A stretch of 30,660 bases of DNA from a virus. The notes under the pieces were generated by a model that was given only the letters and a program-made list of their open reading frames with translations, made no database searches and was not told where the DNA came from. Every line of letters starts with the position of its first letter. The stretch's first letter is position 1. The position numbers and the translations under genes were made by a program. Below, one piece after another: positions 1 through 30,660 of the stretch. The stretch is taken from positions 1 to 30,660 of IMG/VR virus record IMGVR_UViG_3300029309_000216. One strand, 5' to 3'.

Positions 1-6
1 GAGTGA

Positions 7-585
7 ATGAAAAATGATTGGTTTATTTATTTTATATCTACAATTTTAATTTCATTTTTATTATTTTTACCAAAAGCATATTCCGAAACAAATACAGTCA
101 GTAGTACGGTAGTAACGAACTCAACACCACCAACTGCTTCATCGCCCTCAGTGGTAGTCAATAACTCAGATGTATGTAAAACTGCTGTTGCTGGTGCTGT
201 ACAGACCCAAATACTTGGAATAAGTTCTGGCATAACAATCAGCGATGAAAACTGTGAACGTATCAAGCTATCACGCTCTTTGTACGCTATGGGAATGAAA
301 GTAGCAGCGATTAGTACTCTATGTGCAGATAGTCGTGTCTGGGATAGTATGCACATGGCTGGGACACCTTGTCCGTATATGGGTGCTATTGGCCAAGAAG
401 CTAAACAAGGGTGGCTAGATAATATTGAAATGATTCCTGAGGGTAGTGTTGTTTACGCTAAGATTAAAGAAGAAGAATTAATTGAAAAACAAAAACAAGA
501 AATTTCTGTGAGGCCTTTTAATGATTTTGAAAAATTTGTTATTGTGGGTATGGCTATGTATATTGGCGTCCCTATCATTTTCTAG
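7..585 (+). CDS. Sec-exported phage protein of unknown function
   Basis: 192 aa. Residues 1-26 form a signal peptide (hydrophobic core ISTILISFLLFL, AYS before the likely cut), followed by a Ser/Thr/Val-rich low-complexity stretch to about residue 50. The folded part has spaced cysteines (57, 83, 106, 121) and motifs such as GAVQTQILGIS, ENCERIKLSR and MAGTPCPY, which I recognise from many uncultured marine phage genomes next to lysis genes, without known function. The C-terminus (about 170-192) is hydrophobic, so the protein may be exported and anchored. It is the first complete gene of a left-end block of envelope-directed proteins; the next gene starts inside it, 65 bases before its stop. 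Four exported cysteines fit periplasmic disulphides. Periplasmic location is inferred; no enzymatic role can be proposed. Confidence 0.75.
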   Translation: MKNDWFIYFISTILISFLLFLPKAYSETNTVSSTVVTNSTPPTASSPSVVVNNSDVCKTAVAGAVQTQILGISSGITISDENCERIKLSRSLYAMGMKVAAISTLCADSRVWDSMHMAGTPCPYMGAIGQEAKQGWLDNIEMIPEGSVVYAKIKEEELIEKQKQEISVRPFNDFEKFVIVGMAMYIGVPIIF

Positions 586-2095
586 TAAAGCTGTTGAATG
601 CACAGTTGATACTTTAGGATTATGTACGCCTACTATCGAACAAATTATTGAAGAAACAAGCATAGAAACTATCGAGTTCCAATCAGACGGCATATTAACA
701 ACTACTACTACTGAAACTACCACAATAACAACGACAGTTGCTAATGAAGATTCAGGCGACATTTTAGACAGCGATAATGGTTATGTGGTAAATTCTAAAG
801 ACGGCAATATGTCTATTGACTGGGGGGGTCAAGGACCTGCAACAATGCCAAGTGGTTCAGGCTGCTACAATCTAGGTGCTGATAAGTGCGCACAGATTAC
901 CGGTAGTGGCAACTCTGTATCGAATATGGGTGTTTCAGGAATGGGTACGACATTTATTAACACAATAAACGTATCAGCATTAAATACAGAGTATGGTGGC
1001 CGTACAAATTATTCAATCAAAGTAGATAAGCAAGACGCCTCAGATTCAATTTATATGCATATAACAGGCCGTAATGGTCAAACAAATGTTTTTAGTGGCA
1101 CTGACATTCTTAGCGCAAGTGGTACAAACTCAGGATACCAAACTTATACAGGAGGTTTTGATTTCTCAGGAACTTTGACTACTCTTGTTGTAGAAGTAGG
1201 GGGTAGAGATATAAATCTTGCCATAGGTCCCTTGTTCGATGACGTCACTATCAATGTTTTGTATAACACTATCAATACAATAATCGAACAAACTATAACT
1301 ACTGTAGAAATGTTTGTTGCATTAAACCCAGATGTACCAGATGAAGTCATAGACGTTGTTGAAGATATTTTTGATAGTAATGCACCAATAGAAACTGATG
1401 TCGGTTTAGACTTTGAACCTATTGAGGTTGAAGAAATAAGTTATGAAAGTGTTGAAATAGAAATAGCTGAAATAGAAATAGAAGAAATACAAGTAGTCAC
1501 TTTGGATTTGCCAGAGCCTGAAACAGTTGAAGTTAGTGTGGCAGATGTGGAAGCAGAAATTGAAATGGAGTTAGAAATGGATATGGAGGTCGATCTACAG
1601 CCAGAAACCACAGAAGAGCCACAAGAGACAGAAACACCAAAGACTGAATCGGATACCGAAGAAACCAAAGAAGAAGTTGCTGAAAAACCAACAGAGGAAC
1701 CCAAAGAAGAAGAAACAGAAGTAGCAGAGGCAAAACAAGAAACCAACCAAGAAGAAACCCAAGACGATGAAAAAAATTCTGAGACGAAGGTCGCTGAGAA
1801 AAAAGAGTCATCGAAAGAGAAAGCTGCTAAAAAAGTTTTGAAAAAGATTGATGATAAACAAAGATATGATGCGAATAGTCAATTAAAAACCTTAGTTGTT
1901 ATGCAAGTTCTAGGGAATACTAAATCATTTTTTGATAGTCAGCAACAGCTTAACGACAGGGCTGAATTTTTTACTAATCTAACTTTGCCAGATGCCGTCA
2001 TATCTGATAATAATATAGCTGGATACTTACTTTTTGGTGGTAGTGATCAATTAATGAATGTAATGGTGGATAGTCAATGGCAAACACAGAAATAG
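521..2095 (+). CDS. Large exported acidic protein, unknown function
   Basis: 524 aa. Start at 521 is supported by GAGG at 510-513, seven bases upstream, and by a good signal peptide (residues 1-24, ending SSKA before VEC). Residues about 60-280 are beta-rich with many Gly/Ser/Thr/Asn. Residues about 297-425 are a long Glu-rich, partly repetitive tract (EIEIAEIEIEEI type, then Pro/Glu/Thr-rich), which switches to a short Lys-rich stretch (about 426-445). The last 75 residues are ordinary folded sequence. The tract may act as a charged spacer between an N-terminal domain and the C-terminal domain. It overlaps both neighbours, so it is translationally coupled in the pre-lysis block. It could be a periplasm-spanning or surface protein acting at lysis or superinfection exclusion; this is a guess from export and position only. 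Confidence 0.75.
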   Translation: MILKNLLLWVWLCILASLSFSSKAVECTVDTLGLCTPTIEQIIEETSIETIEFQSDGILTTTTTETTTITTTVANEDSGDILDSDNGYVVNSKDGNMSIDWGGQGPATMPSGSGCYNLGADKCAQITGSGNSVSNMGVSGMGTTFINTINVSALNTEYGGRTNYSIKVDKQDASDSIYMHITGRNGQTNVFSGTDILSASGTNSGYQTYTGGFDFSGTLTTLVVEVGGRDINLAIGPLFDDVTINVLYNTINTIIEQTITTVEMFVALNPDVPDEVIDVVEDIFDSNAPIETDVGLDFEPIEVEEISYESVEIEIAEIEIEEIQVVTLDLPEPETVEVSVADVEAEIEMELEMDMEVDLQPETTEEPQETETPKTESDTEETKEEVAEKPTEEPKEEETEVAEAKQETNQEETQDDEKNSETKVAEKKESSKEKAAKKVLKKIDDKQRYDANSQLKTLVVMQVLGNTKSFFDSQQQLNDRAEFFTNLTLPDAVISDNNIAGYLLFGGSDQLMNVMVDSQWQTQK

Positions 2096-2565
2096 ATATT
2101 GGTGGGGTTAAATTTCGTGGAGGTCGCTTATTCCTTGTTATTACTGTATTAAGTTCTTTTGTTGGTATTCTTTGGGGTGGCTTTCAGTACTATCAGAAAT
2201 TTTTAGATATGGAGCAAAAGATTAATTCCTTTGTTTCGCCAGATCTTTCAGGTTTCGATAAAAGAATAGATTTAGTTCAGCAAGAAGTAGAAATGATGCA
2301 ATCTGAATTGACTATGATACTTGATGAAATAACGCTAGTATCAGATGTGGCAAAAGAATTGAAGAATGATCTTAAAGGTGACGTTAGAAGAATTGAAACA
2401 ATCGTAGAAGATGTTGAAACAAGAGTTAAAGAAGATTCAAGAGAAAACCAAAGGGACCTCAAAGAAGCTATCAAAGGCATAGAAGCTGATATGACAGATT
2501 TAGAAAAGAAAATAGAAAAGTTAATAAGAGACGCTTTAGAAAATCCTTTATCTAAAATGAAATGA
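2077..2565 (+). CDS. Membrane-anchored coiled-coil protein
   Basis: 162 aa. One membrane segment at about residues 18-38 (LFLVITVLSSFVGILWGGF), then heptad-like helices to the end with alternating Ile/Leu/Val and Glu/Lys/Asp, typical of a long coiled coil. The layout (short N-terminus, one helix, long coiled coil) resembles phage spanin subunits or host YhcB-like proteins, but no lipoprotein partner overlaps it, so a spanin call is not justified. It starts inside the end of the 524-aa exported gene and ends in an ATGA overlap with the next gene. An envelope role during lysis is likely from the neighbours (lysozyme and holin follow within 1 kb). Confidence 0.7.
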   Translation: MANTEIDIGGVKFRGGRLFLVITVLSSFVGILWGGFQYYQKFLDMEQKINSFVSPDLSGFDKRIDLVQQEVEMMQSELTMILDEITLVSDVAKELKNDLKGDVRRIETIVEDVETRVKEDSRENQRDLKEAIKGIEADMTDLEKKIEKLIRDALENPLSKMK

Positions 2566-2873
2566 ACTGTCTAAGTTTTTTAATTGCTATATCAATGCAT
2601 ATAGGATTAGAAAATAATTATAATGAAATTCACCCTCAAATCAGATGTACTGAAATAAATAATATTTATGGTGCTTTTTATAATAGTGAAAAAAATATTA
2701 GTTTGTTTATAGGAAAAAAATATAAATATATTCAATATGGACTTGTATCAGGTTATTCAGGGGGTAAAATATTACCTATGATTAGATATAAAAAAGATAA
2801 TTTTTTTATTGCACCAGCCTATGAAATTAATGGGAATTATGGTATGGTTTTTGGATTAGAGTTTAAATTATGA
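2562..2873 (+). CDS. Small exported beta-rich phage protein
   Basis: 103 aa, starting in an ATGA overlap with the preceding gene. A short hydrophobic N-terminus (LSFLIAISMHIGL) is followed by alternating beta strands with the pattern GAFYNSxxxxSLFIG, GLVSGYSGG and PMIRY, ending GMVFGLEFKL. This matches a family of small proteins found in many phages (NSxxxxSxYxG, GxxxGY, Pxxxxxx signatures) with a likely small beta-barrel or beta-meander fold ending in an aromatic/hydrophobic strand, as in outer-membrane proteins. The function of that family is not known to me. Its place among exported proteins next to lysis genes suggests an envelope function. Confidence 0.7.
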   Translation: MNCLSFLIAISMHIGLENNYNEIHPQIRCTEINNIYGAFYNSEKNISLFIGKKYKYIQYGLVSGYSGGKILPMIRYKKDNFFIAPAYEINGNYGMVFGLEFKL

Positions 2874-3058
2874 CTAAGATAGCACCAAAAACAACAAAAG
2901 AGCATATAGTTAATATTTATAACAAGATTGAATTGTTAGAAACAAATCATATTTATCATTTGCAACAAGAGGTAAAAAAACTTAATCGTATTTTGTATGC
3001 AATAGGTTTTATGGTTGCTACTCAGTTTATAGCTTGGGTGCTTAGAATGGTAGGTTAA
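2870..3058 (+). CDS. Small protein with C-terminal membrane anchor
   Basis: 62 aa. Residues about 8-40 form an amphipathic helix (heptads with Ile/Leu and charged residues) and residues about 42-59 a single membrane segment (LYAIGFMVATQFIAWVL). This arrangement resembles XhlA-type or other lysis-accessory proteins that sit beside holins and endolysins. It overlaps its upstream neighbour by four bases and the lysozyme start by one base (TAATG), so it belongs to the lysis transcript. Role in lysis is inferred from context. Confidence 0.65.
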   Translation: MTKIAPKTTKEHIVNIYNKIELLETNHIYHLQQEVKKLNRILYAIGFMVATQFIAWVLRMVG

Positions 3059-3513
3059 TGTACGAGGAAGTAAAAAAGAAAATTAAGTCCTCAGAGGGTT
3101 TTTCTAATCGTGGTTATTTTTTAGAATACAAAGGAATTGACGGAACAGTTATTACAGAAGATTTTATGACAATAGGTTATGGTCACAAGGTTGTTGAGGG
3201 AGACCCATATAAACCACATGTAGATTACCCTACGGAAGTTTTAGAAAAACAGTTTGAAAAAGACTTTGAAGTTTATCTCCACGCTGCAGAAAGATACATA
3301 GGCTCTTGTGAGGTCCCAGAGCATATCAAAGAAATAATTATTGAAACAGCGTACAATATTGGCGAACCGAAACTTTTCATGTTCAAAAACATGAGGGCAA
3401 AAATGCAAGAGGGAGATTGGCAAGGTATGGCTGCTGAACTTAGGGATAGCAAGTTGTATAGAACTTTGACATCAAGGTATGAACCTTTAGCAAAAATTAT
3501 AGAGGAGACGTAA
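3058..3513 (+). CDS. Endolysin, T4-type lysozyme (GH24)
   Basis: 151 aa. Muramidase that would cut the glycan strands of host peptidoglycan at lysis. The N-terminus carries the family catalytic pattern: KxxxxSEGF with Glu13, then Asp35 and Thr38 in TIGYGH, equivalent to the Glu-Asp-Thr set of T4 lysozyme. The remainder has the helical features of the family, including ETAYNIG near residues 96-102, the position of the usual (AF)NxG motif. No signal peptide or SAR-like helix is seen, so release should depend on the holin directly downstream. Length is typical for small phage lysozymes. The start overlaps the stop of the previous gene (TAATG). Confidence 0.92.
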   Translation: MYEEVKKKIKSSEGFSNRGYFLEYKGIDGTVITEDFMTIGYGHKVVEGDPYKPHVDYPTEVLEKQFEKDFEVYLHAAERYIGSCEVPEHIKEIIIETAYNIGEPKLFMFKNMRAKMQEGDWQGMAAELRDSKLYRTLTSRYEPLAKIIEET

Positions 3514-3945
3514 ATGGTATTAGGTAAATTATTAAGTGGTGGTTTAGTTGATAGTGTAGGTAAGATAGTAGATGATCTACACGTATCAGAGGAAGAAAAA
3601 GCACAAGCAAAAGCTAAATTACTAGAATTAGAAAACGAAGTAAAACTCAAACAAATGGATATTAACTTAGCTGACGCAAAGTCAACAGCTGGTGGTATAT
3701 CAGGAATGTTGCAGCGTTCTTGGAGGCCATTAATCGGTATGAGTTGTGCCTTAGCGATCTTTTGGGAATTCGTATTAAGTAAATTTATTTTGTTTATTTG
3801 TGGATTATTTCAGTATGAAGTGGTAAACATACCTGAGTTGGAAATGGGAACTTTGATGCCCTTAGTCATGGCATTATTAGGGATGTCAGGAATAAGATCA
3901 TTTGAGAAGTTGAAAAAAATCAATTCCGACAAGGGAAAGGAGTAA
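3514..3945 (+). CDS. Holin, 3-TM GTA-type
   Basis: 143 aa. N-terminal half is a charged amphipathic helix (about 20-60). Then come RSWRPLIG, the hallmark before the first membrane helix of the GTA_holin_3TM family, a first hydrophobic segment (about 72-92), a second (about 93-103, weaker) and a third (about 112-128, GTLMPLVMALLGMSGIRSFEK). This family is known from gene transfer agents of alphaproteobacteria and from many marine phages. It starts right after the lysozyme stop. It would form the lesion that lets the lysozyme reach the wall. Confidence 0.85.
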   Translation: MVLGKLLSGGLVDSVGKIVDDLHVSEEEKAQAKAKLLELENEVKLKQMDINLADAKSTAGGISGMLQRSWRPLIGMSCALAIFWEFVLSKFILFICGLFQYEVVNIPELEMGTLMPLVMALLGMSGIRSFEKLKKINSDKGKE

Positions 3946-3948
3946 TTT

Positions 3949-4065
3949 ATGGTAAAACAAAAAATTACAAAATGGTGGCACACATTCACAGAAATGAAAC
4001 TGTGGGTGCAAATAGTGATTGTGGCTGTTCTAGTATTATTAGCGCACAATTATTTACTACACTAA
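3949..4065 (+). CDS. Tiny single-helix membrane protein
   Basis: 38 aa, preceded by AAGGGAAAGGAGT with a good Shine-Dalgarno at 3938-3942, and three bases after the holin stop. N-terminus is basic (KQKITKWW), followed by a membrane helix (LWVQIVIVAVLVLLAHNYL). Directly behind the 3-TM holin it could be an antiholin, a second holin or a pinholin-like regulator. No family recognised; existence is supported by the ribosome site, coding fit and the absence of any gap otherwise. Confidence 0.6.
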   Translation: MVKQKITKWWHTFTEMKLWVQIVIVAVLVLLAHNYLLH

Positions 4066-4076
4066 AGGAGGAATAA

Positions 4077-4178
4077 ATGCCAAGAGGAGTAGGATATGGG
4101 TCGAGTAGAATGAGTTCAATGAGGTCAAAACCTATGAAACCCAAAAAACCAAAAAAGAAGAAAAAGAAAAAGAAATAA
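4077..4178 (+). CDS. 33-aa basic peptide with poly-lysine tail
   Basis: Starts at 4077 behind AAAGGAGGAATAA, the strongest Shine-Dalgarno of this region. The product begins MPRGVGYGSSRMSSMRSKP and ends in Pro-Lys-Lys repeats followed by eight lysines. It stops in a TAATG overlap with the next gene. Similar tiny Lys-tailed peptides occur in marine phages. Charge suggests nucleic acid or membrane binding. No function known. Confidence 0.6.
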   Translation: MPRGVGYGSSRMSSMRSKPMKPKKPKKKKKKKK

Positions 4179-4360
4179 TGGTTAAGGTTGCATCAATAAA
4201 AAATATTGTAAAAGATTTATCACCGAGACAGAAAAGAACTATGAATCGTCACGCAAGACATCATACTTTGAAACACATGAGGTCAATGGCTAATGCAATG
4301 AAAAAGGGTGCAACCTTTTCACAGGCCCATACTAGAGCAATGCGTTCGGTTGGTAAATGA
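4178..4360 (+). CDS. Small basic His/Arg-rich helical protein
   Basis: 60 aa, start in a TAATG overlap. Composition is strongly basic with a run RHARHHTLKHM and C-terminal HTRAMRSVGK. The LSPRQKRTMNRHARHHTLKHM stretch followed by MANAMKKGATFSQAHTRAM looks like two helices. Small proteins with this pattern are frequent in uncultured marine phages, without a known function. It could bind nucleic acid, but there is no recognisable HTH. Part of a three-gene set of basic miniproteins after the lysis genes. Confidence 0.65.
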   Translation: MVKVASIKNIVKDLSPRQKRTMNRHARHHTLKHMRSMANAMKKGATFSQAHTRAMRSVGK

Positions 4361-4509
4361 GTACAGGATTTACAACTACAGCAACAATTTCTGAATTAAT
4401 AGACAAAAGACCTATGAAACGTAAAAAGAGGTCAAAAAGAACAAAAAAATTATCAAAAAAAACTGATTTAAGAGCCGTACAGACACTTTTAAGGGTCAGG
4501 GGTATCTAA
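4357..4509 (+). CDS. 50-aa basic protein at the convergent junction
   Basis: Starts in an ATGA overlap with the previous gene. N-terminus MSTGFTTTATISELIDKRP is neutral, the middle is Lys/Arg-rich (KRKKRSKRTKKLSKK), and the end LRAVQTLLRVRGI is amphipathic. Its TAA stop (4507-4509) overlaps the TAG stop of the convergent nuclease gene by two bases, inside a perfect inverted repeat. The coupling and the tight junction support it as a gene. Function unknown. Confidence 0.6.
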   Translation: MSTGFTTTATISELIDKRPMKRKKRSKRTKKLSKKTDLRAVQTLLRVRGI

Positions 4510-4515
4510 TACCCC
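4499..4515. terminator. Perfect hairpin over convergent stop codons
   Basis: GGGGTAT (4499-4505), loop CTA, ATACCCC (4509-4515): a 7-bp perfect stem in AT-rich DNA. It spans both stop codons of two converging operons. There is no U-run on either side, so a classical intrinsic terminator is doubtful; a bidirectional pause or roadblock is the likeliest use. Confidence 0.4.
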
Positions 4516-5297
4516 CAAACCTCAGTTCTAGCATCATACACAGTCTTTTCTTTCCAAATCCAGCTATCAGGATTAGGTATTAGAGAGTTTTTCACATCAT
4601 CTTGAGAATTAACTGTTGATAAGTAATTACCCATAACATTAATGATATGTTTGCATATGGTCATTGGAAAATTATAGTTATCTAGTTCTAAAGATTTCCA
4701 TTCAGCACCTTTAGTCTTTGTAGGGTTTTTCAGATACCATAGCATCTGTCTAGCATTCGTTCCTCTATGATAAATAGACTGTTGCATAGCGTGAGATACA
4801 GTTATGGCATTCGGTAAAGATTTACTTGTTTTCAAATCAAGATAAAACTCTTCTTGTGTTTTCTTATCTTCAAATTTAAAGTCTGTGTATCCGATTACCG
4901 GTATTCCCTCAATCGTAGTTTCAATCTTTTCTTGATAGCCTATTAAGTTCCACTTGAAAGCAAACTGCTGAAATTTATAAGCACCAAGTTCAAGTAATGG
5001 TACAAGATTATCTCTTTCTGTTAAAACATTTGGATCATTGATCCTAGAGCAGTTAGCATCATATTCATCATACATTAATTTTTTGGCCTTATCTAAATCG
5101 TGACCATTCAGTATAAGATTGATACCTGACTCTACAGCTTTGCCACGTTCAGCAGCAGCACTAGTAGGAAACTCATAATGGAATATCCTACGCAACGCCC
5201 AACGCTCTCTGTAGAAAGCAAACTCAGATAAGTGACTAAAAGATAAGGGCAATAAACTTTTATCGCCCTTACTAAATTTTTCAAAATGTTCTAACAT
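4506..5297 (-). CDS. PD-(D/E)XK nuclease, RecB/Cas4-like
   Basis: 263 aa. Carries the full RecB-family order of motifs: an N-terminal S-x-x-SEFAFYRERWALRR segment, RGKAVESG (about 51-58, position of the H/RG motif), Glu124, GYTDF with Asp139, LDLKTSK with Asp154 and Lys156, and QQSIYHRG with Gln172 and Tyr176 (QxxxY). This fits a Mg-dependent exonuclease of the type paired with phage recombination or ssDNA-binding proteins. It is the last gene of the minus operon, starting inside the end of the 70-aa gene. An OB-fold-like protein lies upstream in the same operon, a usual partner. No helicase or annealase is fused. Exact polarity and substrate cannot be read from sequence. Confidence 0.85.
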   Translation of the reverse strand: MLEHFEKFSKGDKSLLPLSFSHLSEFAFYRERWALRRIFHYEFPTSAAAERGKAVESGINLILNGHDLDKAKKLMYDEYDANCSRINDPNVLTERDNLVPLLELGAYKFQQFAFKWNLIGYQEKIETTIEGIPVIGYTDFKFEDKKTQEEFYLDLKTSKSLPNAITVSHAMQQSIYHRGTNARQMLWYLKNPTKTKGAEWKSLELDNYNFPMTICKHIINVMGNYLSTVNSQDDVKNSLIPNPDSWIWKEKTVYDARTEVWGY

Positions 5298-5503
5298 TGG
5301 GATATCTTTTTTGTGAATGCTTTATTCATTCTTGAAACAACTTGATCTAACCTAGATTGCATTTCATCGATATCGCCTAACTCTTCATGGACTTCTTCCC
5401 ACAAATCTAAATTATGCTCACCATGTTTTTTTATAAATTCATCTTTAGTCATTTCTGCAGCTTCTTCTTGCATTTGTAATACCCAAGCACCAGTCTTACT
5501 CAT
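5291..5503 (-). CDS. 70-aa acidic helical protein, unknown
   Basis: Mostly helical and acidic, with a repeated EE-x-x-EM / LWEEVHEELGDIDEM pattern that predicts amphipathic helices, and a basic C-terminus (NKAFTKKISQC). Starts in a TAATG overlap with the upstream gene and overlaps the nuclease start by seven bases, so translation is coupled. Could be an adaptor of the nuclease or an inhibitor of a host protein; nothing in the sequence decides it. Confidence 0.65.
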   Translation of the reverse strand: MSKTGAWVLQMQEEAAEMTKDEFIKKHGEHNLDLWEEVHEELGDIDEMQSRLDQVVSRMNKAFTKKISQC

Positions 5504-5721
5504 TAGTATTCCTCCTTATCAATTATTATGCTAACAGTGACTCTACCTCTAAAAGTCACGTTGTTATCTGATAGATCATCTAAGAACTTTCCGAAACTTT
5601 TACATCCTATTCCTGTATGATCTGTTATAGATGCAACAACTTTTTTTTCTTTAGAGTATGCTTGTTTTTTTTCGTCCCAAGATTTTTCATGAACCTCAAT
5701 CATATAGCTATCGATATACAT
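5503..5721 (-). CDS. 72-aa beta-rich protein, unknown
   Basis: Alternates beta strands (DSYMIEVHEKSW, KKVVASITDHT, NVTFRGRVTVSIIID) with one helix (FGKFLDDLSD). Start and stop both sit in TAATG overlaps within the minus operon. The compact alpha/beta layout looks like a complete small domain. I do not recognise a family. Confidence 0.65.
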   Translation of the reverse strand: MYIDSYMIEVHEKSWDEKKQAYSKEKKVVASITDHTGIGCKSFGKFLDDLSDNNVTFRGRVTVSIIIDKEEY

Positions 5722-5918
5722 TATTTCGCCTCCAATGAATATTGCGCAAAAGTTTTACCACCTTTGCTAATATTTTCTGTAATGATGTTGTGGCCTTGCT
5801 GTCTTAAATCTAAAATTCGAGCGCTCAATCTAAAGCAACCAAATTTATTTAAAGCATCAAGGGGGGTTAGTTTTTTACCTTTCACAAGGTAAGATAGTAT
5901 TTGTTTATTCTGGCTCAT
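5721..5918 (-). CDS. Helix-turn-helix protein, HTH_39 type
   Basis: 65 aa with the HTH_39 pattern over nearly its full length: ILSYLVKGKKLTPLDALNKF (helices 1-2), GCFRLSARILDLRQQGH (recognition helix, about 27-43), then IITENI and TFAQYSLEAK as the beta wing. This winged-helix family is common in phages and often called a DNA-binding or regulatory protein. Start is backed by GGAGT five bases upstream. It is the only recognisable small regulator in the window and may control early genes, though a structural role is possible. Confidence 0.82.
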   Translation of the reverse strand: MSQNKQILSYLVKGKKLTPLDALNKFGCFRLSARILDLRQQGHNIITENISKGGKTFAQYSLEAK

Positions 5919-5930
5919 AATAACTCCTTT

Positions 5931-6278
5931 CTATAAGTTTTTGGCCAACTCTCTTTCGTTAACAACCTTTGTTCTAAGGTCCTCACGAAAGGTTTTGAAA
6001 GTTTCGTATCTAATCTTAGACCGATTTCTTTCTTTAAGAACTTTTTCGAATCTTTCGACATAGTCCTTAAATCTTTTATCTGAATAAATGTGTGCATTTA
6101 ATTCAGTAGTATTCTTATACTTCACATTTTGAGAATAAGAAAGCGTTAATTCCGATACTAGCATCTTCTCTTCTTTCTTCATGAGTTCTAGTGCTGTGTC
6201 TTCGTCAGAATATTTTAGGCCTAACTCTTCTTGCTTATGTGAAAGTTTATTAGGATCGAATTCTAATTCATATACCAT
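5931..6278 (-). CDS. 115-aa charged helical protein, unknown
   Basis: Begins MVYELEFDPNKLSHKQEELG and continues as mostly helical, strongly charged sequence (KKEEKMLVSELTLSYS, VERFEKVLKERNRSK). I chose the ATG at 6278 over the one at 6293 because AAGAGAG lies a suitable distance upstream of 6278 and nothing like it precedes 6293. It overlaps the HNH gene by 11 bases and precedes the HTH_39 gene by 12. No family recognised; a nucleic-acid-related job is plausible from the operon. Confidence 0.65.
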   Translation of the reverse strand: MVYELEFDPNKLSHKQEELGLKYSDEDTALELMKKEEKMLVSELTLSYSQNVKYKNTTELNAHIYSDKRFKDYVERFEKVLKERNRSKIRYETFKTFREDLRTKVVNERELAKNL

Positions 6279-6567
6279 TGTCACTCTCTTCATATAGTTT
6301 TTCGTCTATCTTGTTTCTAAGAATGGCTTTGAGATCACGATTGAAAGACTTACTGTACTCTGCTTTCAAGTGACATGGTCGGCATAATGGAATAATATTT
6401 TCAGGAGTGTTGCGTAAGTTTTTTGGACTCCCTCCCATTTTACGAGCGTCTATATGGTGGAGATCTACAGCAAATTCTCTATAACAAGACCAGCACATGG
6501 GGGTATCTTGGTCTGCATACCCCCAATATTTACTAAATATACGTTTATAGTTTTTCGAGATTTTCAT
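6268..6567 (-). CDS. HNH endonuclease
   Basis: 99 aa with a complete HNH core: zinc pair CWSC (Cys25, Cys28), DLHHID (His37/His38), GGSPKN, then PENIIPLCRPCH with Asn57 and the second zinc pair Cys62/Cys65 followed by His66. Size and order fit stand-alone phage HNH nucleases (McrA-like). Such proteins near terminase genes help packaging; this one lies in the early operon between an OB-like protein and an unknown gene, so host DNA breakdown, recombination or homing are alternatives. No intron or split gene is seen beside it. It overlaps the upstream gene by 23 bases and its own start has a poor ribosome site. Confidence 0.88.
   Translation of the reverse strand: MKISKNYKRIFSKYWGYADQDTPMCWSCYREFAVDLHHIDARKMGGSPKNLRNTPENIIPLCRPCHLKAEYSKSFNRDLKAILRNKIDEKLYEESDNGI
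6499..6524. repeat. 8-bp perfect inverted repeat in HNH gene start
   Basis: GGGGGTAT (6499-6506) and ATACCCCC (6517-6524) around a 10-base loop. It lies inside the first third of the HNH coding sequence and 21 bases beyond the stop of the ssDNA-binding-like gene in the direction of transcription. It resembles the hairpins at 4499-4515 and 9385-9412. Confidence 0.6.
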
Positions 6568-6967
6568 TAAATGATCTTACTGCATTTTTTGTAAGTTCTG
6601 AAATATCCTCTACTGCAAAGTGACCACTACCCATAGCACGGCCTACAATTCCTGTGACGAATATGTCACGTCTTTGTGTTGCATCTTTGCTACCCATAAT
6701 AGGCTTTGAAACAGGCTGTCCCATACTCTGATCAGCTTCTTGTGTGTGATCTGGAACTATCTGAATGTCTTTGACATTTGTATATTGATTGCCGTTTGAT
6801 GATGTCTTTGTATTAATCTCTGTATAATTAATAGCGTCACCACTTTTTGGCATAGGATTTAAAACTGTACCACGACAATATAAACGTGTTCCGTCTATAA
6901 GGTCTAAGGCATAGTTTGGCTTTCCGTCTTCGCTGTTGTCAAAACATTTATCTACTACTGCTACCAT
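6545..6967 (-). CDS. Possible OB-fold ssDNA-binding protein
   Basis: 140 aa. Residues 1-65 alternate short beta strands (YALDLIDGTRLYCRGTVLN, AINYTEINTK, QYTNVKDIQIV) with aromatic and basic residues, as expected of an OB fold. Residues 70-95 are a Gln/Ser/Pro/Lys linker, and the end (DIFVTGIVGRAMGSGHFAVE, then a helix to LEKL) is a distinct conserved-looking module. Start is backed by AAAGGAGTAAAAA. Lying in one operon with a RecB-type nuclease, an ssDNA-binding role in replication or recombination is reasonable. No clear SSB signature or acidic tip is present, so the call rests on fold impression and context. Confidence 0.5.
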   Translation of the reverse strand: MVAVVDKCFDNSEDGKPNYALDLIDGTRLYCRGTVLNPMPKSGDAINYTEINTKTSSNGNQYTNVKDIQIVPDHTQEADQSMGQPVSKPIMGSKDATQRRDIFVTGIVGRAMGSGHFAVEDISELTKNAVRSFNENLEKL

Positions 6968-6984
6968 TTTTTACTCCTTTATTA

Positions 6985-7431
6985 TTAGTGTTTATTTAAA
7001 ACATTATACCCACGTCCCTCTAAACAATTATTAATATAATCTTGTCTAGTTTGTAGCTTGGGACTTAGCCATAATATCCTCCAACGAAAACCATTATACA
7101 CTACTTTACCTTTATCTAAAATGACATTCGTACTGTCTTTTACTAGGTTTTGGCACGTATAATAGTCGTCATGATATCTGTTCATATCGCCCTCGATATT
7201 TGCAGATGATTTTCCTCTACTATCTACGATAGGTTTATTGCTACAACTCATAAGAGCCATAGCAATAAGTAGAAAAAGAAAAAGTATCAAAACTTTACTA
7301 AACCTAGTAAGCATTGTTTTTTCTTTTGGTAATGTATGTCTATATTCGTAAACAGGCTGCCGAGTTCTAGGACAGTACCCAACAGTCTGCTTACTGAAAT
7401 ATCCATAAGGAAAATATTTATTTTTTTTCAT
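6985..7431 (-). CDS. Phage-encoded lipoprotein
   Basis: 148 aa from the ATG at 7431, which has AAGAGG nine bases upstream. A second in-frame start at 7314 would give a 109-aa protein beginning directly at a lipoprotein signal peptide: MLTRFSKVL, a hydrophobic core, and lipobox LMSC. The first 39 residues (KQTVGYCPRTRQPVYEYRH) look coding but have no place in a normal lipoprotein; internal initiation at 7314 is therefore possible. The mature part has paired cysteines in YYTCQNLV and YINNCLEGRGY, a pattern seen in small cell-envelope lipoproteins. A lipoprotein in an early phage operon fits superinfection exclusion; this is an inference. Confidence 0.65.
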   Translation of the reverse strand: MKKNKYFPYGYFSKQTVGYCPRTRQPVYEYRHTLPKEKTMLTRFSKVLILFLFLLIAMALMSCSNKPIVDSRGKSSANIEGDMNRYHDDYYTCQNLVKDSTNVILDKGKVVYNGFRWRILWLSPKLQTRQDYINNCLEGRGYNVLNKH

Positions 7432-7735
7432 GGTCGCCTCTTTTCGGAGGAGTAGTCGAGCCAAAACATTTACGAAGATTTTTATCAAGTTCGTCAATGC
7501 CTTTAAGCAGCAACCAATCCATGAGTTCTTGTTTGCACTCATTGTACGTATCGGCTTCAATGGTTTCAAAATCATGCCTCTTAATTAACTGTTTATCGTC
7601 AATTTGGCCAATCCATTTTGTGCCACAATGTCCGTCAACAAATTTAGTGTTTTTGATACGGATTATCTCTACTTTGACTGTACGGCCAACGTAAGGGATG
7701 TAGTCAACATAATGACCATGTTTTTTAGTTTTCAT
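7418..7735 (-). CDS. 105-aa protein of unknown function
   Basis: Start at 7735 is fixed by GGAGG seven bases upstream; the longer reading from 7780 lacks a ribosome site and would run far into the DUF2958 gene. The first half is beta-like (YIPYVGRTVKVEIIRIKNTKF, CGTKWIGQIDD), the second helical (NECKQELMDWLLLKGIDELDKNLRK). It overlaps DUF2958 by 11 bases upstream and the lipoprotein gene by 14 bases downstream. No family recognised. Confidence 0.65.
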   Translation of the reverse strand: MKTKKHGHYVDYIPYVGRTVKVEIIRIKNTKFVDGHCGTKWIGQIDDKQLIKRHDFETIEADTYNECKQELMDWLLLKGIDELDKNLRKCFGSTTPPKRGDHEKK

Positions 7736-8024
7736 ATAAATCCTCCAACTTAGTAGGTTTAAAATACTTATCTCTTTCAATACCTAAACCAAATGTGCCT
7801 TTATATTCTGAAAGTTCATCTATGCTTACATATCCGAACTCTTTTTCATGAATCTGGCATACGCCAAAAGCAATATTTGTTTCAGGGTCTAACTCCGAAA
7901 GATACCAAGTACCAGCACCAGTAGGATTAAAGAGTTTAACGACAGCACGAAAAGATTTCGTGCCGTCTTGCTGTTGATGATTAGATACTAATTTATCTCT
8001 GATCGCTTTAGTAAAAAGTTTCAT
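7725..8024 (-). CDS. DUF2958 domain protein
   Basis: 99 aa, the whole length matching the DUF2958 pattern: MKLFTKAIRDKLVSN, VVKLFNPTGAGTWYLSELDPE, FGVCQIHEKEFGYVSIDELSEY and LGIERDKYFKP, including the central W-Y-x-x-E and the late IERD-x-YF motif. DUF2958 proteins are common on conjugative elements, plasmids and phages and tend to travel with ArdC-type anti-restriction proteins. Their activity is unknown to me. Starts in an ATGA overlap with a 43-aa basic gene and is preceded by AAAAGGAGTAAGAG. The ArdC-like protein upstream makes an early counter-defence setting plausible. Confidence 0.82.
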   Translation of the reverse strand: MKLFTKAIRDKLVSNHQQQDGTKSFRAVVKLFNPTGAGTWYLSELDPETNIAFGVCQIHEKEFGYVSIDELSEYKGTFGLGIERDKYFKPTKLEDLYEN

Positions 8025-8152
8025 CTCTTACTCCTTTTTTTGTTGCGTCTTTTCTTTGCTGCTCTTTTCATCTTAGCAACAGAGCCTAGAGTACGCTTAT
8101 TTTGGTGGAAAGAATTTAGTACTGTCATATTTTTTTTTGGAACTAATGACAT
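8021..8152 (-). CDS. 43-aa basic protein
   Basis: Reads MSLVPKKNMTVLNSFHQNK, then TLGSVAKMKRAAKKRRNKK and a basic end RSKR. Start is in a TAATG overlap with the zincin stop and the stop in an ATGA overlap with DUF2958, so both ends are tied into the operon. The Lys/Arg-rich helix could bind RNA or DNA. Too short for family assignment. Confidence 0.6.
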   Translation of the reverse strand: MSLVPKKNMTVLNSFHQNKRTLGSVAKMKRAAKKRRNKKRSKR

Positions 8153-8745
8153 TACACACCTCCCAATCCAAGAGCCTCAAAATCAATCTCAGGCTGAACA
8201 GCTTTTCTATACGCTTTGTTTAAATTAGGTGAACCACTGAATGACCAATCAATATTCATAGAATACGCTAAGTCACACATACTTTGTAATGAGAACGCTA
8301 AATATTTATTTAGTAAGATCATATACACACCTACAAAGTCTCTTCCGTGATGCTCATTTTCATGGCAAAGAAAATGTGACACTTCATGTATGATGATGTG
8401 TTTTGATCTACCCCAACGTGGCAGTCTCATTTTTTTATAACAGTTATTTCTTCCGTCTTTAACTTTTCTGTAATTTTTTACAAAATAGTTTCCCATATAT
8501 GCTGCTGCGTGTCTTCCACCAGCATTGTTAGAACAAATAACTTTTGCTACTCTAGTTTGTTTTTCATTAAAGTTTCTGAAAAATTTATTTTTATGTGCGT
8601 TCCAAACATCAGTAGCAAATTTATTACACTCTTCTAATGACATACACTCATCAAAATTTTCTTGTGCAATAAATTTTTTTAGTCCATGATTTTGAAAAAG
8701 TTTATTTTCCCATGCATAGACTTTACTTCTTTGGCTGTCTCTCAT
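8152..8745 (-). CDS. Zincin metallopeptidase, TIGR04338/SprT-like
   Basis: 197 aa from the ATG at 8745, chosen because GGAGG precedes it by seven bases and the protein then begins MRDSQRSKVYAWE, the typical RDxQRxxVYxxE start of the TIGR04338 putative metallohydrolases. Zinc site: HEVSH (residues 120-124), preceded by hydrophobic HIII and followed by EHHGRDF (about 131-137), the H-x-x-G-x-x-F-like third-ligand region of SprT-type proteins. Six cysteines are scattered and show no zinc-ribbon spacing. The peptide substrate is unknown. Upstream in the operon is a free ArdC N-terminal domain; in classical ArdC a similar domain is fused to a zincin, so the two genes may form a split version. Confidence 0.78.
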   Translation of the reverse strand: MRDSQRSKVYAWENKLFQNHGLKKFIAQENFDECMSLEECNKFATDVWNAHKNKFFRNFNEKQTRVAKVICSNNAGGRHAAAYMGNYFVKNYRKVKDGRNNCYKKMRLPRWGRSKHIIIHEVSHFLCHENEHHGRDFVGVYMILLNKYLAFSLQSMCDLAYSMNIDWSFSGSPNLNKAYRKAVQPEIDFEALGLGGV

Positions 8746-8911
8746 AGTTGCCTCCATTATTATTATTAATTTTGCTAGACATAACTTGTTTAGCGTTATT
8801 ATCAAAGACGGCACTTGAGCCGTCTAAGAAAACTATTTTAAAGTAATGAGTGACCTTACCATTTTCGATAAGGTCAACTCTCTTAGATGATTTGAAAAGT
8901 TTGTTGATCAT
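8723..8911 (-). CDS. 62-aa linker gene between ArdC-N and zincin
   Basis: Basic N-terminus (INKLFKSSKRVD), a beta-rich middle (KVTHYFKIVFLDGSSAVFD) and an Asn-rich end encoded by AAT repeats that run into the ribosome site of the zincin gene. It starts in an ATGA overlap with the ArdC-like gene and overlaps the zincin start by 23 bases. No family recognised. Coupled translation with both neighbours suggests a shared task. Confidence 0.6.
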   Translation of the reverse strand: MINKLFKSSKRVDLIENGKVTHYFKIVFLDGSSAVFDNNAKQVMSSKINNNNGGNYERQPKK

Positions 8912-9183
8912 ATTTTTACCTTTTCAATTTTTACTAATTGAGAAATATGAAAAACAGAAAACATACGACCAGAAATCTTCTCGACAATTTTACCATTAGG
9001 TAAAGTGTCAGTCGTAGGGATAGGTGCGATAATCTTTGCAATCGCTTTAGTACCTTTAGGTACACTGTATCCTAAATCTACAGCTTGACGGAAAGTACAG
9101 AATCCTCCTGTCTTTCCTGTTGCTTCAAGAATTTCTAAATTCTTGCCGTGGTATTCATTACCAGTCTTTTCGTTATAGTACAT
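8908..9183 (-). CDS. Stand-alone ArdC N-terminal domain protein
   Basis: 91 aa. The sequence follows the ArdC-N (DUF1738) pattern: N-x-KTGNEYHGKNLEIL (TGxxYxGxN), GGFCTFRQAVDLGYSVPKG (W/F-x-TFxQAxxxGxxVxKG), TKAIAKI, and late FSVFHISQL (F-x-VFxxxQ). In ArdC this domain binds single-stranded DNA and is followed in the same chain by a metallopeptidase; here the protein ends after the domain. I use ATG 9183 because GGAGG lies five bases upstream and the predicted transcription start is close to 9213, the site of the longer reading. It is the first gene of the minus operon, as expected for a protein that must protect incoming DNA. Confidence 0.72.
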   Translation of the reverse strand: MYYNEKTGNEYHGKNLEILEATGKTGGFCTFRQAVDLGYSVPKGTKAIAKIIAPIPTTDTLPNGKIVEKISGRMFSVFHISQLVKIEKVKI

Positions 9184-9220
9184 AATAGCCTCCGTATTAT
9201 TATTATTATTCATTGTAAGT

Positions 9221-9248
9221 ATCCTACCTTATTTTCTAGGTTTTGCAA
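9221..9248 (-). promoter_or_regulatory. Candidate promoter of the minus operon
   Basis: On the minus strand, -35 TTGCAA (9243-9248), 16-base spacer, -10 TAGGAT (9221-9226). Transcription would start near 9213-9214, about 30 bases before the ArdC-like ATG at 9183, leaving an AAT-repeat leader and GGAGG. Each hexamer matches the sigma-70 consensus at only four of six positions. TACAAT at 9212-9217 is an alternative -10 but lacks a -35. Confidence 0.35.
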
Positions 9249-9281
9249 AGTAAAAAAGTAATAAAAAAACCCTATAAATCA

Positions 9282-9308
9282 TTGTGTTTTTAAAAAAAAT
9301 TTTATACT
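9282..9308 (+). promoter_or_regulatory. Candidate promoter of the plus early operon
   Basis: TTGTGT (9282-9287), 15-base AT spacer, TATACT (9303-9308). The -10 is good, the -35 and spacing are weak. It would give a leader of about 85 bases before the nuclease gene, containing two stem-loops. Confidence 0.38.
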
Positions 9309-9350
9309 ATGATCTTGCTAGGCATCTTTTTTTAGCATAATAGCAGTCTC

Positions 9351-9380
9351 CGTGGTGTCGCCTCCAACAATGACACTACG
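9351..9380 (+). promoter_or_regulatory. Leader stem-loop 1 with CCTCC loop
   Basis: CGTGGTGTC (9351-9359) pairs with GACACTACG (9372-9380): nine pairs in RNA with one G-U. The 12-base loop GCCTCCAACAAT shows CCTCC, which can pair with the GGGGG of the next stem (9385-9389) through one wobble, allowing an alternative fold. Confidence 0.5.
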
Positions 9381-9384
9381 AAAA

Positions 9385-9412
9385 GGGGGTAAGTTAGTTT
9401 ATGCTTACCCCC
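9385..9412 (+). promoter_or_regulatory. Leader stem-loop 2 hiding a ribosome site
   Basis: GGGGGTAAG (9385-9393) and CTTACCCCC (9404-9412) form a perfect 9-bp stem with a 10-base loop. The only Shine-Dalgarno-like sequence (AAGGGGG) is in the stem and the ATG at 9401 ends the loop; the second possible ATG (9413) follows the stem at once. This is the layout of a translational operator. It has no U-run, so it is a poor terminator. Confidence 0.55.
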
Positions 9413-9799
9413 ATGACAAGAGAGATTGATATTCAGATTGCGTGTAATTATTTACTGCATGAGTTAAAAGATATTTATTTTTTTCGTCACTACCATGTTG
9501 CTAATGAGGGCAAGAGATCAGTACAATATAAAATAAAATTAAAAAAAATGGGATTTCTATCAGGAGTGCCAGATTTTGTTATTGAATATCCTAAAGGTAA
9601 AATTTTATATGTCGAATTGAAAAACGAAAAAGGCCAACTCTCATCAGCTCAAAAATTATTTAAAGTTCAATCAAGTGCTTTGGAAACTCCACATTATGTT
9701 GTAAAAGGTAATGTCAAACAATGTCTAGAGGAAATTGCAAATATAATTAATCGATATGTCCCACGTCGAAGTAAGCAACTTAAAAGTAATAGTTCCTGA
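9401..9799 (+). CDS. VRR-NUC domain nuclease
   Basis: 132 aa (128 if it starts at ATG 9413). VRR-NUC is a PD-(D/E)XK-type fold seen in phage nucleases and in FAN1. Motifs: TREIDIQ with Glu8, ANEGKRS (NEG, 35-37), KKMGFLSGVPDF with Asp58, YVELKNEKG with Glu72 and Lys74, and Gln84 in SSAQK. All catalytic positions are present. Stand-alone phage VRR-NUC proteins are taken to act as structure-specific or Holliday-junction nucleases. First gene of the plus early operon; its start lies in the leader hairpin. The 74-aa gene overlaps its last 44 bases. Confidence 0.88.
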   Translation: MLTPMTREIDIQIACNYLLHELKDIYFFRHYHVANEGKRSVQYKIKLKKMGFLSGVPDFVIEYPKGKILYVELKNEKGQLSSAQKLFKVQSSALETPHYVVKGNVKQCLEEIANIINRYVPRRSKQLKSNSS

Positions 9800-9980
9800 A
9801 GACGCTGAAACTGCAGATTGGTTTATCGGTTTATGGATAAAAGCACAAAATAAGGCAATAGCGAAAGTTCAAGATGAGTATATTTTTTTCGAGTACACTC
9901 CAGACGAATTTGATTTTCAAGTTGATAAATATACGGTAGAATACTACAAACAATTAAAGTTGGAGGCTAAATGTTTATAG
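9756..9980 (+). CDS. 74-aa acidic protein, unknown
   Basis: Begins MSHVEVSNLKVIVPEDAET and continues with a helix rich in Lys/Ala (IKAQNKAIAKVQDE) and an aromatic acidic end (YIFFEYTPDEFDFQVDKYTVEYY). It overlaps the VRR-NUC gene by 44 bases and the initiator gene by 10. The start has no clear ribosome site, so coupling to the upstream gene or another start is possible. No family recognised. Confidence 0.6.
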   Translation: MSHVEVSNLKVIVPEDAETADWFIGLWIKAQNKAIAKVQDEYIFFEYTPDEFDFQVDKYTVEYYKQLKLEAKCL

Positions 9981-10816
9981 ATGAGAATTCTAAACCTAAA
10001 GAAAAACTTAAAGCGTGGTATCTTTTCACGGAAGACTTTGTTGCAGGAACGCAACACTTAACTAATCAAGAAATAGGAATTTATATTCGATTGCTTTGTT
10101 GGAATTGGAATAAAAGATGTGTTGGTTTACCAAATGATGTTAATACAATTTTTAGAATAGCAAACTGTATTACTGATAGTGAAAAGTTTTCATGTGAAAA
10201 AATAATTAAAGAATTTTTTGTAGAGATAAAAGATCATTGGCAAAATGAAAGACAGCTACAAGAATTTTTATATATTACAAAAAGAATAGAAGCATCAAAA
10301 GAAAATGGTAAGTTAGGTGGTCGTCCAAAAAAACCTAGCACAAACCCCCCTACCCCTACCCCTACCCCTACCAAAACATCTACAAATAAATATACTCCTC
10401 AATTCAATAAATTTTGGGATAAGATAAATTATAAAGTCAGCAAGGGGACAGCCGAAAAAAATTTCCAGAAGATAGAAAAGGAGTGGCAAGAAAAACCTGA
10501 CGAACTAGCAGATCTTTACAATAAATATTATAGTTCAGTACAAGATAAACAATTCGCAAAACAACCAGCGTTTTGGCTATCTGCAAAAAAATATTTAGAT
10601 ATATTGCCTGAAAAAAAACATGATTTCGGTATTGTAAATCGTGATGATGAAAGATTAAAAATGTTTGTCGATGCAATAAAAGACAGAAAAGTCACACGAT
10701 TTGTAAAAGACTGGGCGATTAAGAATAAAGATGTTATTGATAGAGGAATAAAACTTGGTAAAATTACTAAGGAACAAGCAATTAACGATTTGGAAATGAG
10801 GTCAGAATATGGTTAG
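9971..10816 (+). CDS. Replication initiator-like protein (DUF1376)
   Basis: 281 aa. Residues 10-115 fit DUF1376: KAWYLFTEDFVAGTQHLTNQEIGIYIRLL, LPNDVNTIFRIA, KIIKEFF and HWQNERL-like HWQNERQ, then the standard ENGKLGGRPKK tail of that domain. A Pro-Thr linker (about 124-137) leads to a C-terminal domain (about 140-281) with FWDKI, AEKNFQKI and AFWLSAKKYLDI, resembling the C-terminal part of phage replisome-organiser proteins. Such proteins recognise the origin and recruit a host helicase or loader. No polymerase, primase or helicase is seen in the window, so this gene is the best replication protein. The linker is encoded by tandem CCCCTA repeats, possibly the origin itself, as lambda has its origin inside gene O. 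Confidence 0.78.
   Translation: MFIDENSKPKEKLKAWYLFTEDFVAGTQHLTNQEIGIYIRLLCWNWNKRCVGLPNDVNTIFRIANCITDSEKFSCEKIIKEFFVEIKDHWQNERQLQEFLYITKRIEASKENGKLGGRPKKPSTNPPTPTPTPTKTSTNKYTPQFNKFWDKINYKVSKGTAEKNFQKIEKEWQEKPDELADLYNKYYSSVQDKQFAKQPAFWLSAKKYLDILPEKKHDFGIVNRDDERLKMFVDAIKDRKVTRFVKDWAIKNKDVIDRGIKLGKITKEQAINDLEMRSEYG
10347..10372. repeat. Four tandem CCCCTA repeats, G-quadruplex candidate
   Basis: Four exact copies of CCCCTA at 10347-10370, preceded by CC and followed by CC. The minus strand therefore has four or more runs of at least four G separated by TA, a strong quadruplex pattern. It encodes the Pro-Thr linker of the initiator and is followed by about 65 bases of very AT-rich sequence. Confidence 0.85.
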
Positions 10817-11429
10817 AATGAATCTAGAGGAAATAATTCCTTACTCACGAAATCCAAGAAAAAATCAACACATTGATAAAGTTGCTGCTTCTATAAAAGA
10901 GTTTGGATTTCAACAGCCTATAGTAGTTGATAAAGAAAAAGTAATTATTGTTGGTCATACAAGATATCTAGCTGCTCAAAAACTTGGTATGAGAGAAGTA
11001 CCGGTAATAGTAGCAGAAAATTTAGATGAAAACCAAGTCAAGGCATATAGGATAGCTGATAACAGAGTTGCAGAAGAATCACAGTGGGATAATGAATTAC
11101 TTAATCTTGAATTAATGGATTTACAAAAAAATGAAATAGATCTTTCTGTATTAGGATTTGAACAAAGTGAAATAGAAAAAATATTTTCTAATGATGATCC
11201 TTTGTTTGTGACACCTGAGCAATCTTTCAATGAAGAGACACCAAATGTTGATAGCCTTATACCCTCACAAGTTAGAATGGTACAATTATTTTTTAATGAA
11301 GATACAGAACCAAAATTCAAGGAAATGGTATCATTGTTGCAAGAAAAGTTTGATATCAACAATTTAACAGATACAGTTTATAAAGCAGTAGAAAATGAAT
11401 ACAATAGAAGTAGAACCGATATTAACTGA
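10809..11429 (+). CDS. ParB/Srx-type domain protein
   Basis: 206 aa. Residues 4-95 are a ParB-N domain: MNLEEIIPYSRNPRKN with the N-x-R motif (15-17), IKEFGFQQPIVVD, VIIVGHTRYLAAQKLG with GHTR (49-52), VPVIVAE and AYRIADNR. No recognisable central HTH follows, so it is not a partitioning ParB; phage ParB-N proteins often occur beside DNA methyltransferases and terminases and some hydrolyse CTP/ATP or nick DNA. Residues about 130-206 form a second region that ends in a helix. The TET/JBP gene starts 35 bases before its stop, and it overlaps the initiator by eight bases. A role in placing or regulating DNA modification is suggested by that coupling. Confidence 0.85.
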   Translation: MVRMNLEEIIPYSRNPRKNQHIDKVAASIKEFGFQQPIVVDKEKVIIVGHTRYLAAQKLGMREVPVIVAENLDENQVKAYRIADNRVAEESQWDNELLNLELMDLQKNEIDLSVLGFEQSEIEKIFSNDDPLFVTPEQSFNEETPNVDSLIPSQVRMVQLFFNEDTEPKFKEMVSLLQEKFDINNLTDTVYKAVENEYNRSRTDIN

Positions 11430-12312
11430 CGCAGAAATAGACGCTTTAGAGGGTAATTTCTTAGATGAATCATATCTGAAATATCCTGTCATTAATGAAG
11501 ATACGATAGTTAAAAATGAAAAAGGCGAAACACTATTAGTATTCTTAAAAAATAAAATACCAGCTAATATTTGTTATGACGCATACAAAGTTTTTAGGAT
11601 AGCTGCACTACAAGTCACAAGTAATCGTAGTCAAGCTGCTGGTCCTCTACCACCAGAACTAAAGATAGGCGACAAAGTTGACGGAATGACAGTAGGCAAA
11701 ATATCAGGAAACAGATTTTATCCTGTCAAAAAAGACGGCACGATATCAAATAGTGGTAAATCAAAAGAAGTGAATAGTGGCATAGTAGGATATGCAGATA
11801 GATATCCAAGAATACCTTATTGCAGAACAACAGAGTTCACACGTAGGCACTTTGACGACTACAAAAAAACATTGCCGTATATCAAATATATAGCTGATCT
11901 TTTCAAAAAGTATATTCCTGAAAGATATGAACCACAAAAAAGAGCATGGGAAAAGACACACGAAGATTTCAGAATACCTGAATCGCCATTCACTACTATT
12001 ACTGTTAATAAAAACTTTCGTACAGCTTGTCATTATGATGCTGGAGATCTGAAAGAGGGTTTTGGAAATTTAGGAGTTTTACAAGCTGGTGAATATTCTG
12101 GTGCTTATACTATTATACCAAAGTACGGAGTTGGTGTTGATGTACGTAGTTGTGATGTATCTTTTTTTAATGTTCACGAATTACACGGAAATACTGCAAT
12201 AAAACCAATCGGCAACGCTGAAAGAATATCAATCATAGCTTATTTTAGAGAAAAAATGACTGAATGTGGTAGCGCAGCTGATGAATTAGAAAGAGTAAAA
12301 TATGCAACTTAA
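11395..12312 (+). CDS. TET/JBP-family 2OG-Fe(II) dioxygenase
   Basis: 305 aa. Enzymes of this family oxidise the 5-methyl group of thymine (JBP) or 5-methylcytosine (TET) in DNA. Visible signature: N-terminal SNRSQAAGPLPPE; CRTTEFTRRH (143-152); TTITVNKNFRTACHYDAGD with the iron ligands His213 and Asp215; LQAGEYSGAYTIIPKYG (229-245); DVSFFNVHELHGN with His264 (His261 less likely) as the third ligand; and ERISIIAYFRE with Arg277 as the likely 2-oxoglutarate anchor. Length and the GEYSGxxxxIPKYG segment place it in TET/JBP rather than AlkB or prolyl hydroxylases. It overlaps ParB-like and FkbM genes on both sides, so all three are made together. Target base cannot be read from sequence; no DNA C5-methyltransferase is present in the window. 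Confidence 0.85.
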   Translation: MNTIEVEPILTDAEIDALEGNFLDESYLKYPVINEDTIVKNEKGETLLVFLKNKIPANICYDAYKVFRIAALQVTSNRSQAAGPLPPELKIGDKVDGMTVGKISGNRFYPVKKDGTISNSGKSKEVNSGIVGYADRYPRIPYCRTTEFTRRHFDDYKKTLPYIKYIADLFKKYIPERYEPQKRAWEKTHEDFRIPESPFTTITVNKNFRTACHYDAGDLKEGFGNLGVLQAGEYSGAYTIIPKYGVGVDVRSCDVSFFNVHELHGNTAIKPIGNAERISIIAYFREKMTECGSAADELERVKYAT

Positions 12313-12994
12313 CTACAGAAAAGGCACGACAGACGAAAACATCATTAAAGAAATAATACAGAAACAAGCATACAGAAAAAAAAAGTTAGATTTTAAGATT
12401 GAAAACGATGATGTTTGGCTAGACGGAGGCGCACATATTGGTATTTTTGGCTTATATGCTGCTCAAAATGGTGCAAAGAAAGTTTACTGTTATGAGCCTG
12501 AGGATGAAAATTATAATCTTTTATTACAGAATATTACAATAATGAAATCAGAATATCCTACTGAAATAACTGCTAATAAATATGCAGTAAATCAAAATGG
12601 TGGTGTAGGTACTTTCACTATAGCACCTAACACTTGGCGACATTCTTTAATGACACACTATAAAAAAAAATTACCAACACAGGAAATAAATTGTAAAAGT
12701 TTAGATGAAGTATTGCAAACACATGGCGATATCAATGCAATCAAATTAGACATAGAGGGGTCAGAATTAGATATATTAAAAAACGATCACGACTTTTCTA
12801 ACGTGAAAAAACTAGTGTTTGAATACAGTTTTACTAAAGATAGACGTATGGATAACTTCTTTAAATGTGCAGAAAAATTAGAAAAATATTTTTATGTCGA
12901 TATACAGAACAGCTTCTATAATCAAAAACATCAAGGACAGCAAGGATTATGGGGTGGCTTTATAGATGCAATTATCTTTTGCAAAGCTAAGTAA
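12302..12994 (+). CDS. FkbM-family SAM methyltransferase
   Basis: 230 aa, overlapping the dioxygenase gene by 11 bases. SAM-binding motif I VWLDGGAHIGIFG (38-50), motif II YCYEPED (62-68, acidic residue for the ribose), and the FkbM-type IKLDIEGSELDIL (147-159). FkbM enzymes usually O-methylate hydroxyl groups on sugars or small molecules. None of the DNA methyltransferase signatures (PCQ/ENV of C5 enzymes, DPPY of N6 enzymes) is seen. In this context the natural acceptor would be a hydroxymethyl base made by the dioxygenase, or a group attached to it; methylation of a glycan is the ordinary alternative. Confidence 0.85.
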   Translation: MQLNYRKGTTDENIIKEIIQKQAYRKKKLDFKIENDDVWLDGGAHIGIFGLYAAQNGAKKVYCYEPEDENYNLLLQNITIMKSEYPTEITANKYAVNQNGGVGTFTIAPNTWRHSLMTHYKKKLPTQEINCKSLDEVLQTHGDINAIKLDIEGSELDILKNDHDFSNVKKLVFEYSFTKDRRMDNFFKCAEKLEKYFYVDIQNSFYNQKHQGQQGLWGGFIDAIIFCKAK

Positions 12995-13054
12995 AAAAAG
13001 ATAAAAAAGTCATAATTACAAAAAAAATACCTTTACTCAGGGGAAAGAGGATAA

Positions 13055-13387
13055 ATGTCTGATAAGAAGAAAGTTGGAAGACCTAAGAAAAAACTCCCAT
13101 ATTCGTTGGAAGATATAGAAAAATTAGCAACTATGCAGTGTACAAGAGAAGAGATTGCAAATTTTTGTGGCGTATCAGTTAGCACATTAAAACGTAATTT
13201 TGACCCCCCTATAAAAAAGGGGTGGGACAAGGGCAAAAGGTCCTTGAGACGTGCTATGTTTGATAAAGCTATGAGAGGCAATACGACTATGTTGATTTGG
13301 CTTTCTAAAAATTATTTAGGTATGAAAGATAAAGTAGAAACATCAGAAGAAAAAGAGCCGTTGCCATGGAGTCCTGATCTTGTTTAA
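13055..13387 (+). CDS. Terminase small subunit
   Basis: 110 aa. Basic start SDKKKVGRPKKKLPYS, a helix-turn-helix (TREEIANFCGVSVSTLKRNF, about 29-49), then RRAMFDKAMRGNTTMLIWLSKNYLGMKDK, the typical end of phage TerS proteins. It would recognise the packaging site and bring DNA to TerL, whose gene starts on its last base pair region (TAATG overlap). A 60-base spacer separates it from the methyltransferase, the largest gap of the plus strand between 9.4 and 18 kb, without a clear promoter. Start backed by GGGGAAAGAGG. Confidence 0.82.
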   Translation: MSDKKKVGRPKKKLPYSLEDIEKLATMQCTREEIANFCGVSVSTLKRNFDPPIKKGWDKGKRSLRRAMFDKAMRGNTTMLIWLSKNYLGMKDKVETSEEKEPLPWSPDLV

Positions 13388-14601
13388 TGCCATACACTAA
13401 ACCACAGGCTGAAGTAATCGGCAGTAGATCAAGATTTAGAGTATTAATTAGTGGGCGTAGATTTGGGAAAACATTCTTAGCTATTAATGAATTAGCACGA
13501 TTTGCACGTTTCCCTAACAGGCGTGTTTGGTATGTTGCACCGACCTACAGACAGGCCAAAGCGATTTGTTGGCAAGAACTCATACAAAGACTTAGAGCGC
13601 ATAATTGGATTAATGAAGTAAATAACTCTGATTTAACAGTCACTTTAAGAAATAATAGCAGAATATCACTAAGAGGCGCAGATAATGAAAATAGTTTGCG
13701 TGGTATAGGTTTAGATTTTTTAGTTATGGACGAGTTTGCTGACATAAACCCTACTGCTTGGCATGAAGTATTAAGGCCTACATTGAGTGACACTCAGGGA
13801 CATGCTATATTTTGTGGTACGCCTAGAGGATTTGGAAATTGGGGTTATGATATGTATGTTAAAGGCCAGACTGACAATGAATGGGAAAGTTTTAAATATA
13901 CTACGTTAGAGGGTTTACAAGTACCTAAAGAAGAAATAGAACAAGCACAGGAAGATTTAGACGAGAGAACTTTTCAGCAAGAGTATATGGCATCGTTTGT
14001 TAATTATGCTGGAATGATTTACTACAACTTTGATAGAAATAAAAACATTATAGATAAACATTCACATCAATATCAAACTTTGCATATTGGTTTAGATTTT
14101 AATGTAGATCCAATGTGTGCTGTTGTTTCTGTAATTGAAAATGATAGAATTTATGTTATAGATGAAATACAGATATGGTCATCAAATACAAATGAAATGG
14201 TTGAAGAAATAAAAACACGATACAAAAACAAATGTATTATTTATCCTGATCCAAGTGCAAGACAAAGAAAAACTTCTGCTGGTGGTCTAACTGATTTAGC
14301 AATATTAAAAAATGCTGGTTTCGAAGTTCGTTGTAGAAACTCTGCACCGTTAGTTAGAGATAGAATTAACTCAGTAAACGCAAAATTAAAAAACGTAAAA
14401 GGTATAAACAATTTATTTATATTGAAATCTTGTAAAAATGCCATTAAGAGTATTGAAAGACAGATTTATAAAGAGGGTACGCATATACCTGACAAAGATA
14501 GTGGTTATGACCATTTCAATGACGCTCTAGGTTATTGCGTAGAATATAATTTTCCTTTGAAGAGGGATTTTAGACCAAACCCTCCAAGTAGGTGGAGTTG
14601 A
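13387..14601 (+). CDS. Terminase large subunit
   Basis: 404 aa packaging motor and nuclease. ATPase: Walker A SGRRFGKT (22-29), Walker B FLVMDE (111-116), coupling motif IFCGTPRG (141-148). RNase H-like nuclease: GLDFNVDP with Asp237, IYPDPSAR with Asp288, and HFNDALGY with Asp379. All key residues are in place and the length is normal for the shorter Terminase_6 type. It follows TerS directly and precedes the portal gene (TGATG overlap). Confidence 0.95.
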   Translation: MPYTKPQAEVIGSRSRFRVLISGRRFGKTFLAINELARFARFPNRRVWYVAPTYRQAKAICWQELIQRLRAHNWINEVNNSDLTVTLRNNSRISLRGADNENSLRGIGLDFLVMDEFADINPTAWHEVLRPTLSDTQGHAIFCGTPRGFGNWGYDMYVKGQTDNEWESFKYTTLEGLQVPKEEIEQAQEDLDERTFQQEYMASFVNYAGMIYYNFDRNKNIIDKHSHQYQTLHIGLDFNVDPMCAVVSVIENDRIYVIDEIQIWSSNTNEMVEEIKTRYKNKCIIYPDPSARQRKTSAGGLTDLAILKNAGFEVRCRNSAPLVRDRINSVNAKLKNVKGINNLFILKSCKNAIKSIERQIYKEGTHIPDKDSGYDHFNDALGYCVEYNFPLKRDFRPNPPSRWS

Positions 14602-16031
14602 TGGATAGGAAAATATTAACAACAAAACATGACCTTTGGCATAAGAACGTTTCTAATTGGGAATTTTTTATTCGTAGTTATCTAGGTGGAACAGATTACA
14701 AGAACGGATATTACTTACACAGATATATTTTAGAAAGTCCAGAGGAATACGATCAAAGAGTTAGACATACACCATTAGACAATCATTGTAAAAATGTTGT
14801 TCAGATTTACACAAGTTTTTTATGGCGTGTACCACCGACTAGAGATTATGGAACTTTAGACGGAGACCCACAACTTGAATCATTTATTGCTGACTCAGAC
14901 TTAGACGGAAGAAGTTTCGATACAGTTATGCGTGAAGTTCAGATGAATGCAAGTATCTATGGCAACTGCTGGGTCATTATCGATAAACCACAAACTAACG
15001 CAAAGACTAGAGCAGAAGAATTACAACAGGATATTAGACCTTACATGTCTATTTACACTCCTGAGAATATTGTTAACTGGAATTACAGAAGAGCAGCTAG
15101 TGGTAAATTTTATTTAGATATGTTGGTTTTAGTCGAAGACATTAACAGCGATAGAGCAATTATAAAAGTTTTTACAGAGGAAATGATTGGCACTTACAAA
15201 GTTGTAGATTACGATAAAGAGTATTCAGAGGGCGAAGTCACAACGATTGAAGAAATACCAAACCCTATAGGAAGCATACCAGCAGTTAATGTTTATAATT
15301 TAAGAGGGAATAAAAGACCGATTGGTATTTCTGACTTAGCAGATGTTGCACATTTACAACAGTCAATCTACAATGACTATTCAGAAAAAGAACAATTAAT
15401 TAGATTAGCCAATCACCCAAGTTTAGTTAAAACACCAAACGTTGAGGCAAGTGCTGGTGCTGGTAGCATTATTGAAATACCAGAAGACATGGAACCAAAT
15501 TTAAAACCATACATCATTCAACCTAGTGGTCAAAACTTAGAGGGCATCATGAACTGTATTAGAAATAAAGTTGACGCTATCGATAGAATTACACATATGG
15601 GTTCAGTGAGAGGAACATCAGGAAATCAAATATCTAGTGGTATCGCACTACAAACAGAATTTCAGTTATTGAATGCAAAGTTATCAGAGAAAGCTGATTA
15701 TCTAGAAAATGCTGAAGAGCAAATATGGTCTTTGTTTGCTAAGTGGCAAGAGAAAGAATGGGACGGCTCTGTAGATTATCCTGACACTTTCGATATCAGA
15801 GATTGGGCGAATGATTTACAATTTTTACAAATGGCTAAGTCTAGTAATATTAAATCAGAAACATTTAACAAACAATTAGATAAGCAGATTGCTGAAGCTG
15901 TAATTGATGATAATGAAATGATAAAAACTATCAATGATGAAATAGACAACTCAAGAACAGTGAGAGGCCAATTCCAAACAAATGAAATAGAGGGACAAAC
16001 TCCAGATGCGCAAGAAGAAGAAGCGAGTTAG
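14601..16031 (+). CDS. Portal protein
   Basis: 476 aa. Twelve copies would form the channel at one head vertex through which DNA enters. Features typical of SPP1/HK97-like portals of this size: early LGGTDYKNGYYLHRYI, PLDNHCKNVVQIYTSFLW, a central beta section with IPAVNVYN, GISDLADVAHLQQSIYNDYSEKEQ (clip/stem helices) and GTSGNQISSGIALQTEFQLLNAKL. I chose ATG 14601 (GGTGGAG upstream, TGATG junction) over the GTG at 14592. Position after TerL and before MuF supports the call. Confidence 0.9.
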   Translation: MDRKILTTKHDLWHKNVSNWEFFIRSYLGGTDYKNGYYLHRYILESPEEYDQRVRHTPLDNHCKNVVQIYTSFLWRVPPTRDYGTLDGDPQLESFIADSDLDGRSFDTVMREVQMNASIYGNCWVIIDKPQTNAKTRAEELQQDIRPYMSIYTPENIVNWNYRRAASGKFYLDMLVLVEDINSDRAIIKVFTEEMIGTYKVVDYDKEYSEGEVTTIEEIPNPIGSIPAVNVYNLRGNKRPIGISDLADVAHLQQSIYNDYSEKEQLIRLANHPSLVKTPNVEASAGAGSIIEIPEDMEPNLKPYIIQPSGQNLEGIMNCIRNKVDAIDRITHMGSVRGTSGNQISSGIALQTEFQLLNAKLSEKADYLENAEEQIWSLFAKWQEKEWDGSVDYPDTFDIRDWANDLQFLQMAKSSNIKSETFNKQLDKQIAEAVIDDNEMIKTINDEIDNSRTVRGQFQTNEIEGQTPDAQEEEAS

Positions 16032-16197
16032 AAAAGTACCTAAAGACAAAGATTCAGGTTTACCTAAAAGATATTTGACAGGCCTAAAAGGTAGTAGAAG
16101 AACGAGAAGAGCAAACCTTATCAAAAGAGTTGCATCGATTTATAAATCAGGTGGAGTTATTCCAATAAGTTTGTTAAGAGCAAGGACAAAAGCATAA
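16006..16197 (+). CDS. Small basic head-region protein (GLPKRYLTGL)
   Basis: 63 aa, very basic. Starts RKKKKRVRKVPKDKDSG, then GLPKRYLTGLKGSRRTRRANLI; the GLPKxYLxGL motif occurs in small proteins of several phages and large viruses. It overlaps the portal by 26 bases and the next gene by one (TAATG). With the two following genes it forms a trio of basic miniproteins between portal and MuF. DNA condensation or a virion-internal role is a reasonable guess. Confidence 0.65.
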   Translation: MRKKKKRVRKVPKDKDSGLPKRYLTGLKGSRRTRRANLIKRVASIYKSGGVIPISLLRARTKA

Positions 16198-16439
16198 TGG
16201 CAGTTAGAAGAAAACCTTTATCAGCATCAGTTCAAGCGACACTTAGAAGAAAAGCTAAAGCGTCTAAAAGATATACATATGGAACTTTAGCTAAAGTTTA
16301 TCGCAGAGGACAGGGTGCGTTTTTGAGTGCTGGTTCAAGAAGAGTGCCAATGGCTGCTTGGTCTATGGGACGTGTCAATTCTTTTTTAAGAGGATCAAGA
16401 AAACATGACACAGACCTTAGAAGAAAAAGAAAAAAATAG
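16197..16439 (+). CDS. Small basic protein, DUF5824-like
   Basis: 80 aa. YTYGTLAKVYRRGQGAFLSAGSR and MAAWSMGRVNSFLRGS follow the DUF5824 pattern (YGTLxxVYxRGxGAxxxxGxR, xxWxxxRVNSFL) that I know from phages and some eukaryotic viruses. Its function is unknown. Strongly basic, ends RRKRKK. Translational overlap with both neighbours. Confidence 0.68.
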   Translation: MAVRRKPLSASVQATLRRKAKASKRYTYGTLAKVYRRGQGAFLSAGSRRVPMAAWSMGRVNSFLRGSRKHDTDLRRKRKK

Positions 16440-16714
16440 TGGCAAAGTATCAAGGAAAAACAGTTAAACTTGGTAAACCTTTTAGAACTCCGGGACAGTC
16501 AAGAAAGTTTGCTGTTTACGTTCGAGATAAAAAAACACAAAATGTAAAAAAGGTTCGTTTCGGTGACCCTAAAATGTCAATAAAATCTAATATACCAGCA
16601 AGAAGAAGAAGTTTCGTAGCAAGAATGGGTGGAGTACTAAAAAAAGTTCGTGGCCAAAAAAATTTAAGTCCAGCTTTTTGGAGTTTGTATTCTTGGCGTA
16701 ATTCTATCAAATGA
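16439..16714 (+). CDS. Small basic protein, DUF6321-like
   Basis: 91 aa from GTG 16439 in a TAGTG junction. KYQGKTVKLGKPFRTPGQSR, KFAVYVRDKKTQNVKKVRFG, DPKMSIKSNIPARRRSFVAR and a late FWSLYSW match a family widespread in tailed phages (G-x-x-VxLxKPxR, VYVxxxxT, KVxFGDxxM, RxSFxAR, WS). In T4-like phages such proteins lie among prohead genes. The cysteines often found near RHxC and YWSC in relatives are absent here. Ends in an ATGA overlap with MuF. Confidence 0.72.
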   Translation: MAKYQGKTVKLGKPFRTPGQSRKFAVYVRDKKTQNVKKVRFGDPKMSIKSNIPARRRSFVARMGGVLKKVRGQKNLSPAFWSLYSWRNSIK

Positions 16715-17616
16715 GTGTTATATTAGATAAACTTGCAGATCAGCATGAAGAAAGATTAATCAATACACTTTATCGTCTTGAAGAAGATGTAATCAAAGAA
16801 GTCACAAAAGCGACTGGTGGCACATTAGATGTTGATACTAGATTAGCGATACAATTACAGCCTAAATTAAGAGCAGCAATAGAAAATAATTTTTTAGATG
16901 AAGCTGATTTGTTGATTAATGAAGATTACAATAAGATTGCAAATGAAGTATTAAAAACATTCGGAGAGTTTCCTATACCAGCAAGGTTTAAAAATTTGAC
17001 AGAAATAGATTTACAAACAATTAACGCCTTAAAATATCAATCATTCGCTGGATTTGAAGATGTTGCAGAAAGATTTATTAAAGTTATTAATGATGAAGTG
17101 TATCAAAGTATCATTGCTGGTAGGCCGTTTGAAGATATGGTTTCTAATATCAGAGGCCACATCAATGGAGTATATCAAAGTTCAAATATAGCCGAGATCA
17201 ATCAATTAGTTGATTTCGTTAATGAAAACAAATTTAATCCTAAAATGAAAACACAAGTTGAAGAGGCTATAAGAAAATTACACACACAGTACGCAGCTGA
17301 TAGATCAGGGAATAATATGCGTAAATTTGCTGGTCAGATAGCACATGATTCAGTAATGCAGTTTCACGGACAGTTTACAGTAAAGAAAGCAAAAGACAGT
17401 GGTCTAACACATTACCGGTATACAGGTACATTAGTCCGTGACTCTAGACCTTTTTGCAGAAATATGGTAAACAAAACATTAACCGAAACTGAAATTCGGG
17501 ATACTTGGAACAGTAGATCATGGGCTGGTAAATCTACAGGAGACCCATTCATCGTTAGAGGTGGGTACAGATGTCGGCATACATGGATACCAACAAGTCC
17601 TGAATGGAATATATAA
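16711..17616 (+). CDS. MuF-like minor head protein
   Basis: 301 aa. N-terminal 200 residues are helical (TLYRLEEDVIKEVTKATGG and following), and the C-terminus is the MuF/F-like fold: HYRYTGTLVRDSRPFCRNM, then WAGKSTGDPFIVRGGYRCRH, with paired cysteine/histidine positions (CRNM, YRCRHTW). Such proteins sit inside the head near the portal and may be ejected with the DNA. No toxin domain is fused at the end. Gene order portal, MuF, scaffold, capsid is standard. Confidence 0.85.
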   Translation: MSVILDKLADQHEERLINTLYRLEEDVIKEVTKATGGTLDVDTRLAIQLQPKLRAAIENNFLDEADLLINEDYNKIANEVLKTFGEFPIPARFKNLTEIDLQTINALKYQSFAGFEDVAERFIKVINDEVYQSIIAGRPFEDMVSNIRGHINGVYQSSNIAEINQLVDFVNENKFNPKMKTQVEEAIRKLHTQYAADRSGNNMRKFAGQIAHDSVMQFHGQFTVKKAKDSGLTHYRYTGTLVRDSRPFCRNMVNKTLTETEIRDTWNSRSWAGKSTGDPFIVRGGYRCRHTWIPTSPEWNI

Positions 17617-17629
17617 CAGGGAGTATTAA

Positions 17630-18346
17630 ATGGCTGAAGAAAACAATGTAGAACAAACTACAGAAACTAAGGTTGAAGAAAAAGTCGTTGAGCAAACTAC
17701 TGAGCAACCTAAAGTAAACTCATTTACAGAGGATGACGTTAACAATATTGTCAAACAAAGATTGGCAAAAGAAAGAGCATCTATATATAAAAAATTAGAT
17801 GTAGAAGATTTAGAAACTGCAATCGAAGCAGTAGCGAGTCAAAAGAAAGCAGAGGAACAAACCAAAATACAAAAGGGCGAGTTCGAACAAATCTTAAAAG
17901 AAAAATCAGAAGAGTTTAACAAAAAGTACACAAGTTTAGAAAGTGAACTGAAAGATATAAAAATTAACAAAGCTATTCTTTCATCAGCTTCTAAAAATCG
18001 TGCAATCAATCCTGATCAAGTTGTTGAATTATTAAAACATAATTTGAAACTCAATGAAACAGGACAAGTAGAAATACTTGATAAAAATGGTATTGCACGA
18101 TATAACGGTAAAGGGGAACTTTTAACAACTGACGAGTTAGTTAATGAGTTTTTAACACAAAACCCACACTTTGTTACTGCAACATCTAGTGGTAGTGGCT
18201 CAGTGTCGAATGTGGATAGGTCAGAACTCAGTAAACCTTTTAATCTGAGTGATTTAGATATGAATAATCCTACGGATAGAGAGACATATCGCAAGTATCG
18301 TAAAGAGCGAGACTCTCAGCCAACAAAGATTGTTTTAAACAAATAA
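17630..18346 (+). CDS. Scaffold protein
   Basis: 238 aa, acidic N-terminus (Glu/Thr/Val-rich, about 1-30), then a long helix and coiled coil (about 35-125: VNNIVKQRLAKERA, FEQILKEKSEEFNKKYTSLE), a conserved part RAINPDQVVELLKHNLKL, and a Ser/Gly linker with a basic C-terminus. Composition and position directly before the capsid gene fit the internal scaffold that guides capsid assembly. No protease domain is seen, so it may leave the head intact or be cut by a host enzyme. Confidence 0.82.
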   Translation: MAEENNVEQTTETKVEEKVVEQTTEQPKVNSFTEDDVNNIVKQRLAKERASIYKKLDVEDLETAIEAVASQKKAEEQTKIQKGEFEQILKEKSEEFNKKYTSLESELKDIKINKAILSSASKNRAINPDQVVELLKHNLKLNETGQVEILDKNGIARYNGKGELLTTDELVNEFLTQNPHFVTATSSGSGSVSNVDRSELSKPFNLSDLDMNNPTDRETYRKYRKERDSQPTKIVLNK

Positions 18347-18363
18347 CCATTAAGGAGTAAAAA

Positions 18364-19203
18364 ATGGCTAATGAAACAACAAGTAGTACGATATCGGAAC
18401 TATATACCGAAATCGTAGCTGAAGCATTGTTCGTCGCAAGTGAACAATCAATTATGCGAGGCCTTGTCCGAAATTACACAATCTCTGGTGGTGGTAAATC
18501 TGTAGAAGTACCTATTTATGCCACAGTATCAGCTGGTGCTGTAAACGAAGCGACAGACCTTTCAAACACAGCCGTCAACCCTAGTTCAGTGACTATCACT
18601 GCATCAGAGGTGGGCGTCATGACAACTCTCACAGACCTAGCAAGAAACTCAGCATCAAGAAATGTTGCTGCAGACATTGGTAGATTATTTGGTGAGGGTA
18701 TTGCAACTAAGATCGATAGTGATCTAGCTGCTCTTTTCTCAGGGTTCTCAACTGATAAGGGTCCCGGTGCTGGTAACGAATTAACAGTACAAGATTTATT
18801 CGAGTGTGCTGCTGAATTAAAAACCAATAAGGCTCCCGGTCCTTACTACGGAGTATTTCACCCTAAACAAATCTTTAACGTCAAAAAATCTTTGACTAAT
18901 ACATTTGTTGGTAGAGATACAGAACTATCAAACGAAGCTATGAGAAGTGGTTTCGTAGGAAATGTTGCTGGTATTCAAATCTTTGAAACTTCAAACATTT
19001 CAGTTGACGGATCAGACGACTCTATTGGTGGAGTTTTCTCACAAGACGCTCTAGGTTTAGCGATGATGCAAGACCTAAAAATTGAAACACAGCGTGACGC
19101 CAGTCTCCGTGCCGACGAAATTGTCGCCACGGCAGTATTTGGCGTAGGAGAATTACACGATTCGTACGGAGTTAAACTAACAGCTGACACGTTAGCTAAC
19201 TAA
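18364..19203 (+). CDS. Major capsid protein
   Basis: 279 aa, preceded by TTAAGGAGTAAAAA, a strong ribosome site fitting an abundant protein. Shows HK97-fold-like order: N-terminal helix (ISELYTEIVAEALFVASEQSIM), E-loop-like VEVPIYATVSAGAVNEATDLS, spine helix region (ARNSASRNVAADIGRLFGEGIATKID), P-domain FECAAELKTNKAPG, and C-terminal DASLRADEIVATAVFGVGELHDSYGVKL. Codon use is visibly less AT-biased than neighbours, as usual for capsids. Followed by the strongest terminator-like hairpin of the late operon. Confidence 0.88.
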   Translation: MANETTSSTISELYTEIVAEALFVASEQSIMRGLVRNYTISGGGKSVEVPIYATVSAGAVNEATDLSNTAVNPSSVTITASEVGVMTTLTDLARNSASRNVAADIGRLFGEGIATKIDSDLAALFSGFSTDKGPGAGNELTVQDLFECAAELKTNKAPGPYYGVFHPKQIFNVKKSLTNTFVGRDTELSNEAMRSGFVGNVAGIQIFETSNISVDGSDDSIGGVFSQDALGLAMMQDLKIETQRDASLRADEIVATAVFGVGELHDSYGVKLTADTLAN

Positions 19204-19215
19204 AATAAACTTATT

Positions 19216-19238
19216 AAGGGGTGGTATATCTACCCCTT
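19216..19238 (+). terminator. Hairpin after the capsid gene
   Basis: AAGGGGTGG (19216-19224), loop TATAT, CTACCCCTT (19230-19238): nine pairs with one G-U, then ATTTGATAT. The stem is strong, the U-run short, so partial termination that lowers expression of the connector genes relative to capsid is likely. Confidence 0.6.
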
Positions 19239-19255
19239 ATTTGATATAAAAAATT

Positions 19256-19453
19256 ATGAGTATTGAAAAAGTAAAACTTATTAATGACAAAGGAGAAGTT
19301 ATCGAGAGGTATAAGCACGACTACGAAAACAATCTTGAAAGATTCAATATGCGTGGTTGGAAACTTCATGACGGCAAAACTCCTAAAGCTGAACCTGTAA
19401 AGGAAGCTAAAAAAGTTGTTAAAAAAGTTGTAAAAAAGAAAACTAAAAAATAA
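19256..19453 (+). CDS. 65-aa protein with lysine-rich tail
   Basis: IEKVKLINDKGEVIERYKHDYENNLERFNMRGWKL suggests a small beta hairpin plus helix, then a Pro/Lys tail (KKVVKKVVKKKTKK). Small proteins of this shape lie between capsid and connector genes in many phages; a role in head completion is possible. It overlaps the connector gene by one base (TAATG). Function unknown. Confidence 0.65.
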   Translation: MSIEKVKLINDKGEVIERYKHDYENNLERFNMRGWKLHDGKTPKAEPVKEAKKVVKKVVKKKTKK

Positions 19454-19929
19454 TGTCCTCTACTGTCTTTAGTGTGCAAAATACACATTTGCAGAAGATA
19501 CAACCAGACATTCTAGAATTTGGTATAACCACTTTTGTAGATCAAATACAATTTGCAGAGAATGATGTGCTAAGACGTGTTCGTGAAGAATGGTGGGAAA
19601 GATATAGACATCAAGTAAGATATAAAGATATTACAAAAGTCACTACAGTTGAAATGACTAATAGCAAATTAACTCCAGCACAATGGGAGTTATCAGTAGT
19701 TTATTTAGCATTATGGAAATATATTTACCCTCAGTTAACTAAATGGCGTGACCCAGATACAGGCGAGGGCAAAGACACTTTCCAAGTTCAAATCGATTTT
19801 TACAGAGACAGATACGAGGAAGAATTTCAAGCAATTCTTAGGGATGGGGTTGAGTACGATGAAGATGGTGGTGGGACAGTATCTGATAGTGAAAAAGAGC
19901 CTTTACATATGTTAAGACTTGTTAGGTAA
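19453..19929 (+). CDS. Head-tail connector (adaptor-like)
   Basis: 158 aa. Helical N-terminal half with ILEFGITTFVDQIQFAENDVL and EEWWERYR, then LTPAQWELSVVYLALWKYIYPQL, and a helix DFYRDRYEEEFQAILRDG. This composition of packed helices and the position directly after the capsid block fit the adaptor ring below the portal (gp6/gp15-type). Acidic C-terminal tail. Start in a TAATG overlap. Confidence 0.68.
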   Translation: MSSTVFSVQNTHLQKIQPDILEFGITTFVDQIQFAENDVLRRVREEWWERYRHQVRYKDITKVTTVEMTNSKLTPAQWELSVVYLALWKYIYPQLTKWRDPDTGEGKDTFQVQIDFYRDRYEEEFQAILRDGVEYDEDGGGTVSDSEKEPLHMLRLVR

Positions 19930-20393
19930 TGGAACTTAGAGCCAAAGTTAATACTTTAGAAGTCACAAATTTACTAAAAGGTATTTCAAGAAAACAAACT
20001 AAAGCTATAAAAACTGCTCTTAACAGAGTATCGAATATGGCTATCTTGATGATTACTAAAAGAACTCAATCAGGAAAAAAACCTGACGGAGGAAGTTTTA
20101 TCGGATATACAAAAAAATCAAAACAGATAAGAGAGGATAAAGGCCGTCAGACAGCATTCGTTGACCTTACGGATACCGGTAAGATGTTTCGTAGTTTAGA
20201 TTTTAGACAAAAAGGATTTAAAAATACTTTACTATTTACAAACAAAGAAAGAGAAAAAATTGCATTTCGTCATGATGTTTTAGGCGTAGGTAAACGAAAA
20301 ACTATAAGACCATTTTTTTCTATTGGAAACAAAGAGGAAGATACGTTAAGGCAAGAGTTTAGTAGATTTTATTTTAGTCAACTTAGAATATGA
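19929..20393 (+). CDS. Tail completion protein (Gp13/HK97 gp10-like)
   Basis: 154 aa. AIKTALNRVSNMAILMITKRTQSGKKPDGGSF, then DTGKMFRSLDF (the TGxMxxS motif of phage virion morphogenesis proteins), FRHDVLG and TIRPFFSIG near the end (R-P-F-x-x-x). These are shared by neck or tail-completion proteins such as the Phage_tail_S family. It would join tail to connector. Overlaps both neighbours. Confidence 0.72.
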   Translation: MELRAKVNTLEVTNLLKGISRKQTKAIKTALNRVSNMAILMITKRTQSGKKPDGGSFIGYTKKSKQIREDKGRQTAFVDLTDTGKMFRSLDFRQKGFKNTLLFTNKEREKIAFRHDVLGVGKRKTIRPFFSIGNKEEDTLRQEFSRFYFSQLRI

Positions 20394-20833
20394 GCAAAAG
20401 AGAAAATATCGCTAGTGATATAATCACAAAACTTGACGCTGTGACAAGTCCTATTGAGTTCAAGAAACTCACAAGAGAGCCTTTTGAGGTAGAAGAGTTA
20501 GCTGACTCACAGTTTCCAGCAGCTTTTATACAATCAGGCGAAGAAACTAGAGAACCAGCAGCAATAGGCAATACAGGATCAGGTGCTTATAGAGGCACAA
20601 TAGATTTTATTATTATAGCTTTCGGAAAAGGTACTACAGCTAATATAGATACAGTAAGAAATCAGATAATTGAAGTTGTTGAAGAAACTCTTGATTCTGA
20701 TATAACTAGAAATGGAAATGCGTTGGATACACAAATTATTGAAGCAGCGTCAGACGAGGGTACTATATATCCTTATGGGGGTGTAAGAATAACTGTGCGT
20801 GTAATGTATGAATTCACAAGAGGGAGTGCATAA
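20390..20833 (+). CDS. Tail terminator-like protein
   Basis: 147 aa. N-terminal helix (RENIASDIITKLDAV), then beta strands with AAFIQSGEE, GTIDFIIIAFGKG, helix IDTVRNQIIEVVEETL, and YPYGGVRITVRVMYEFTRG. The alpha/beta layout matches lambda gpU/Gp17-type tail terminators, which cap the tail tube. Position between tail completion and tube genes fits. Starts in an ATGA overlap. Confidence 0.68.
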   Translation: MSKRENIASDIITKLDAVTSPIEFKKLTREPFEVEELADSQFPAAFIQSGEETREPAAIGNTGSGAYRGTIDFIIIAFGKGTTANIDTVRNQIIEVVEETLDSDITRNGNALDTQIIEAASDEGTIYPYGGVRITVRVMYEFTRGSA

Positions 20834-21006
20834 TGGCAAAAGACGTTAACATGAAAAAAGGCGATAGCATGATTTCTGTTTCTAAAGATTTTGTAGATCA
20901 TTACACAAAGTTAGGTTATCAAGTTATCGAGAATAATAAAAAAATTTCAGTTGCAAAAGAAACTGAAAAGATTATAAAAGAAATTACCAAATCTAAGAAG
21001 GAGTAA
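20833..21006 (+). CDS. 57-aa lysine-rich protein
   Basis: Starts in a TAATG overlap with the tail terminator. Reads MAKDVNMKKGDSMISVSKDF, then HYTKLGYQVIENNKKISV and a charged helix ending KSKKE. The single alpha/beta hairpin pattern with VSKDFVDHYTKLGY recalls short phage proteins with a FKxxGW-like motif in head and tail genes. Function unknown. The tube gene follows after three bases; AAGGAG in its end is that gene's ribosome site. Confidence 0.65.
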   Translation: MAKDVNMKKGDSMISVSKDFVDHYTKLGYQVIENNKKISVAKETEKIIKEITKSKKE

Positions 21007-21009
21007 ACA

Positions 21010-21396
21010 ATGGCAACACATCATGGTAAAGAGGGAGTTGTACACGTAGGTGGAACGGCTATAGGTAATGCGACTGGTTTCACAGTAGATACAACCCACG
21101 ACGTTGTTGAGGATACTGCGTTAGGAAGCTCAATGAAATCATACTTAGTAGGTAGAGGAACTTTCACTGCCACTATAGATATGAATTTTGATGAGACTGA
21201 TTCTGGTCAAACAACATTAGTACAAGGTGCTAGTGCAAGTTTTGAATTTATGCCTGAGGGTGCAGATTCAGGAGACAGAAAATTTTCAGGTACAGGTATT
21301 GTGACTGGAATGTCTGTTGGAGTGACCTTAGACGGAGTGACAACAAGAACAGTTTCTTTGCAAGGTACAGGTGGTCTTACAATCGGCACAGTATAA
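21010..21396 (+). CDS. Major tail tube protein
   Basis: 128 aa, almost all beta strands with Gly/Thr/Ser turns: HVGGTAIGNATGFTVD, SYLVGRGTFTATIDMNFDETD, ASFEFMPEG, GTGIVTGMSVGV. These features and the position before the chaperone pair and tape measure identify the tube-forming protein of a siphovirus. Preceded by AAGGAGTAAAC, a strong ribosome site. Short compared with lambda gpV because no C-terminal Ig domain is present. Confidence 0.82.
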   Translation: MATHHGKEGVVHVGGTAIGNATGFTVDTTHDVVEDTALGSSMKSYLVGRGTFTATIDMNFDETDSGQTTLVQGASASFEFMPEGADSGDRKFSGTGIVTGMSVGVTLDGVTTRTVSLQGTGGLTIGTV

Positions 21397-21404
21397 TTTA
21401 ATTT

Positions 21405-21758
21405 ATGTCCGATAATAAGATTGATTACTTTGAGGGTATCAAAGACCATTTTAGTACTTTAGAAACACAAACTATAGAGGTCCCTGAATGGGGATTGGTA
21501 GGCGACAAAGCTATTTATTGCAAACCTTTCAATATGCTTGAAAAGGCAAAAATATTTAAGGGTGCAACTAATACCGATCTTGTCGTGTTAATTGATGTCA
21601 TTATAGAGAAAGCATTAGATAAAGACGGAAATAAAATGTTCAATGCTACTCACGTTTTAGCATTTAAAACAAAAGCAGATACCAATGTTATTGCAGATGT
21701 TGCATCAAAGATAATGGGTACAGGAAATACTGATTTCCAAGACGCTAAAAAAAACTAA
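21405..21758 (+). CDS. Tail assembly chaperone, G-type
   Basis: 117 aa. Between tube and tape measure, where lambda gene G lies. Contains PEWGLVGDKAIYCKPFNMLEKAKI, VVLIDVIIEKALDKDG and VIADVASKIM, typical of proteins in the tail assembly chaperone class. Ends in AAA AAA AAC TAA; the heptamer A AAA AAC lets a fraction of ribosomes slip back one base and add the downstream T-type domain. It would coat and protect the tape measure during tail growth. Confidence 0.8.
   Translation: MSDNKIDYFEGIKDHFSTLETQTIEVPEWGLVGDKAIYCKPFNMLEKAKIFKGATNTDLVVLIDVIIEKALDKDGNKMFNATHVLAFKTKADTNVIADVASKIMGTGNTDFQDAKKN
21749..21755 (+). promoter_or_regulatory. Programmed -1 frameshift site A AAA AAC
   Basis: Canonical X XXY YYZ heptamer in the correct frame directly before the TAA stop (21756-21758). 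The -1 frame has a stop at 21746-21748 and is open from 21749 on, exactly at the slip site, so the downstream domain can only be reached by slipping or by internal initiation. Confidence 0.85.
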
Positions 21759-21928
21759 AAAATTCCCCAGAACTACATAATATATTAGCACTAGGCGAAA
21801 AACTGCATAAGACAGTTCCAGAAATCTTGCAAATGTCCGTATATGAGTTTAATATGTGGATAGCGTATTTTAATCTTCAACAAGAGGAACGTGAAAGACA
21901 AGAACGTCTAGCAAAGGCAAAGAGATAA
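21755..21928 (+). CDS. T-type extension made by -1 frameshift
   Basis: 57 residues read after the slip, giving a fusion of about 174 aa with the G-type protein (21405-21928). The sequence runs NSPELHNILALGEKLHKTV, then MSVYEFNMWIAYFNLQ and a charged helical end, the usual pattern of C-terminal chaperone domains (L-x-x-W-x-x-x-E-F-x-x-W-x-A-Y-type). In lambda, G and GT together load the tape measure. Ends in a TAATG overlap with the tape-measure gene. No downstream pseudoknot was evident by eye. Confidence 0.82.
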   Translation, partial: LKNSPELHNILALGEKLHKTVPEILQMSVYEFNMWIAYFNLQQEERERQERLAKAKR

Positions 21929-23934
21929 TGGCAACTAAAAAAGTTAATATAGATATTATCGCTAAAGATAAAACTAGAATGGCAATGCGTACTGCTACAG
22001 CTGGTGTTAATAATCTAAAAAATTCTGTATTCAATCTTAAAGTTGCGTTTGCTGGTTTGGGTGCTGGGTTTGTAGCTAAAGGTTTTTTAGATACAGCTAG
22101 AGAAATCGAAAGACTAAAAATAAGATTTAAGTTTTTGTTTGATGAAGTTGCAGAGGGAGAAAAGGCGTTCAAAAGTTTAATTAAGTTTGCTGGTCAAGTT
22201 CCTTTCAGTTTAGAAGAAATACAAAGAGGTGCTGCTAATCTTGCTGTTGTTTCTAAAAACGCAGAAGAAATGAATGAACTTCTACAAATTACAGGCGACA
22301 TTGCTGCTGCTACAGGTCTAGATTTTCAAACAACTTCTGAACAAATACAAAGAGTTTTTTCTGCTGGTATAAACTCTGCTGATCTTTTTAGAGAAAGAGG
22401 TGTCAGAGAAATGTTAGGTTTTGAGGCTGGAGTGGCAATCAGTGCAGAAAAATCTAGAGAACACATAATCACTAATTTTAGAAATGGTACTTTAGCTGTT
22501 CAGGGTGCGAGTTTAGAAATGGCTGAAACTTTTGATGGTGTTATGTCAATGATTAGCGATAAATTTTTACAATTCAAAATAGAGTTAATGGATGCTGGGC
22601 CTTTTGATTTTTTCAAAGCTGCTGCGATTTTGTTAGAAGAAACAGTTGCAAAAAATTTCGGTAGCATAGAGGACGCTGCTAGGCATATGGGTGATAGAGT
22701 TGTCGAGGGTATAAAAGTTATTGCACTTGGTGCAGCTAGTGTTGTTGATGCTGTCACACCAGCATTCAATTTTTTATTTGGTGGTATAAATACGCTTTTT
22801 AGATCTATAAACGCTTTGCCTGATTTTTTGAAGGTAGCTGGTATTATAGGTTTTTTAGCACTGGGAACAAAAGGCAAATTAGTCGTTGTTCTTATCACTG
22901 GCGTTTATAATAAAATACAAGAAATATTTAGTACGCTTTTAGATTTTGTTATCAAAAGCACAGATAAAATAGCTAGTGCTGTAAAAAAATTAGGATTTGA
23001 TGAAACAGCAAGACAGATTGAGGCTTTTGGTGATGCAATACAAAAAGTAAAACCTGATATGGTTGATGGCATAGAAGATATAAAAGAGTCTTTTGAAGGC
23101 AATGCTATAGATTTAATTAAATTTTTAGATGTTAACGACATGGAACAAACTTCAGGTAAATTTAGAGAAATGGTTGAGGAAATTATCAGAGACATAGACA
23201 TGATAATGACGAATAGATTATCTGAAAACCCTGTTGAGCCATTAGAAGATGGTGCGAAAAAAGCAAGTGAAGAATTAAGTAAATTAGAAAAAGCATATCA
23301 AGGTTTTAAAACTGGATTTGGCGATGCTATGGAAGAAGCTGGTAATATACAAAAAAACTTCACTAATATTGGAAAACAATCTTTTAAAGAACTTACTGAC
23401 ACATTAACAAATTTTGTAATGACAGGAAAATTACAGTTCGAAGATTTAGCAAGAACTATAATCAAACAAATAATAAATGCTTTGATAGGCGCAGCTGTAC
23501 AATCTGCAGTCACGAAAGCTACTGAAATGTTTAAAATGCAAGCAATCAAAAGTGCTTTGATAAGTGTTTATGAGGGTGCGTTAAAAACTTTCGCTAAAAT
23601 ACCTTTTCCATTTAACATAGCTGCTGTTGGTGGTGCTATCGCTTTCGGTATGAATATGGTAAATAAAATTAGAGGATTTGAAAAAGGTGGTAGGCCTCCT
23701 GTAGGACAGCCCAGCATAGTTGGGGAAAAAGGGCCTGAGTTATTCGTACCTGATAGTGCAGGGACAGTTGTACCAAACAATCAACTTGGTATGGAAAAAT
23801 CTGTGACAGTAAACTTCAATATCAATACTGTTGACGCAAGAGGATTTAATGAGTTGTTAGTAAACAGTCGAGGAACTATCGTCAATATGATAAACAATGC
23901 AGTAAACGAAAAAGGTAGAATGGCAATCATATGA
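21928..23934 (+). CDS. Tape measure protein
   Basis: 668 aa. Sets tail length and is ejected into the host envelope. N-terminal part (NIDIIAKDKTRMAMRTATAG, then hydrophobic 34-52), conserved VPFSLEEIQRGAANLAV and FSAGINSADLFRERGV, central hydrophobic helices (about 298-330), a long helical section, and the C-terminal block GFEKGGRPPVGQPSIVGE, KGPELFVPDSAGTVVPN, a hallmark of tape measures. At about 1.5 angstrom per residue it would fit a tail near 100 nm. No lytic transglycosylase or peptidase domain was recognised inside it. Confidence 0.92.
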   Translation: MATKKVNIDIIAKDKTRMAMRTATAGVNNLKNSVFNLKVAFAGLGAGFVAKGFLDTAREIERLKIRFKFLFDEVAEGEKAFKSLIKFAGQVPFSLEEIQRGAANLAVVSKNAEEMNELLQITGDIAAATGLDFQTTSEQIQRVFSAGINSADLFRERGVREMLGFEAGVAISAEKSREHIITNFRNGTLAVQGASLEMAETFDGVMSMISDKFLQFKIELMDAGPFDFFKAAAILLEETVAKNFGSIEDAARHMGDRVVEGIKVIALGAASVVDAVTPAFNFLFGGINTLFRSINALPDFLKVAGIIGFLALGTKGKLVVVLITGVYNKIQEIFSTLLDFVIKSTDKIASAVKKLGFDETARQIEAFGDAIQKVKPDMVDGIEDIKESFEGNAIDLIKFLDVNDMEQTSGKFREMVEEIIRDIDMIMTNRLSENPVEPLEDGAKKASEELSKLEKAYQGFKTGFGDAMEEAGNIQKNFTNIGKQSFKELTDTLTNFVMTGKLQFEDLARTIIKQIINALIGAAVQSAVTKATEMFKMQAIKSALISVYEGALKTFAKIPFPFNIAAVGGAIAFGMNMVNKIRGFEKGGRPPVGQPSIVGEKGPELFVPDSAGTVVPNNQLGMEKSVTVNFNINTVDARGFNELLVNSRGTIVNMINNAVNEKGRMAII

Positions 23935-24539
23935 GTGGTGCATTTCCTAGTACAAATTTTAACGCAGTCAATATCAAGAATAATCAAAAGACTTTAATAT
24001 CAGAAACAGATAGTGGAAAAACTTTTAGAAGACAAGTTCAAGGACAAAGATTTAGTTTTACAGTTTCATTTCCTCCAATGAAAAGAGAAGATTTTGCGCC
24101 AATAATGGCTTTTATTATGAAGCAAAGATCAAGAAAAGAAAATTTCACCATAACCTTGCCAAGTAATATGAATGCTCTTGGTAGTGAAACAGGCACTTTA
24201 TTGGTCAATGGCGCACATTCTTCAGCTGATACAACGATAGCAATAGACGGATTTGCTTCAGACGGCACTCAAAGATTACGTGGTGGTGACTTCATTAAGT
24301 TCGCACATAGCAAAGTTTACATGGTAATAAATGATGTGACTTCATCAAGCAACGCAGCTACAGTCACTATCGAACCACCTTTAAGAGAGGCATTAACTAA
24401 CAATAGTGCTGTCACTTATGACGCTGTACCATTTACAGTACATTTAACTAGCGATGTACAAGAATTTACAACTAGTGACAGTGATAAAGACGGCAATCCT
24501 ATATTTAGATACGAGTTTGATGTTATTGAGAGTTTATAA
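23931..24539 (+). CDS. Distal/minor tail protein
   Basis: 202 aa, starting in an ATGA overlap with the tape measure. Motifs RRQVQGQRFSFTVSFPPMKR and FAPIMAFIMKQRSRKENFTI followed by LP are common in minor tail proteins after tape measures in marine phages. A beta-rich insertion (about 90-150) and an FEVIESL-like end (FDVIESL) follow. It probably forms the distal tail ring joining tube to hub. Confidence 0.72.
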   Translation: MSGAFPSTNFNAVNIKNNQKTLISETDSGKTFRRQVQGQRFSFTVSFPPMKREDFAPIMAFIMKQRSRKENFTITLPSNMNALGSETGTLLVNGAHSSADTTIAIDGFASDGTQRLRGGDFIKFAHSKVYMVINDVTSSSNAATVTIEPPLREALTNNSAVTYDAVPFTVHLTSDVQEFTTSDSDKDGNPIFRYEFDVIESL

Positions 24540-25105
24540 TGCCAAGAGGATTAACAAGTGCAGTTAAAACAGAATTAGCCACAGGGAATATAGACCCTGT
24601 TTATTTAGTTGATATTGAATTTTCATCAAGAATTTATCTTACTACAGCACCATTTGATATAACATCTAGTGTTTCTGGGAGTTCACAAACATATTTAGCA
24701 AACGGACATTTAAGAAGTATTACAGGCGCAAACGAAACTAATAGACCAACAAAAAACACACTATCATTCAGTTTATCAGGAGTAGATCAAACTTACATAT
24801 CAGTTGCATTAAACGAAAATATAATTAATAAAAATGTTAGCCTTTATAAAGGTTATTTAGATAGTAATAATGCTGTTATTTCTGATCCTTTTTTAATATT
24901 TTATGGAACGATAGACGAATACAAAATATCTGACAATACTAACACAGCAAATCTAATCATTAGTGTCACTTCACATTGGGGTAATTTTAGTAAAACTGCT
25001 GGAAGAACAACTACTGATAATTCACAGAAAAGATTTTTTAGTACAGATAAAGGTATGGAATTCGCAGCTTTGACTGTTCGTGACATCAAATGGGGTAGAA
25101 CATGA
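24539..25105 (+). CDS. Tail hub protein, DUF2163-like
   Basis: 188 aa. LTSAVKTELATGNIDPVYLVDIEF, then YLANGHLRSITG, LSFSLSGVDQTYISVAL, VSLYKGYLD, LIFYGTIDEYKIS and SVTSHWGNFSKTAGR correspond to the N-terminal domain of hub proteins of the GTA/DUF2163 type. The C-terminal part of those proteins is missing, so this is a short version. Starts after a TAATG overlap. It would sit between distal ring and the tail-tip fibre protein. Confidence 0.72.
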   Translation: MPRGLTSAVKTELATGNIDPVYLVDIEFSSRIYLTTAPFDITSSVSGSSQTYLANGHLRSITGANETNRPTKNTLSFSLSGVDQTYISVALNENIINKNVSLYKGYLDSNNAVISDPFLIFYGTIDEYKISDNTNTANLIISVTSHWGNFSKTAGRTTTDNSQKRFFSTDKGMEFAALTVRDIKWGRT

Positions 25106-25545
25106 CAAGCATTCATCAGCTTTATGCTGATAAGAGCGATGTTGTAGATATTTACAATTTATTAGTACATTATAAAAATACAGATTTAATTGATTTAGAT
25201 TATCCAGAGGTCGATAGAGGTAAAGGTCTAAATTTTATCAATACAATATTGCAAAGAGGTAAAATAATATTGTTAAAAGATTTAGATATTAATGAATTAG
25301 TCGGTTGTTGTATGTTTAACAAATCAGAATACTTTTTTAGTAAAACACAAATAATGATGATACAAATGATTTATATAAAACAAGAATATAGAAATTTTAA
25401 AATAGTAAAACAAATGATTGATTCTGTAAAAAAACTTAGTGGAGATATGCATATAGTTTTATCTATAACTTCAGGCTTAGGAGTTGATCCTGTATTTCAA
25501 AAATTAGGTTTTGAGAATATGGGTGGTAATTGGAGGCTAATATAA
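25102..25545 (+). CDS. GNAT-like acetyltransferase fold protein
   Basis: 147 aa. Layout fits GNAT: ADKSDVVDIYNLLVHY (helix 1), ILLKDLDINELVGCCMF (strands), MMIQMIYIKQEYRNFKIVKQMIDSVKK (strand 4 and helix 3) and PVFQKLGFENMGGNW (xxFYxKLGFxxxG end). The acetyl-CoA loop normally reads Q/RxxGxG/A; here it is EYRNFKI without glycines, so CoA binding may be weak or lost. It lies between hub and tail-tip genes, where related phages and GTAs carry an NlpC/P60 peptidase. Its role in a virion or in modifying a tail or host protein is unknown. Confidence 0.7.
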   Translation: MTSIHQLYADKSDVVDIYNLLVHYKNTDLIDLDYPEVDRGKGLNFINTILQRGKIILLKDLDINELVGCCMFNKSEYFFSKTQIMMIQMIYIKQEYRNFKIVKQMIDSVKKLSGDMHIVLSITSGLGVDPVFQKLGFENMGGNWRLI

Positions 25546-28500
25546 ATGGGTGGCTTTAATCCTATTGAAGAAATTATTGATTTTGTTGAAGATGTCGTTG
25601 ATGCCGTTGTTGATATTGTAGAGGACTTCGTAGGCTGGTTATATCCGCAACCTGATATCCCAGACTTTGGCGATATGCAACAAGACCTTAATGCTAAAGG
25701 TGTATTGCTAAATAAATTTAGTGCTAATGCTCACGTTCCTGTAGTTTACGGAACTAGGAAAGTTGGTGGTAATGTTGTCTTTCTTGAGACTTCAGGAACA
25801 GATAACCAATTTTTATTTATGGCTATAGTTCTTAGCGAGGGTGAAATTGATGATATTACACAAATTTTTATAAACGACAATTTAGTGACCTTTAGTGGCG
25901 ATATTGCAGACAATACACAAATTACAGTAGCAAGTTCAGATAGTAATTTTTTTGATACAGAAAATTCAGCTAGTTTGATTACAGTAGAACCACACTTTGG
26001 AACTGACTCACAATCTGCTTCAAGTTTGTTAAGCACATTATCATCATGGACTAGTAATCATAAATTAAGTGGTCATGCATATTTAGCAATACGTTTCACG
26101 TGGAACGCAGATAAGTTTGGTTCATTACCGGTAGTTAATGCAGTTGTAAAAGGCCGTAAAGTTTATAATCCTAATTTAGATAGCACAGTCACAGGAGGAA
26201 GTGGTTCACACAGAAAAGACACATCTTCGACATGGGAGTATTCAGATAATCCTGTCTATCAATTACTAGACTATTTAAGAAATGATAGATTTGGTATGGG
26301 TATTGCTGATAGTTATTTTGACTCTAATTTTGCAGATTGGCAAACTGCTGGAGATGTTTGCGATACTAACATTACTCCATTCAGTGGTGCTAGTCAGATT
26401 GATTTACTAGATAGTCATACAGTTGTTGATACTTCAAAAAAATCTATCGAGATAGTTAGAGACTTTGTTAAAGGTTGTCGTGCTTTTTTAAATTTTAGTG
26501 GAGGTATATATAAAATACTTGTAGAGAGTTCAGGCTCTGCGTCTATCACATTAACGGAGGATAATATTTTAGGTGGTATCACAGTTTCAAGTAAAAATAA
26601 AAATTCAAGATATAATAGAGTGATTGTCAACTTTGTAAATCCGTCCAAAAATTTTCAATCAGATACAGCACAGTTTCCTCCTGTCGATGAGACAGGATTA
26701 GCAAGTGCAGACCAACACGCAACAATGAAAACAGCTGACGGAGGTATATTATTAGAGGGTAGGTTCGATTTCCCTATGCTTAACAGTCCTTATCAGGCTC
26801 AAGAAATGGCTGAAATAATATTGCGTAGATCAAGATCAAGTTTAGATGTGACTTTGAAAGCTGATGCAACAGCATTAGAGCTAAGTATTGGCGATATAGT
26901 TAATATAACACATGCTACACCTAGTTTTTCTGCTAAACCTTTTAGAGTGCAAGGTATGTCATTGAACGCTGACGAAACTATCGGACTTCAACTATCTGAG
27001 CATCAAGACAGCTACTACACCTTTGGTACACAACAAGAGGTGGCAACGATACCAGACACCACTCTTCCAAACCCCTTTAGTATATTACCACCAGCAAGTG
27101 TGACTCTTGATGATGAACTGATTGAATATGCAGACGGAATAGTAATCACAAGACTAACAATAATTGTTGGTGCTTCTACTGATAATTTTGTTGAAAACTA
27201 TGAAGTTCAAATAAAACAAACTTTAGACCAAGACGGAAACGCTGTGACCGATGACTTTAGAGAGATAGCAGTAGGTAAAATTTTAAATTACCAACATCTA
27301 AACGTGATTGATGAGGCTACTTATCAAGTAAGAGTTCGTGCAGTTAATACGATAGGCGTTAAATCAACATTTGTTTCTGCCACAAGAAAGATAGTGGGAG
27401 GCGTGGACGTTCCGTCTAATGTGCAAGACTTCGCTATAGAGATGCACGGCCAAGACCATATGAAGCTAACATGGACGCCACCAAGTCAAACAACAGATTT
27501 AGATATTTCATTTTACGAGATAAGATTTCAAGACACTTTATCAGGCGCTAATTGGTTAAACTCAACAAATCTTGTTCGATGTCCTAGAAGAAAGTGTGAT
27601 TCAACAATCGTACCAGCAAGAACAGGGTCATATTTAATCAAAGCCGTCGATAAAAACGGAAATACATCTGCTGAAGCAACAATAGTTTCTACAAATATTT
27701 CAGGAATTCAAGCGTATCAAACTATATCTTCATTCACAGAAACACCGAATATATTTACGGCTGCCGATAGTATGGACGCTACTTTTCCTTTAGCAGTCAA
27801 AATAGACGCCTCAGGCGATACTGTTTTAACATTAGATACAGTCACAAACTTTGACGACACAGTTGGAAACTTTGATAGTGTTGAGGGCGACTTTGAGTTA
27901 GGTGGCACAGATACAACATCAAATCCAAACTTTAATAACTCTAATAGAGATGCTAAAGGTTTTTACAACTTTACTAATAGTTTATCATTAACAGGAATTT
28001 ATGACGGAAACATTGAACCAACGATAACTTTAGACGCTGAAAATCCATACGATTTATTTGATAGTGGTAGAGGTGCATTATTATTTGATTCGGCTGGTGC
28101 GCCTTTTGATGGGACCGAGCAAATACACGCATTCCATAGAGTGCAAATAGCTACATCAACAACTGCATTAGCAGATTGCACATCATTTGTAGATGTGACT
28201 CAATCGGCAACTTTTAAATTTAAGTTCGCTAAGTTTAGATTAAAACTAACTAATGATGATGATCAAACTTCTAGTAATGTAAAAACAATAGCAATAAAAC
28301 TAAATATGGAAGAAAGAACTTTTGCTGAAAGCGATTTAACAACTTCATCAGGAACAAAAACTATTACTTTCACTAATCCGTTTTTTGCTGTACCCTCAAT
28401 AGGTATAGCTGCGCAAAATATGGCTACAGGAGACGTATTCACAATTTCTTCTAAGACTGTTAACGGCTTCACTATTTCGTTCGTCTCATCAGGGGGTAGC

Positions 28501-28554
28501 GCAGTTGAAAGAACCTTTGATTACATAGCAAAGGGTTTTGGGTTGCAAAGTTAA
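25546..28554 (+). CDS. Tail tip / central fibre protein (J-like)
   Basis: 1002 aa. N-terminus has a hydrophobic acidic helix (IIDFVEDVVDAVVDIVEDFVGWL), then PVVYGTRKVGGNVVF and FMAIVLSEGEIDDI, typical of J-type tail tips. Next come hub beta domains (about 200-480; LDYLRNDRFGMGI, RRSRSSLDVTLKADA), then two fibronectin-III-like repeats (about 515-700, with YEVQIKQT, TYQVRVRAVNTIG and LTWTPPSQTTD, YEIRFQD), and a C-terminal beta domain of the kind F-x-x-P-x-I-x-I-x-A-x-N (about 940-1002). This protein closes the tail tube and probably contacts the receptor. Confidence 0.88.
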   Translation: MGGFNPIEEIIDFVEDVVDAVVDIVEDFVGWLYPQPDIPDFGDMQQDLNAKGVLLNKFSANAHVPVVYGTRKVGGNVVFLETSGTDNQFLFMAIVLSEGEIDDITQIFINDNLVTFSGDIADNTQITVASSDSNFFDTENSASLITVEPHFGTDSQSASSLLSTLSSWTSNHKLSGHAYLAIRFTWNADKFGSLPVVNAVVKGRKVYNPNLDSTVTGGSGSHRKDTSSTWEYSDNPVYQLLDYLRNDRFGMGIADSYFDSNFADWQTAGDVCDTNITPFSGASQIDLLDSHTVVDTSKKSIEIVRDFVKGCRAFLNFSGGIYKILVESSGSASITLTEDNILGGITVSSKNKNSRYNRVIVNFVNPSKNFQSDTAQFPPVDETGLASADQHATMKTADGGILLEGRFDFPMLNSPYQAQEMAEIILRRSRSSLDVTLKADATALELSIGDIVNITHATPSFSAKPFRVQGMSLNADETIGLQLSEHQDSYYTFGTQQEVATIPDTTLPNPFSILPPASVTLDDELIEYADGIVITRLTIIVGASTDNFVENYEVQIKQTLDQDGNAVTDDFREIAVGKILNYQHLNVIDEATYQVRVRAVNTIGVKSTFVSATRKIVGGVDVPSNVQDFAIEMHGQDHMKLTWTPPSQTTDLDISFYEIRFQDTLSGANWLNSTNLVRCPRRKCDSTIVPARTGSYLIKAVDKNGNTSAEATIVSTNISGIQAYQTISSFTETPNIFTAADSMDATFPLAVKIDASGDTVLTLDTVTNFDDTVGNFDSVEGDFELGGTDTTSNPNFNNSNRDAKGFYNFTNSLSLTGIYDGNIEPTITLDAENPYDLFDSGRGALLFDSAGAPFDGTEQIHAFHRVQIATSTTALADCTSFVDVTQSATFKFKFAKFRLKLTNDDDQTSSNVKTIAIKLNMEERTFAESDLTTSSGTKTITFTNPFFAVPSIGIAAQNMATGDVFTISSKTVNGFTISFVSSGGSAVERTFDYIAKGFGLQS

Positions 28555-28578
28555 ATGAAAAAGGATATAGATTAATAC

Positions 28579-28893
28579 ATGGCACAAGTATCAGACGTAT
28601 CATTAAGTAACCAAGGATTCAGTTCCTTTAGGACAGAGCTGAACAATATACTTTCTGCAATTAATACATCACATGTAGGAAGTTCAGCACCGGGAAGTGT
28701 AGCAGCTGGAACAATTTGGGTTGATAATGGAACAAGTGGCGTACTAAAAGTTAAGATAAATGACGGCTCTGATAATGTAGAATTGTTCCAAATTAATATT
28801 TCAAGCAATGCTATAAGTAGCAACATGTCAGTGACAGGGACTATTTCTGAAACTGATCCAAACGCTTTACCATTAGCGATTGCACTAGGATAG
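28579..28893 (+). CDS. Small tail-fibre-associated protein
   Basis: 104 aa. SNQGFSSFRTELNNILSAINTSHVGSSAPGSV resembles the N-terminal attachment part of short phage fibres (xxxFxxxLNxxLxAxxTxxxGxxAP), followed by AAGTIWVDNGTSGVLKVKIND, a common fibre turn. It ends in a short hydrophobic tail. It lies 25 bases after the tail tip gene, first of a series of receptor-side proteins. Likely an adaptor or small fibre. Confidence 0.68.
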   Translation: MAQVSDVSLSNQGFSSFRTELNNILSAINTSHVGSSAPGSVAAGTIWVDNGTSGVLKVKINDGSDNVELFQINISSNAISSNMSVTGTISETDPNALPLAIALG

Positions 28894-28902
28894 GAGTAAA
28901 AC

Positions 28903-29253
28903 ATGGCTAATACTTTCAAAGTAAAAACAAATGGTGCTATGCCTGCAAGTTCAGGAACCCCACTTACTTTGTACACTGTGCCTTCAAGTACAACAACAGT
29001 AGTAATTGGTTTAGTTCTTTGCAACATTCATACAACATCTGTGACTGCTAGTGTTCAATTAGTTTCTGATACAAGCGATACTGAAACGAATGAAACAGTT
29101 TTCGTTGCTAAAGATGTTAGCATACCAGCTGGTAGTTCTCTTGAATTATTGACTGGTGGAAAAGTGGTTGTTCAAACTACAGACATTTTAAAAATTGACT
29201 GCTCAGTTTCTGCAAAGATAGATGCAACATTAAGTATATTAGAGATAACATAG
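28903..29253 (+). CDS. Small beta-sandwich virion protein
   Basis: 116 aa. Beta strands throughout: GTPLTLYTVPSSTTTVVIGLVL, VTASVQLVSDTSDTE, VFVAKDVSIPAGSSLEL, KVVVQTTDILKIDCSVSAK, IDATLSILEI. This is an Ig-like or jelly-roll-like pattern seen in small tail or decoration proteins of marine phages. Preceded by TAGGAGTAAAAC. Role as tail accessory or head decoration undecided, location favours tail. Confidence 0.68.
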   Translation: MANTFKVKTNGAMPASSGTPLTLYTVPSSTTTVVIGLVLCNIHTTSVTASVQLVSDTSDTETNETVFVAKDVSIPAGSSLELLTGGKVVVQTTDILKIDCSVSAKIDATLSILEIT

Positions 29254-29257
29254 AATT

Positions 29258-30109
29258 ATGGCATATATTGGAGTCACACCAGATTCAGGGTTTACGACAG
29301 GACTTCTAGATAGATTTACATCTACGACTGGCTCAACAGTCACATTAACTCACGATATTGCCTCAGAAAACGACATCATTGTATTTGTTAATTTTGTGAA
29401 ACAGGATAGTACAAACTATTCTGTAGGTGGATCTGGCAACAAAACATTAACTCTTGGTGGTACTCTTGTCAGTTCAGATGTCGTTGAGGTTCACTATTTA
29501 AATATTGTTAAATCTACACAACAACCTTCAGCAAATTCAGTTGGTATTACTCAATTAAATGTTTCAGACGGCAGTAATGGTCAAGCATTAACAACAAATG
29601 GTAGTGGTACATTATCTTTTTCTACGATAGCATCTGGTATAACTGAGGCAGATCAATGGAGAATATCAAGTGATTTTTCTGGTGTTAATTCTTCTACATT
29701 AGTTAGTGCAAATTGGGAAAGAAACGATACTTTATTTGATAAAGTAGGAACAGGCATGAGTCAAAGTAGTGGTGTATTTTCTTTTCCCTCTACAGGTATT
29801 TATCATTTGACTTGGATTGGTTATTTTAAAATAACTGCTGACACGCAATATTTAGGATTACAAATTAAAGGTACATCAGATAATAGTTCATATAGTTTAT
29901 TAGCACAAAATTATATTAGTTGGATTGGTTATTATGGAACTGGAACTGTTTATGGAACAGTTATAAATCAAGCTACTTTTGATTGTCAAAATACAACAAA
30001 TTATAAGGTTGGTTTTTATGTTGACGGATCAACAACAAATTATTCAGTAGGTGGTGCAAGTTCGGCTCAATTAACTGGAGCAACATTTATAAGATTAGGA
30101 GATACATAA
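29258..30109 (+). CDS. Tail fibre with C1q/TNF-like head
   Basis: 283 aa. N-terminal tail-binding domain (YIGVTPDSGFTTGLLDRFTS, VNFVKQDSTNYSVGG, VEVHYLNIV), then a spacer with SNGQALTTNGSGTLSF, a common trimeric fibre connector, and a C-terminal domain (about 140-283) with VFSFPSTGIYHLTWIGYF, which recalls C1q/TNF-like receptor-binding knobs (G-x-F-x-P-x-x-G-x-Y-x-x-x). The knob is likely the receptor contact. Ends in a TAATG overlap with the next gene. Confidence 0.78.
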   Translation: MAYIGVTPDSGFTTGLLDRFTSTTGSTVTLTHDIASENDIIVFVNFVKQDSTNYSVGGSGNKTLTLGGTLVSSDVVEVHYLNIVKSTQQPSANSVGITQLNVSDGSNGQALTTNGSGTLSFSTIASGITEADQWRISSDFSGVNSSTLVSANWERNDTLFDKVGTGMSQSSGVFSFPSTGIYHLTWIGYFKITADTQYLGLQIKGTSDNSSYSLLAQNYISWIGYYGTGTVYGTVINQATFDCQNTTNYKVGFYVDGSTTNYSVGGASSAQLTGATFIRLGDT

Positions 30110-30402
30110 TGCGACCTAAAACTTTAGAAGATTATTTAGTGTCTTTACATAATGGTCAATGGTTTGGTTTTAAAAATCTTAATGGTGATGATGCTAATAA
30201 AACTTATGAAAATTTAGTTATTCACGATAGTTCAAAAACAAAACCTACAAAAAAACAATGCACTGACGGATTAGCACAATTACAAAGTGATTATGATGAT
30301 GCTCAAACAAAAAAACAAACTGATAAAACTTCAGCTATAACCAAACTTAAAGAATTAGGTTTGACTGATGATGAAATAAAAGCAATAAAGGAAGTAGTAT
30401 AA
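30109..30402 (+). CDS. 97-aa protein after the fibre (assembly-like)
   Basis: Begins MRPKTLEDYLVSLHNGQWF with a WFGFKNLNG segment, then ENLVIHD and a charged coiled C-terminus with KLKELGLTDDEIKAI. Similar small proteins alternate with fibre genes in marine phages and have been viewed as fibre chaperones, and the GLTxDEIxA end is frequent in such proteins. It is tied to fibre genes on both sides by TAATG overlaps. Confidence 0.62.
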   Translation: MRPKTLEDYLVSLHNGQWFGFKNLNGDDANKTYENLVIHDSSKTKPTKKQCTDGLAQLQSDYDDAQTKKQTDKTSAITKLKELGLTDDEIKAIKEVV

Positions 30403-30660
30403 TGCCATTTAACAAGATACAAAGTGCAGGATTTGATTTAACTGATAACTATGCTTTTACAGGTACAGTTAGTGGTGCAGGTGATCAAGCTGATTTTGTT
30501 AAACTAAGTACTGTTGATGCTAGTAGTGGAACTTCGGCAGTTATTTTTAATAGTTCTGTTGTTGATAGTTCAACCTATAAACATTTTTATTTGATTGGTC
30601 ATAGAATTTTTGGATCATCAAATGCTGTAAATTTTGAATTTTCTGTTTCAGATGACAATG
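30402..30660 (+). CDS. Second fibre-like gene, 3' end outside window
   Basis: Open from ATG 30402 to the window end (86 codons seen). Starts MPFNKIQSAGFDLTDNYAFT, the typical tail-attachment start of marine phage fibres, followed by Ser/Gly/Val-rich beta sequence (TVDASSGTSAVIFNSSVVDS). Probably another receptor-binding or fibre protein. Truncated by the window, not by a mutation that I can see. Confidence 0.65.
   Translation, partial: MPFNKIQSAGFDLTDNYAFTGTVSGAGDQADFVKLSTVDASSGTSAVIFNSSVVDSSTYKHFYLIGHRIFGSSNAVNFEFSVSDDN

Follow-up and report, generated by a model that had tools for sequence, protein, structure and literature searches.

The base J pathway of kinetoplastids (JBP1/2 and JGT), in which a TET/JBP enzyme turns T into 5-hydroxymethyluracil (5hmU) that is subsequently capped, and the thymidine hypermodification of the phages phiW-14, M6 and ViI, in which 5hmdU is tailored after replication by a kinase and a transferase, are among the closest known counterparts of the locus presented here (PMC6449724). 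Operons of distant actinophages, e.g., genes 1-6 of Gordonia phage Wooper, likewise run from ParB-like and TET/JBP genes through the tailoring genes for ADDT and kinase to a terminase. In operons of the Wooper type ADDT (PF18724) and P-loop kinase 3 were confirmed, the kinase being annotated as a 5-hmU DNA kinase. TET-based DNA hypermodification is already known from phages; the new part of the present locus would be a methyl cap set by an FkbM-type methyltransferase.

The window is the whole 30,660-nucleotide stretch of IMG/VR record IMGVR_UViG_3300029309_000216, a small marine phage that probably infects SAR11 bacteria; the nearest cultured relatives of its TerL (13387-14601) are Pelagibacter phages with 54-56% identity. 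Three genes on the + strand, encoding a ParB-like protein of 206 aa (10809-11429), a TET/JBP-family Fe(II)/2-oxoglutarate dioxygenase of 305 aa (11395-12312) and an FkbM-type SAM-dependent methyltransferase of 230 aa (12302-12994), form a cassette whose reading-frame limits, overlaps of 35 and 11 bases and position between the replication gene and TerS were given correctly in the first-pass annotation. The 5' neighbour, a DUF1376 / primosomal-type replication gene (9971-10816; Pfam DUF1376 8.7e-12, PHROG primosomal protein 2.5e-25), shares 8 bases with the start of the ParB-like gene, and the 3' neighbour is a TerS-like small terminase (13055-13387; phrog_309 2.6e-12) ahead of TerL, all on the same strand. 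Comparison with the related contig L009 indicates purifying selection on all cassette genes (dN 0.07/dS 0.80 for TET, dN 0.10/dS 0.88 for FkbM).

The dioxygenase scores 88.5 bits against the Pfam family Tet_JBP (cut-off 34.9, E=3.8e-25) and contains the segment GEYSGAYTIIPKYG that had been taken as typical of TET/JBP proteins. Its metal ligands H213-Y-D215 (codons 12031-12039, + strand) and H264 (12184-12186, + strand) and the 2-oxoglutarate-binding arginine R277 (12223-12225, + strand), residues already named in the first-pass annotation, are invariant in 27 of 27 non-redundant relatives. The HxD...H triad and the arginine line up with the TET2 motifs in a profile search of the PDB, where TET2 was the only match; a PDB search with the single TET sequence returned nothing relevant, the match appearing only with the profile. 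With the predicted structure of 11395-12312 (AF2, pLDDT 88.7), Foldseek ranks 1-26 against the PDB are all TET/CMD1 (CcTet, NgTet1, TET2 and CMD1), followed at E of about 1e-4 by FTO and others. This structure comparison, which had been recommended as a check, places the double-stranded beta-helix of the model within the TET group, and the membership of the enzyme in TET/JBP is upheld by Pfam, the H/D/H/R residues, the PDB profile and the predicted fold alike. Judged from sequence, the Pfam matches of the cassette and the invariance of these residues are far above chance, and the dioxygenase very likely oxidises the 5-methyl group of T or 5mC in DNA. No close relative of the TET turned up when bacterial genomes were scanned.

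The ParB-like protein has an N-terminal ParB domain with GHTRxxA (the GxxRxxA motif), in which G49, R52 and A55 are kept in 38 rows of the alignment; in Pfam the ParB_N domain alone was matched (1.2e-10), next to phrog_620 at 5.6e-55. Its gene lies directly 5' of TET in 102 of 105 small-TET loci, i.e., ParB and TET constitute a fixed unit. No ParA partition partner was seen among the subset of ORFs scanned, and we propose that the protein may serve as a targeting or clamp partner of TET.

The methyltransferase scores 53.6 bits against PF05050 (Methyltransf_21; cut-off 22.7, 3.8e-14). Residues D41, G43 and G47 of SAM-binding motif I (LDGGAHIG, residues 40-47, 12419-12442, + strand), together with E65-P66 and D150, represent the class I SAM-binding motifs and are invariant in every FkbM compared. 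The model displays a Rossmann fold (pLDDT 77) that matches generic class I methyltransferases only, so the substrate is not readable from the fold, and no close solved relative of the phage FkbM was found. Recognised substrates of FkbM enzymes are sugars and macrolides, and the family is not known to act on DNA. FkbM with and without a glycosyltransferase (GT) partner cluster apart from each other and differ in their motifs. In particular, the NTWRHSL segment (residues 110-116, 12629-12649, + strand) is common to cyanophage FkbM and absent from GT-partnered FkbM, and in one scan the motif occurred in 43 of 61 TET-adjacent FkbM versus 2 of 19 others. We propose that the phage FkbM is an O-methyltransferase of the oxidised base, with a hydroxyl as the presumed methyl acceptor.

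The slot behind ParB-TET is exchangeable. It is occupied by the TET-associated glycosyltransferase (TAGT, PF20691), by amino acid:DNA transferase sets, in some relatives by P-loop kinases, or by FkbM alone; ADDT was present in 25 of 26 records of the GATase/c7 slot type, and at least 30 slot changes are seen on the TET tree (74 rows). DNA homology to the GT-carrying relatives L012, L013, L017 and L100, of which L012 is among the nearest (TET 80% identical), ends at 12300-12307 and restarts at 12990-13005, which delimits the exchanged segment to 12301-12990 (+ strand). This phage and its nearest GT relatives differ here by an exact one-gene exchange between glycosyltransferase and FkbM, and the alignments strongly support that FkbM stands where the glycosyltransferase of relatives stands. 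The first-pass annotation had considered FkbM in place of a glycosyltransferase unusual. The replacement is strongly supported, with FkbM in the slot that in relatives belongs to TAGT, a kinase or an amino acid:DNA transferase set; its rarity is not, as the partnership occurs in about 100 contigs and two cultured lineages.

The order ParB-TET-FkbM-TerS recurs in HTVC112P, a Pelagibacter phage in culture, as well as in about 20 further viral contigs, and in about 21 other records the gene immediately after TET is FkbM; the expectation that the cassette order is conserved in relatives is borne out by this neighbourhood survey. Prochlorococcus phages possess a reordered FkbM-only cassette, ParB-FkbM-TET, and FkbM related to the MED4-184 type lie beside TET in all 80 of the 80 contigs found. 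The MED4-184 TET scores under the Pfam cut-off but is recognised at 2e-14 by our own TET profile, and it retains HxD, H and R. Cultured carriers of the cassette include HTVC112P, MED4-184, MED4-117 and P-HS2. The FkbM-TET partnership comprises two independent arrangements, the pelagiphage and the MED4-184 type. Two computational outcomes had been named as speaking against the original reading, a dioxygenase outside TET/JBP and a cassette order not kept in relatives; neither was found, because profile and fold place the enzyme in TET/JBP and the order is kept.

We suggest that the cassette would act on the phage's own DNA after replication. The ParB-like protein would keep TET on the DNA or steer it along the DNA, the dioxygenase would hydroxylate the 5-methyl group of thymine to 5hmU, and FkbM would use SAM to O-methylate the hydroxymethyl group, yielding the ether-capped base 5-methoxymethyluracil, at the step at which relatives attach a sugar (TAGT) or, by kinase and ADDT, an amino-acid group. 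The modified DNA would then be packaged, and its modification would probably serve to evade restriction or other defences that target DNA. We assign this conversion of thymine to 5-methoxymethyluracil a probability of roughly one half. That pelagiphages and Prochlorococcus phages, a common marine group, carry 5-methoxymethyl-deoxyuridine by such a two-enzyme route of TET and O-methyltransferase, with ParB-TET as constant writer and an exchangeable cap gene, falls in our estimate just short of an even chance. The modified base, given earlier as a pyrimidine, is probably thymine, as suggested by FkbM-only records without a C5-methyltransferase and by the pairing of the Melnitz C5-methyltransferase with a divergent TET. 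A thymidylate-synthase homologue was not found in this phage. Dinucleotide odds were examined for a sign of cytosine context and rejected as non-diagnostic, since CG is low in every low-GC marine phage of the comparison.

Characterised TETs mostly act on 5mC, and the Foldseek matches of the dioxygenase include TETs solved on 5mC DNA. Alternatively, a host or unrecognised enzyme might make 5-methylcytosine, which TET would convert to 5hmC and FkbM to 5-methoxymethylcytosine, and Melnitz phages do have a C5-methyltransferase directly 5' of a TET relative. Melnitz is, however, the one relative with a C5-methyltransferase, its TET is divergent (25% identity), and PF00145 had no match in the record of this phage, the FkbM-only records, HTVC112P, Cr30 or MED4-184. 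Moreover, the ADDT and kinases in sibling slots and related phages correspond to the 5hmU pathway of M6, ViI and phiW-14 (PMC6449724), so that we consider a cytosine product unlikely. By analogy, ADDT and kinase would point to 5hmU in the relatives and not in this phage, in whose record ADDT had no match. FkbM-family enzymes are typically sugar O-methyltransferases, and the methyl group might be placed on a sugar that an unrecognised phage GT or a host GT had set on the hydroxymethyl base. Some relatives carry TAGT together with FkbM, or a GT with another methyltransferase, and a borderline GT9-like gene is present close to the tail genes of HTVC112P. A methylated sugar nevertheless appears improbable, because neither this phage's record nor any of the FkbM-only genomes searched gave a TAGT match, FkbM occupies the slot in place of the GT, and the GT-partnered FkbM are the separate group with other motifs. 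A glycosyltransferase or an unusual cytosine methyltransferase may be among the many unannotated ORFs, or 5mC may come from the host.

Iterative oxidation is possible for TETs, and carboxylates have been reported as substrates for some FkbM-family enzymes; TET could thus oxidise the methyl group to a carboxyl group and FkbM turn it into a methyl ester, 5-methoxycarbonyl pyrimidine. As the sibling tailoring enzymes TAGT and kinase act on the hydroxymethyl group, hydroxymethyl is the simplest assumption for a shared intermediate, and we regard the ester as very improbable. Likewise, we give little credence to an action of FkbM, or of the whole cassette, on surface glycans, RNA or protein with TET as an incidental neighbour. 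Phage DSL-LC06, where FkbM lies by TerS with GT9 and other sugar genes alongside and no TET match, is consistent with such a role, as are the 17-19 of about 80 FkbM without TET within 3 kb in a broad scan; against it, the cyanophage FkbM relatives adjoin TET without exception, the three families stay together in two gene orders, the cassette reading frames overlap, and FkbM holds the position of known DNA-tailoring enzymes.

If 5-methoxymethyluracil is indeed the product, phages that infect two of the ocean's most abundant kinds of bacteria would carry a DNA base so far not described, with a methyl cap replacing the usual sugar or amino acid, and the methyl ether would be a new way of capping hydroxymethyl pyrimidines in phage DNA. 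A DNA-modification operon of fixed writer (ParB-TET) and exchangeable cap gene would then be a plausible way past modification-specific defences, in which single-gene swaps would let phages switch base chemistry.

Among the known systems, base J has glucose as its cap, while that of this phage would be methyl. The phages phiW-14, M6 and ViI share the 5hmU intermediate proposed here; their 5hmdU enters as dNTP, whereas in this phage it would arise in DNA by TET. Actinophage tailoring is amino-acid transfer via a phosphorylated base, in contrast to the lone FkbM without detected ADDT of the present cassette. The same gene families as here occur in HTVC112P (gp17-19), MED4-184, MED4-117 and P-HS2, where they are annotated without a DNA-modification reading as a unit; MED4-184 differs in its order ParB-FkbM-TET from the ParB-TET-FkbM of this phage, and its TET has diverged too far to be reached by tblastn from the latter. 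The TET-TAGT phages, which include the nearest relatives, have the same slot and the same ParB-TET unit, but carry a glycosyltransferase where this phage has, gene for gene, FkbM.

The ParB-like (10809-11429), TET/JBP dioxygenase (11395-12312) and FkbM-type methyltransferase (12302-12994) genes lie on the plus strand of a single IMG/VR virus record (30,660 bases), with a DUF1376/primosomal-type replication gene upstream and TerS downstream. The first-pass annotation had placed three reading frames here with overlaps of 35 and 11 bases, which we confirm; each gene matches one Pfam family well over the cut-off (ParB_N, Tet_JBP and Methyltransf_21 (FkbM)), and all three are alike under purifying selection. 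The dioxygenase is a TET. Residues H213, D215, H264 and R277 are unchanged across 27 non-redundant relatives, a PDB search with a profile from 26 relatives matched TET2 only, with the motifs in register, and the best 26 PDB matches of the AlphaFold2 model (pLDDT 88.7) are CcTet, NgTet1, TET2 and CMD1, followed by FTO and other dioxygenases. Since residues, profile and fold all point to TET, the TET/JBP placement first proposed stands, and neither a fold outside this family nor an unconserved cassette order was found.

Among cultured phages, Pelagibacter phages have the nearest TerL (54-56%), which suggests SAR11 as the likely host. At this locus the cassette is missing from three related pelagiphages (HTVC111P, HTVC026P and HTVC202P), which makes it an accessory trait. 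At its cassette-free locus HTVC111P encodes gp17 (L187:4469-5086; 205 aa), annotated as putative DNA cytosine methyltransferase and without Pfam match. Elsewhere the window encodes a phage lysozyme and then a holin of the gene-transfer-agent type (GTA_holin_3TM; 3058-3945 for the pair). Within the tail gene block it has a GNAT acetyltransferase (25102-25545) that corresponds in position to gp46 of HTVC112P, which is annotated as RTX toxin acyltransferase family.

The gene 3' of TET is exchangeable. Relatives carry the TET-associated glycosyltransferase TAGT, GATase/GNAT sets, P-loop kinases, GT-B type enzymes, other methyltransferases or FkbM, and a tree of 74 TETs implies at least 30 changes of state. 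The window and a second FkbM locus (L009) nest in a well-supported group whose remaining members have glycosyltransferases instead. Compared with four of these relatives, the window loses DNA homology at 12300-12307 and regains it at 12990-13005, so exactly one gene has been swapped for another. Behind TET, L029 (1946-4692) and about 45 more loci (L063-L088, L116, L136, L159-L163) encode a glutamine amidotransferase, GNAT acetyltransferase, ADDT and P-loop kinase, apparently an undescribed amino-acid-type base hypermodification set. Eight others (L149:2502-4369, L126, L128, L129, L130, L137, L147, L156) encode a methyltransferase-like protein of 253 aa, with a FAGAGISS motif and no Pfam match, and then ADDT. 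Slot kinases at L023:1773-2315 and L038:3965-4504 best match PHROG 800, whose label "terminase small subunit" is probably wrong.

FkbM and TET form a recurring partnership. The order ParB-TET-FkbM-TerS occurs in about 21 records besides the window, including cultured HTVC112P, and the cultured Prochlorococcus phages MED4-184, MED4-117 and P-HS2 have ParB-FkbM-TET-TerS-TerL, annotated there as 'DNA methylase' (ParB) and 'queuine tRNA-ribosyltransferase' or 'hypothetical' (TET). GenBank names for phage TETs (L002, L004, L005, L191) also include SNF2 DNA repair protein and DnaJ. All 80 contigs found with the MED4-184-type FkbM have a TET within 3 kb, 64 of 81 loci are complete (ParB-FkbM-TET), and the catalytic H/D/H/R is kept in 129/129 such TETs. 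FkbM near TerS need not always signal TET, because phage DSL-LC06 (L192:1732-3607) has a methyltransferase, GT9 and FkbM right before TerS and no TET match, a glycan-type neighbour at the same genome position.

We propose that TET would produce a hydroxymethyl base, which FkbM would then O-methylate at the hydroxyl, at the step that would otherwise attach a sugar or amino acid; ParB may take part, and the modification may serve anti-restriction. Alternatively, a glycosyltransferase of unrecognised type possibly acts in FkbM-only phages, and a borderline GT9-like gene lies by the tail fibre of HTVC112P. TAGT was not found in any FkbM-only record searched, including four of 30-32 kb and MED4-184; glycosyltransferase-accompanied FkbM proteins form a separate group without the NxWR-[NH]-[ST]-[IL] segment, which one scan found in 43/61 TET-adjacent FkbM versus 2/19 others.

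Thymine is the likelier TET substrate. The C5-methyltransferase PF00145 was not found in the window record, near relatives, complete HTVC112P, MED4-184, Cr30, DLP6 and P12024L (controls gave signal), the one relative with such a gene beside TET, Melnitz, has a divergent TET (25% identical), and both the sibling slots and the actinophages rely on ADDT plus kinases, as in the 5hmU route that phages M6, ViI and phiW-14 follow (PMC6449724). ADDT is encoded in 25/26 records with a GATase or c7 type slot and was not found in the window record. Host-supplied 5mC is a possible substrate. Oxidation within DNA fits the lack, in the window record, of a thymidylate-synthase homologue able to make hmdUMP.

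ParB lies immediately 5' of a small TET, mostly overlapping, at 102 of 105 loci, counted without deduplication. TET-less ParB relatives adjoin other DNA-modification genes, namely QueC/GTP cyclohydrolase (L180) and, behind the ParB of L186, a D12-class adenine methyltransferase, so ParB proteins of this kind may partner phage DNA modifiers more generally. At L180:1033-4795 (likewise L181, L182) a ParB with 54% identity to that of the window in its N-terminal part precedes a 297-aa protein without Pfam match and the QueC/GTP cyclohydrolase genes, an arrangement that resembles an operon for 7-deazaguanine DNA modification. A 100-kb phage contig (L184:3761-7687) carries ParB-TET-ADDT, an oxidoreductase-like protein and a kinase. 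The order ParB-TET-tailoring-terminase extends to actinophages such as Gordonia phage Wooper, whose tailoring genes encode an amino acid:DNA transferase (ADDT) and a P-loop kinase that carries the annotation 5-hmU DNA kinase.
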